Positions 1 to 44,240 of a stretch of DNA of 44,240 nucleotides are shown here, piece after piece. Position 1 is the first letter of the stretch. Every line of letters begins with the position of its first letter. Both the position numbers and the translations under genes were made by a program. The stretch comes from Parafrankia sp. EUN1f (GTDB lineage Bacteria > Actinomycetota > Actinomycetes > Frankiales > Frankiaceae): NCBI RefSeq assembly GCF_000177675.1, contig NZ_ADGX01000070.1:1-44240 (forward strand). Direction: 5' to 3'. The notes below the pieces were generated by a model. That model had not been told where the DNA came from. It saw nothing but the letters and a program-made list of their open reading frames with translations, and did no database searches.

Positions 1-729
1 CCTGCGCGGGCCAGGTGGAGACGTCCCGGCTGTCCGGGACGATCAGCGTCGCGCCATGCGCCAGCGCGCCGAAGGAAAAATGACGCCGGTCGTGTTGTTG
101 AGGAGACCGGACATGAACACCCGCGCGTCGGAGCCGAACGCGAGCCGCTCCGTCACGGCCATCACCCGGCGGGCGACGACGTCCTCACTCACGCTGATGG
201 CCTTCGGAGCGCCGGTGGTGCCGCTGGTGAACAGGACCAGGAATCCGTCTACGGGATCGGGACACACGATGGGAAGCGCATCGTCGTCATCGTTGTGCCC
301 GCCCGGGGCACCCAGGTCGTTCGGGGCACCCAGGTCGCTCGGGCCGACGAGGCGCGGACAGACCGCCCGCAGATCGGCGAGGCCGACACCGTCACAGCGC
401 TGGTGGACGACGGCGTCCGGCCGGGCGGCGGTCGCGATGGACCGCCACTCGGGCACGGCGGCCGCCGCGAGGTTGTAGGGCATCAGCACACGCAGGCCCA
501 GCGCGCTCGCCGCGGCCAGGGTGACCACGGCATCCAGGTCGTGGTCACAGACCAGCAGCACCCGGTCGCCGGCGGCGACACCGTGGTCCAGCAGCCGGCG
601 CGCGCGTCGGGCGACCGCCGCGCGCACCTGGCCTGCCGTGTGGATGGCCCCGGCGTGTTGGACGCATGCGCCGACCACGCCGGGGCGGCTGCCCCGGTCC
701 AGCAGGGACACGAGCTTGTCGGGAGACAC
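1..729 (-). CDS. Adenylate-forming (AMP-binding) enzyme, N-terminal part, frameshifted, runs off the left edge
   Basis: This is the N-terminal part of an acyl-/aryl-adenylating enzyme of the ANL superfamily, which activates a carboxylic acid with ATP. The AMP-binding P-loop motif FTSGTTGAPKAISVS is clear at about residue 170, and the following LLNNTTGVIF segment fits the next conserved block. The start is a GTG at 729, 11 bases after the SRPBCC stop, so the two genes are probably cotranscribed. The reading frame breaks at an A run at 76-80 (T run on the coding strand). Adding one base there restores a typical continuation (SFGALAHGATLIVPDSRD) that reads out of the window. The break is either a sequencing slip or a real mutation. 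The substrate cannot be told. Context with a polyketide ketoreductase suggests activation of a starter or tailoring acid (inference). Confidence 0.8.
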
Positions 730-740
730 CGCGGACGGCC

Positions 741-1220
741 TCAGTTCGCCACGATCTCGGCGAGCTCGTTGAGTGCGGTGGACAGGCCGCTCTGCAGGTG
801 CGGCCAGATCTTCACACCGAACATCTCCACCGCGTCCTCGGCGATCTCCGCACGGACCTCATGGGTGAGGCGTACCAGTGCGCCGAGTGGCTCCATACGA
901 TGACTCGTCCGGATCGTGCCGAACGGCAGGACGGTCTCGTCGGAGAACTCCTCCCCCTGGGTCGCGGAGGTGATGGTGACCTCCATCGGCTGGCCCCCGG
1001 CCGGGGTGAGGGTGAAGGTGTTGCCGGCCTTGAAGTTGCCGTGCAGTTTCGTGCTCTCGATGCCGGTGTCCCAGCTTTTCCAGGCGTTGACATCGACCCA
1101 CACCGCCCAGATGTCATGCATGTTCGCGCCGACCGTCACCGTCGCGGACGCGAGGAAGTCCTGGGTTCCGGCCTTGGCTGCGCCGGACGCCGGCGCGTCG
1201 GGTTCCCGTACGTCGGTCAT
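741..1220 (-). CDS. SRPBCC-fold protein (polyketide cyclase/dehydrase-like)
   Basis: A 159-residue protein with the START/SRPBCC pattern: an N-terminal strand (ASATVTVGANMHDIWAVWVD), a WKSWDTGIES helix, central strands (GNTFTLTPAGGQPMEVTI) and a long C-terminal helix ending ALNELAEIVAN. Members of this fold bind hydrophobic ligands, and some act as aromatases or cyclases on polyketides. The ATG at 1220 has an AGGAGG ribosome site just upstream. It lies 10 bases after the radical SAM stop and 11 bases before the adenylating enzyme, in one leftward operon. The nearby ActIII-type ketoreductase makes a role in aromatic polyketide tailoring plausible, but the single domain resembles generic SRPBCC proteins more than the classic aromatase/cyclases, so cyclase function is only inferred. 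Confidence 0.75.
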   Translation of the reverse strand: MTDVREPDAPASGAAKAGTQDFLASATVTVGANMHDIWAVWVDVNAWKSWDTGIESTKLHGNFKAGNTFTLTPAGGQPMEVTITSATQGEEFSDETVLPFGTIRTSHRMEPLGALVRLTHEVRAEIAEDAVEMFGVKIWPHLQSGLSTALNELAEIVAN

Positions 1221-1230
1221 CGTCGGCCTC

Positions 1231-2699
1231 CTATGCCGTCGCGAGGGTCGGGTCCGCGTCGGGCGCGGCGGGGAAGAAGGTCACACTCCGGTCGCCCAGC
1301 CAGTACTCGCGGCTGTGCGCGCCGACCTCGACCATGACGCCGTTCAGGGACCAGTTCGGCTCGTTCAGGGAGTCCGAGTCGTTCCAGAACGACGGGTTGA
1401 AGAACTCGAGAATGACGTTGGTGTGCCAGATCAGCCCGAGCTGGGTCAGGCGCATCCGGTCGTCGGTCAGCTCGACGAGTCCCTTGCGTTCGAGGCGCGC
1501 CAGTTCGTCGGCGAAGTCCTCCAGGAACGACGTCCCGAACTTGTCCCGGTAGAACGAGTACTCGATCTCGTAGTAGAGCAGAGCAAAGACGACGTACCGC
1601 TCGCGCTCGACCCGGGGCGAGAGCTTGTCGGTGATGGTGCTGATCAGGAGGTCACCGCCTTCCACGGCGTCGATGTACTTCTCGACATCGGTCTCGGTGC
1701 CCAGGCGGTAGCCGTCGAAGTAGCTGTAGGACCCTGGGCCGACAGCCAGGGTGTCGATGTACACCTTCCAGTTCCAGTGGTTGTACATGTTCTCGTAGCC
1801 GGGCTTGCAGAAATGGTCCACCATGTACATGGTGTAACCCATCTGCTTGGCTATCTCGACGGCCTCGCGATACATCGCCTTCACCATCGGACCCTCCGGG
1901 TCCTTCGGCGCGCTGAGCCGGCCCCGGCTGATGAGCTTGTCCTGGATGGTGTCCCGGTGAATGCGGTAGAGGTAGATCGTGAAGTGTGGCACGTCGAGCG
2001 TCGCCAGCGTCTCCAGGTCACGCTTCCAGATGTCGAGCGTGTGCCCCGGCATGTTGTACATGAGGTCGAGCTGGATGTTGCGGAAGCCCCTGGCCTGGAA
2101 CTCCCGGATGACCCGGGCGCTGTCCTCGGCCGCGTGCGGCGAACCGATGACCCCGAGAATCTCGGGCTGAAACGACTGGACGCCGAGACTCAACCGGTTG
2201 ATCCTCGACTGCGCGACGTACTCGATCTTCTCGTCGTCGAAGTCGCGCGCGTTTCCCTCCAGCGTGAACTCGGCGTCGTCGGCGACCTCGAACAACTCGT
2301 GCACGGTGTCGACCAGGCGGCGCAGGCTGCTGGTTCGCAGGATGCTTCCGGTCCCCCGCCGATGAAGATGGTGCGGATGCGACCGGTGCCGAACTTCCGG
2401 TACGACGCCCAGTGGCGGAGATCCCGCACCAGCGCGTCCACGTACCTCTGCTCACGGCCACGGGAGTCGTTCTCGGGCAGCAGGCTCGCGAAGTAGGGAC
2501 ACGACTTGCAGCGCGTGCGGCAGAACGGAACGCCGATGTAAAGGACGAAGTCGCCGCCGTCCTGGTGCATGTCGATGTGGCTTTCGAGCCACTCCTTCCC
2601 ACCGGTGGTGCGATGCATTCCCGGCGGATAGAGGATGAACGGCAGGTAGCACTTGCGGGGATACGGATCAGTACGTTCCTCGTGCTCTGTCAGTGTCAT
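1231..2699 (-). CDS. HemN-like radical SAM protein (one-base frameshift)
   Basis: First gene of the leftward operon, with AGGAG about 7 bases before the ATG at 2699. The radical SAM cluster motif CxxxCxxC is at C60, C64 and C67 (VPFCRTRCKSCPYF). Further hallmarks are IFIGGG, a QLDLMYNMPG stretch and a C-terminal HemN-like winged domain (LTQLGLIWHTNV). The frame is broken at the C run 2353-2357 (G run on the coding strand). With one extra G the two halves join as GGGTGSILRT and give about 489 residues. Relatives include coproporphyrinogen dehydrogenases, the haem chaperone HemW, and the HemN-like class C methylases and cyclopropanases of natural-product clusters. The biosynthetic neighbours favour a tailoring methylase or cyclopropanase role over haem synthesis (inference). 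Confidence 0.8.
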
Positions 2700-3023
2700 C
2701 TGCCGGCTCCTCGCGCAGAGTGAGCCTTTCCATCGTCGACTCGGACGCGCGGCGTCCCTGACCGTCGACCGTGAGATGGAAGGGGCTCAGCGTTGGACTT
2801 TCGGGCCGTTCCGGTGGTGCCGCCGCGCTCCAGCGCGGCCGACGCCACGATCGCTCTGGTTTCTCGAAGGCCGGTCGGAACACGCTCCATGGCTGCGTCC
2901 AGTGCCAGGCCGGCGATCACTGAGGCGGCTTGAGCATGGTTTGAGCGGGCGCGCCTACAAACGGCTCGACCGACACCGGTCGCGAAGACCCGGACCACAC
3001 CGGTCCGAAGGAATGGAGCAGAC
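2700..3023. promoter_or_regulatory. Divergent intergenic region between the radical SAM operon and the ketoreductase
   Basis: This 324-base gap separates two divergent transcription units, so it should hold both promoters. A 9-bp direct repeat ACACCGGTC occurs at 2973-2981 and 2997-3005, spaced 24 bases, just upstream of the ketoreductase ribosome site (GGAG about 5 bases before the ATG at 3024). The spacing would place both copies on nearly the same helix face, as for a regulator site, but no promoter hexamers are convincing. No gene is evident. Confidence 0.35.
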
Positions 3024-3809
3024 ATGGTTGCCAGTGCCCGGCGGGTCGCTCTTGTCACCGGAGCCACCAGTGGAATTGGACTGGAAACGGCCCGTGCTCT
3101 CGCCGCCGACGGTCACCGCGTCTACATCTGCTCGCGCCGCGCCGAGGCCGTCGCCCTCACCGTGGAGAAGCTCGCCGCGGAGGGCTGGGAGGTCGCTGGA
3201 CGGGCCTGCGACGTGACGTCACCCGCCGCTGTCGACCGCCTGGTCTCCGCCTGTGTCGAGCACTTCGGCCCGATCGAGATCCTGGTGAACAACGCCGGCA
3301 GGCCCGGGGGCGGTGCGACCGCCGAGATCGACGACGAGGTCTGGCGCGACGTCATCGACACGAACCTCACGAGCGTCTTCCTCGTGGCCAAGCGGGTACT
3401 GACCATCGGCGGCATGACCCGGCAGCCCTATGGCCGGATCATCAACATCGCGTCGACCGGAGGGAAGCAGGGCGTGGTGCACGCAGCGCCCTATTCGGCG
3501 TCCAAGCACGGCGTGGTCGGTTTCTCCAAGGCGCTCGGCCTGGAACTGGCCAGAACCGGAATCACCGTCAACGCGGTCTGCCCGGGATTCGTCGAGACAC
3601 CGATGGCCGAACAGGTCCGGGAGCACTACAGCGGGATCTGGGGGGTGGGGACGACGGAGGTGCACGAGCGGATAACCGCCCGGGTTCCGCTCGGGCGGTA
3701 CGTCGCCGCTGACGAGGTCGCCGCGATGGTCCGCTATCTCGTCAGTGACGCGGCCGGCGCGGTCACGGCGCAGGCCCTCAACGTCTGCGGCGGCCTCGGA
3801 AACTACTGA
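3024..3809 (+). CDS. ActIII-type polyketide C9 ketoreductase (SDR)
   Basis: A 261-residue short-chain dehydrogenase that matches the actinorhodin ketoreductase ActIII closely, by my recollection of that protein, including length and residue numbering. It has the NADPH motif TGATSGIG at 12-19, the NNAG motif, the P94-G95-G96 stereocontrol motif (NNAGRPGGGAT), catalytic S144, Y157 and K161, and the family C-terminus NVCGGLGNY. ActIII reduces the C9 carbonyl of the nascent poly-beta-ketone on an acyl carrier protein in type II polyketide synthesis. No ketosynthase, chain-length factor or ACP gene is in this window, so the core genes may lie beyond the left edge. The gene is divergent from the radical SAM operon and convergent with the DinB-like gene. 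Confidence 0.92.
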   Translation: MVASARRVALVTGATSGIGLETARALAADGHRVYICSRRAEAVALTVEKLAAEGWEVAGRACDVTSPAAVDRLVSACVEHFGPIEILVNNAGRPGGGATAEIDDEVWRDVIDTNLTSVFLVAKRVLTIGGMTRQPYGRIINIASTGGKQGVVHAAPYSASKHGVVGFSKALGLELARTGITVNAVCPGFVETPMAEQVREHYSGIWGVGTTEVHERITARVPLGRYVAADEVAAMVRYLVSDAAGAVTAQALNVCGGLGNY

Positions 3810-3822
3810 GCCCTCGGGCGAC

Positions 3823-3856
3823 CGTCCGCATCGGCCCCCCGTGACAGATGCGGACG
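3823..3856. terminator. Inverted repeat between convergent genes, probable bidirectional terminator
   Basis: CGTCCGCATC at 3823-3832 is complementary to GATGCGGACG at 3847-3856, a 10-bp stem with a 14-base loop. It sits in the short gap between the ketoreductase and the convergent gene that ends at 3897. There is no T tract, as is usual in actinobacteria. Confidence 0.6.
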
Positions 3857-3896
3857 CGGCACCGCGAGCGGCTCAGTGCGCGGTTGGCTCAGTACT

Positions 3897-4556
3897 TCAG
3901 GGCTCCTCGGCGGGCACGAACCCGTCCCGCAGGAGGCGTGTTCCTTCACCGGACAGCCGCTCCACCGCGGCTGTCCGGCCGGTGAGCAGCAGCAGGATCG
4001 CGTCCATAGGACCGTCGACGGGCGCACCCTCGCCGGCGCTCCAGTCCGCGTCGGACGCGGTGAGCCGCAGTCCCCTGAGTCGTTTCCTGGGGAAGAAGGG
4101 GTAGCCGAAGGACGGGAAGGCAACGGACCAGACCCGGTCGGCGGCGACGGCCGCGGCGTCGGCGGGTGTCTCGAGGGCCCGGCCGAGGGGAACGGCAATG
4201 TCCAGGCCGTGCACGAGGATGTCGATGAGGGTTTCCCGGTGGGTGACGCCCACGTTGTGCTTTCGCGAACCGACCATTCCGCGAATCTCGGCGATCATCT
4301 GCTCGATCGGCATCTCCGCGCGCAGGCACGCCGAGCGGTGGATTATCCGCGTCATCCCGCCCGGTGACCGGGCAGCCATGCGAAGGGCCGCGCCCGGCCC
4401 TGTCTGTTGCAGGGTCAGATGGGCCGCGACATCCCGCACCGTCCAGCCGCCACACAGCGAGGGCATGCGCCATTCTTCGTCGGTCAGTTTCTCCAGGAGG
4501 TCGGTGACCCGTAGCCGTTGGGTGTCGATGGCCTGCCAGACGTCGTCGATGTTCAT
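3897..4556 (-). CDS. DinB / maleylpyruvate isomerase N-terminal family protein
   Basis: A 219-residue protein of the actinobacterial DinB-like, mycothiol-dependent maleylpyruvate isomerase (MDMPI) group. The N-terminus VWQAIDTQRLRVTDLLEKLT followed by SLCGGWTVRDVAAHLTLQQ is diagnostic. The histidine of VAAHL and a later HGLDIAVPLGR block supply the metal-ligand histidines expected of this fold. I chose the ATG at 4556 because it begins at the usual family start; the frame stays open upstream to 4676. Such proteins are often mycothiol-dependent enzymes or have no known role. It may form a unit with the TetR gene 130 bases upstream on the same strand. Confidence 0.75.
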   Translation of the reverse strand: MNIDDVWQAIDTQRLRVTDLLEKLTDEEWRMPSLCGGWTVRDVAAHLTLQQTGPGAALRMAARSPGGMTRIIHRSACLRAEMPIEQMIAEIRGMVGSRKHNVGVTHRETLIDILVHGLDIAVPLGRALETPADAAAVAADRVWSVAFPSFGYPFFPRKRLRGLRLTASDADWSAGEGAPVDGPMDAILLLLTGRTAAVERLSGEGTRLLRDGFVPAEEP

Positions 4557-4685
4557 GTCTGTTCCTAAACGCTTGGTGGAGTCGCCGCGCCGCGACTCCG
4601 CGGAGGCATGGCGAGACGAGGTGTTCGGGAAATTCCCGCCACCGAGATCGATCATGGTGCGTCGGGCGCCTGGCACCCGAGCTCA

Positions 4686-5276
4686 TCAGGAGCCGCTGGC
4701 CTGTGAGCCCTGCTCCTGCTGGGTCTGGATCAGCGATCTCAGCAGGGCGTCGAGGTGTGCCGTCGGGTCGAAGTCCGGGTCGGGGATCGCCAACTGGTGG
4801 AGAACGAGACCGGTCAGGTAGTTGCCGACGATGTGGAGGTGATGGTCGGGGTCCGTCGACCCCACCAGGCGCAGCCAGGTGGTGAACCAGGCGTTCACCC
4901 GGGCGCCTGAATCTGCCAGCCGCGCCCGCAGCTCAGGCCGACGGGAAGCCTCGACGAGGATCGCGTACCGGGACAAGGTTAGCGCCCGCTCACGACCCGC
5001 GCTGTCGCGGGCGAAGGCGGCCAGGGCCTTGGCCAGGTCCGTCGTCGTCCGTGGCGCCAGGTGCGCGGCCAGCTCCTCGAAGTTCGCCCGTTCCCGCGTC
5101 GGAACCCGCTCCACGATCGCGTCGAACAGTGCCTCCTTGGTCCGGAAGTAATTGGACGTCGACCCCGCGGGCAGGCCCGCGGCGGCATCCACCGCGCGAT
5201 GCGTCAACGCCCGAACGCCCTGCTCCCCGAGCAGGTCGATCGCCGCGTCAAGAAGGTCATCCCGCCGACTGGCCAC
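4686..5276 (-). CDS. TetR-family transcriptional regulator
   Basis: A 196-residue one-domain repressor. The N-terminal helix-turn-helix (residues about 6-58) reads LLDAAIDLLGEQGVRALTHR and then AGLPAGSTSNYFRTKEALF, the standard TetR DNA-binding pattern. The C-terminal half is helical and should bind ligand. The start is a GTG at 5276 (ASRRDDLLDAA). A nested inverted repeat begins nine bases upstream, so autoregulation is likely. It may also control the MDMPI-like gene on the same strand or the polyketide-type genes nearby (inference). Confidence 0.88.
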   Translation of the reverse strand: MASRRDDLLDAAIDLLGEQGVRALTHRAVDAAAGLPAGSTSNYFRTKEALFDAIVERVPTRERANFEELAAHLAPRTTTDLAKALAAFARDSAGRERALTLSRYAILVEASRRPELRARLADSGARVNAWFTTWLRLVGSTDPDHHLHIVGNYLTGLVLHQLAIPDPDFDPTAHLDALLRSLIQTQQEQGSQASGS

Positions 5277-5284
5277 GACGGAAC

Positions 5285-5319
5285 ACTACACCCATAGTGG
5301 ATCTCACTGCAAGTGTAGT
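5285..5319. promoter_or_regulatory. Nested inverted repeat, candidate TetR operator
   Basis: ACTACAC at 5285-5291 is the exact complement of GTGTAGT at 5313-5319. Inside it, AGTG at 5296-5299 pairs with CACT at 5305-5308. Both dyads are centred on the same base (about 5302), and the site ends just above the regulator's GTG start. That position fits autorepression. The segment is more A+T-rich than its surroundings. Confidence 0.55.
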
Positions 5320-5567
5320 AGCGGCGCGAGATGTCGCGCCTGCGCGTCGGGTCCGCTGGGGCTCGTTGCCAAAATGCACCGTCCCGCCAGTTGGCATCCG
5401 TGGCGAGCACTCGAGCGGCGACAGCCTCCTGAGGTAGGCGAGAAGCACCACTTTGTATCGCTGCACCCGTTACCAGATAACGATCTTCAGATAGTTCATC
5501 CCAGCAGAAGGAGAAAAGGCCTGATCAGAGGCGGCGCACAAGGGCGGGGTCGAACCGCCGGCTTGTG

Positions 5568-5661
5568 GAGCGCCGGACGCGTTGAAAGGCGCACGTCCGG
5601 TGCGGGAGGCGACTCGAGGAGACGGGCTGGGCGCGAGCCCAGCACCGCGCCTCGGGTCGAC
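5568..5661 (+). ncRNA. Group II intron 3' end (domains V and VI), 5'-truncated relic
   Basis: Domain V is recognisable at 5568-5603. It has the AGC triad at 5569-5571, paired arms CCGGAC/GTCCGG, GCG/CGC, a two-base AC bulge (5593-5594), two T-G wobble pairs and a GAAA tetraloop (5584-5587). Domain VI follows at 5611-5658, with a basal stem GACTCGAGG/CCTCGGGTC, an internal loop with unpaired A residues and a distal 7-bp stem GCTGGGC/GCCCAGC closed by a GCGA loop. A three-base linker GAC then ends in AC, as group II introns do (AY). DUF2637-like coding sequence starts a few bases later, so this looks like an intron-exon 2 junction. A hairpin at about 5540-5566 may be the base of domain IV. No reverse transcriptase and no 5' exon are present. 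Confidence 0.7.
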
Positions 5662-6159
5662 CTCACCCAGGTCTGCTCCAGGCGATGAAAGCCATCGAGA
5701 CCGAGACGGCCCAGTCCGGGCCCGGAATCGGCCAGCCTGTGATGGAGGAGGCGATGCAGCCGGAACCTCCTGGGGCGACGCCGTCTGTACCGGCGCCGCA
5801 GCCGGCAAGGCCGCCGGACGCCGGCACCGCCCCCGTCCGACACAGGCAGAAGACGGACGGCGCCGCCACCGGGCCGGAACCACAAACGCTGGGGCGCTCG
5901 TCCCCGACAGCCGGGGCCGAAGAAGGGGAATCGGACCGACGCCCGATAGACAAGAAGGCGCGCGAGCAGGACCTGCTCCACCGGGCCCGCGCCGAGGATG
6001 TGCTGCGCTGGCAGCATCACCAGCGCCCCATCTCGGCGGACACGCTGCGAAAGCGGCTGCCATGTGGGTGCCCCCACCGCCCGCAGGCTCGTCGCACAAC
6101 TACGTAGCGAAACCCACAAGATCGAAGGCGCCGGCGATCAGACGCCCGGTGTCGGCTAG
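5662..6159 (+). pseudogene. DUF2637 gene relic, C-terminal half (third, degenerate copy)
   Basis: From GCTCCAGGCGATGAAAGCC onwards this region matches the C-terminal half of the intact gene at 15301-16254. It keeps IDKKAREQDLLHRARAEDVL and RPISADTLRKRL, the C-terminal helix-turn-helix-like part. A one-base insertion near 6059 (CGGCTGCCATG against CGGCTCCATG in the intact copy) shifts the frame, so the last segment (VGAPTARRLVAQL in the intact copy) is lost. The stop equivalent of the intact copy survives as TAG at 6157. The membrane-spanning N-terminal half is missing and a group II intron end takes its place. Confidence 0.75.
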
Positions 6160-6209
6160 ATCTCCCGACGCCGAGGCACAGTCTCGCATCGTGCAGGGTC
6201 TAACGGTTC

Positions 6210-6581
6210 GCCTCCGCGCAGGTGGCGTCGGCCGGGCACCCGTTGCCGCTGCGCGTGCCCACCGGCGGAGAGTCCGGCCTGCTCGACATCGTGCTCTCTC
6301 CCCCGCTGGGCATGTGGGCGTTCACTGGCCACCACGGTCGTCAGAAGGCCAGCGGGACGCGCCGACGACAAACATCGCGCTGGCCCCGGCGACATCCTGG
6401 CTCTGCTCCGACGCCTCGTCGAGCGGCGCGGCGAGGGCCCGGACACCACACTGGCCCAGCAGCGCCGCCTCGCCATCCGCGACGCCTCCGGGGCATGCCC
6501 CACCGAACTGGCCGACGCCCTGTCCGAGACCCGGACGGCTCCGACGGCACCACGGTCACGGTGCTGCGCGGCTGGCCGTGA
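6210..6581 (+). pseudogene. PP2C/SpoIIE-type phosphatase relic, C-terminal part, multiple frameshifts
   Basis: Pieces in different frames add up to the C-terminal part of an RsbU/SpoIIE-like serine phosphatase. They are VASAGHPLPLRVPTGGESG (the SAGHPPP motif) and then VLSPPLG; after a shift GDILALLRRLVERRGE, which corresponds to the family PGD-LLLYTDGLVERR block but lacks the conserved aspartate-glycine; and after another shift DGTTVTVLRGWP before a TGA (the usual DD-VTVLVLR end). The N-terminal half is absent, and the relic abuts the DUF2637 relic. It cannot encode an active enzyme. Confidence 0.55.
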
Positions 6582-6785
6582 ACCGACGGAGCCGTCATAC
6601 AACGGCGGAAGTCACTTCAGATCGTCGGCCCCGTCATCGGTACGTCCACGGGCAGATGCCAGCGCCGCCCGTCCCTGCGGCTCGCGGTGTGCATCCCGGC
6701 GCGGTTCGTCTCCAGCAGGCCGGGCAGGATCCGGAATGTCAAGCCGGGCAGACCGGATAAATCACATGCAGGAGAGGAGATCGGA

Positions 6786-7205
6786 ATGGCTACCACCGTG
6801 GCAGAGGTGATGACCCGAGCGCCGGCCACCGTCCGGCCGGACGAGACCCTCGCCGAGGCCGCGCGGACGATGCGCGAGACCGAGGCCGGCGACGTCCTCG
6901 TCGTTGACGACGGTGAGCTCGTCGGCATACTGACCGATCGCGACATCGTGGTCAGAATCGTCGCCGAGGACAGGGACACGTCCGCCGCGAAGGTTTCCGA
7001 GGCTTGCAGCACGGAGCTGGAGACCGTCACCCCGGACACCCTGATCGACGACGCCGCCGAGCTGATGCGGCTGCGCGCGGTCCGCCGCCTGCCGGTGGTC
7101 GAGGGCACGCAGCCCATCGGCATCGTCAGCCTTGGGGACCTCGCGATCGCCCGGGACGAGGAGTCCGTGCTCGGCCAGGTCAGCGCGATGCCCAGCAACC
7201 GCTGA
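6786..7205 (+). CDS. CBS-domain pair protein
   Basis: A 139-residue stand-alone CBS pair. Repeat 1 is at about residues 8-60 (MTRAPATVRPDETLAEAART ... GDVLVVDDGELVGILTDRDI) and repeat 2 at about 74-125 (ETVTPDTLIDDAAELM ... RRLPVVEGTQPIGIVSLGDL). Such proteins bind adenine nucleotides and act as energy sensors. The ATG at 6786 follows a strong GGAGAGGAG ribosome site, which excludes the longer open frame upstream. It appears to stand alone, and is intact amid decayed neighbours. Confidence 0.9.
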   Translation: MATTVAEVMTRAPATVRPDETLAEAARTMRETEAGDVLVVDDGELVGILTDRDIVVRIVAEDRDTSAAKVSEACSTELETVTPDTLIDDAAELMRLRAVRRLPVVEGTQPIGIVSLGDLAIARDEESVLGQVSAMPSNR

Positions 7206-7656
7206 CCGCCGACGGGCAGAGGGAACCGGATCGCCCGCCCGCCCGGCGTTTACCTACAGCGGGAGCGGGGCAACCCATCCCCGCCGCCGGGCCCCTTCAC
7301 GGGCCATCCTGGCCGGTTTGATGTCAACGCCGCCAGGAAGTTGAACAGGCGCGGCCTTCGTCACCGCAGAAGAATCTGTGCGGTATTCGTCTCGGCGGGC
7401 GGTCCGCCTGCGCCTCGCAAGTTCCGAAACTCCCGACAACATCATGAAGGCCGTCAGCGCGGCGCAGAATGCTGTAGGGAAATGCAACAGGGCAGCCAGG
7501 AAAAGGAGGACTTCTGGTCGACTTCCAGGCCGGCGGATCACGAACAAAGATCTTCCCAGGAGGATCCCGTCGAACAGACGTTGCTACTGCTTGGAATAGG
7601 ACAGGATCTGCCGGAGGAGGACACACCGGGCACGCGACCTCGGTAACCCCTCGTCG
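7206..7656. other. Non-coding stretch without a recognisable gene
   Basis: No open frame here has a convincing start, ribosome site or family. A minus-strand frame at 7254-7547 contains one hydrophobic run (LLFLAALLHFPTAFCAALTA) but nothing recognisable. Decayed coding DNA is the likely content, given the relics on both sides. Confidence 0.4.
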
Positions 7657-7769
7657 GCGGTGCCTACGTCCAACCGTCCGGCCAGCTCGGCCGCCGCGGA
7701 GAGGTCGCGGTCATCGTCGAAGGCCGCCTCGTCGTGACGGTGCGCTTCACCACCTGGCTGGTGCCCTGA
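7657..7769 (+). pseudogene. C-terminal fragment of an unidentified protein
   Basis: A frame reading GQLGRRGEVAVIVEGRLVVT ends at TGA 7767-7769. Its last base is the A of the next ATG (TGATG overlap), as in translationally coupled gene pairs. The fragment has no start and no recognised family. The overlap with the DUF421 fragment suggests that two cotranscribed genes once stood here. Confidence 0.35.
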
Positions 7770-7984
7770 TGGAGATCGTGTACCGGGCGGCGTTCATGTT
7801 CGCCTTCCTCTGGTTCATCACCAGGGTGGTTGGGTGCTTGACCCTCGGCGAGCTCAGCACCTTCCCAACTCCTGATCTCGGAACACACCTGGTGAAGGCG
7901 GCACTCGTCGCAGACGGTGGCGCACGGGACCAGCCACATTCGGTATCGAAGGCCCGACGCGCGAGGCTCGGAAGTCGACGATAG
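7769..7984 (+). pseudogene. DUF421 (YetF-like) membrane protein, N-terminal fragment
   Basis: The first 31 or so residues, including MEIVYRAAFMFAFLWFITRV and then GCLTLGELSTF, match the N-terminus of DUF421/YetF-type membrane proteins, where a first membrane helix leads to an RRTLGELS-type motif. After ELSTF the similarity stops and the frame continues into arginine-rich sequence to a stop at 7984. The gene was cut by deletion about 90 bases in. The family normally has about 150-230 residues. Confidence 0.6.
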
Positions 7985-8054
7985 CGGAGCCGGGGGTCGA
8001 GTTCCCCACGAACCCGCGTCGTACACGCACCTACCGGGTCCTCGGCCTCGAGAG

Positions 8055-8327
8055 TCAGTCTCCAGGCCACACGCCCGTCGTACGCTGAAAGCCGAGCGCA
8101 CCGAGTCGGCTGATCGCCGCACCGGTGGCGGCGAATACCGCCCCCTGCAAAGCGGCGAACAGGACGACCTCAGCGAAGCCGCGGTCGAGGCACAGCGGGT
8201 CAGGAGTCTCCTTCTCCTCCGAGATGGCGGCCCAGCTCCTCCTCACGAGGAAGCCCGACGTGGTTCCGGCCAGCAGGCCGCCCGCCATTCCCACCGGCTT
8301 GTAAGCAATCTTCTTCGCTATGCTCAC
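8055..8327 (-). CDS. DUF4235 membrane protein
   Basis: A 90-residue DUF4235 protein. It has the family start KKIAYKPVGMAGGLLAGTTS, a central DRGFAEVVLFAALQGAVFAA block and the end GFQRTTGVWPGD. Two hydrophobic helices (about 12-28 and 52-72) predict a small inner-membrane protein of unknown role. The GTG at 8327 follows AGGAGG at a good distance. It overlaps the upstream gene's stop by four bases (GTGA), so the two are translationally coupled. Confidence 0.85.
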   Translation of the reverse strand: MSIAKKIAYKPVGMAGGLLAGTTSGFLVRRSWAAISEEKETPDPLCLDRGFAEVVLFAALQGAVFAATGAAISRLGALGFQRTTGVWPGD

Positions 8328-8611
8328 CCTTGCCTCCTGCCTACGACGACCAAGAGCACCGCCCCGGCGGTCGCGAGGACGCTGACGATCGCGACGAGGC
8401 CTACCGACGATCGTCCCCTGCCGTTGCCCTTCACCACACCGCTGGCGCCCTTCTCCAGTCGGCTGAAGAGATTGCTGGTGTGCCGCCGCGCCGGTGCTGT
8501 GGCCTCGGCGGCCTTCTCCTGTACCGCCACGGCGGCGTGCTCGGTACCATGGATCACTGGAACGGTCACCGTCGTCACCTTGTCCGCGACCGCCGCGGCC
8601 CACTTCGTCAT
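8324..8611 (-). CDS. Small single-pass membrane protein, upstream partner of DUF4235
   Basis: A 95-residue protein of no family I recognise. An alanine- and threonine-rich N-terminal half precedes one clear membrane segment at about residues 71-90 (GLVAIVSVLATAGAVLLVVV) and a short basic tail (GRRQG), so the N-terminus may face out and the tail in. The ATG at 8611 is preceded by GGAGG about 10 bases upstream; a TTG at 8629 is an alternative. It is the first gene of a two-gene unit with DUF4235. Similar small pairs in actinobacteria are often stress-induced (inference). Confidence 0.6.
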   Translation of the reverse strand: MTKWAAAVADKVTTVTVPVIHGTEHAAVAVQEKAAEATAPARRHTSNLFSRLEKGASGVVKGNGRGRSSVGLVAIVSVLATAGAVLLVVVGRRQG

Positions 8612-9400
8612 CGGTGTCGTGCCTCCCAAGCATTGCGGACGCTACCTTGTGATCGATCGTCAGCGGATCGGAAGGGCCGGCTTCTTCGCCTTCCTGAGTC
8701 CGATCGCCGCCGTCGGCGTGCTCCACCCGATCTTCCCTCGGTCGGCGGGAACACACCTGTCCGCAGACGCGACAGGTGTGACCCTCGCCGCAGCCGTGCC
8801 AGGTGGAGTCGAACGGCGATTAGCGAGCCGCCGCCAGCGCTTCGGCGCCGGCCGGAGGTGAACGCTCGCCTCACGAGAGGCTGGTTCCCGCGGCGCCTCG
8901 ATGTCCGCCTGCGGTCGCCCCAGGACGGGACGGCGCCGGGCGAGGATTCGCCCTCGACGTGTCCGGCGCGGTCGTTCCACGGGCGAGACCGGCCCGCCCG
9001 GCAACCACGTCCGGGCAGGCGCCCGGCCTCGACGCAGCGCGGCCCTGCGGGTCACTCGCTCCGGGTGCGCATGCGGATGGCGCGGATGTCACCTGCGGCC
9101 CGGCCGGGCCGCTGTCGGTATCGCAAGGACCATGCTGTGGACCCGACCGCGTACGGATGTCAGTGACCGTCGGCGCAGCGATACTCGTGGTCCACTGTGC
9201 CGTCGTCAGATTCGTCGTCCGCCCGGTCAGGCAGGGACCTCGGCCAACGGCAGGGTTTGGGCCCTGTGGGACCGGGTACTCCGCTGATCGGCGCCGCCGG
9301 GAAACGGAACGATCAGAAAAAGGCGATATTTCGGTTCTGGCGTTATGAGGTCCGTGGTGTTCGGACCCGGCTAACGTATTCACAGCGAGGGGTGACTTCG
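8612..9400. other. Non-coding stretch with no recognisable gene
   Basis: Both strands carry long open frames, but their compositions (Arg/Pro/Ala-rich, no ribosome sites, no family signatures) look like high-GC shadows. The left part must contain the promoter of the DUF4235 pair and the right end that of the GlsB-like gene. A GTAT-N-CACAG segment just before 9390 is relatively A+T-rich, but I cannot assign promoter boxes. Confidence 0.4.
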
Positions 9401-9679
9401 GTGCTCTGGTTCATTGTCAGCATGATTATCCTCGGTCTCATCGCGGGTGCCGTGGCTCGACTGGTCGTCCCCGGCCAAGATCCCATGGGAATCCCGGGGA
9501 CAATACTGCTCGGCGTCGTCGGCTCCTTCATCGGTGGACTGCTCGGCTACGTGCTCTTCGGGCATGATCTCAGCGAGGGCGCACTGCAGCCGTCCGGGAT
9601 AATCGGGTCGATTATCGGGGCAATCGTCGCTCTTCTCGTCTGGCGGGCGGTGCACGGCCGCACCTCGGTTCGGCACTGA
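9401..9679 (+). CDS. GlsB/YeaQ/YmgE-family stress response membrane protein
   Basis: A 92-residue protein of the transglycosylase-associated GlsB/YeaQ family. It has three hydrophobic helices (about 3-22, 30-50 and 65-84) and the family glycine pattern (GLIAGAVARLVVPG, then GIPGTILLGVVGSFIGGLLG, GIIGSIIGAIVALLVW). It is a small inner-membrane protein linked to envelope or general stress in many bacteria. The GTG at 9401 follows a GAGGGG ribosome site about 8 bases upstream. The gene ends before a strong terminator hairpin. Confidence 0.9.
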   Translation: MLWFIVSMIILGLIAGAVARLVVPGQDPMGIPGTILLGVVGSFIGGLLGYVLFGHDLSEGALQPSGIIGSIIGAIVALLVWRAVHGRTSVRH

Positions 9680-9748
9680 ATTCGCGGAATTCTCGTGGGG
9701 CTCACCTGCTTCCTTCGCACCCCACCGTCTCATGCGTTTAGCTCGATG

Positions 9749-9783
9749 TCGTGCCGGCCCGCCGCTTCGGCGGGCCGGCACGA
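9749..9783. terminator. 15-bp perfect hairpin, bidirectional terminator
   Basis: TCGTGCCGGCCCGCC at 9749-9763 pairs perfectly with GGCGGGCCGGCACGA at 9769-9783 around a five-base loop GCTTC. It lies between the GlsB-like gene and the convergent SRPBCC gene, and so probably terminates both. Confidence 0.85.
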
Positions 9784-9835
9784 CGCATGTCCGACAGCCG
9801 TGGGACCGCGATTGTGCCTCGACCGGCGTTCTGGG

Positions 9836-10258
9836 TCAGGGCCTGCCGACGTGGCCGCGCCACGCGCCGGTTTCGGTTCCGCGTCCCTCCATAAACGTCC
9901 TGCAGCGCTTCAGGTCGGCCTTGACGCGTCGGTCGTCCGCACCGACGGCCGAGCCGATCGTCTCGGCAACACCGTCGGGCTGCCAGTCGAGCTGAACCGT
10001 CACCCGGGTCTCGTCGGAGTTGAGGCGGTGGAAGGCGACGACTCCGGCGTGGGTGGGACCGTTGGTGCTTTCCCAGGCGACCCGCTCGTCGGGCAGTCGC
10101 TCGGTGATGGCCGCGTCGAACTCGCGCTCTTGGCCGCCGACCTTGACATGCCAGCACGTGTGGGTGTTGTCGATCTGCTCGATGGACTCGACACCGTTCA
10201 TGAAGTTCGGGAATGATTCGAACTGTGTCCACTTCTTGTAGGCGCTATCCGTCGTGGC
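9836..10258 (-). pseudogene. SRPBCC family protein, 5' end lost
   Basis: The reading from SAYKKWTQFESFPNFMNGVE to the stop matches the cyclase/dehydrase-like SRPBCC proteins common in actinobacteria, which normally begin with a strand followed by AYNQWTQFESFPQFM. About a dozen N-terminal residues (the first strand) are replaced by unrelated sequence, and no ribosome site or start is evident near 10255. The same point is where the rightward DUF6328-like relic begins, so a deletion probably removed both 5' ends. It could still be expressed from an upstream start (the frame is open to 10309), but I judge it damaged. Confidence 0.6.
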
Positions 10259-10520
10259 TACCGGGCTGCTGGTGATGCCGGTCAGCCTGCACCGGGCGAT
10301 GTTCCGCAAACGGGAGAAGGAGACACTCGTCGTGATCGCACCGGCTGGCGCAGGTCGGCCGCGGGGTGTTCGCGGTGGCCGTGGCCGGAGTGGCGGTTCT
10401 TATCTCCGACGTGACGAAGGGGCCTGCAGCTGGTATCACTGCCGGCGTGGTGACGCTGGTGCTGTTCGGCGCATTGTCGGTCGTAGTGCCCCTCGCCATG
10501 AGGTCCGCTTCGATGGAGGG
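10256..10520 (+). pseudogene. DUF6328-like membrane protein relic, C-terminal part
   Basis: Two frames together resemble the end of DUF6328-type membrane proteins: GLLVMPVSLHRAMFRKREKE (family LLVAPVALHR-LFRR), then after a shift near 10340-10360 FAVAVAGVAVLISDV and AAGITAGVVTLVLFGALSVV (two membrane helices). The first helices are missing and the frame is broken. The relic starts exactly where the divergent SRPBCC gene loses its 5' end. The family assignment is from memory of the pattern. Confidence 0.45.
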
Positions 10521-10799
10521 CGACCGACTACTCGCCCGGTGCGGGGTCGACCGGCGGACGGAGGGAGGATTTCCCGCGGTGCCACGCAGCGAAAATGTCC
10601 GCGGCGCACCGGCTCTCGACCGCCATGATGGCGCGGGCGCCGAACAGCACGTCGGCGCCGAGCGCCGGCTCAGCACGTACCAGACCCGCCGCCAGCTCCT
10701 GCGAGGCGATGGTCTGATGGTGTGGGGTGTCAGAAGTCGGCCTGAGCCTGTGATCTGGGGCGATGCGCCGGCGCGGGGCCGGCCGCATGATGGTCAACT

Positions 10800-11231
10800 G
10801 TGTCCGTACGCCTGCTCTATCTGATCTTCGTTCGGGTCTGTGGCTGGCTGGTTCCCGGGCGGCCGACTTCCGGTTCCTGGTCCGTGACCGCGCCGGACAA
10901 TTCACCGCGTCGTTCGACGCGGTCCCTCGCCGACGCCGGCATCACCACCGTCACGATCCCACCCCGGGCTCCGCGGGCGAACGCCTACGCGGAACGGTTC
11001 GTCCTGACCGTTCGGACGGAGGTCACTGACCGGATGCTGATCTTCGGTGAACGGCACCTACGCACCGTTCTGGCCGAGTACGCCGCCCACTACAACGGAC
11101 GACGACCCCACCGCGGCCGCGACCTTCAACCACCACGGCCCGACCACCCCGTCGCAGACCTGAGCCAGGAACGGATCAAGCGCCAGCGCGTCCTCGGCGG
11201 CTTGATCAACGAATACGAACGAGCCACCTAA
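10800..11231 (+). pseudogene. Transposase relic (integrase-core DDE type) with internal deletion and frameshift
   Basis: The start VRLLYLIFVRVCGWLV matches the N-terminus of an integrase-core transposase seen in Frankia and relatives (from memory). The rest (FRFLVRDRAGQFTASFDAV, ADAGITTVTIPPRAPRANAY, AERFVLTVRTEVTDRML, EYAAHYNGRRPHRG) is the C-terminal half of the rve catalytic core, including the acidic residue of ERFVLTVRTE. The middle is deleted, the two parts lie in different frames, and an extra C in the run 10924-10926 breaks the second part. It is not functional. Confidence 0.7.
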
Positions 11232-11303
11232 AAGCCCAGGTCAAGGCCGGTGTCCGAGTTCTGGCACCCCACACGGTCCACTGGCATTCCTTGAGGACCG
11301 CGG

Positions 11304-11345
11304 CACGACCACGCCAACCAGTCTCACGACCACGCCAACCAGTCT
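11304..11345. repeat. 21-bp perfect tandem duplication
   Basis: Two identical 21-base copies lie head to tail at 11304-11324 and 11325-11345 (unit starting CACGACCACGCC and ending AACCAGTCT). The unit is a multiple of three and sits where the ATPase relic begins, next to the transposase relic end, so it may mark the rearrangement that cut the ATPase gene. Confidence 0.85.
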
Positions 11346-11346
11346 G

Positions 11347-12291
11347 GTGCGTGATCTGCGCCGCCTTCTGGCGATGCCGGACATCGGGCCGCTCAGTCAC
11401 AGTCTTCTCCTTGATCTCGACACTGCGGCAACCAGCGGTCGGCTCCTTCTCTTCGACGGCCTGGACACCGGCTTCGGAAGCTCGACCGAGGCGATCGCCA
11501 GACGGACAGCGGCAGTCGCGGGCCTTCTGGAACTCGCCGGAGAAATCGGAGAGAGACTTACCAGAATCAACTTCAAGGTCCTTCTTCGCGAGGACATCTA
11601 CCGCGCTGTCAACATTCCGAACCAGAGTCATTTCTTTGGCCGGCAGGTGCGTCTCACCTGGGGTGACTCCCAGGAGTACCTGAATGTGGCGGTGAAACGT
11701 GCGATGCGCTCGGGGGCGTTCCGGGACCTGCTCTCGAGCACCGTGGACGACGACGCCCGCGACCTGCTTCGCATCGCGGTCGACCGGTGGCCGGTTGAGC
11801 TGAGCCAACGTGCCTGGCGGCTCCTCGTGGGCGACCGCATTACCGGTAGCAAGACCGCCTTCACGGCCAACTGGGTGTGGCGCCGCCTGGCGGACGGCAA
11901 CGACGACCACACACCGCGGTCCCTGATCCAGCTGCTGGTGTCGGCTCAGGCTCGGGAGCAGGGCCTGCGCCAGCACACGGAGCCGGCCCGGAGCGTCATC
12001 CGCCCGCGTACTCTCGTGGACTCGCTCGACGAGGTCAGCAGAGAGGCTCTGATAGCGCTGCGCGAGGAATACGCCGAACTGGACCCGGTGTTCCAGGCGC
12101 TACGCGACATCGGGCAGACCCCCTTCGACGCCGGCAAACTGAGGGTGGGATCCAAGGCCAAGCTCCTTCCCCTCGCCCAGGAAGTGGGCCTGATCACGCC
12201 GATCCTCGACACGTCCGGCCAGGCCACGAGGTTCAAGGTGCCCGAGCTCTACCGCCTCGACCTCCAGATGGGACGCAAGGGACAACGCTGA
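11347..12291 (+). pseudogene. Large P-loop ATPase, C-terminal part (5' truncated; Sll1717-like?)
   Basis: A 314-codon open frame without a credible start: the sequence is coherent from LRRLLAMPDIGPLSH onward but no Walker A is present. GRLLLFDGLDTGFG is a Walker B strand with acidic residues (LLLFDGLD). KVLLREDIYRAVN, then a block ending NQSHFFGRQVRLTWGDSQEY and an EVSREALIALREEYAEL segment follow, resembling the P-loop ATPases of the Sll1717 type found in some defence-related ATPases (family named with low certainty). The winged-helix-like end (LLPLAQEVGLITPILDTSG) suggests a DNA-binding tail. The N-terminal half was lost at the junction with the transposase relic. Confidence 0.55.
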
Positions 12292-12478
12292 CACTTCGAT
12301 CAGCGGACAACAGCCGAGGTGACCCCACCGGAGCGGTCATCCTCGGCATCCCGTAGGCGAACCGCCGTCAGCCGCTTTCGACGAGCCGTCCGACCTGCGC
12401 GCGGCGAAAGGCCCGTGGCCAGGCGGATGGCGTACGGTTCCGGTGTCGTGTTATGGCTTTCTGCTAGTCTTGCGCGCC

Positions 12479-13048
12479 ATGTCGCTGTTCGGACGCGGAG
12501 CCCCGCCGCCGCAGCACCAGCCGCTGCCGTTTCCTCCCGGCTCCCCCGAGGGTCTCGCCGCCCGCTGGGTGCGCTGGGCGGCCAGCACGCGGCTGGGGCA
12601 GAATCCGGTGGCCGACACCACCGGGGAATTCGCCGGGAACGGCCAGCCGGACGACGTCTGGTTCCTTGCCGGCACCTTCGGCGGTCACACCGAGCCGGTG
12701 CAGCGTCGGTGCGCCGTGCCGGCCGGCCGTCCGGTGTTCATGCCCGCGTTCAATGTCTGGATGACCAGGCCACGCGGCGTAGTCGTCGATCTCTCGACCG
12801 CGTTCGGCGCCGTGGCGGTGGACGGAGTCAAGTGCGAGCTCGATGTCATCGCGACGCCGCCCTTCGAGGTGGCCGGCGCCCGGGGCAACCCGGTCACCAG
12901 GAGGCGACGCCCGGTCGAGGTGGCCGTGTGGGGACTGTGGCGGCTTCTCGGTCCACTCTCGGTCGGCCCGCACGTGATCGACATCATCGGCGGCGATGGC
13001 GGCGACTTCCGCACCTCGGTGACCTACCGCGTGACTGTGCAGCCCTAG
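12479..13048 (+). CDS. Uncharacterised actinobacterial protein
   Basis: A 189-residue protein with no function I recognise. Its core TTGEFAGNGQPDDVWFLAGT followed by a CAVPAGRPVFMPAFN segment looks like a beta-rich secreted or surface domain: short strands, conserved Trp, and one Cys in RRCAVPAG. No signal peptide or membrane segment is visible with the ATG at 12479; a longer frame opens at 12443. It is convergent with the membrane protein at 13112-14422, with only 63 bases between the stops. Confidence 0.6.
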   Translation: MSLFGRGAPPPQHQPLPFPPGSPEGLAARWVRWAASTRLGQNPVADTTGEFAGNGQPDDVWFLAGTFGGHTEPVQRRCAVPAGRPVFMPAFNVWMTRPRGVVVDLSTAFGAVAVDGVKCELDVIATPPFEVAGARGNPVTRRRRPVEVAVWGLWRLLGPLSVGPHVIDIIGGDGGDFRTSVTYRVTVQP

Positions 13049-13111
13049 CGCGGCCGACCGACGCGGCCGACGGCCAGGCCACGGCATGCGTGGTTCGTCG
13101 GGCGCCACCCC

Positions 13112-14422
13112 TCAGCGCCGTGCCCGTCGGATCCGCCGGACCGCGGTAGGCACGAGAACCGCCGTCAGGACGGCGAAGACAGCGCTGAACAGCCAGTCCC
13201 CCGCCGTTGTGGAAGCGGTGTCGGCGACCGCGCCGTCCGTCCAGATCACGGCGATCCCGGTCACGGTCATGAGCAGGCACACCATGGCCGCGGCGACCGT
13301 TCCCGCCGCCCACACCGCACGCAGCCACCGGGGCGACCTGGGCGGGACCCGCTGTCCGTCCCGAACCGCCGCCATTGTCGCCCGGACCGACGAGAGACGG
13401 GGCACCAGTTCTGCCGACAGGACCGCGGCGCCATCTGTCGCACCGGCGCCTGCCGCACCACCGGCGTCACGGCCGCCGGCGTCCAGCACGGTCAGTATCC
13501 GGTTCGGCAGGTCGAGCAGCGTCACGAGCTCGGCCAGCGGGTCGGACGCCCACTCCGACGCGCGCATGATCGTGCGGAGCGCGACCATGTCGGCCCGTCC
13601 GCGCGTGACCTGCTCCGACAGGAGGCCGGCGAGGTCGTCCGCCGGGGCCGGGTCGGGCGGGCGCAGGTAGCGCCACCCGCTGTTCCAGCTGGTCGCACCG
13701 ACCGGCTGGTCGCCACGAAACAGGGTGACGCCAGAGGATGTGCTCCCGGACGCGCGGGTGGTGCCACGCCACAACGCCAAAACGACACCGCGAGATCCGG
13801 AGCTCGCGGCGCCGGCCCTGGCCCCCAGGCCGACGTAGTGGGAAGGGTCGGTCGCGTCCGACAGCACCGACCACGTCGCATCGATCGCCGTCAGGAACGA
13901 CGGACCTTCCAGCGCGGCCGCCATCCGGGCCGCGAGCGGATCACCTCGATGCGCGACGACAGATCGCCGCGGCACGGCCGGGCGGATCTCGGGACAACCG
14001 GCGATCGTTCCGGCGAGGCCGTCAGCGAGGTCCTCGATGCGCGCCGAGGTCTCCAGGACCTTGCGCACATCACCGGTCCGGTGCGGGGCGTCGAACAGTC
14101 GGCCCACCGCTCCGGCCACGTCGTCAAGGTCTCGGGCGACCGGGAGCCCGTCTCCGATCACGCACTGCGACGTGCCTTCGTCCGTGGCCACCCGTACCAG
14201 AACGCCGCCAGGACGTCTGGTCACGGCGAGGTACGGCCGGGTCGCCGCCAGCAGGGCCGCCGGTTCCGTCTCCAGCCACGCCGCCGTCCACCCCTCGGCG
14301 GACGTCGGGCCGACCGCTCCCCGACCCGCGTCTCGTCCCAGCGCATCGACAAGCGCCAGTTGCTCACAGCGCACGATAAGCAGCACGGCCCCACCATCCA
14401 GTCCGACCACGACATCAGACAC
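13112..14422 (-). CDS. Uncharacterised protein with two C-terminal membrane helices
   Basis: A 436-residue protein, start GTG at 14422. The first 360 residues form a soluble region with no family I recognise. Two membrane segments follow near the C-terminus, about 368-393 (ending AAAMVCLLMTVTGIAVIW) and about 406-426 (WLFSAVFAVLTAVLVPTAVR), with a basic tail RRIRRARR. That topology would place both termini in the cytoplasm as a tail-anchored hairpin. An SDPLAELVTLLDLPNRILTV segment lies in a helical part. It stands alone on its strand. Confidence 0.6.
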   Translation of the reverse strand: MSDVVVGLDGGAVLLIVRCEQLALVDALGRDAGRGAVGPTSAEGWTAAWLETEPAALLAATRPYLAVTRRPGGVLVRVATDEGTSQCVIGDGLPVARDLDDVAGAVGRLFDAPHRTGDVRKVLETSARIEDLADGLAGTIAGCPEIRPAVPRRSVVAHRGDPLAARMAAALEGPSFLTAIDATWSVLSDATDPSHYVGLGARAGAASSGSRGVVLALWRGTTRASGSTSSGVTLFRGDQPVGATSWNSGWRYLRPPDPAPADDLAGLLSEQVTRGRADMVALRTIMRASEWASDPLAELVTLLDLPNRILTVLDAGGRDAGGAAGAGATDGAAVLSAELVPRLSSVRATMAAVRDGQRVPPRSPRWLRAVWAAGTVAAAMVCLLMTVTGIAVIWTDGAVADTASTTAGDWLFSAVFAVLTAVLVPTAVRRIRRARR

Positions 14423-14958
14423 TATTCAGGCCTACCGGTCGCGCTGCTCGCCTGCGGGGCGCGACGTTATGGCTGGGCGGTCGCATCCGCCGCAGCCGCA
14501 GGACTTGGCGGCCGTCGTCATCCGCCGCCAGGGCGCCGCCGCCCAGCCGGTTGTGGCCCCTTCCACCGCTGCATCTGCACCTTCGTGAACTCGCCAGTGG
14601 ACGGCCTGCCGGTCGCCGCCGTCGGTGCCCTCGACACCAAGAGCCGGCGGAGCGGTCGCGCGGGCTGGCTTCGAGCGGATCCGTCCGAGGCGAGGCCGGT
14701 GACGCCGCGCGGCTTTTCGACTACCTTTACGACCGGCTAGGTGATCGTCGAGAACTCCTCGTGCTTTGTCGGACAGTCTGGTACGGGGGACGATGACGCA
14801 GCGCGTGGCACCGCCGGTGTCCGTGAACGAGCGTGAGCCGGCACGGGTCTCCGGCGTTTCGCCGGGTGCGCGGCACGTCGACGGGGCGGCCGCCAACGCC
14901 GTTGTCAGCAACCAGCTGTCTGCCGGCTGCTCGGGTCCGGTTCCGGCGGCGCCGAGAC
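14423..14958. other. Non-coding stretch upstream of the first att-like module
   Basis: I see no gene here on either strand; the open frames lack ribosome sites and family signals. The arm-type repeats found left of the second module (near 30023) have no equivalent here, so this is probably flanking DNA from before the last insertion. Confidence 0.4.
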
Positions 14959-15225
14959 GTGATCGAAAAATCCGGCTATTTCCGCAGGTCAAAACGGTGG
15001 GCAGGGGCGGGGTCGAACCGCCGACCTTCCGCTTTTCAGGCCGGTCCATACCGTCCAGGAACGTCCATACACGTGCCCTGACGTCCCCTTCTGGCTGCTG
15101 GAGTCCCCCGCTGGCGGCCCGCGTTGCCACACGCACTGCCACACATCCACCGCTTCCCAGAGGGCCAGCGACACCCCCGCCGCGCCTTCGCCAAATCCCC
15201 GTGTGGCAACCGGTACGGCAGCAGG
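14959..15225. repeat. Att-like module, copy 1: tRNA 3' half plus paired arm-type repeats
   Basis: About 265 bases nearly identical to 30057-30320. On the minus strand, 15040 to 14996 reads as the 3' half of a tRNA: CCTGAAAAGCGGAAGGTC (anticodon loop CTGAAAA, as for a GAA Phe anticodon), T-arm GGCGGTTCGACCCCGCC and acceptor end CTGCCCACC. The 5' anticodon stem does not pair, so this is a fragment and not a tRNA gene. To the right lie two doublets of 10-bp motifs, each spaced 12 bases: GTTGCCACAC (15123-15132) with ACTGCCACAC (15135-15144), and inverted GTGTGGCAAC (15201-15210) with GTACGGCAGC (15213-15222). Such doublets resemble integrase arm sites. Confidence 0.65.
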
Positions 15226-15300
15226 CAGAGCGAGGCGGACAGCCCTGGCTGAGAGGTCAGCCGGAGCCAGGCAGCCGACCGCAGCCATTCGGGGTCTTCG

Positions 15301-16254
15301 ATGAACGCCGAAACGGCAACAGCCGCTGCCTCGCCCGGCGGTCGCGGCGGCGACGGGACAGGGAGCTCCGCCGTCCGCGGCGTCACCGTGATCATGGTGT
15401 TGGTGATGGGCCTCAGTTTCCTGTTCGGCTTCGGCAACTCCTGGACGCTGGGCCTCCACCTCGGGGTCCCGCCATACGTCGCGCCGCTGGTCGCACCCGC
15501 GGTGGACCTGTCCGTCGTCGGCCTCCTGCTCGGAATCCGCCACCTCGCACTCGGCGGCGCGACCACCCAGCAGATGCGGCCCGCCTGGCGACTACTCATC
15601 TTCGCCGGCTTCGTCACCCTGGCACTGAACGTCTCCGAACCACTCATCGAACAGAACTACGGCCGGGCAGCCTTCGACGCCGTTGGCCCACTGCTCCTGA
15701 TCGGCTGGGCCGAGGTGGGGCCAGGCCTGCTCCAGGCAATGAAGGCCATCGAGACCAAGACGGTCCAGCCTTCGTCCGTTGATGACCCGCCCGCAATGGA
15801 CAAGGTATTCATGCAATCAGATTCTCTCAGGGCTACGTCACCTGTACGGGCGTTGCCTCAGGAAAGGCAGCCAGAAGCCGACACCACCCCCGTTCAGCAC
15901 AGTCAGGCAGTCGCGCCCAGCGCTCCGTCGTCGTCAGTATCGACGACGTCCGTCGTCACCACCGGTCCGGAACCAGGAACACCGGAGGATTCAGTCCCTA
16001 CAGCCAGGGCCGGAGAAGGGAAGTTGGACCGTTGCCGGATTGACAAGAAGGCGCGTGAGCAAGACCTGCTTCACCGGGCGCGTGCCGAGGACGTGTTGCA
16101 CTGGCAGCATAACCAGCGTCCGATCTCAGCGGATACCTTGCGAAAGCGGCTCCATGTGGGTGCTCCCACCGCACGCAGGCTCGTCGCGCAGCTACGCAGC
16201 GACACCCACACCCAGATCGAAGGCATCGTAGATCAGCCACCCGGTGTTGGCTGA
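15301..16254 (+). CDS. DUF2637 membrane protein with C-terminal HTH-like domain
   Basis: A 317-residue protein. It has four predicted membrane helices in the first half: VTVIMVLVMGLSFLFGFG, VAPAVDLSVVGLLLGIRHLA, RLLIFAGFVTLALNVSEPLI and AAFDAVGPLLLIGWAEVGPG. A variable, low-complexity linker follows, then a conserved C-terminal segment (IDKKAREQDLLHRARAEDVL, then RPISADTLRKRL and a TARRLVAQL stretch) that looks like a small winged or HTH domain. DUF2637 proteins are frequent on actinobacterial integrative elements and plasmids, where a role in conjugal spread or regulation is suspected. The ATG at 15301 agrees with the start of the paralogue at 30387. It stands directly beside the att-like module. 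Confidence 0.8.
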   Translation: MNAETATAAASPGGRGGDGTGSSAVRGVTVIMVLVMGLSFLFGFGNSWTLGLHLGVPPYVAPLVAPAVDLSVVGLLLGIRHLALGGATTQQMRPAWRLLIFAGFVTLALNVSEPLIEQNYGRAAFDAVGPLLLIGWAEVGPGLLQAMKAIETKTVQPSSVDDPPAMDKVFMQSDSLRATSPVRALPQERQPEADTTPVQHSQAVAPSAPSSSVSTTSVVTTGPEPGTPEDSVPTARAGEGKLDRCRIDKKAREQDLLHRARAEDVLHWQHNQRPISADTLRKRLHVGAPTARRLVAQLRSDTHTQIEGIVDQPPGVG

Positions 16255-16458
16255 GTTTCCCGATGCAACGACAGTCAACCGGGGTGACGGAATACCCATC
16301 TTCCTGCCCTAAACAGATTCTCTTTCGCGGCAGTCCTGACTCTTCATAGCCGACGCCGGACGGAAGATTTCCCTGACCAAACGAGAGAGCTCATCACCAG
16401 GCCGTCGTGAACCCGGAGGTCGAAGCCTCCTCGACCGGCCTGCCTCACCCGTACCAGT

Positions 16459-16492
16459 TTCCAAGGCCCAGCGAGGCGGCTGGGCCTTGGAA
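16459..16492. terminator. 14-bp hairpin between DUF2637 and gajB
   Basis: TTCCAAGGCCCAGC at 16459-16472 pairs perfectly with GCTGGGCCTTGGAA at 16479-16492 around the loop GAGGCG. It lies between two convergent genes and should terminate both. Confidence 0.85.
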
Positions 16493-16552
16493 CTCAACCC
16501 GAGCGCTCCGGCATCCCCGCTGGAGCTGTCAGGTTGAGATCACGCTCTGGTA

Positions 16553-18298
16553 CTACGCTTCCTCGTACAGCACGCCGTCGCGCGTGAGGATCGTGGTCAC
16601 GGCCGCATGCTGGCTGTCGTGGACCACGAGCACCAGCAGCTGCTCTGCTCTGGAGGCACCGACGTAGAGCACCCGGCGGGTTTCGTGGCGTGCGCCGCAG
16701 TCCCAGTTCGACACGCCCTCTTGGATCCCGCCGTCCCGCGCCTTGGGGATCACGAGGGCGACGGCGGGTGATTGCAAGCCCTTGTAGCCGTGGACCGTGG
16801 AGTAGGCCAGGGCATCTGGGTTACCTGCTGCCGGGATGTGCTTCCACTTCTGGTCCTTCGTCACGCGCAGCTTCTTCGCGATGTCCGGGAACCGCTTGTC
16901 CCACCCGAGCTCCGCGATACCGCTCTTGATCGCGTCGCGGAACTCCTGCGGCGTCGCCTCGTAAGGCGAGACCCGCCAGGCGAGGCGCAAGGCCCCAGCG
17001 CGGAACTGCCGCTGGGTGATGCGGCACGCCTCGAAGAAGTCGTTGTCGTGGAGATCTGCAAAGCCACCTGCCGACTCCCGCAGGATGCTCTCGAACAGGG
17101 CCATCGCGCGGGCGCGATCCTGCGGCTTCCCGTTGCCGTCCCGGATGATGGCTGTCGCCTGGGCCAAACGCTCGATCGTGGTGGTGGCTGACCCGAGGGG
17201 CTTGCCCGCGCCGGCGTATCGGCGCGCGTCGCTGCCGCCGTGGGACAGCACCACGATCTGCTCTGCTGCAAAGCCCTCGCGCGCCGCGAGCGCTGTGATC
17301 TTTTTCGCCGCACCGGCCGGACCCGTGATCTTCAGGACGTAGACGGGCCGGGGCTCGTCCTTGTATGGCCCGCAGGGCGTATCGGCGCTGTCCCCGTAGC
17401 GCAGGCTGTCCACCACCTTGCAGATGGCGGGCGTGCTGCGATAGTTGCCGTCCAGGGGCTCGCCGGCCTCGACCAGTCCGGCCAAGGCGCCGGTCTCGCC
17501 GGGCGCAGTCTGCCGGAAGCCGTAGATCTCCTGGTCCACGTCACCGACCATCACCACGCTGATGCCCGACGCTTCCAGGAAACGGATCAGCGCCACGTCG
17601 CCGTCGTTGGAGTCCTGGAACTCGTCGATAATTACCTCGCCGAAGCGGTGGGCGAACCGCCGCTGAAGGCGCCCCGCCAGCACCGGGTCGACGAGGTACC
17701 CGGTCATGAGGTGGCGGGCGTACTCGCAGTCCACGAAGCCTGCACGGGTCAAGGACCGCCACTTATAACGTGCCTCGGCGGTGATGCCGTCCATGACGTC
17801 CTTGACGGCGGACATGGTCTGCGGGCGTAGTTCACCGGGTATCCGTCGCCGTACCAGCGTTGCCTCACCGTCTGCGGCGAACGAGAACCAGGCGAGGCGC
17901 AGACGCAGGCCAGCCTTCACCGTGGAGGTGTACACCCGCCCCGGCGTCGTCTCCCATGTGTCACGAAAGCTGGGCGGGTGACCGCGTCTGGCCGTGTAGA
18001 TGGGTCCGACGATGTAGCGGTTGATGAATCCGTCGATCGTGCCGACGAAGTTCGGGGCCCTGAGTAGCTGGGGGTAGTCCTGACAGCGCTCGTGGACGGC
18101 CGTGATCGCCGCATTGGTGAACGAGATGAGCGCTACGCCGAGCCGGTCGCCCTCGAGGCCGGGACGCCGGATGAACCGCTCCACGATGCTCTGGGTCTTG
18201 CCGGCCCCCGGGCAGGCCCTCACCATCCGGCTTCCGGGCTTCTCGATCAGTGCCAGCTGGTCCGGGCTATAGATCAGCCCGTTCGGAGGCGGCGCCAT
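16553..18298 (-). CDS. gajB: Gabija GajB, UvrD-like helicase
   Basis: A 581-residue superfamily 1 helicase-like protein. Visible motifs: Walker A CPGAGKT (29-35), a GTIDGFINRYI block, Walker B VIIDEFQDSND (about 222-232), motif III VGDVDQEIYGFRQ (251-263), motif IV GNYRSTP (284-290), motif V STVHGYKGLQSP (500-511) and motif VI RVLYVGASRAEQL (542-554). It follows gajA directly, and its ATG shares one base with the gajA stop (TGATG), which gives translational coupling. GajA-GajB in this order is the Gabija antiphage system. There GajA is an OLD-type nuclease, and GajB is thought to sense nucleic-acid ends or nucleotide state and activate it. Size agrees with the family (about 500-600). Confidence 0.9.
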   Translation of the reverse strand: MAPPPNGLIYSPDQLALIEKPGSRMVRACPGAGKTQSIVERFIRRPGLEGDRLGVALISFTNAAITAVHERCQDYPQLLRAPNFVGTIDGFINRYIVGPIYTARRGHPPSFRDTWETTPGRVYTSTVKAGLRLRLAWFSFAADGEATLVRRRIPGELRPQTMSAVKDVMDGITAEARYKWRSLTRAGFVDCEYARHLMTGYLVDPVLAGRLQRRFAHRFGEVIIDEFQDSNDGDVALIRFLEASGISVVMVGDVDQEIYGFRQTAPGETGALAGLVEAGEPLDGNYRSTPAICKVVDSLRYGDSADTPCGPYKDEPRPVYVLKITGPAGAAKKITALAAREGFAAEQIVVLSHGGSDARRYAGAGKPLGSATTTIERLAQATAIIRDGNGKPQDRARAMALFESILRESAGGFADLHDNDFFEACRITQRQFRAGALRLAWRVSPYEATPQEFRDAIKSGIAELGWDKRFPDIAKKLRVTKDQKWKHIPAAGNPDALAYSTVHGYKGLQSPAVALVIPKARDGGIQEGVSNWDCGARHETRRVLYVGASRAEQLLVLVVHDSQHAAVTTILTRDGVLYEEA

Positions 18299-20223
18299 CA
18301 GACGAACCTGATCGCGTCAGCCAGGTACTCCGGGCAGATGAACGGGTAACCGTCCTTGATGAGGCCGGCCAAATCGTGGGCGAACTCGCCCTTGCTAATC
18401 AGCTTCTCGTCACGGTACAGCGCGAGGTAGAGCGCCCGGGCCGGGTCGTCGCCTTCGATCTTTTCTTCCCACTTCGCCTCGGAGAGAGGATGCTGCTTCA
18501 GGTAGGCCTTGCGCAGCACCGGCTCGTTCCCCGCAGGCGTCAGGAGGTCCGCCTCCAAGGTGTGGGGCGCCTCGGCGACTCGCAGGATGCCGCTCGCGTC
18601 AAGCGACGCCGCGATGGCCTCGAGGTCCGCCTTGCGGTCGGCCGGCTTCGGTTCCTTGGCTCGCTCCGCGCCGTCCTTGCCCGCCTTCGTCCTTTTGGCT
18701 TCCCGCTCCTCGATGATCTCTGGAAGCACCGGATCACGGTCGGTGATCGCGGCGAGCCGGTCCACGAGGCGAATGCCGTCGCCGGCGGACCACAGCAGCA
18801 GCTTGACGTAGGGCGCGAAGTCCACGCTGCCGACGTTGATGATCGATGACGCCCGGTACCGACCCCAGGCCGCCTTAGCTGCTTGCTTCTCCTTCTCCCT
18901 CTGCTCCTCTGTCTCGTCACCACGGAGCTTTGGGACGAGGACGCAGTGCTTGGCAAGGGCCGGCAGCAACACCGCCTCGGCGATGCCTTCCACCAAGGTC
19001 ACGCGGGAGGTGAACAAAAGCTCCGACCGCGTGACGTCGAGGTACTGGTCGATCTTACGGCGCTCGTCAGGCTTTAGGCCTACGTCGGCCAAGGCCAAGG
19101 CCACCGTCGTAGCACGCATGGCCGGCTCGTTCGCCTTGACCGAGGCCACCTTGGCACCGTTCACCGGGGCCGGCACCGGCGCCAGCTCGCGTTTGGTCCG
19201 CAGGGCGACGATGTTGGTCGTGCCCACGGCGCTCGCGAGATTTGGCGAGTGGGTAGTGGCGATGACCTGGATACGACGGGCCGGTTCGGCGTCGTCTGGG
19301 CGGGTCGACTGCTCCGCCTTCTCCCGGAGGTAGTCGAGCAGCACCGCCTGAAGCTGGGGGTGCAGATGCGCCTCTGGCTCCTCGACAAGGAACAGCGTCA
19401 GCTCCGAGTCAGGAGCGTGCTCCAGCTCCAGGATCACCGAGGCCATGAAGACCAAGTTGGCATAGCCCAGCCCGGAGTCGGCAATGTCGGCCGGTTCCAG
19501 CCCGTGCTCCGCCATCTTCAGCCGCAGGCCGCGGGTAAGCCGCTCCAGCCGCACGAGCTCGAAGCCAAGGCCCACCCGTTGCGGGCGGACGGGCGTCGTG
19601 AGGTTGTCAACGTGCCGGTGGATGTCGTTCCGGGTGTTCGTGACGACCGGGTGGTCGGCGAGCTTCTCGAAGCCGTCCTTCGCCTTGGCGAGGAAGTCGT
19701 CACGATCATCATCACTGATGAGGTACTTGATGATGTGAGATAGGCGGCTGCCCCGGGCGGAGTCCAGCTCCCGCTGGGCGTCGCGCAGCGGCGCCAGGTA
19801 GACATGATTGACGCGAGCCCGTAGCTCCGGCTCCGAATCGACTGCCTTCGCCCGGCCAACCAGCGGCACCCGCCGTTCGCGCTGCGAAAGGTCCGCTTCT
19901 ACCCGGTAACGGCTGGTGTAGTAGAGGCAGCCATCCTCCGCGTCAACGAGCGCCATGTACTGACCCTCTTGGTAGTGGCTAAGCCCCGCGAACCGCGCGG
20001 TCAGCTCGACGTCGTCGCGACTACCGAAGGACGGGTCATCGTCGGCCTCAAAGTAGCGCGTCGGGCGGCCACTCAAGGGCGGAGTGGAGAGACGCAAGGC
20101 ATCGATGATGTTGGACTTGCCGGAGTTGTTCTCACCGACGATGAGCGTCAGCCCTCGCTGGAACGTGACCGTCGTGTCCCGACACGAGCGGAAGTTCTTC
20201 AGCGTGAACTCGGCCAGGTACAT
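18298..20223 (-). CDS. gajA: Gabija GajA, OLD-family ATPase with TOPRIM nuclease domain
   Basis: 641 residues. The N-terminal ATPase has LAEFTLKNFRSC, Walker A GENNSGKSN (30-38), a signature-like ADSGLGYANLVF (248-259), Walker B LFLVEEPEAHLHPQL (277-291) and the switch histidine in ATTHSPNLAS (322-331). The TOPRIM domain has E412 and E416 in VEGIAEAVLLPAL and a D495-x-D497 pair (ITDRDP). The end KGEFAHDLAG ... CPEYLADAI is typical of class 2 OLD proteins. GajA is the sequence-specific nicking or cutting nuclease of Gabija. I place the start at ATG 20223, where family homology begins. A GTG at 20292 with GGGGA seven bases upstream and a promoter-like region beyond is an alternative that adds 23 residues. 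Confidence 0.9.
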   Translation of the reverse strand: MYLAEFTLKNFRSCRDTTVTFQRGLTLIVGENNSGKSNIIDALRLSTPPLSGRPTRYFEADDDPSFGSRDDVELTARFAGLSHYQEGQYMALVDAEDGCLYYTSRYRVEADLSQRERRVPLVGRAKAVDSEPELRARVNHVYLAPLRDAQRELDSARGSRLSHIIKYLISDDDRDDFLAKAKDGFEKLADHPVVTNTRNDIHRHVDNLTTPVRPQRVGLGFELVRLERLTRGLRLKMAEHGLEPADIADSGLGYANLVFMASVILELEHAPDSELTLFLVEEPEAHLHPQLQAVLLDYLREKAEQSTRPDDAEPARRIQVIATTHSPNLASAVGTTNIVALRTKRELAPVPAPVNGAKVASVKANEPAMRATTVALALADVGLKPDERRKIDQYLDVTRSELLFTSRVTLVEGIAEAVLLPALAKHCVLVPKLRGDETEEQREKEKQAAKAAWGRYRASSIINVGSVDFAPYVKLLLWSAGDGIRLVDRLAAITDRDPVLPEIIEEREAKRTKAGKDGAERAKEPKPADRKADLEAIAASLDASGILRVAEAPHTLEADLLTPAGNEPVLRKAYLKQHPLSEAKWEEKIEGDDPARALYLALYRDEKLISKGEFAHDLAGLIKDGYPFICPEYLADAIRFV

Positions 20224-20292
20224 CGACTGCCGGACCGACGGCCGCGCCCCGCCATCGTGGGGCAGCGCAAGCCCAGGAGTAGATACAGCCAC

Positions 20293-20350
20293 CAGATGTC
20301 CCCGTTTACTTGCCCCGTATTGATCTTGAACCACCCGACAGTCAAGATCG
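20293..20350 (-). promoter_or_regulatory. gajA upstream region: inverted repeat and possible promoter
   Basis: GATCTTGA (20322-20329) and TCAAGATC (20342-20349) form a perfect 8-bp inverted repeat with a 12-base spacer. On the minus strand a TTGACT (20345-20340) is followed after 17 bases by CAATAC, a fair -35 and a weak -10. A GGGGA at 20304-20300 then precedes the GTG at 20292. The dyad overlaps the promoter and so could bind a regulator. Confidence 0.4.
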
Positions 20351-20923
20351 AAATTTGTCGCTCCACGGCGGATACGGGCGAGCGACAACGGGGACTTACT
20401 GTAGCGGAGCCATACCAGGTCGACTGCCGCCGGGCGTACTCGGCGATCTACCCGAACGGCCATGTCAGCATCACGACGCGCGGTTCAAGGCCGCTCAAGG
20501 CCCGTTGTCTACACCGGTGTGAGCGCGAGAGGTGCGTTCCCTCAGGCGAGCAGGCCGCAGCGCACCACGTGGACCGTCTTGGTGGGGCCGCCACCGTGCT
20601 TGACCTTCTGGACTTCCTTCTGGAGTTCCTTCAGCGCCGAAGCCATCACGCCCACCACCATCGCGACACCGCCGGAGCCGGGGCCATGCTCACAGACGAT
20701 GTAGCGGACACGGAGGGACCGGGTGGGCCGGCCGGGACATGGTGCTGACGCAGGCCTACCTCGCCGAGGTCCATGCTGCCGCCAGCGATCTGGAGGTCTC
20801 CCGTTTGTACGCCGAGCAGGCACGGGGAGTCTGTCGGGGCGAATGCAGTCACCGCCGGCCGAGGCCGTACTGACTGGACTCTCAGTCCTGTGAGGGACCG
20901 TTGCTGGATAGACCTGATGATCA
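20351..20923. other. Stretch between Gabija and the sce7726-like gene
   Basis: I see no confident gene. On the minus strand, 20542 up to about 20660 reads MASALKELQKEVQKVKHGGG and ends in a stop; it could be the tail of a small helical protein. On the plus strand 20739-20873 encodes a 44-residue frame (AYLAEVHAAASDLEVSRLYA) with no ribosome site. Both may be coding relics. Confidence 0.3.
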
Positions 20924-21535
20924 GTGCCAGAGTGGGCCGCCGCAGGTGACCACACGCAAGCGAAAGCGGGGGACGTGCTCCGAGATGCCGAGGTTCGACG
21001 TGCTCTCGTCGACGAGCTCGCCATAGGCCTCGACGCCGACACCCTCGTGCTGGACGAGCTTGACCTATGTGGCCTTACCCGGGTGGATGTCGCGGTCGTC
21101 AACGGTCACCTGTCCGGCTTCGAGATCAAGGGCTCGACTGACTCGCTGCGCCGCTTGCCCAGCCAAGTGACTGTCTACTCACAGGTACTCGACTTCGCCG
21201 AGGTGGTCGTCACCGAGAACCACTGCCGACGTGCCCTGGACATCCTCCCCGCCTGGTGGGGAGTTCGGGTCGCTTCGGAAACCGGGCGGGTCCATCTTGA
21301 CGGCTTGCGGCCACCTCAGATGAACGATTCCGTTGATCCAGGCGCCCTCGTGCAGTTGCTCTGGCGAGATGAGGCTCTCGCCGAGCTCGTCACACGCGGC
21401 TTGGACCATGGAGTCCGGTCCAAGCCGCGATGGATCATCTGGGAGCGTCTGGCTGCCGAGGTCCCCCTCGACGAGCTGAGGGCCGCAGTGCGCGCACGAC
21501 TCAAGACGCGAACAGGGTGGCGATCTGCTCGCTGA
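20924..21535 (+). CDS. sce7726-like protein, PD-(D/E)xK nuclease-like
   Basis: A 203-residue protein resembling the sce7726 family: VLRDAEVRRALVDEL at the N-terminus, then TRVDVAVVNGHLSGFEIKGSTD, where D and E-x-K of a PD-(D/E)xK nuclease core are visible (VDVAVVNG ... FEIKG). AEVVVTENHCRRALDILPAW with WWGVRVAS follows. The start is uncertain: GTG at 20924 gives a 17-residue leader, and GTG at 20975 begins at the family start, but neither has a good ribosome site. Members of this family are often encoded next to beta-family (sce7725-like) proteins, as here, though here the two genes converge and overlap by 35 bases. The function is unknown; a nuclease effector is inferred from the motif and the defence context. 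Confidence 0.7.
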   Translation: MPEWAAAGDHTQAKAGDVLRDAEVRRALVDELAIGLDADTLVLDELDLCGLTRVDVAVVNGHLSGFEIKGSTDSLRRLPSQVTVYSQVLDFAEVVVTENHCRRALDILPAWWGVRVASETGRVHLDGLRPPQMNDSVDPGALVQLLWRDEALAELVTRGLDHGVRSKPRWIIWERLAAEVPLDELRAAVRARLKTRTGWRSAR

Positions 21536-22589
21536 CCAACGTTAGGTGGTGCAGCGTCCCGTGCTGGCGCCACGTCGTCGGAGACCCACCTGTCGCGTCG
21601 TCGTCTGCGACCGCAGCGATCCATGCGTCGGCTCGGCAGTGCTGTCGGCCAGCGAAGTAGGTGGAGGCACTTAGCTGTGCGGCGACAGGATTCATGGCCG
21701 CCGCGCCCATTCCTCGCGGCTTCCCCGCATAGAGGCCGCCTTTGGCAATGATCCACTGGTCGCCATTCGTGTAGCGCAACGTTGCGCTGATCCTTCCCCC
21801 AGGAGGAAAGGCCCCCATGTCCGCAGCCGGGTTGGCGATGGCGTAGTCCCCGAAGGACGGCTTCAGGTCGGGCGGCAGTCGCGCCAGGAGCTGGCGGTAG
21901 GCGACCCACTCCGTTCGTTCGATCGAGGAGAGACCCTCCGCCCTTCCCCCCATGGTCGCGGGGAAGGCAGTACCCGCTACGGTGACGCTCCGCCAGCTCC
22001 GCGCAAACGGAAGATTGAACAGCTCGGCTTCGAGGATCTCCGCTGTATCCGTGGGATGCCCTTGGATCCGAGTGCCCAGGTCCAGGATCAGGTCGGTTTC
22101 GCTAACCGGGACCTTCAACACCCCCAGAAACTCCTTGAGCCCGGCGCCTTTATCGTCCGAGGGCCACTGCTCTGGCGGAAGCCGGAGACAGACGCCGAGC
22201 TCGTGTCGTCGGTGCAGCACTGTCACCGCGGAGTCGTACAGCCCTGGCCGACCCGGTGAGGTCACGGGAACCGGGCTGACTCCAGATCGGACTAGGCCAT
22301 CCACGAAGACCTTAAGGGGGTGGGCACCGTCGGGCCCCTGTTCGTCCTGGAGATACCGCAGGTCGATGAACGCGGGACCGGTCCAGCGACTGCTGATGGC
22401 CTCGGCAAGGTCCTCCAGACGTGTACCGAGAGTCTTCTCCGTCTGCTTTTGGGCCGTGTCCTGCGATGCCGGCGGTGCCACAAGTAGGGGAAGCATGCCA
22501 GGTCGCGCCGAGGTGGACAGATTTCTGAGCGCGTCCAGCTCACCTCGCCGTGCCAGGAGGATCGGGACATACCGCAAGCTACTGGTCAC
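21501..22589 (-). CDS. Beta-family (sce7725-like) protein
   Basis: A 362-residue protein of the beta protein family (as I recall it, PF14350; related to sce7725). Features are SSLRYVPILLARRGELDAL at the start, strand-helix repeats through FIDLRYLQDEQGPDG and DLILDLGTRI, and the family FGDYAIANPAADMGAF block followed by GGRISATLRYTNGDQWIIAK. The GTG at 22589 has AGGAGG eight bases upstream, a strong start. Phage and bacterial members are uncharacterised; the alternating strand-helix pattern suggests a TIM-barrel-like fold (inference). It overlaps the sce7726-like gene tail to tail by 35 bases, so transcription of one may affect the other. Confidence 0.75.
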   Translation of the reverse strand: MTSSLRYVPILLARRGELDALRNLSTSARPGMLPLLVAPPASQDTAQKQTEKTLGTRLEDLAEAISSRWTGPAFIDLRYLQDEQGPDGAHPLKVFVDGLVRSGVSPVPVTSPGRPGLYDSAVTVLHRRHELGVCLRLPPEQWPSDDKGAGLKEFLGVLKVPVSETDLILDLGTRIQGHPTDTAEILEAELFNLPFARSWRSVTVAGTAFPATMGGRAEGLSSIERTEWVAYRQLLARLPPDLKPSFGDYAIANPAADMGAFPPGGRISATLRYTNGDQWIIAKGGLYAGKPRGMGAAAMNPVAAQLSASTYFAGRQHCRADAWIAAVADDDATGGSPTTWRQHGTLHHLTLVSEQIATLFAS

Positions 22590-23079
22590 AGGGAAAGCCT
22601 CCTGTCACAGCCAGGCGTGAGAGCCGGCCAACCAGTGACACCTTCCCATACCCATAATACCTGATCTACCACTTTGCGCTACAAGCCCCGCGGGCAGAGC
22701 CTCGCCCAGCCGGCGGGATCGCCCCGTTCGTAGCCGACATGGGCCGCCATCTCAGCCTCCGGGCCCCGCTCGAGCACCGCCGCTCCGGCAGGAACGCACC
22801 CGGCCCGGTCGACGCCGCCATGCTCCGCCCGCCAGGTCGATCAGCCAGGCGTCATCAACCAGCAGTTCGCGCAGCCGCCGCGCCGATCCCACCGCCGGTG
22901 GCCGGCCCGAACAGTTCCCGACCCGCGACTAACCCGCCTCGGACCCACCCGCCTCGCTCTCGAGCACCCCGTTCCGCATCCCAACCCATCTCACTCTCCG
23001 AGCCCCCTTCAGAGACGACCTGACCTGGGCAAACGGTATACAGAAGATCCGAACAGTCCCTCATAGCGTCTCTGGCATC
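22590..23079. promoter_or_regulatory. Divergent region between the beta-family gene and the TIR/NB-ARC gene
   Basis: This 490-base gap separates divergent genes and must hold both promoters. An A+T-richer patch lies at about 22645-22685, near the beta-gene start. A clear -35/-10 pair is not evident. No open frame here looks like a gene. Confidence 0.35.
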
Positions 23080-26000
23080 ATGACTTACGTGAGTACCGAC
23101 GGGGAGGCGGCGGTGGATCCGCCGGCGTGGGACGTCTTGGTTTCGTACGCCGAGAGCGACGTCCAATGGGCGGAGTGGGTCGCCTGGCAGGTCGAGGCAA
23201 TAGGATATCGAGTTCTTCTTCAGGCTTGGGACATGGTTCCGGGGACTCACTGGACAGGGCTCCTGGCTGACGGCCTGGCCCGTTCCGGACGTACAGTCGC
23301 GATTATTTCGTCCGCCTATGTCGAGTCGGCGCAGGCGAGAGCTGAGTGGCTGGAAGCGTGGCGGAGCGACCGGGAAGGCCTGCAGCGCAGGCTCGTTCCG
23401 GTGCGTGTCGAGGATTGCCGACCAGCCGGAGTACTCGGTCAGGTCGTCTCGATCGACATTTTCGGCGTTGATGCTGACACGGCGTCAATGCGTCTAGCCG
23501 ACGGTCTGCACGCCACAGCGTCCGGACGGACGAAGCCGGACGCCGCACCAATGTTCCCGGGTGATGCTGCGGGTGCGTGGGCGTATCCGGACTCTCGCAC
23601 GATCGCACCGCCATTCGCTGCGGTAGAACCTCCCGTGCGGCCTCTACCCGCGGTCCTGCCCTTCGCTCAGTTAGGCAGCGAGGAGTTCGAGCGCCTCACA
23701 GCGGCGGTCGCGAAGCACGTCGACGGGTTCGCGACCGTGTCCCGTTACGGCACGCGGGGTCAGCGGCAACTGGGTATCGACGTGCTGGCCAGGAACGACG
23801 ACGAGTCCGCTGTGTGCTACCAGGCGAAGTGCTACGCCAGATACATGCCGGCTGACCTGAGAAAGGCCGTCGACGAGTTCGCAACGCGCCGCCTGTCGCC
23901 ATGGCGAAAGATCATCGTCATGGTGGCGTCTACGACCAACAGTGTCCAGATGCTAACCGAGCTGGAACGCCTGTCCACGCGGCACACCGACTTCGCCATC
24001 GAGCTGCGAGGCGAGGAACAGCTCTCCGACGAGCTTCGCCGCCACCCCAGCCTGGTTGCAAGATTCTTCGGAGAAACCTGGAGGAAGGAATTCTGCCTTC
24101 TGCCAGAAGGCGAGTCCGCGACCAGGACGCCGCCGGCCATAGATCAGTCCTTCGCGCCACCGGCCGTTGGTAGCAGTGCGACCGCCCGCCCTTCGCTGGA
24201 GGCCGCCGTCCTCGGCGAGCTCGCTGCCGGCTTGATCTCGCCTGTGGTCGCGTTGACAGGCATGTCGGGCGCCGGTAAGAGCACCATCGCGCGCAAGGCT
24301 GTCGCGTCGCAGGAGGTGCGAGACCGTTTCGCGGACGGCCTGATTTGGATCACGGCAGGACCCGGAGCGGACCCGACCGCGTGCCAGTCCTGGGTGTTGG
24401 AGGCCTGCGGGGACCGGTTTCCCGTGCGGACCGTTGATGAGGGTGTCCGCCGCCTTCGCAAAGTTCTCGGCGGCCGTCGCGTCCTCATAGTGGCGGACGA
24501 CGTGTGGACAGCCGAGCAGGTCCGCGCGTTGGACGCCCAGGTGCCGGGGTCAGGTCTGCTGGTCACCAGCCGGAACGCCGAGGTCGTTTCGCCTGGAGAT
24601 GGTTTGGTATGTGTGGGGCCACTCGAACCCGACGAAGCCCGCAACCTGCTCGCCCGCTATGCGGGCGTCGACGCGGACGCGCTACCTGATGAGGCAGACG
24701 ACGTCGTCACGACCTGCGGCCGCCTGGCCTTGGCCCTGGCGATCGCCGGAGGGATGGTCGCCGATGGCCACCAATGGTCTTACGTGCTGGCTCGCCTCAG
24801 AAACGCCGACCTGAGGAGACTGCGCCACCGCTTCCGCGACTACCCCGACCATCCCACCCTGTTCGCCGCGCTGGACACGAGCCTGGCCGCCCTGCCGCCA
24901 GCCGACCGGGTCCGCTTCCTGGAGCTCTCGGTATTCGAAGGCCAGACGCCGGTCCCCCACGAGGCTGTGCGTCGGCTGTGGCGACTGTCCGGAAGTCTCG
25001 ACGGGTTGGATGCCGCTGATCTCTGTGTCACGTTGGCGCAGAGGTCGCTGATCCAGAGCGATCCCTCGACCGCGACGATTCAGGTACATGATCTCCTGTT
25101 TGTCTATGCGCGGCACGAACTAGGCGCGAGGCGTCTCTGTGAATTGCACCACCGACTGGCCCAGTCTTTTCTGGCCGGATGGGGAGGACTGAGCGAGGGC
25201 CTACCGAAACTGGCCGGGTCTCCCACACTCGACGCTGAGAACGCGTACGGACTTGCACACGTCTGCCACCATCTCCTCCGCGCCGACGACCCGGAGGGAC
25301 TGCACCGGCTGCTGAGCAGTGAACGACCGGGAGTCGGTGCGGATTCGGCGAACCTGTGGTACCACGTTCACGAACGACTTGACGTATCGGCCTGGTATCT
25401 GGCCGACCTCCGGCTGGCCTGGCAGCAGGCCGAACGAGAGGTCGATACCGCCACCGAGCGGCGTCAGCGAGCGGTGTCCGTCATCCGGGAGTTTCGGTAT
25501 GCGTTGATGACGTCGTCCGTAGTCGGCATCGCCGGGCAGATTCCCGTGCCGCTGCTGGTGCTTCTTCTGCGGGAAGGCGTGTGGACGCCCACCGAAGTCC
25601 TCGCTTACGCCTCGTCCATACCTAACTCGGTCGTCCGTTCCCAGGCGCTGGCTGCGTTGTCGCCAAACCTTCCAGGCGATCTTGTCGCGGAGGTCATTGA
25701 GGGAGCCCGGCAGATGGGGGACCCGCAGCTCAGAGTGGACCTTCTCGTGCAACTTGCCCCGCACGCGCCCGCAGCGTTGCTCGAAAGCCTATTCGACGCG
25801 GTGTGGAGCACACCCGCTTGGTGGGCCCAAACGTCAGGCGCGACCCGGCTAATCAGATTCCTGGCACCGGACCGGCGGATACCGGTACTCGATTCCCTGC
25901 TGGATATGGTCCGCGACCGCGATGACCCTTTGGAACGCGTGTGGGGACTGGATGAACTAGCGCCACACCTTACGCCTCCCCTGCGCCGACGGGTCGCGGC

Positions 26001-28182
26001 CGAGGCGCTGTGCGCCACCAGGGACATCGACGACCTTCCGATCAGAGTCTCCGCGTTTGCGCTTGTGCTGGCGCACCTGCCCCCGAAACGCCGTGCGGTC
26101 GTGCTCGTCGAGGCGCTGACCTGCGTCGACGGCCTATCCGACTCCTACGAACGGATCGATGCGGTCGCAGAACTGGCGCCGCACCTAGCCGCGGCCGGAG
26201 ATGTGCCCCGCCTGCGTGATGCTCTGGCGGAGACTCGCGCGACCCGGCTGACAGCGTTCGGACTTCTGCGCCAGATGATTCCCCACCTTCCACCGGAACT
26301 CCACGACGACGCGATCGCGGCCGCGACGGCTATGGACGATCCTGATGCGCTGTCTACTGCGCTGGTAGATCTAGCACCCCACCTGTCGGCCCGGCTGCTG
26401 GCATCCGCGCTACAGGCCGCTGGAACGATCCAGTCCACGGACTCGCAATCCAACGCGCTCTGCGGATTGGCGAAGTACCTGCCGCCCGGCCTGCTGGGTG
26501 AGGCGCTACGCATTACCAAGAAGATCGACAACCTGGCGGACAGATGCAAATCGCTGATCAGTATCGCCGGTCAGCTTCCCCCGCACGAGCGCAGCGTGAT
26601 CGTGGACGAGGTCCTCGCATCGGTCCCGACGTTGGATTCGATCAGCGTGCGCGCTGACGTCCTGGCCAGGCTAGTTTCCAGCGATGTCGACGCACCGCTC
26701 GACCAAGTGCTCACGCTCACATACAGCATCGATGACCCCCAGGAGCGCGTCAGGATTCTCACCCACCTTGCCGGAGCCGCCTCGTCGCCCGTCCGCGACA
26801 CAGCGCTGGCAGAGGCGCTGGCTGCGGGTCGTGAGATCCCAGAGGACATGTACCGGGCCAAGGCGCTGACCGACCTCATCCCCCTGCTACCGACCGGCTA
26901 CCGGCGCCAGGTGCTGCTCGAGGCTGTGTCCGCCGCTCGCAGGCTCAACGACAAAGCCTCGGTTGGCCAGTTTCAGATTTCCTTGGCGTCTTGCCTACCA
27001 CCCAACCTAATCGGCCCGGCGCTCATGAGGACGGTAAACGAGATCTACGTGGGAGCCGAACGTGCCGACGCGCTCGCCACCATCGTGCGTAGGCTTCCCG
27101 CCGACTTGCTCAGCAGCGCCCTGCAGGAGGCGAGGCGGATTCCTTACGGCATGGACGTGGTGCTCGAAGCGTTGGCGCCGCGCCTGCCTCCGGACCTGCT
27201 CGGCGAAGCCCTCGCGACGGCGTGGAAGGCGCCCACCGCGCACACACGGATAAGCCAGCTGGTCGTCCTGGCGCCATATACCGACGGCGCAGCGCGACAG
27301 CGCCTGCTCGACGAGGTGCTGGCACACGACCAAACGAAGCACCACCGGGCGGGCGTAGTCGCCCGGCTCGCGCCGCTGCTGCCAGACAAGACGCGCCAGG
27401 CGCTCCTGAAAGAGTCCGAAGAACTAGACCCGGAGGACCGGGCGGTCGCGCTCGGCGGCCTTATCCCCACACTGTCGGATGCTGCGCGGACGGCCGCGAC
27501 GGAGAATCTGCTGGGCGCGCTCACGACGATCCCGGACCCGATTCGTCAGGCGAGATCCGTCGCCATGTACATCTCGCTCCTACCCGCCGAACAGCACCCG
27601 AGTCTACTCGCAGCGACCATCGAACGAATCATTCACGAATCGGGCCGTTACGGCGACCAAGCCGATGGCCTTCTAGCCCTCGCGCCGCACCTACCGCCTG
27701 ACCTAGCACGGAAGGCGCTGAACGCGGCCCGCCGCCTAGACGTCCCATCCAGGCAGGCAACAGCCCTCGCCGGTCTCACCAGAATCCTTGTTCCGGCTGA
27801 CAAGGCCTCGGTTCTGCAGGAGGCGATGACGGCCACCGACCACGTAGAACGGGAGAAATACCGGGTTCAAGCGCTCGAGGATATTGCACGCAACACCGTC
27901 GCCGAGACTGTGCCAGATGTGATTGCCAAAGCTCAGACGCTGCGATACCCCGACGACCAGGCGACCGTATTTGCAGAGCTCGCCGCGACGCGCGATACGC
28001 TGGAGGGCCCGGCGTGGCCGGGCTCTTGGCGGCTTGCACTACGGACTGCCGCCGCAGCCGGTCGCGGTTCCGTTCTGCACACGCTCCCGAGGGCAATCCT
28101 GTCGACGCACCTATCCGACGACACGGATTTTGTTCGAGACGTCTGTTCCCTCGTGCGCGACGTCGCACGGTGCTGGCCTTGA
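23080..28182 (+). CDS. TIR / Mrr-like nuclease / NB-ARC / helical-repeat defence protein (1700 aa)
   Basis: Domains in order. TIR, residues about 17-140: WDVLVSYAESDVQWAEWVAW and the AIISSAYVES-AEW block, with E89 as candidate NADase glutamate. Mrr-like restriction nuclease, about 193-335: GSEEFERLTAAVAKHV, then G232-I-D234 and Q248-A-K250, a D-QxK core. NB-ARC: P-loop GMSGAGKST (394-402), Walker B VLIVADDVW (468-476), GSGLLVTSRNAEVV (490-503), GLPL-like CGRLALALAIAGG (546-558) and an MHD-like VHD (669-671). From about 800 to 1640 many 30-50-residue helical repeats follow the pattern ALxxLAPHLPPxLLxEAL. This fits an NLR/Avs-like sensor with an autoinhibited switch. The ATG at 23080 lacks a ribosome site; GTG 23113 (codon 12) has GGGGAGG five bases upstream and may be the true start. 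No partner gene is seen on its strand. Confidence 0.88.
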   Translation: MTYVSTDGEAAVDPPAWDVLVSYAESDVQWAEWVAWQVEAIGYRVLLQAWDMVPGTHWTGLLADGLARSGRTVAIISSAYVESAQARAEWLEAWRSDREGLQRRLVPVRVEDCRPAGVLGQVVSIDIFGVDADTASMRLADGLHATASGRTKPDAAPMFPGDAAGAWAYPDSRTIAPPFAAVEPPVRPLPAVLPFAQLGSEEFERLTAAVAKHVDGFATVSRYGTRGQRQLGIDVLARNDDESAVCYQAKCYARYMPADLRKAVDEFATRRLSPWRKIIVMVASTTNSVQMLTELERLSTRHTDFAIELRGEEQLSDELRRHPSLVARFFGETWRKEFCLLPEGESATRTPPAIDQSFAPPAVGSSATARPSLEAAVLGELAAGLISPVVALTGMSGAGKSTIARKAVASQEVRDRFADGLIWITAGPGADPTACQSWVLEACGDRFPVRTVDEGVRRLRKVLGGRRVLIVADDVWTAEQVRALDAQVPGSGLLVTSRNAEVVSPGDGLVCVGPLEPDEARNLLARYAGVDADALPDEADDVVTTCGRLALALAIAGGMVADGHQWSYVLARLRNADLRRLRHRFRDYPDHPTLFAALDTSLAALPPADRVRFLELSVFEGQTPVPHEAVRRLWRLSGSLDGLDAADLCVTLAQRSLIQSDPSTATIQVHDLLFVYARHELGARRLCELHHRLAQSFLAGWGGLSEGLPKLAGSPTLDAENAYGLAHVCHHLLRADDPEGLHRLLSSERPGVGADSANLWYHVHERLDVSAWYLADLRLAWQQAEREVDTATERRQRAVSVIREFRYALMTSSVVGIAGQIPVPLLVLLLREGVWTPTEVLAYASSIPNSVVRSQALAALSPNLPGDLVAEVIEGARQMGDPQLRVDLLVQLAPHAPAALLESLFDAVWSTPAWWAQTSGATRLIRFLAPDRRIPVLDSLLDMVRDRDDPLERVWGLDELAPHLTPPLRRRVAAEALCATRDIDDLPIRVSAFALVLAHLPPKRRAVVLVEALTCVDGLSDSYERIDAVAELAPHLAAAGDVPRLRDALAETRATRLTAFGLLRQMIPHLPPELHDDAIAAATAMDDPDALSTALVDLAPHLSARLLASALQAAGTIQSTDSQSNALCGLAKYLPPGLLGEALRITKKIDNLADRCKSLISIAGQLPPHERSVIVDEVLASVPTLDSISVRADVLARLVSSDVDAPLDQVLTLTYSIDDPQERVRILTHLAGAASSPVRDTALAEALAAGREIPEDMYRAKALTDLIPLLPTGYRRQVLLEAVSAARRLNDKASVGQFQISLASCLPPNLIGPALMRTVNEIYVGAERADALATIVRRLPADLLSSALQEARRIPYGMDVVLEALAPRLPPDLLGEALATAWKAPTAHTRISQLVVLAPYTDGAARQRLLDEVLAHDQTKHHRAGVVARLAPLLPDKTRQALLKESEELDPEDRAVALGGLIPTLSDAARTAATENLLGALTTIPDPIRQARSVAMYISLLPAEQHPSLLAATIERIIHESGRYGDQADGLLALAPHLPPDLARKALNAARRLDVPSRQATALAGLTRILVPADKASVLQEAMTATDHVEREKYRVQALEDIARNTVAETVPDVIAKAQTLRYPDDQATVFAELAATRDTLEGPAWPGSWRLALRTAAAAGRGSVLHTLPRAILSTHLSDDTDFVRDVCSLVRDVARCWP

Positions 28183-28442
28183 ACCACTGCAGGCGAAACC
28201 ACTCGCGGGATTACCTTGCCCGTGCGCTTTTCCCCTGGACTCCGGCAACCTGCTACCGGGCCTCCTGGCAGCTACCCGGACCAGAATTGCACCGGCTGGC
28301 GACGAAGAGCTTCCAGTCAGATCAAACTACTCGACCAGCTCTCTCCTGACCTTGCTGGGCGCACCCCACGGGGGTTGCGCACGGAGAACAACCTCACCGG
28401 CTGCAGGCGATTCGCGACGCCGATCATCCTGGAGAACTCGCC

Positions 28443-29040
28443 CTAGGGACTGTCTGGCCGATCATGTCGCGAGCCAGATCGTGATCGAGGCGATGACGAC
28501 CTCGGACCGGTAGTAGTGCCCGCGTTTGGCGTAGCGGGTCGCCAGCCCGCGGTACTGCTTGAGCCGATTGAAGCAGCGTTCCACCACGTTGCGCTGCTTG
28601 TAGAGCTGCGCGTCGAACGCGGGCGGGCGACCGCCCGCGGACCCGCGACGGCGCCGGTTCACCTGGTGATCCTTCTTCTCCGGGATCGTGTGGGAGATGC
28701 CCCGTGCCCGCAGCGACTCGCGGATCTTCTTGCTGGCGTAGGCCTTGTCAGCGAGGAGATGGTCGGGGCGTGTACGGGGCCGTCCTCGCCCCAGGCGCGG
28801 AACCCGGATACCAGCCATGACCTGGTCGAAATGGGTGCCATCGCTGGCCTGCCCGGGGGTCAGCACGATCGACAGCGGTCGGCCCCGCCCGTCGCACGCC
28901 AGATGAATCTTGCTGGTCAGGCCGCCCCGGGACCGGCCGATCGCCTCTTTCGCCGCTGACGGTCGAGCCCGGTTCACCGCGGTCGTGCACCGGGTCCACA
29001 TACTCCGGTCGGGTCCTGGCCGGCCCAGGACCCGACCCGA
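28443..29040 (-). mobile_element. IS5-family transposase remnant, N-terminal half missing
   Basis: The minus strand encodes the C-terminal two thirds of an IS5-family (IS427-like) transposase: AIGRSRGGLTSKIHLACDG, a PLSIVLTPGQASDG stretch, LLADKAYASKKIRESLR with the second catalytic aspartate (in ADKAY), and NVVERCFNRLKQYRGLATRY with the final catalytic Glu; the stop is at 28462. The first DDE aspartate normally lies before GRSRGG and is not found. The right-hand end is near 28443 (GGGACTGTCTGGCC); I found no matching inverted repeat near 29040. It is a dead copy. Confidence 0.75.
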
Positions 29041-29055
29041 TCGGGTGCTGGCGGG

Positions 29056-29422
29056 GGTGAACACCACCGAGGCGGTCGTCGCGGCCAGCATGCTGAACGA
29101 GCTCTTCCACCCAGACGCGCAGACCGCGGTCCAATGGCTCAAGATACTACGCGACACGCTGCCCGACCGCGTCCTAGTCGTCGTGGACTACTACGGCGTG
29201 CTGGGGCACTCCCCCGAGCCTCCCCCGCGACGGGCGCTGCACGACTGGATCCAGGCAATCTCCTCTCAGGGGATCCCGCCGCCCGACCTCGATGCCTGGG
29301 AATCTGTCTACCACGAAGCCGGCTGCGAACTTCTTCACGCCGTCGAGGACTCCCAGGCCGGAGTCTTCATACACTTCATCCGGCTCACGGCAGCCGATCG
29401 CGCCTCGACCGGCCTTCAATAA
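29056..29422 (+). pseudogene. C-terminal fragment, methyltransferase-like
   Basis: The open part (AVVAASMLNELFHPDAQTAV, LKILRDTLPDRVLVVVDYYG, then DAWESVYHEAGCELLHAVED and GVFIHFIRL) reads like the end of a class I SAM-dependent methyltransferase: a VVVDYYG strand, then a long helix and a final beta-hairpin. There is no start; the sequence fuses to the IS remnant around 29040. The family call is tentative. Confidence 0.4.
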
Positions 29423-30056
29423 CCCGCTTCCGTTGCCGTGCGCGGATCAGGCCCGCGCACGGCGCAGATGCGGCGCCTGTCCGTGTCCCACTGGGAGACG
29501 CTGTCGCGTTCCGCCCTCCCCGGGCCGAATGCCATGTCGAGTGGACTTCCCCGCTGTGCCCGAAGGCTCCAGACACGGCGGGGCGGTCCACGTCGTACCG
29601 GATCATCTCGAATGCATGCGGCTGGCGGGCAGGGTCGAACCGATCAAGCGCGCTCTTAGACCTGGTGCAACTCTCCACGGGCGTATCCGCCGAACGAGGG
29701 CAACATTACGGATGGCCGCGGCGCACCTCGGGAGCTTGATGGGGTCAGCGGCCGCTCCGGGCTCCTGGCCTTCCGGCGTCCCGAGACCATCCGCCGCACA
29801 TGCGGACGGTCTACCGGCCACGATCTTGAGCACCGTTGCAGGTCACGGCACTGACGCGACCGGGCCAGACGAGCTCCGTTGCCACACAACGCCCATACCT
29901 TGTGGCAACGTCCGCGAACACAGGCCTCGTGACCTCCCACCCGGAAAGCGGATGGTCAGCTTCACCGTTTACGCAGGTCAACCAGGGTGGCAGACGGACC
30001 GCCACCGGAATCACGCGACGCCGTTGCCACACCCGTTGCCATATAACGATCAACCG
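29423..30056. promoter_or_regulatory. Non-coding left arm of the second att-like module with GTTGCCACAC sites
   Basis: No gene is evident. The right part holds arm-type motifs: an inverted pair GTTGCCACA (29878-29886) and TGTGGCAAC (29901-29909), and a direct doublet GTTGCCACAC (30023-30032) with GTTGCCATAT (30035-30044), spaced 12 bases exactly as in the doublets right of the core. With those, arms flank both sides of the tRNA-like core at 30094-30138. That is the layout of an attP site or an element-element junction. Confidence 0.5.
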
Positions 30057-30320
30057 GTGATCGACAAATCCTGCTATTTCCGCAGGTCAAAGGGGTGGGC
30101 AGGGGCGGGGTCGAACCGCCGACCTTCCGCTTTTCAGGCCGGTCCATACCGTCCAGGAACGTCCGGACACGTACCCTGACGTGCACCTCTGGCTGCTGGA
30201 GTACCGCTCTGGCGGCCCACGTTGCCACACGCACTGCCACACATCGCTTGGCCCCGAGAGGACCAGCAACGCGGCCGAGCCTTCGCTGCACCCCTGTGTG
30301 GCAACCGGTATGGCAGCAGG
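30057..30320. repeat. Att-like module, copy 2: tRNA 3' half plus paired arm-type repeats
   Basis: The direct repeat of 14959-15225. The tRNA 3'-half sequence lies at 30094-30138 (minus strand). Right-hand doublets are GTTGCCACAC (30221-30230) with ACTGCCACAC (30233-30242), and inverted GTGTGGCAAC (30296-30305) with GTATGGCAGC (30308-30317). Variation between copies is limited to scattered single bases, mostly between the arm motifs. Left of the core this copy also has arm motifs, unlike copy 1. Confidence 0.65.
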
Positions 30321-30386
30321 AAGGGCGGTCCAGCCCAAGAGGCCCGCCGGCGCCTGGCAACCCACCACGGCCGCGTGGGGCACCCG

Positions 30387-31208
30387 ATGAACGCCGAAGC
30401 GGCAGCAGCCGCGCCTTCGACGCCGACCTCATCCCGGGGTGCAGGATCATCCCCCGCCGCCGTGAAGATCGTCACTGCGGTGATCGTGACCGTCGTCGGG
30501 CTGACGTTCTTGTTCAGCTTCGGCAACATCCTCGCGCTCGGGCTTCGGCTCGGCGTCTCCCTCTGGGTCGCTCCCCTCGTCGCGCCCGCCGTCGACCTCT
30601 CCGTCGTCGGGCTCCTCATCGGCATCCGCCACCTCGCCCTTCACGGCGGACCCGCCGACCTACAACGATCCGCACGGCGCCTCCTCATCTTCGCCAGCAT
30701 CGTCGCTCTCACGCTGAACATCTCCGAGCCACTGATCACCGGCCACTACGGCAAAGCCGCCTTCGACGCAGTCGGCCCACTCCTGCTCATAGGATGGGCG
30801 GAAGTCGGACCGCGACTCATTCAAGCAATGCAGACGACAGAACCATTTCCGGTCGATACGCTTCCACCCGCCGCGCAGACAGCACCCCTCGCTGATATAC
30901 CTGTCCAGTCGACATCACAAGCACAGCCTCCGACACAACGTAAATCGGTCGAGCCACGGCCTTCCAGCCACCATGAGCGCGCATCAGACCAAGACCTCAT
31001 ACACCGGGCCTGCGCCGAAGACACCCTGCACTGGAAGCAACATCACCGACCGATCTCAGCCGAAACCCTCCGCAAGCGCCTCCACGTCGGAGCACCCACC
31101 GCACGACACCTCGTCACGCAGCTAAGGACCGCAACCCACGCTCGACTCGACACAAAAATCGACGGCAGCTTTTCCGCCAGTCAAGACGATGGGCTATCGG
31201 AACCGTAA
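30387..31208 (+). CDS. DUF2637 membrane protein with C-terminal HTH-like domain (second intact copy)
   Basis: A 273-residue paralogue of the protein at 15301-16254, starting at an equivalent ATG (MNAEAAAAAPSTP). Four membrane helices are again visible, for instance GLTFLFSFGNILALGLRLGV and PAVDLSVVGLLIGIRHLAL. The linker is shorter and different, and the C-terminal segment RACAEDTLHWKQHHRPISAE followed by TLRKRLHVGAPTARHLVTQL is conserved. The coding strand of the linker is less G+C-rich than the surroundings. The stop at 31208 lies inside the longest open frame of the ISAs1 transposase. It sits directly right of att-like module 2, as its sister sits right of module 1. Confidence 0.8.
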   Translation: MNAEAAAAAPSTPTSSRGAGSSPAAVKIVTAVIVTVVGLTFLFSFGNILALGLRLGVSLWVAPLVAPAVDLSVVGLLIGIRHLALHGGPADLQRSARRLLIFASIVALTLNISEPLITGHYGKAAFDAVGPLLLIGWAEVGPRLIQAMQTTEPFPVDTLPPAAQTAPLADIPVQSTSQAQPPTQRKSVEPRPSSHHERASDQDLIHRACAEDTLHWKQHHRPISAETLRKRLHVGAPTARHLVTQLRTATHARLDTKIDGSFSASQDDGLSEP

Positions 31209-32403
31209 CGTCTGCGTTCCGGCACGCCGGCCGACAGGACTGGAAAACTTATCCAAGGATCTCCGGCCGGTGTGCACGGTACCCGACCGTCCCGGCGGCC
31301 GAGGCGCGGTGTCGGGTCTGGTGGAGGTGTTCGACCGGGTCCCGGACCCGCGGAAACCCCGAGGCCGGCGGCACAGCCTGGCGGTGGTGCTGACCCTGGC
31401 GACGTGCGCGGTCCTCGCCGGTGCACGGTCGTTCACCGCGATCGGTGAGTGGGCCGCCGATGCCGGCCTCGCGGTCGCTGACCTGCTCGGTATCGTCCGG
31501 GTGCCTGACACCTCGACGTTTCGCCGGGTGTTCACCGCGCTCGACGCCGACGCGCTGGACACGGTGCTGGGAGCGTGGGCCACCGCGGTGACCAGCCCGG
31601 CGGCGGGGATGCAGCGGCGGGTCGCGGTCGACGGCAAGACGGTGCGTGGCTCCCGCGCCGGTGACAGTCCGGGTCGGCACCTGCTCGCAGCCCTCGACCA
31701 TGACACCGGTGTCGTGCTCGGTCAGGTCGCGGTGGACGCGAAGACGAACGAGATCCCCACGCTGCCCGTCCTGCTCGCTGGTCTCGACCTGACCGGTGTG
31801 ATCGTCACGGCGGACGCGTTGCACACCCAGACCGAGACCGCGCGCTGGCTGGTCGGCCGCGGGGCGCACTACGTCCTGACGGTGAAGGCGAACCAGCCCA
31901 GCCAGTACGCCCAGCTCGCCGCCCTGCCCTGGGGCCAGGTGCGAACCACCACCGCGCGGACCGTCGAGCGTGGCCACGGCCGCTGTGAGCGACGGACCGT
32001 GAAAGCGACCGAGGTCCGTGCCGGGCTGTTGTTCCCGCATGCCGTGCAGGCGGTCCGGATCACCCGCCGACGCCAACCCCTCACCGGCGGGCCCGCCGAG
32101 ACCGAGGTCGCCTACCTGATCACCAGCGTGGCGACCCATCAGGCCAGCCCATCCCAGCTCGCCGCGTTCGCCCGGGAGCACTGGCATGTGGAGAACCGGC
32201 TGCGCTGGGTCCGCGATGTGACTTTCGGTGAGGATCTCAGCCAGATCCGGACCGGTCACGCACCCCAGGTCATGGCCAGTCTGCGCAACCTCGCGATCGC
32301 GATCCTGCGCCTGACCGGCGTCACGAACATCGCCGCGGGCACCCGTCATCACGCCCGCCGCCCCGAACGCCCACTTCAGACGATCATGAAGCTTGCTTGC
32401 TAA
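31189..32403 (+). mobile_element. ISAs1-family transposase
   Basis: A DDE transposase of up to 404 residues, apparently complete. Hallmarks are EVFDRVPDPRKPRGRRHSLA, VAVDGKTVRGSRAGD (first Asp), GVIVTADALHTQTETARWLV (second Asp) and HWHVENRLRWVRDVTFGEDL (catalytic Glu region) with an AIAILRLTGVTNIAAGTRHH end. The true start is uncertain: the frame opens at ATG 31189, inside the DUF2637 gene, and GTG 31309 begins near the first conserved block (VSGLVEVFDRV). Downstream, a PAS-GAF-GGDEF gene resumes mid-domain at about 32437, so the element sits in or beside that gene. I did not identify its terminal inverted repeats. Confidence 0.88.
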
Positions 32404-33518
32404 CCGACAACAATGCCGGGGCCCTGCCGGCTCGAGGCTTCTCCCGGCGTATGAGGGGTACTTCGACGTGCACACGGTGCCCCTCACCGACGCGACTGAC
32501 CAGGTTCGGTTGGTTGCCGCGGTCAGCACCGACGTCACCGACCGGGAACTGGCCCGTGCCGAGCAGGCCCAACTCGCCAGCCTGACAGAGCAGGCACTGG
32601 TCACGGTCGAACCGGTTGACCTCTGGCAGCGCGCCACGACCGTGCTGGCCGACCAGCTCGGCGCCGCGGCGACGTTCCACGAGGTCGACGTCCCGGCGGG
32701 CACGGTGCACAACCTGAAGCTCGCCGTCGGCGTCGGCCCTCCCCCGCCCACTGGCGGTGCCGAGAGCGTGCTGTCCACAGTGATCCGCACTGGCCGCGTG
32801 ACCGCACGGGCGCCGGAGACGTCGGAGGGCTGGTGGACCCTGGCCGCGCCCGTCGGCCGGCCCGGCGCCTACACCGCCGTGGTCGCTCTACATCATCCGG
32901 GGCCGGGCGCGGAGCCGTTCAGCGACCGGGACGGCGACCGGGACGAGGAGTTCCTCGGTGCGGTCGCGGGCGTGCTGGGCTCGGCGGCGGTGCGGTTCGC
33001 CACCGAACGGGAGATCCGCCACCGCTCGACGCACGACGCCCTCACCGACCTACCCAACCGCTCCTGGCTGCTCGGCCGGCTCACCCGCGCTCTCGAGCAG
33101 CACCGCACGGGCGTGGTCTTCGTCGATCTCGACGGCTTCAAGACCGTCAACGACACGCACGGCCACCGGGCCGGCGACCAGCTGCTGCGCGAAATCGCCC
33201 ACCGGCTCCAGGCGGCGGTGCGGCCCGGCGACGTCGTCGCCCGCCTCGCGGGGGGACGAGTTCGCTGTGCTCTGCGAGCGGGTCGAATCGCCTGCGGCCG
33301 TGCAGCGGCTCGGCCAGCGACTCCTCGCGGCGATCAACGAACCCGTAGTGCTCGCGGAGGCGACGGTACGCATCTCAGCGAGCGCCGGGGCGGCGATCTC
33401 CCGCGTCGAGCTCTGCGACCCCGACCGCCTGCTCAACGCCTCCGACGTCGCCATGTACGCCGCGAAGCGAGCCGGAGCTGGGCAGTGCGTGGTTTACGAG
33501 TCCTGGATGCACCTTTGA
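32404..33518 (+). pseudogene. PAS-GAF-GGDEF protein, 5' part lost at ISAs1 and frameshifted
   Basis: The coherent sequence starts near 32437 with the end of a PAS/PAC domain (EGYFDVHTVPLTDATDQVRL), then a GAF-like domain, then a GGDEF diguanylate cyclase domain: STHDALTDLPNRSWLLGRLT, VFVDLDGFKTVNDTHGHRAG, and after the shift RLAGDEFAVLCE and VAMYAAKRAG. The frame breaks at the six-base G run 33250-33255; removing one G restores RLAGDEF. The signature is AGDEF rather than GGDEF, so activity is uncertain even if the frame is repaired. Such proteins make cyclic di-GMP. No start codon is present because the IS occupies the 5' region. Confidence 0.75.
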
Positions 33519-33561
33519 CGTCCGACTGGCATCCGACCGGCGGAGGTCACCATCGCCTCGA

Positions 33562-34190
33562 TCAACGAATGGCTGCCCTGACAGACTTCCGAAACCGGGC
33601 TGAACCGTCCCGGGTCGGTGGAGACCGATGAGCGTGGGGATGCAACGACAGAAGCTGCGCGGCGAAGGCCTGGACGTAGTCGGAACCGCCCCCGCCGATC
33701 TGTGGGTCCAGCAGCTCGGCGCGCAACTCGCGGACCTGATCCTCGAGACCGCCGATGCGCCGCGAAGTGAAGGCACGCGACACCAGCATCCGCAACGTTT
33801 TGTGGATCGGAGGGTCAGAGAAGATCAGGAAGCCCGGCGGGATCGGGTCCTTGCCCATGATGTCCGGCAGGGTGCCATAGGCCGAGCCGACGATCTGGTC
33901 GGCCTGCTCGGCGAACGCTTCGAGAGCCCGGGCGATCCGGTCGTCGTTGAGCGCGTCCGCGCGGACGTCAGACCTCCTCGAACCGCCCAGGCCGCAGCCC
34001 AGTCGGTGACACGGACCATCGCGGCCGGGCTGGTCAGCCGGTTAGCGATTCGGGGATCGATGCCGTGGGTCTCGCGGTCGACGAGCTCACGTGTGATGAG
34101 CGCGGCGCCGCCCGCGACCGCGGCATTGGTGGTCCACGCGTACTCGATGAGGGAGGCGACGTCTCGGATGACGGCGTTTTCAGGAGGTCC
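33562..34190 (-). pseudogene. Cytochrome P450 relic
   Basis: The best part, 33858 down to about 33650, reads IPPGFLIFSDPPIHKTLRML followed by VSRAFTSRRIGGLEDQVREL, the classic P450 B-C helix block (DPP-H--LR-LV-RAFT). Upstream on the coding strand NDDRIARALEAFAEQADQIV continues it in frame, while VTDWAAAWAVRG lies in another frame, so at least one shift is present. The I helix, ExxR and haem-cysteine parts are absent; the sequence diverges after FAAQLLSLHPHAH. It is a dead 5' fragment. Confidence 0.65.
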
Positions 34191-34474
34191 AGGGGCGCCG
34201 GGAACGGCTGGGGCGACGGCGGCGGTCCGGGGTCCTGCGTGCGTCGCCGCGGCCCAGGGCCGGCAGGCGAGAGCGCCGTCAGGTGCCTGTTCGGTCCGTG
34301 GGAAGGGCTCCGGCCCAGCGGCTGGCGATGAGCCGGGCGATTCGTGCTAGCACGAATCGGAAGAGACGGGGCCGCGCCTCGGACCACCAGGAAGGGACGG
34401 CCCGGATCACACAGGACCGACCCCGATACGGCGGACAGGCGAGCGGACAGTCCCGACGCCGACGAGAGGCCCTG

Positions 34475-35785
34475 TCAGCTGCCTGAGAGAACGAAGGTCT
34501 TCTGGTCGGGGTCGAAGGTGAACACCCGGGGCGGGATCGCGCCGTGGGGCGTCTGCCGGCTGTAGGTCGCGCTGTCGGCGTACGTGGGCAGGTCAAAGGA
34601 GCTGAGCGAGAGGGCCGCTTGCTGGAAGGATTCGTAGGTGAGTTCGCGTCCGGCCTTCTCCGCGATCGCTTGGAACAGGGTGAGTGAGTTGCAGGCCGTG
34701 CGTTCCGACGTGCCGTAGCTGGGTTCACCGGCTTTCTCGGTCGCCGGGTCGACGAACTTCCCGGTGAGCTCCGGCATCGCGGCTTCCAGGGCGGTGACGC
34801 AGGGCTTGTTCGCCGGCCCGGCGTAGTCGAACGCCGAACCTAGCGTGAGGGCGCCGTCCAGCACGCTCAGGTCGCGGTCCTGGCTGCCCTGCACATAGCC
34901 CAACGCCTTCCTCATGTCGGTGAATAGAAGCGTCGGGCGGTAGTTCGTTTTCTCCAGCTCGGTGGGGAACCCGGACTGTGAACCGCCGACGAGAAGCACC
35001 GTCGTGACGCCTGCCGCCTGGAATTTCTGGATCACGGTGCTCGCTTGCCGGTTGACCGCGGCCGGGTCGCGGAGGTCGGCGTCGAGGACCGCGGTCTCGG
35101 TCACGGGGATGCCCTGATCCCGCAGGGTGGGGAGCACGATCTCGTCCAGGACCGCCTGGTCGTCCCGGTAGCTGACGACGCCGACGCCGTCACCGGCCAG
35201 GGCTCCCCGCTCGGCGAACAGGCGCAGGCCGTCGGGGATCTCACCGCCGCCGCGCTCGTCGGAGACCCACGGTGCTCGGGCCCGGGCGTAGCGTTCGGCG
35301 GTCAGCTCCCCGCCGACCACGATGGTCTCGTGGGTCTGGACGTAGCATTCGACGTCGTCGTCGGTGAAGGTGCCGAGCACGGCGAACACGTCCTCGTCCT
35401 CGGTGAGCCGGACGCAGGTCCTCTGGGCCCCCGCCGGAGCCAGCAGGTCGATCGCCCCGTACACCGGGACGACGGTGCGGCCGTTGATCCCGCCGTTCTC
35501 ATTGACCTTGTCAACGAGTGCCTGGAAGACGGCTTCGTAGTCGCCGTGGTCGATGTCGACGAACTGCCGGACCGTTTCGAGGTCGGGGTAGGTGAAACCG
35601 ATGGTGATGCTGTCGTCGGTCACGCCCGGCGCGGTCGCCGGGGCGGGGGGCGCCGGGTAGGCGTCGGTGGTGGGAGCGCCGGCCGGCGGGTCGTCGGACT
35701 CGACGCTGCAGGCGCCGAGCGCGACGGCGAGCACGCTGGCGCTGGCGAGTAACAGGTGGCGGCGCCGACGGCGGGATGGCTTCAT
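34475..35785 (-). CDS. Lipoprotein substrate-binding protein of a LivJ/LivK-type ABC importer
   Basis: A 436-residue periplasmic-binding-protein type 1 family member. It has a basic start (MKPSRRRRRH), a hydrophobic signal (LLLASASVLAVALGAC) and a lipobox ending at C26. The mature domain reads ITIGFTYPDLETVRQFVDID and NENGGINGRTVVPVYGAIDL, with Rossmann-like lobes and VTTVLLVGGSQSGFPTELEK further on. A long Pro/Ala-rich linker (residues about 35-52) follows the lipid anchor. AGGAGA stands eight bases before the ATG at 35785. It is the last gene of the leftward operon, 42 bases after the permease-ATPase fusion. The family binds amino acids, amides or other small polar compounds; the GH3 neighbour hints at a glycoside-related ligand (inference). 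Confidence 0.88.
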   Translation of the reverse strand: MKPSRRRRRHLLLASASVLAVALGACSVESDDPPAGAPTTDAYPAPPAPATAPGVTDDSITIGFTYPDLETVRQFVDIDHGDYEAVFQALVDKVNENGGINGRTVVPVYGAIDLLAPAGAQRTCVRLTEDEDVFAVLGTFTDDDVECYVQTHETIVVGGELTAERYARARAPWVSDERGGGEIPDGLRLFAERGALAGDGVGVVSYRDDQAVLDEIVLPTLRDQGIPVTETAVLDADLRDPAAVNRQASTVIQKFQAAGVTTVLLVGGSQSGFPTELEKTNYRPTLLFTDMRKALGYVQGSQDRDLSVLDGALTLGSAFDYAGPANKPCVTALEAAMPELTGKFVDPATEKAGEPSYGTSERTACNSLTLFQAIAEKAGRELTYESFQQAALSLSSFDLPTYADSATYSRQTPHGAIPPRVFTFDPDQKTFVLSGS

Positions 35786-35827
35786 CTGACGGTTCTCCTG
35801 GGATTCGGCGGGGTGCGGGGGGCCGGG

Positions 35828-38686
35828 TCAGGTGCCGGCCGTGGTCGGGGATGGATCGTGGTCCCTCGTCGGGGGGAGTGCACCGCTGCGGGCGACGGCG
35901 CGTTGGTCGGTGCCGAGGTAGCTGACGATGACCTTGGGGTCGTCGCGCACCACGTCCGGGGTTCCGGCGGCGATGACGCGGCCCGTCTCGAGGCAGTACA
36001 CCCGGTCGCTGATCCCCATGATCAGTGGCATGTCGTGCTCGATGACGAGTACAGCCGCGTCGAGCTCACGCCGAATCTCCTGGACCAGCGGCCCGAACGC
36101 CTCGGTCTCGCGTTGCGCCACCCCGGCTGTCGGTTCGTCCAGGCACAGCACCCGGGCGTCCAGCGCGAGCAGGCCCGCGAGTTCGACGATGCGGCGGGTG
36201 CCGGTGGACAGGTCGGCGATGAACGCGTCGGCGTAGCGGCCGAGGCCGAGGAAGTCGACGAGGTCGCTGGCGTCGGCCCGGTTCGCGCGCTCGCGCCGGA
36301 AGGTGTGCGGCAGGTGCAGCGCGGTGGACAGAAGTCCGGTCCGGCCGCGGGCTTCCAGCGCGACCTGCACCGTCTGCAGCACGGTGAGTTCGGGGAACAG
36401 GGCGGCGGCCTGGAAGGTCCGGCCGAGCCCGGCGCGGGCGCGGGCTGCCGGGGCGGTGCCGGTGACGTCCCGTCCGAGCAGCTGCACCGTCCCGGCCGCC
36501 GGGACGAAGCCTCCGATGGCGTTCATCAGGGTGGACTTGCCAGCACCGTTGGTGCCGATCAGGCCGACGATCTCACCCGGCGCCACCTCGACTGACACCC
36601 CGTCGACGGCCGTGCGCCCGCCGAAGCGCACCCGGACGCCGTCGGTGCTCAGCACCGGCAGGCCGGGCAGCAACGGTTCGCGGCCGGCGGTGCGGGTCAC
36701 AGCCTTCGGGACGTGCGCGCTCTTCATGGGCTGGGCTGGGCCGAGCCTGCGCTCGGCCGCGCGCAGGATCGCGTCACGGGCGGTGTAGCCGATCTGCACC
36801 AGCCCGCCGGGGAAGTAGAGGAGCAGGACCAGGAGGCCCAGGCTGGAGGTCAGCAGCGGGACGATCTCGTTGCCGGGGAAGATCGCCGGCAGGCCGACGA
36901 CCCACAGCGAGCCGAGTACCGGGCCGTAGACGGACCCTAGTCCGCCTACGACCACGATGGACACGACGGCGAGGGAGTCGGCGGTGAGGAAGTACCGGTC
37001 GGTGTAGGTGACAGTCTGGACGGCTCCGGCGAGCAGGCTGCCGCCGAGTCCGGCGATCCCGCCGGCCACTGCGAAGGAGCGCAGCTTCACCCGGGTGGCC
37101 GAGACGGTGTAGGCGGCCGCCGTCACCGGGTTGTCGCGCACGCCGACGGTGGTCCGCCCGACGCCGGAGCGCCGCAGTCGCGCGACCACTACGAGGACGA
37201 CGGCGAGCACGGCCAGCACGACGTAGTAGTAGGCGCGTTGGCTGGTGACGTCGATCCCGAAGACGGTGTCGCGGCGGAACGACGCGCTGCGCGAGCCTTC
37301 GTCGTGGAAGACCTCCCGGCGGTAGAAGTACTGCTCGGCGGCCATCCCGAACGCGAAGGTGCTGACGGCGAGCAGTAGCCCGCGTACCCGTAGTGCGCCC
37401 GCACCGACGGCCGCGGCGAGCAGCGCGGTTACCAGGCTGGCGAGGCCGACGGCCAGCGGGAACGGCAGCGGCTCGAGCGCGACGGTCGATTCCCCCAACG
37501 GGACGCGCAGGCCGCGGTGCAGCGAGGCCGCCGTCAGGGCGCCGAGCCCGGCGAATGCCATCTGGCCGAGCGAGAGCTGGCCGGCCCACCCGGTGAGGAC
37601 GGTGACGGACGCCGCGCAGATCGCGTAGCCGAGGATCACGGTGTACAGCAGGTGCCGTGAGGGCTGGGTGACCACCAGCGGCAGCACGAGCGCGACCAGG
37701 CCGAGCAGCAACAACGGCAGGCGGTCCAGGTGGCGCACCCACCACAGGCCCCGCAGCCGGACGGGAACCACAGCGACCTTCGGGGCGAACGAGAACGACG
37801 AGGCGTCGGTGTCGCGGCCTCGGCTGACGGCGAACACCGCGACCAGGACCAGCCCTAGGACGACGAGTTCGGTCAGGCCGGTCTGGTCGAGCCAGGTGAA
37901 CTGGACGAACGACTCCAGCAGCCCCAGGAGCACGCCGGCGAGCAGCGCGATCCGCATCGACGCCATGCCAGCGATGACCGCGGCGGCGAGCGCGCGCAGC
38001 AGCGTCGCGGGCCCGAGGGTGGCGATCTGCTCGAGGGACTGATTCTGCGCCGAGATCAGGACCAGGCAGACGGTGCCGAGCAGCCCGGCGGCCGCCCACA
38101 CCGCCGTGGATACCACCTTCGGGCTGATGCCCTGCAACCGGGCCAGTTCCGGGTTGTCCGCCGCCGCCCGCACGGACCGGCCGAGCACGGTGCGCTCGAG
38201 GAACCAGCCGAGCAGCAGGGCAAGCAGCGGGACCGCGACAAGCACGCTCAGCTGCGCGCCGGTGATTCGCAGCTCGGGTGTCGGGGTCCAGGTGCCGTTC
38301 CAGGGCACCGGGTAGCGGGCGGTCGGGTAGTCGTCGAGGTCGGGGTAGGCGGTCACGACGGTGAGCGCGAGCTGGGCCACGCCTATCGTCGCCACCAGCA
38401 TGATCACCCGTGGTGCGGCGAACAGCCGCCGGACCACGGCCAGGTCGACGGCCGCGCCGAACGCCGTGCCGGTGGCCAGCGCGATCGGCAGCGCGCCCCA
38501 GTACGGGACGTTCCAGCGGACGACCAGCAGCGCGAACAGCGCCGACCCGACGAGGCCGATGTTGGCGACGGCGAAGTTGACGACCCGGGTGGCGCGGTGC
38601 ACCAGCACGATACCGACCGCGAGCAGGCCGATGACCAGGCCGTTGACGACGCCGTCGAACAGCAGCTGGGTGGTGGGCAGGTTCAT
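35828..38686 (-). CDS. LivH-LivM-LivG fusion: two permease domains and an ATPase in one protein
   Basis: A 952-residue fusion of three subunits that are normally separate genes. The LivH-like permease is residues about 1-290 (GLLAVGIVLVHRATRVVNFA; AADNPELARLQGISPKVVST). The LivM-like permease is about 325-640 (ASVTVLTGWAGQLSLGQMAF; VGVRDNPVTAAAYTVSATRV; VSIVVVGGLGSVYGPVLGS). The LivG-like ATPase is about 680-930, with Walker A GTNGAGKST (711-719), a signature region LSTGTRR (826-832, a variant of LSGGQ) and Walker B VLCLDEPT (846-853). ATG 38686 lies two bases after the stop of the upstream MFS-LivF gene, so the genes are coupled. With the LivF domain on the neighbour and the downstream binding protein it would complete a branched-chain-amino-acid-type importer. 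The natural fusion is unusual but recurs in actinobacteria (from memory). Confidence 0.9.
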   Translation of the reverse strand: MNLPTTQLLFDGVVNGLVIGLLAVGIVLVHRATRVVNFAVANIGLVGSALFALLVVRWNVPYWGALPIALATGTAFGAAVDLAVVRRLFAAPRVIMLVATIGVAQLALTVVTAYPDLDDYPTARYPVPWNGTWTPTPELRITGAQLSVLVAVPLLALLLGWFLERTVLGRSVRAAADNPELARLQGISPKVVSTAVWAAAGLLGTVCLVLISAQNQSLEQIATLGPATLLRALAAAVIAGMASMRIALLAGVLLGLLESFVQFTWLDQTGLTELVVLGLVLVAVFAVSRGRDTDASSFSFAPKVAVVPVRLRGLWWVRHLDRLPLLLLGLVALVLPLVVTQPSRHLLYTVILGYAICAASVTVLTGWAGQLSLGQMAFAGLGALTAASLHRGLRVPLGESTVALEPLPFPLAVGLASLVTALLAAAVGAGALRVRGLLLAVSTFAFGMAAEQYFYRREVFHDEGSRSASFRRDTVFGIDVTSQRAYYYVVLAVLAVVLVVVARLRRSGVGRTTVGVRDNPVTAAAYTVSATRVKLRSFAVAGGIAGLGGSLLAGAVQTVTYTDRYFLTADSLAVVSIVVVGGLGSVYGPVLGSLWVVGLPAIFPGNEIVPLLTSSLGLLVLLLYFPGGLVQIGYTARDAILRAAERRLGPAQPMKSAHVPKAVTRTAGREPLLPGLPVLSTDGVRVRFGGRTAVDGVSVEVAPGEIVGLIGTNGAGKSTLMNAIGGFVPAAGTVQLLGRDVTGTAPAARARAGLGRTFQAAALFPELTVLQTVQVALEARGRTGLLSTALHLPHTFRRERANRADASDLVDFLGLGRYADAFIADLSTGTRRIVELAGLLALDARVLCLDEPTAGVAQRETEAFGPLVQEIRRELDAAVLVIEHDMPLIMGISDRVYCLETGRVIAAGTPDVVRDDPKVIVSYLGTDQRAVARSGALPPTRDHDPSPTTAGT

Positions 38687-38688
38687 CG

Positions 38689-40908
38689 TCAGCCGCCTTC
38701 GCGACCGAGGAAGACCGCGCGTGCGAGGTCGTCCCGTTCGGCCAGCTCACGAGCCGGCCCGGTGAACCGGACCTGGCCCTTCTCCAGGAACACCGCGCGG
38801 TCGGCGACGGCCAGGGCGATGTTCAGCGACTGCTCGACGACGACGATCGTCAGGCCTTCGGCCTTGAGCCGTTCGAGGATCGCGAGCAGGTCGGCGACCA
38901 CCGTCGGCGCCAGGCCCAGCGACAGTTCGTCAATCAGCAGCACCTCGGGGTCGTGCAGCAGGACCATCGCCAGCGCGAGCATCTGCTGCTGGCCGCCGGA
39001 CAGCGACCCGGCCGACTGCGACGGTCGGCTGGCGAGGTCGGGGAACAGGCTGAGCACGTAGTCGAAGCGTTCGGCGCGCCTGCCGCGGTCGCCGCGCATC
39101 CGGAACCCCGCCATCTCGAGGTTCTCCCGGACCGACATCCCGGCGAACACGCCCTTGCCGCCCGGGAGCAGCTGGACGCCGTAGCGGCCGCGCTGCTCCG
39201 GAGAGACGTAGGTGATGGTCCGACCGTTGAGCCGGACCACGCCACGCGACGGCGTACCCAGCCCGCAGATCACTTTCAGGATCGTCGACTTTCCCGCCCC
39301 GTTCGTCCCGAGCAGCGCCAACGTCTCGCCGCGCCGGACCTCGAAGGCGACGTCGAACAGCACCTGGACGTGACCGTAGGAGAAGTCGACGTTGTTGACC
39401 TGCAACACCGGGACGGCGTCGGGGTCCTCGCGCTGCCGGTCGCGCTCGGCGAGCTCCTCGCGCAGGTCCGCCACCACCAGCGACAGGTCGTTCCGCACAC
39501 CGGAGGCGCCCCGGATCAGCAGCAGCCCACCGACCAGCGTCGAGGGGATCCCGACCACCAGCACCGCGACCCGGGCGTCGTAGCTGTCGGCGATCAGCCC
39601 GGACAGCACCGCGCCCCCGGTGGCGCCGACGAAGAACAGGTAGATCGCGACCAGCGCCATGCCGAGGCCGCGTAGCCGGTAGGGCGTCACGGACTGCACG
39701 ACGGGGACGGTCATGGCGAACGCCACCGACGCGAACACCGCGCCGGGGACGGCGGCGAGCATGAACCCGATCCAGTGCGGCATGAACCACTGGACGGGCA
39801 GCAGCACCGCGCCGGGCAGGACGCACAGCCCGAGCAGCCGCACCGCCTTCGCCGGGTCCCGGCGGTAGAGCCGGTCGTACCGAGGGGCGACGACGGGCAG
39901 CGCCACCAACAACGCGAGCCCGCCGAGCGAGCCCATCAGGCCGCGTTGGAACGTCGACATCCCGAAGTGGTCCTCGGCCCACAGGTTTGCCAGGACGTTG
40001 GTGGTGAACAGGCTGAAGCCCAGCGCGGAGAACGCGGCGACGGCGGTCTTGATCGTCCTGATCCGCATCAGCCGGGCGAACGCCGCTTCGATCGAGATCG
40101 GCATCGGGTCGGTGTCCTCGACCACCTCGCCGAGAACGGAGCGCATCTCGTGCTGGCCGCGCGGAGGTTCCGGGAGGCGGAACGCCAGGACCGCCACGAC
40201 CAGGGCGGGCAACCCGAGTACCAGGAACGGCCAGCGCCAGCCCTCGTCACCACCAGCCCAGCTGGCGATACCGGCGACCAGCAGCGGGCTGAGCGCGCCG
40301 GCGGCCCGGGCGGCGCCGAACGTCGATGCGGAGATCCTGCCCCGGACGCCGATCGGGTAGGTGTCGGCGAGCATCGAAGGGAAGACCGAGTTGGTGCTCG
40401 ACTTGGCGGCGCCGACGCCGAACCGGGCCAGGAAGAACAGGAACGCGTTCGCGGCGAGGCCGGAGGCGAGCACCATGGCCGAGAAGACGACCCCGGCCCA
40501 GCCGATCACCCGGCCGCGGCGGCACCGGTCCGCCAGCCAGCCCATCGGGAGCGCGCCCAACACCAGGAAGGCGCCCGCCGCGGCGGCGATGAACACCATG
40601 GCGCCGTCGCTGAGCCCGAAAGAATCCCGGATATCCGGCGCCAGCACAGTCAGCGCCGCCGACTCCAGCTCGTCCAGCGCGGACAGGGTCACCAAGGCCA
40701 GGAAGGTGACCGAACCGCCAGCGGCCAGTCCCTGCCGCAGTGTCAGCGGTTCGCCGCCGACACCGGGCAGCAGCTCGTCGGCGAACAGCACCTCGCGCCG
40801 CGACTCGGCCTGCCTGGCCCGGCGCTCCGCTTCCGCGTCGATCAGACCGGCCGCGAGACCGGCCATCGTCGAACCGCCCGATGCCGTCTCCGACTGCCCG
40901 CTCACCAT
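38689..40908 (-). CDS. MFS transporter fused to a LivF-like ABC ATPase
   Basis: A 739-residue protein combining two transporter types. Residues about 50-470 are a 12-helix major facilitator domain (GLPALVVAVLAFRLPEPPRG; PMGWLADRCRRGRVIGWAG is the loop 2-3 motif A). Residues about 500-739 are a LivF-like ATPase with VLQVNNVDFSYGHVQVLFDV, Walker A GTNGAGKST (534-542), signature LSGGQQQ (636-642) and Walker B VLLIDELS (656-663). The ATPase is needed as the second nucleotide-binding domain beside the LivG domain of the next gene. The start is uncertain; ATG 40908 opens a leader without a good ribosome site, and an internal ATG at codon 15 is possible. The upstream frame to 41742 overlaps the GH3 gene and is spurious. 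Confidence 0.85.
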   Translation of the reverse strand: MVSGQSETASGGSTMAGLAAGLIDAEAERRARQAESRREVLFADELLPGVGGEPLTLRQGLAAGGSVTFLALVTLSALDELESAALTVLAPDIRDSFGLSDGAMVFIAAAAGAFLVLGALPMGWLADRCRRGRVIGWAGVVFSAMVLASGLAANAFLFFLARFGVGAAKSSTNSVFPSMLADTYPIGVRGRISASTFGAARAAGALSPLLVAGIASWAGGDEGWRWPFLVLGLPALVVAVLAFRLPEPPRGQHEMRSVLGEVVEDTDPMPISIEAAFARLMRIRTIKTAVAAFSALGFSLFTTNVLANLWAEDHFGMSTFQRGLMGSLGGLALLVALPVVAPRYDRLYRRDPAKAVRLLGLCVLPGAVLLPVQWFMPHWIGFMLAAVPGAVFASVAFAMTVPVVQSVTPYRLRGLGMALVAIYLFFVGATGGAVLSGLIADSYDARVAVLVVGIPSTLVGGLLLIRGASGVRNDLSLVVADLREELAERDRQREDPDAVPVLQVNNVDFSYGHVQVLFDVAFEVRRGETLALLGTNGAGKSTILKVICGLGTPSRGVVRLNGRTITYVSPEQRGRYGVQLLPGGKGVFAGMSVRENLEMAGFRMRGDRGRRAERFDYVLSLFPDLASRPSQSAGSLSGGQQQMLALAMVLLHDPEVLLIDELSLGLAPTVVADLLAILERLKAEGLTIVVVEQSLNIALAVADRAVFLEKGQVRFTGPARELAERDDLARAVFLGREGG

Positions 40909-40983
40909 CGGGAGCGTCCGGCCACGGCCGACCAGGCAGTCACGGCCGGGGGCAACCAGGGGTCGCGGCACGTCGACATGTCG

Positions 40984-41049
40984 GCCTACCTTCCAAGTGA
41001 CGTCACCGACGCGAGCGACGCGCGCCGGACGGTGACATGTGAAAGGTAG
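40984..41049. promoter_or_regulatory. Imperfect inverted repeat across the GH3 stop codon
   Basis: The plus-strand segment at 40986 (CTACCTTCCAAGTGACGTCA) and its partner ending at 41049 (GGTGACATGTGAAAGGTAG) are largely complementary; outer 7 bp CTACCTT/AAGGTAG and inner GTCACC/GGTGAC are exact. As RNA it would fold over the last GH3 codons and the gap to the MFS-LivF gene. It might dampen readthrough from GH3 to the transporter or stabilise the message end (inference). Confidence 0.4.
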
Positions 41050-43448
41050 GAACGGCGCCCCTCCAGAACCGTGGTGTCCCCCACGACCTCGAACTCGCCG
41101 CGCAGCCGGACGTCGTCGGAGGCGCTGCCGACGAGCACCCCGACGGGACCCGGCTCGAGACCGAACCGGCCGTCCAAGCCGACGTAGCCGAGCTGGCTCA
41201 TCGGCAGGCTGACCTCGACCGTCGACGCCGCGCCCGGGCTGAGCGTCAGCCGGGTGAAGCCGACGAGTTCCTGGGCCGGTCGGGTGACGCCGGTGGCCTG
41301 GTCCGCGAGATAGACCTGCGCGACCTCGTCGCCGGCCCGGCCGCCGGTGTTGCGCACGGTGAACGTCACGGTCACCGTGCCTTCGCCGTCGACCTCGGCG
41401 GGGTCGACCACCAGGTCGGAGTAGTCGAAGGTGGTGTAGGTGAGGCCGTGGCCGAACGCGAACAGCGGCGTCGAGGGCAGGTCGAGGTAACCGGAGTGGA
41501 AGTCCTGGTCGGTTCGCCGGTAGCCGCTGCCGGTCGGCTGGCCGGCGTGGACCGGTACCTGACCGGAGTGCCGGGGAATCGAGACCGGCAGCTTCCCACC
41601 CGGGCTGACGACGCCGAACAGCACCTCGGCCAGCGCGGTCGCGGCGTGCTGACCGCCGTAGTAGCCGTAGACGATCGCCGGCAACAGGTCGACGACGTCG
41701 GCAAGCGCCATCGGCCGGCCGCTGTTGACCACCCCGACGCACCGGGCCCCGCTGGCGACCACCGCCCGGACCAACTCGACCTGCCGCGCCGGCAGGGCGA
41801 TGTCGGCGGTGTCACTGCCTTCGCCTTCGGTGCGGTGCGGGATGAACCAGCCCGCTCGGCCGCCGAGCGCGAGGATCACCACGTCGGCGCCGCGGGCCGA
41901 CTCGACCGCGGCCGGGATGTCGGCCGGCTCGTCGTCGGCCACACCGCACCCGGCGCTGACAGTCACCTCGGCGCCCGGGCACGCCGAACGCACTGCCTCA
42001 GCCAGGGAGCGGGCGCCGTAGTACTTGCGGACGTAGTCGTCGATCGGGATGCCCAGCGGTTCCGCCAACTCGTCCATGATCTGTTGGATCGCCTCGTCGG
42101 GGACTTCGCTGACGAAGTGCTCGGTGCCGGGGAGCGCGGCACTCGCCCCTGACCGCATCGCGTCGACCATCTGCAGCGCGCCGGGGTAGGTATAGGCGGG
42201 GAAAGCCAGCGCCGGGCTGTCGGCGTGCGGCCCGATCACCGCGATCCGCCGGACGTCACGGGACAACGGCAGGACGCCGCCGTCGTTGGCCAGCAACGTC
42301 ACTGATTGCCGGGCCAGGCGGTGCGACAGCTCCAGGCCCTCGCGCGCGACCGTCTGGATCACGACCGGGTCTTCGTCGGCGTAGGGACGGTCGAACAGGC
42401 CGAGCGCGAACTTGTCCCGCAGCACCCGCCAGGCCGCCTGGTCGAGCTGTTCGGTCGGGACCGCGCCGCGCTCGACCTCCCGCGCAAGCGTGGCGCCGTA
42501 CCCGACGGCGACGGGCAGCTCCACGTCGAGGCCGGCGGCCAGCGCCAGCCGCCCGGCTCCGGCGGCGTCGGAGGCCACGTTGAGGCGCCGGTGCAGGTGG
42601 CCCACGGTGTCGTAGTCGGAGACGACGGTCCCGGTGAAGCCCAGCCGCTCGCGCAGCAGGGTGGTGAGCAGCTCCCGACTGGCGCCGACCGGGACACCGT
42701 CGACGGTGCTGTAGGAGTTCATGATGCCGCGCAGGCCGGCAATCTTGATCGCCGCTTCGAACGGCCGGGCGTAGACCTCGTAGAGCTCGCGCGGCCCCGC
42801 CATCGTCCGCGCCATGTTCTGGCCGCCCTCGGTGACACCGTAGCCGAGGAAGTGCTTGCCGGTCGCGATCACGGCCTCGCGCAGGTCGTCACCCTGCATA
42901 CCGCGAACGAAGGCGACACTCATCGCGGAGACCAGGTAGGGGTCCTCCCCGTAGGTCTCGTGCACCCGCCCCCAGCGGGCGTCCCGGGCGACGTCCATGA
43001 CCGGTGAGAGAACGTAGGTGTGGCCGGTGGCCCTGGCCTGCCGGCCCAGCACGCCCGCCATCTCCTCGACGCCGTCAGGGTTCCAGGTCGCGGCCAGGCC
43101 GATTCCGGTCGGGAAGCTCGTCAGCCCGGCGGCCACCACACCGTTGAGCGCCTCGACATGGAAGATCGCCGGGATACCGAGCCGGGTACGGGTGACGAGG
43201 AAACGCTGGATCTCGTTGACAGCCTTGGCCAACTGCAGCGGGGTCTTGTGACCCAGCATGCCCAGCGGGGCGACGTGGCCGATGCCCAGCCCCAGCCGCT
43301 GCTGGGCCTGGGCCTCGATCAGGCCGTTGACGCCGACCAGGCCGATCGGCATCACACCGGTGATCTGCTGGGCCTTCTCCTCGGTCGTCAAGGACGGCAA
43401 CAGCGCACTGGCCCGGACCTCCGGGCTCAGGTTCCTATCGTCGGTCAC
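40986..43448 (-). CDS. Glycoside hydrolase family 3 beta-glycosidase
   Basis: An 820-residue GH3 enzyme. The N-terminal (alpha/beta)8 domain has SFPTGIGLAATWNPDGVEEM, DARWGRVHETYGEDPYL, the KHF motif (198-200) and the nucleophile D278 in GFTGTVVSDYDTVGHLH. The alpha/beta sandwich domain follows (SVTLLANDGGVLPLSRDVRR; GADVVILALGGRAG), and a C-terminal fibronectin III-like domain (TVTVTFTVRNTGGRAGDEVA; PAQELVGFTRLTLSPG) completes it. No signal peptide is seen, so it is probably cytoplasmic and acts on imported oligosaccharides or glycosides. I choose GTG 43448, after GGAAGGG, where the family start lies (TDDRNLSPEVRASALL). First gene of the operon with the MFS-LivF, LivHMG and binding-protein genes; sugar specificity cannot be read. 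Confidence 0.93.
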   Translation of the reverse strand: MTDDRNLSPEVRASALLPSLTTEEKAQQITGVMPIGLVGVNGLIEAQAQQRLGLGIGHVAPLGMLGHKTPLQLAKAVNEIQRFLVTRTRLGIPAIFHVEALNGVVAAGLTSFPTGIGLAATWNPDGVEEMAGVLGRQARATGHTYVLSPVMDVARDARWGRVHETYGEDPYLVSAMSVAFVRGMQGDDLREAVIATGKHFLGYGVTEGGQNMARTMAGPRELYEVYARPFEAAIKIAGLRGIMNSYSTVDGVPVGASRELLTTLLRERLGFTGTVVSDYDTVGHLHRRLNVASDAAGAGRLALAAGLDVELPVAVGYGATLAREVERGAVPTEQLDQAAWRVLRDKFALGLFDRPYADEDPVVIQTVAREGLELSHRLARQSVTLLANDGGVLPLSRDVRRIAVIGPHADSPALAFPAYTYPGALQMVDAMRSGASAALPGTEHFVSEVPDEAIQQIMDELAEPLGIPIDDYVRKYYGARSLAEAVRSACPGAEVTVSAGCGVADDEPADIPAAVESARGADVVILALGGRAGWFIPHRTEGEGSDTADIALPARQVELVRAVVASGARCVGVVNSGRPMALADVVDLLPAIVYGYYGGQHAATALAEVLFGVVSPGGKLPVSIPRHSGQVPVHAGQPTGSGYRRTDQDFHSGYLDLPSTPLFAFGHGLTYTTFDYSDLVVDPAEVDGEGTVTVTFTVRNTGGRAGDEVAQVYLADQATGVTRPAQELVGFTRLTLSPGAASTVEVSLPMSQLGYVGLDGRFGLEPGPVGVLVGSASDDVRLRGEFEVVGDTTVLEGRRSYLSHVTVRRASLASVTSLGR

Positions 43449-43848
43449 AGGTTCCCTTCCTGCGGTGGCTTCACGGCGGCCGCGACGGTGCGCACCGCCA
43501 CCGCTCGCACATCGCGGCGGCGGCGCGGTACCGGTGATCGTCCCGGTGCCATGCGGATGGACGACCGCGAGCGCCCGCCCGTCGACGGTGGTGCGTGGTT
43601 CTTCACCTCGATCTGGCTGTCCTCGGCGGACCTCGACCACGGGTCGGTTGGGAAGCAGGAATACAGGTAGCCGTCGACGTGGTGCCAGCGCGGTCCTGCT
43701 CACAGCACGCTGTCGCGCCGGGCGGTAACGTGACCCGCTCCTGGTCCTCGCCGCCCGTCATTTCCGAGGAGAGAAACGAACGAACTAGCCCTCGGGCCGA
43801 ATTGTCGGTCGTATCGTTGGATCTAATACTCCAGCCCGACTTTTGTGA
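43449..43848. other. Upstream region of the GH3 operon and IS flank
   Basis: No gene is evident. The region must hold the GH3 promoter. A TCCGAGGAG at about 43764 and an A+T-richer patch at 43805-43850 (near the IS end) are visible, but no clear LacI-type palindrome or promoter boxes. The last 20 or so bases before 43849 probably belong to the insertion element. Confidence 0.35.
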
Positions 43849-44240
43849 TCAGTTGAGTTGTAGGGCTTCGGCCTGGCGGTGGTAGTGGCTGATTTGTGCG
43901 CGTGCCTGGTGGCGGCGTCGCCACCGGGACCAGGCCAGCACGAAGCCGGCGGCCGGGGCGGGTCGGGGCATCGCGAGCTGGATGATGAGGTGGCGGACCT
44001 CGTTGACGGTGAGCGGGATCAGCCCGTCGGCGGGTTCGGTGTCATGGGCCCGGGCGGTGGTGACGGCGAGGAAGGCGTGGGCGAGCATCGCGAGCAGGGT
44101 CCAGCGGTGCCAGCTGGTCCAGCGGCGGACCTGGTGCTCGTCGAGGGCGGCGAGTTCCTTGGAGGACTGGAAGTCGTCCTCCACGTTCCAGCGGATCCCG
44201 GCGACGCGGACATAGGTGGCCAGCGGGACCGGGGTCGGGT
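43849..44240 (-). mobile_element. Transposase, C-terminal part, IS701-like (continues beyond right edge)
   Basis: The minus strand reads from the right edge with YPTPVPLATYVRVAGIRWN and a VEDDFQSSKELAALDEHQVR block, then WTSWHRWTLLAMLAHAFLAV, the end of an IS701-type transposase (VE-FQ-AK, LD-HQVR-WTSWYRW). The QLN end and stop are at 43849. The VEDDFQ region carries the last catalytic Glu of the DDE set. The N-terminal part lies outside the window. The element end is near 43830-43848. Confidence 0.8.

What the first reader, a model, noticed from the sequence alone, without database searches (positions are those of the whole stretch)
23080..28182. One NB-ARC protein with two predicted effectors, TIR and Mrr-like nuclease
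TIR (17-140) and a D-QxK Mrr-like nuclease (193-335) both precede one NB-ARC switch with an MHD-like VHD motif, then about 850 residues of degenerate helical repeats. Known bacterial NLR- and Avs-type proteins mostly carry one effector. Two could give NAD+ depletion and DNA cleavage from a single trigger, or one domain may be a scaffold. Key residues (E89; D234, Q248, K250; P-loop) look intact. The combination is not one I can name as a described system.
Basis: partly seen in the sequence, partly recalled or inferred. Interest (0 to 1): 0.88.

Follow-up and report, generated by a model that had tools for sequence, protein, structure and literature searches.

The report
Bacterial immune receptor with two weapons
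A soil bacterium related to Frankia carries one large immune-receptor-like protein bearing two different predicted killing enzymes (one that destroys NAD+, one that cuts DNA) ahead of a single molecular switch, a combination found in no relative examined here; it would let one alarm trigger two kinds of damage.

Summary
Window 23080-28182 (+) is one 1700-residue open frame: TIR domain, PD-(D/E)xK (Mrr-like) nuclease domain, NB-ARC switch, long helical-repeat tail. TIR and NB-ARC are unambiguous by Pfam. The nuclease is weak by sequence alone but is supported by 18 aligned relatives, by active-site residues kept almost throughout, and by a moderate-confidence fold model whose PDB neighbours include the N-terminal domain of Avs4, FokI and MspJI.

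Each piece is an exchangeable module. Of 28 other NB-ARC/repeat proteins of the same family in Frankiaceae, 20 carry an EAD1 adaptor, 3 a TIR, 1 a kinase, 1 another head, and 3 nothing recognisable (one is incomplete). The nuclease heads other receptors or repeat proteins alone. Both together were seen only here.

Best reading: an NLR-type abortive-infection receptor, in a cluster with Gabija, whose oligomerisation fires NAD+ cleavage and DNA cleavage together. That both heads are active is inferred. Two-effector immune proteins have precedents: pAgo-linked proteins with REase plus TIR, and a CHAT+TIR protein. So this is a new variant of a known kind, from one genome, untested.

The parts
23080..28182 (+). 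TIR - Mrr-like nuclease - NB-ARC - helical-repeat protein, 1700 aa, stop included
   Evidence: C-terminus compared with 29 related frames
23131..23499 (+). TIR domain, residues about 18-140, putative catalytic Glu E89
   Evidence: Pfam TIR_2 99.7 bits; E89 position is Glu in 35 of 47 aligned TIR domains, 4 gapped there
23500..23649 (+). Pro/Ala-rich linker, residues 141-190
   Evidence: sequence; G+C at codon position 2 raised
23650..24099 (+). PD-(D/E)xK (Mrr-like) nuclease domain, residues about 191-340; E204, D234, Q248, K250
   Evidence: alignment A2, Pfam on family members, fold model and structural matches
24238..25299 (+). NB-ARC switch, residues about 387-740; P-loop from 394, Walker B at about 473-474, VHD 669-671
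   Evidence: Pfam NB-ARC 78.4 bits; phmmer to AfsR, Apaf-1 and plant NLR structures; motifs
25300..28179 (+). helical-repeat (HEAT-like) tail, putative sensor, residues about 741-1700
   Evidence: model all-helical, low confidence; Foldseek matches to karyopherins and PP2A scaffold; self-comparison peaks at lags 36 and 32
16553..20463 (-). nearby Gabija pair GajB (16553-18298) and GajA (18298-20463); context, not part of the protein
   Evidence: PADLOC GajA 703 bits, GajB 442 bits
20924..22589 (.). neighbouring candidate defence genes: 'cll'-like (20924-21535 +) and PD-Lambda-2_C / Beta_protein (21501-22589 -); context
   Evidence: PADLOC, Pfam
28462..29157 (-). DDE transposase downstream of the gene; context
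   Evidence: Pfam DDE_Tnp_1

Best explanation
This is an NLR/STAND-type immune receptor of a Frankiaceae bacterium, most likely an abortive-infection (anti-phage or anti-element) protein. The helical-repeat tail senses a trigger, the NB-ARC module exchanges nucleotide and oligomerises, and two enzymes carried in cis at the N-terminus are then brought together: a TIR that cleaves NAD+ and a PD-(D/E)xK nuclease that cuts DNA. It arose by module shuffling: a nuclease head used elsewhere on NACHT and repeat proteins sits between a lineage-typical TIR and a Frankiaceae NB-ARC/repeat chassis. Shown: domain content, intact motifs, nuclease fold (moderate-confidence model), exchangeable heads in the family, defence-gene neighbours. 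Inferred: enzymatic activity of each head, the trigger, oligomerisation, simultaneous firing, and defence function.
For: Pfam TIR_2 and NB-ARC well above cut-off. In alignment A2 (19 rows, window included) the Asp of GQxQxG[IVL]D is in 19 of 19, the Gln of QxK in 18 of 19, and the Lys position is Lys in 16 and Arg in 3. In a second set of 37 rows, 35 span the motif and all 35 keep D and Qx[KR] (27 K, 8 R); the other two are partial matches. Model topology fits, and among VIA-align rows are Avs4 residues 2-174 Z 9.4, EndoMS 9.2, FokI 9.2, MspJI 8.9, AspBHI 8.8. The nuclease part of one relative (L085) matches the N-terminus of the PADLOC Avs2 profile, E 2e-5. The same chassis carries EAD1, TIR, kinase or other heads in its 28 relatives, as expected for a receptor with exchangeable outputs. 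Gabija and PD-Lambda-2_C/cll-like genes lie close by.
Against: A single example: no other protein with both heads was found, so selection on the pair cannot be shown. The window's nuclease domain falls just below both Pfam cut-offs. The fold model rests on three sequences, pLDDT 70.6, and the other four models scored 43-58. In Foldseek only one match reaches E 0.001 and it is an RNA polymerase subunit; the first nuclease, EcoT38I, has E 0.006 and Avs4 0.05. VIA-align also ranks two polymerase subunits first (Z 10.7, 10.2), and its own note calls a best Z of 7-8 common for unmatched models, so Z 9 is support rather than proof. No activity, trigger or phage data exist. NB-ARC is also used in the transcription regulator AfsR, so defence is not the only possible role.
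Confidence: 0.5

Rival explanations
1. The nuclease is the only killer; the TIR works as an oligomerisation scaffold or homotypic docking site, or has a modest signalling role. TIR modules in these genomes act as general connectors.
For: Frankiaceae genomes hold many TIRs of this type (32 of 35 genomes have matches to residues 1-345 at E 1e-10, up to 28 in one). They sit beside kinase, NB-ARC, nSTAND1 and iHD-CE domains and, by eye, an EAD1-like stretch (L046), which suits a connector. The nuclease is well conserved in its own family.
Against: E89 and the surrounding conserved TIR positions are intact, which a pure scaffold need not keep.
Confidence: 0.22
2. The TIR is the only killer; the nuclease-fold domain binds DNA or holds the receptor inactive, with little or no cleavage.
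For: The window's nuclease is divergent (26-41% identity to the other rows of A2) and sits internally, whereas in 13 of 13 annotated plasmid genes with the domain inside a larger protein it lies within 213 bases of the annotated start.
Against: D234, Q248 and K250 are all kept, including the Lys that 8 of 35 relatives have as Arg.
Confidence: 0.13
3. A recent or accidental fusion of two heads, seen once, with no special dual function; one head will decay.
For: Only one instance in the genomes searched (with the TIR checks); heads are swapped in this family.
Against: Both motif sets, the long frame and the C-terminus are intact.
Confidence: 0.1
4. Not immunity: an AfsR-like regulator or developmental programmed-death protein.
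For: The NB-ARC's best PDB-sequence match is AfsR; the two NCBIfam hits are AfsR and FxSxx_TPR, far below cut-off.
Against: No DNA-binding regulatory domain among the Pfam hits; two predicted toxic-enzyme heads; defence-gene neighbours.
Confidence: 0.05

Closest known systems
Frankiaceae NB-ARC + repeat family found here (for example L139, L141, L045)
   Same: NB-ARC and first repeats 34-44% identical over 283-647 residues in the 28 relatives (blastp); WWP-type C-terminus in 16 of 29 frames
   Different: The relatives carry EAD1 (20), TIR (3, one partial), kinase (1), other (1) or no recognisable head (3, one of them a frame that begins inside the NB-ARC); in none did the NB-ARC frame carry a nuclease match or two effectors
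Avs / AVAST (Avs2, Avs4)
   Same: N-terminal Mrr-like nuclease head on a STAND receptor; the model matches the Avs4 nuclease part and a relative matches the Avs2 N-terminus
   Different: NB-ARC rather than the Avs NTPase, extra TIR, HEAT-like tail; no Avs profile among the four PADLOC hits of the protein. Details of Avs proteins are recalled.
NACHT proteins headed by the same nuclease (Streptomyces L040, Pantoea L082, Enterobacter L085, same-genus L044)
   Same: Same nuclease family, 30-32% identical to the window's in A2, heading a STAND-type receptor
   Different: NACHT, not NB-ARC; no TIR match
pAgo-associated proteins with REase and TIR
   Same: A restriction-fold nuclease and a TIR on one immune polypeptide (PMC2743648 and PMC10810196, passages read; PADLOC family Aga_REase-TIR-PNTD1-PNTD2 matches the window's TIR)
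   Different: Argonaute-linked; no NB-ARC mentioned in the passages
CHAT + TIR DGR target (Thiohalocapsa DGR 2)
   Same: Two predicted effectors in one conflict-system protein (PMC10907252, passage read)
   Different: Caspase-like CHAT + TIR in a diversified target protein; no nuclease or NB-ARC mentioned in the passage

Membership tests
NB-ARC STAND receptor (NLR-type) | NB-ARC domain with P-loop, Walker B and MHD-like motif | tested here: met
   Pfam 78.4 bits vs 23.5; GMSGAGKS, IVADDVW, VHD
NB-ARC STAND receptor (NLR-type) | N-terminal effector or adaptor and C-terminal repeat superstructure | tested here: met
   TIR and nuclease ahead; all-helical tail by a low-confidence model
NB-ARC STAND receptor (NLR-type) | Trigger-dependent nucleotide exchange and oligomerisation | not testable with these tools
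   Needs biochemistry
TIR NADase | TIR fold domain | tested here: met
   TIR_2 99.7 bits
TIR NADase | Catalytic Glu | tested here: met
   E89; Glu in 35 of 47 aligned TIRs, 4 gapped there. That this Glu is the catalytic one is recalled knowledge.
TIR NADase | NAD+ hydrolysis or cyclisation | not testable with these tools
   Needs assay
PD-(D/E)xK nuclease, Mrr_cat-like | Restriction-endonuclease fold | tested here: met
   Model topology; of the 12 listed chains with Z 8 or more, 9 are nucleases and 3 RNA polymerase subunits. Moderate-confidence model.
PD-(D/E)xK nuclease, Mrr_cat-like | D ... (D/E/Q)xK active-site motif | tested here: met
   D234, Q248-x-K250
PD-(D/E)xK nuclease, Mrr_cat-like | Score above Pfam Mrr_cat / Mrr_cat_2 cut-offs | tested here: inconclusive
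   Window fragment 20.1 vs 21 and 21.2 vs 22; relatives L041, L042 and L069 reach Mrr_cat's cut-off
Avs / AVAST | Match to an Avs profile over the protein | tested here: not met
   No Avs model among the PADLOC hits of the protein at E 0.01
Avs / AVAST | Recognition of phage terminase or portal | not testable with these tools
   Needs experiment
pAgo-associated REase-TIR-APAZ | APAZ (PNTD) region | tested here: not met
   The four PADLOC pAgo-family matches cover only the TIR (residues 19-128); no APAZ or Piwi family among the Pfam hits

The most novel reading that the evidence does not exclude
A single NLR switch fires two chemically different toxic enzymes in cis, NAD+ cleavage and DNA cleavage, so that one phage countermeasure (NAD+ rebuilding, a TIR inhibitor or a nuclease inhibitor) cannot disarm the receptor: a built-in two-output immune receptor on an NB-ARC chassis.
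Probability: 0.42. Interest if true: 0.75.

Novelty: new variant of a known kind. Interest (0 to 1): 0.55.

Why it matters
Bacterial NLR-like receptors are usually pictured with one output. A natural receptor with two intact output enzymes on one switch would let one ask, with point mutants in a single gene, whether outputs act together, in order, or as insurance against phage inhibitors. It also shows how heads are exchanged in this family: the same chassis carries adaptor, kinase, TIR or TIR plus nuclease. Since REase and TIR are also found together on Argonaute-linked proteins, the pairing may have been assembled more than once, on unrelated sensors.

Tried and rejected
Tried without success: nuclease homologues in viral contigs with the window domain alone and with A1 gave none; A4 gave two (L127, L128). 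Phage records gave no match to residues 1-345. The profile A2 against PDB sequences gave mainly coiled-coil proteins (best E 1e-4, tetherin), judged composition-driven and dropped. A single-protein search of the nuclease region against PDB sequences found nothing at E 5. Aligning TIR and nuclease fragments together misplaced the nuclease rows in A7 and probably in A6, so neither was used for folding. The sensor model was folded without an alignment and is weak; its matches say no more than 'helical solenoid'.

Considered and rejected: spurious fusion of two frames (one continuous frame); TIR and nuclease being one known domain (each occurs alone in relatives); further two-headed relatives suggested by long frames ahead of the nuclease in L174, L178, L186 and L187 (no TIR match; by eye the upstream parts look like non-coding extensions; longer stretches taken were not analysed). 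A TIR alignment reaching residue 251 in G028 was opened as L119: no nuclease match there.

Limits: genome searches had Actinomycetota centres only. The 393, 396, 247, 301 and 394 genomes overlap by an amount I did not work out, and in these searches only the best 9 to 15 first-look candidates of a genome were scored, so members may have been missed. One search did not list all its matches; the claim for the order rests (2 of 35 genomes with a nuclease match: the window's, and G017, a NACHT protein without a TIR match ahead of the nuclease). In one search up to 36 candidates a genome were scored. Of 25 plasmid records with a nuclease match I opened 16. In one search, 30 of 52 records were listed, none covering both heads. 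Loci given by the genome search hold about 1.5 kb each side of the match. TIRs were sought with the window's TIR or a profile of its close kin, so a very different TIR could be missed. The 37 rows are not all independent: L168 is the protein of L070, L169 probably that of L087, and L184 and L202 are two like copies in one genome. The kinase head of L139, the other head of L165 and the EAD1-like part of L046 were read by eye. EAD1 heads were called by similarity to the EAD1 of L045, which Pfam confirms. In one search the nuclease profile also gave one 13-bit match in a different frame of L140, taken as chance.

Full report
What is there. The stretch 23080-28182 (+) is a single open frame of 1700 codons starting with ATG. 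Pfam finds TIR_2 at residues 19-134 (99.7 bits, cut-off 28) and NB-ARC at 386-579 (78.4 bits, cut-off 23.5); the region between gives only a sub-threshold Mrr_cat_2 match, 16.1 bits against a cut-off of 22. Codon-position 3 G+C is 0.62-0.81 in all eight segments, and the Pro-rich linkers 141-190 and 341-385 stand out only at position 2. The C-terminus CWP* resembles the WWP* end of 16 of 29 related frames. The gene looks complete and is not a chance fusion of frames.

The nuclease domain is real. Residues 190-345 scanned alone score 21.2 (Mrr_cat_2, cut-off 22) and 20.1 (Mrr_cat, cut-off 21), a near miss, but 13 of 19 members of the aligned family match Mrr_cat and 10 match Mrr_cat_2 at E 0.1 or better. 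tblastn found 25 plasmid records with the domain at E 0.01. In alignment A2 (19 rows, window included) the Asp of GQxQxG[IVL]D is invariant, the Gln of QxK is kept in 18 of 19, and the Lys position is Lys in 16 and Arg in 3. A second set gave 37 rows, not all independent; 35 span the motif and all 35 keep D and Qx[KR], with 27 Lys and 8 Arg. A model of residues 186-352, built with two viral-contig relatives, has helix, three strands, helix, strand, helix, strand (mean pLDDT 70.6, pTM 0.68; the four other models scored 43-58). Foldseek against PDB ranks two RNA polymerase subunits first (E 5e-4, 1.5e-3), then EcoT38I (6e-3) and EndoMS (0.02), with Avs4 at rank 7 (0.05). The second look by VIA-align also puts two polymerase subunits first (Z 10.7, 10.2), then Avs4 residues 2-174 Z 9.4, EndoMS 9.2, FokI 9.2, MspJI 8.9, EcoT38I 8.8 and AspBHI 8.8; of the 12 listed chains with Z of 8 or more, 9 are nucleases and 3 polymerase subunits. 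The tool notes that a best Z of 7-8 is common without a clear match, so this is support, not proof. The polymerase-subunit domain is recalled to share a nuclease-like fold. The nuclease part of one relative (L085) also matches the N-terminus of the PADLOC Avs2 profile, E 2e-5. Taking sequence family, motif and model together, I take the fold as shown and the activity as inferred.

Where the pieces come from. The window's genome (G000, unnamed, 9.35 Mb) belongs to the family of Frankia: the three best named TIR matches are Frankia, and a family member, G005, has a contig of 7,590,853 bases, the length of Frankia sp. QA3's NZ_CM001489.1. TIRs of this type are very numerous there: 32 of 35 genomes of the order have matches to residues 1-345 at E 1e-10, up to 28 in one. 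They join other domains: protein kinase-TIR (L077, L080), TIR-NB-ARC-TPR (L075, L079), TIR with a weak caspase match and iHD-CE (L121), TIR-nSTAND1-WD40 (L122). The NB-ARC plus repeat chassis is also a local family: 13 of 35 genomes have a match at E 1e-35, 29 matches in all with the window's own. I took the other 28 and looked at their N-termini: EAD1 in 20, TIR in 3 (one partial), a protein kinase in 1 (L139), another head in 1 (L165), nothing recognisable in 3 (one of them, L163, begins inside the NB-ARC). None of these NB-ARC frames had a nuclease match; one 13-bit match lay in a different frame of L140. On a tree of 30 NB-ARC domains the window's closest row is the kinase-headed L139 (46% identity over 381 columns), though its place is unsupported. 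All heads together need 9 changes against a least possible of 5 (shuffled mean 9.7; as low in 54 of 200), so head type is hardly tied to descent overall; EAD1 on its own is somewhat clustered (6 changes, shuffled mean 8.5, as low in 25 of 500).

The nuclease head likewise lives without a TIR. It heads NACHT proteins in Streptomyces (L040), Pantoea (L082), Enterobacter (L085) and a species of the window's own genus (L044), and repeat proteins without a recognised NTPase in Rhodococcus (L041, L042). In Deinococcus it is a separate gene just upstream of a NACHT gene (L092). In 13 of 13 annotated plasmid genes that hold the domain inside a larger protein, it lies within 213 bases of the annotated start, leaving no room for a TIR. 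Testing the open frames of the fetched loci for both domains found them in one frame only in the window's own protein. The searches behind this covered 35 genomes of the order, 393 of the class, 396 of the phylum, 247 of another class and 301 and 394 of two families; these sets overlap, only the best candidates per genome were scored, and phyla outside Actinomycetota were sampled only through plasmid, phage and viral collections and one pattern scan of genome contigs.

Neighbourhood. On the left lie Gabija GajB and GajA (16553-20463, -), a 'cll'-like gene (20924-21535, +) and a PD-Lambda-2_C/Beta_protein gene (21501-22589, -); on the right a DDE transposase (28462-29157, -), then a DUF2637-like protein below cut-off, a second transposase, a GGDEF protein and transport and glycosidase genes. 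The gene lies between two opposite-strand genes in a small defence cluster next to a transposase. This supports, but does not prove, a defence role.

How it most likely works. By analogy with NLR and Avs receptors (established knowledge), the helical tail would recognise a trigger, the NB-ARC would exchange nucleotide and oligomerise, and the N-terminal domains would be brought together. Both head types are, by recalled knowledge of Avs, SPARTA and plant TIR receptors, activated by being brought together: TIRs form composite active sites and PD-(D/E)xK domains pair to cut both strands. One oligomer could therefore activate both. The steps from trigger to double output are inferred; only the parts list and the intact motifs are shown. 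The main rivals are that TIR is only a scaffold (0.22), that the nuclease is only a regulator (0.13), or that the pair is an accidental fusion seen once (0.1).

Comparison with what is known. Two-output immune proteins are not new as an idea. [quoted passage not shown] PMC2743648 (passages read) notes an extra N-terminal PD-(D/E)XK nuclease on several TIR-containing pAgo partners, and PADLOC has a family named REase-TIR. PMC7159879 (passages read) says effector combinations are frequently observed in related conflict systems and lists Mrr-like REases among the effectors. PMC10907252 (passages read) describes a target with both CHAT and TIR. PMC12799240 (passages read) reports nuclease-protease pairs acquired repeatedly by unrelated defence systems. 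In ten literature searches (two returned nothing; the library is open-licence only) I saw no description of TIR + Mrr + NB-ARC in the listings or the passages read. The paper on bacterial NLR-related proteins (PMC10294775) is not held.

Verdict. I rate it a new variant of a known kind, interest 0.55; the boldest reading not excluded, two active enzymes fired by one NB-ARC switch, has probability 0.42 and interest 0.75 if true.

Noticed in passing
16553-20463 (-): Gabija pair. The GajA frame has about 80 residues ahead of the profile start, so its true start is probably internal.
   Followed up: no
20924-22589: A 'cll'-like gene (+) and a PD-Lambda-2_C/Beta_protein gene (-) overlap tail to tail; both are candidate defence genes.
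   Followed up: partly
28462-29157 (-) and 31189-32403 (+): Two DDE transposases right of the receptor gene.
   Followed up: no
L045, L139-L165 (C-termini): The NB-ARC/repeat family ends in a conserved WWP (16 of 29 frames; CWP in the window), an unexplained C-terminal signature.
   Followed up: partly
L092 2896-6228: Deinococcus plasmid: the same nuclease domain as a stand-alone gene directly upstream of a NACHT gene, a split version of the fused head.
   Followed up: no
L041, L042, L089, L090, L091, L069: A set of about 1050-1110-residue actinobacterial proteins with the nuclease head; no NTPase family was found in the three scanned with Pfam (L041, L042, L069). Function unclear.
   Followed up: no
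L043 6001-6495: The Embleya copy of the nuclease gene is interrupted by an in-frame stop inside the domain.
   Followed up: no
L165 23-5587 (-): Relative whose NB-ARC is preceded by helical repeats that look like RNA polymerase alpha C-terminal domains (read by eye).
   Followed up: no
L077 3168-5579, L080 4277-6844: Protein kinase-TIR fusions in the window's own genome.
   Followed up: no
L121 750-7247: TIR, weak caspase match (just under cut-off), iHD-CE and repeated wHTH-HSP90_Na-assoc units in one 2166-residue protein; possibly another two-effector protein.
   Followed up: no
L046 3287-8606: Tandem genes in the window's genome: a frame of 449 residues with a TIR near its end, and a TIR-NB-ARC protein with WD-like repeats (by eye) downstream.
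   Followed up: no
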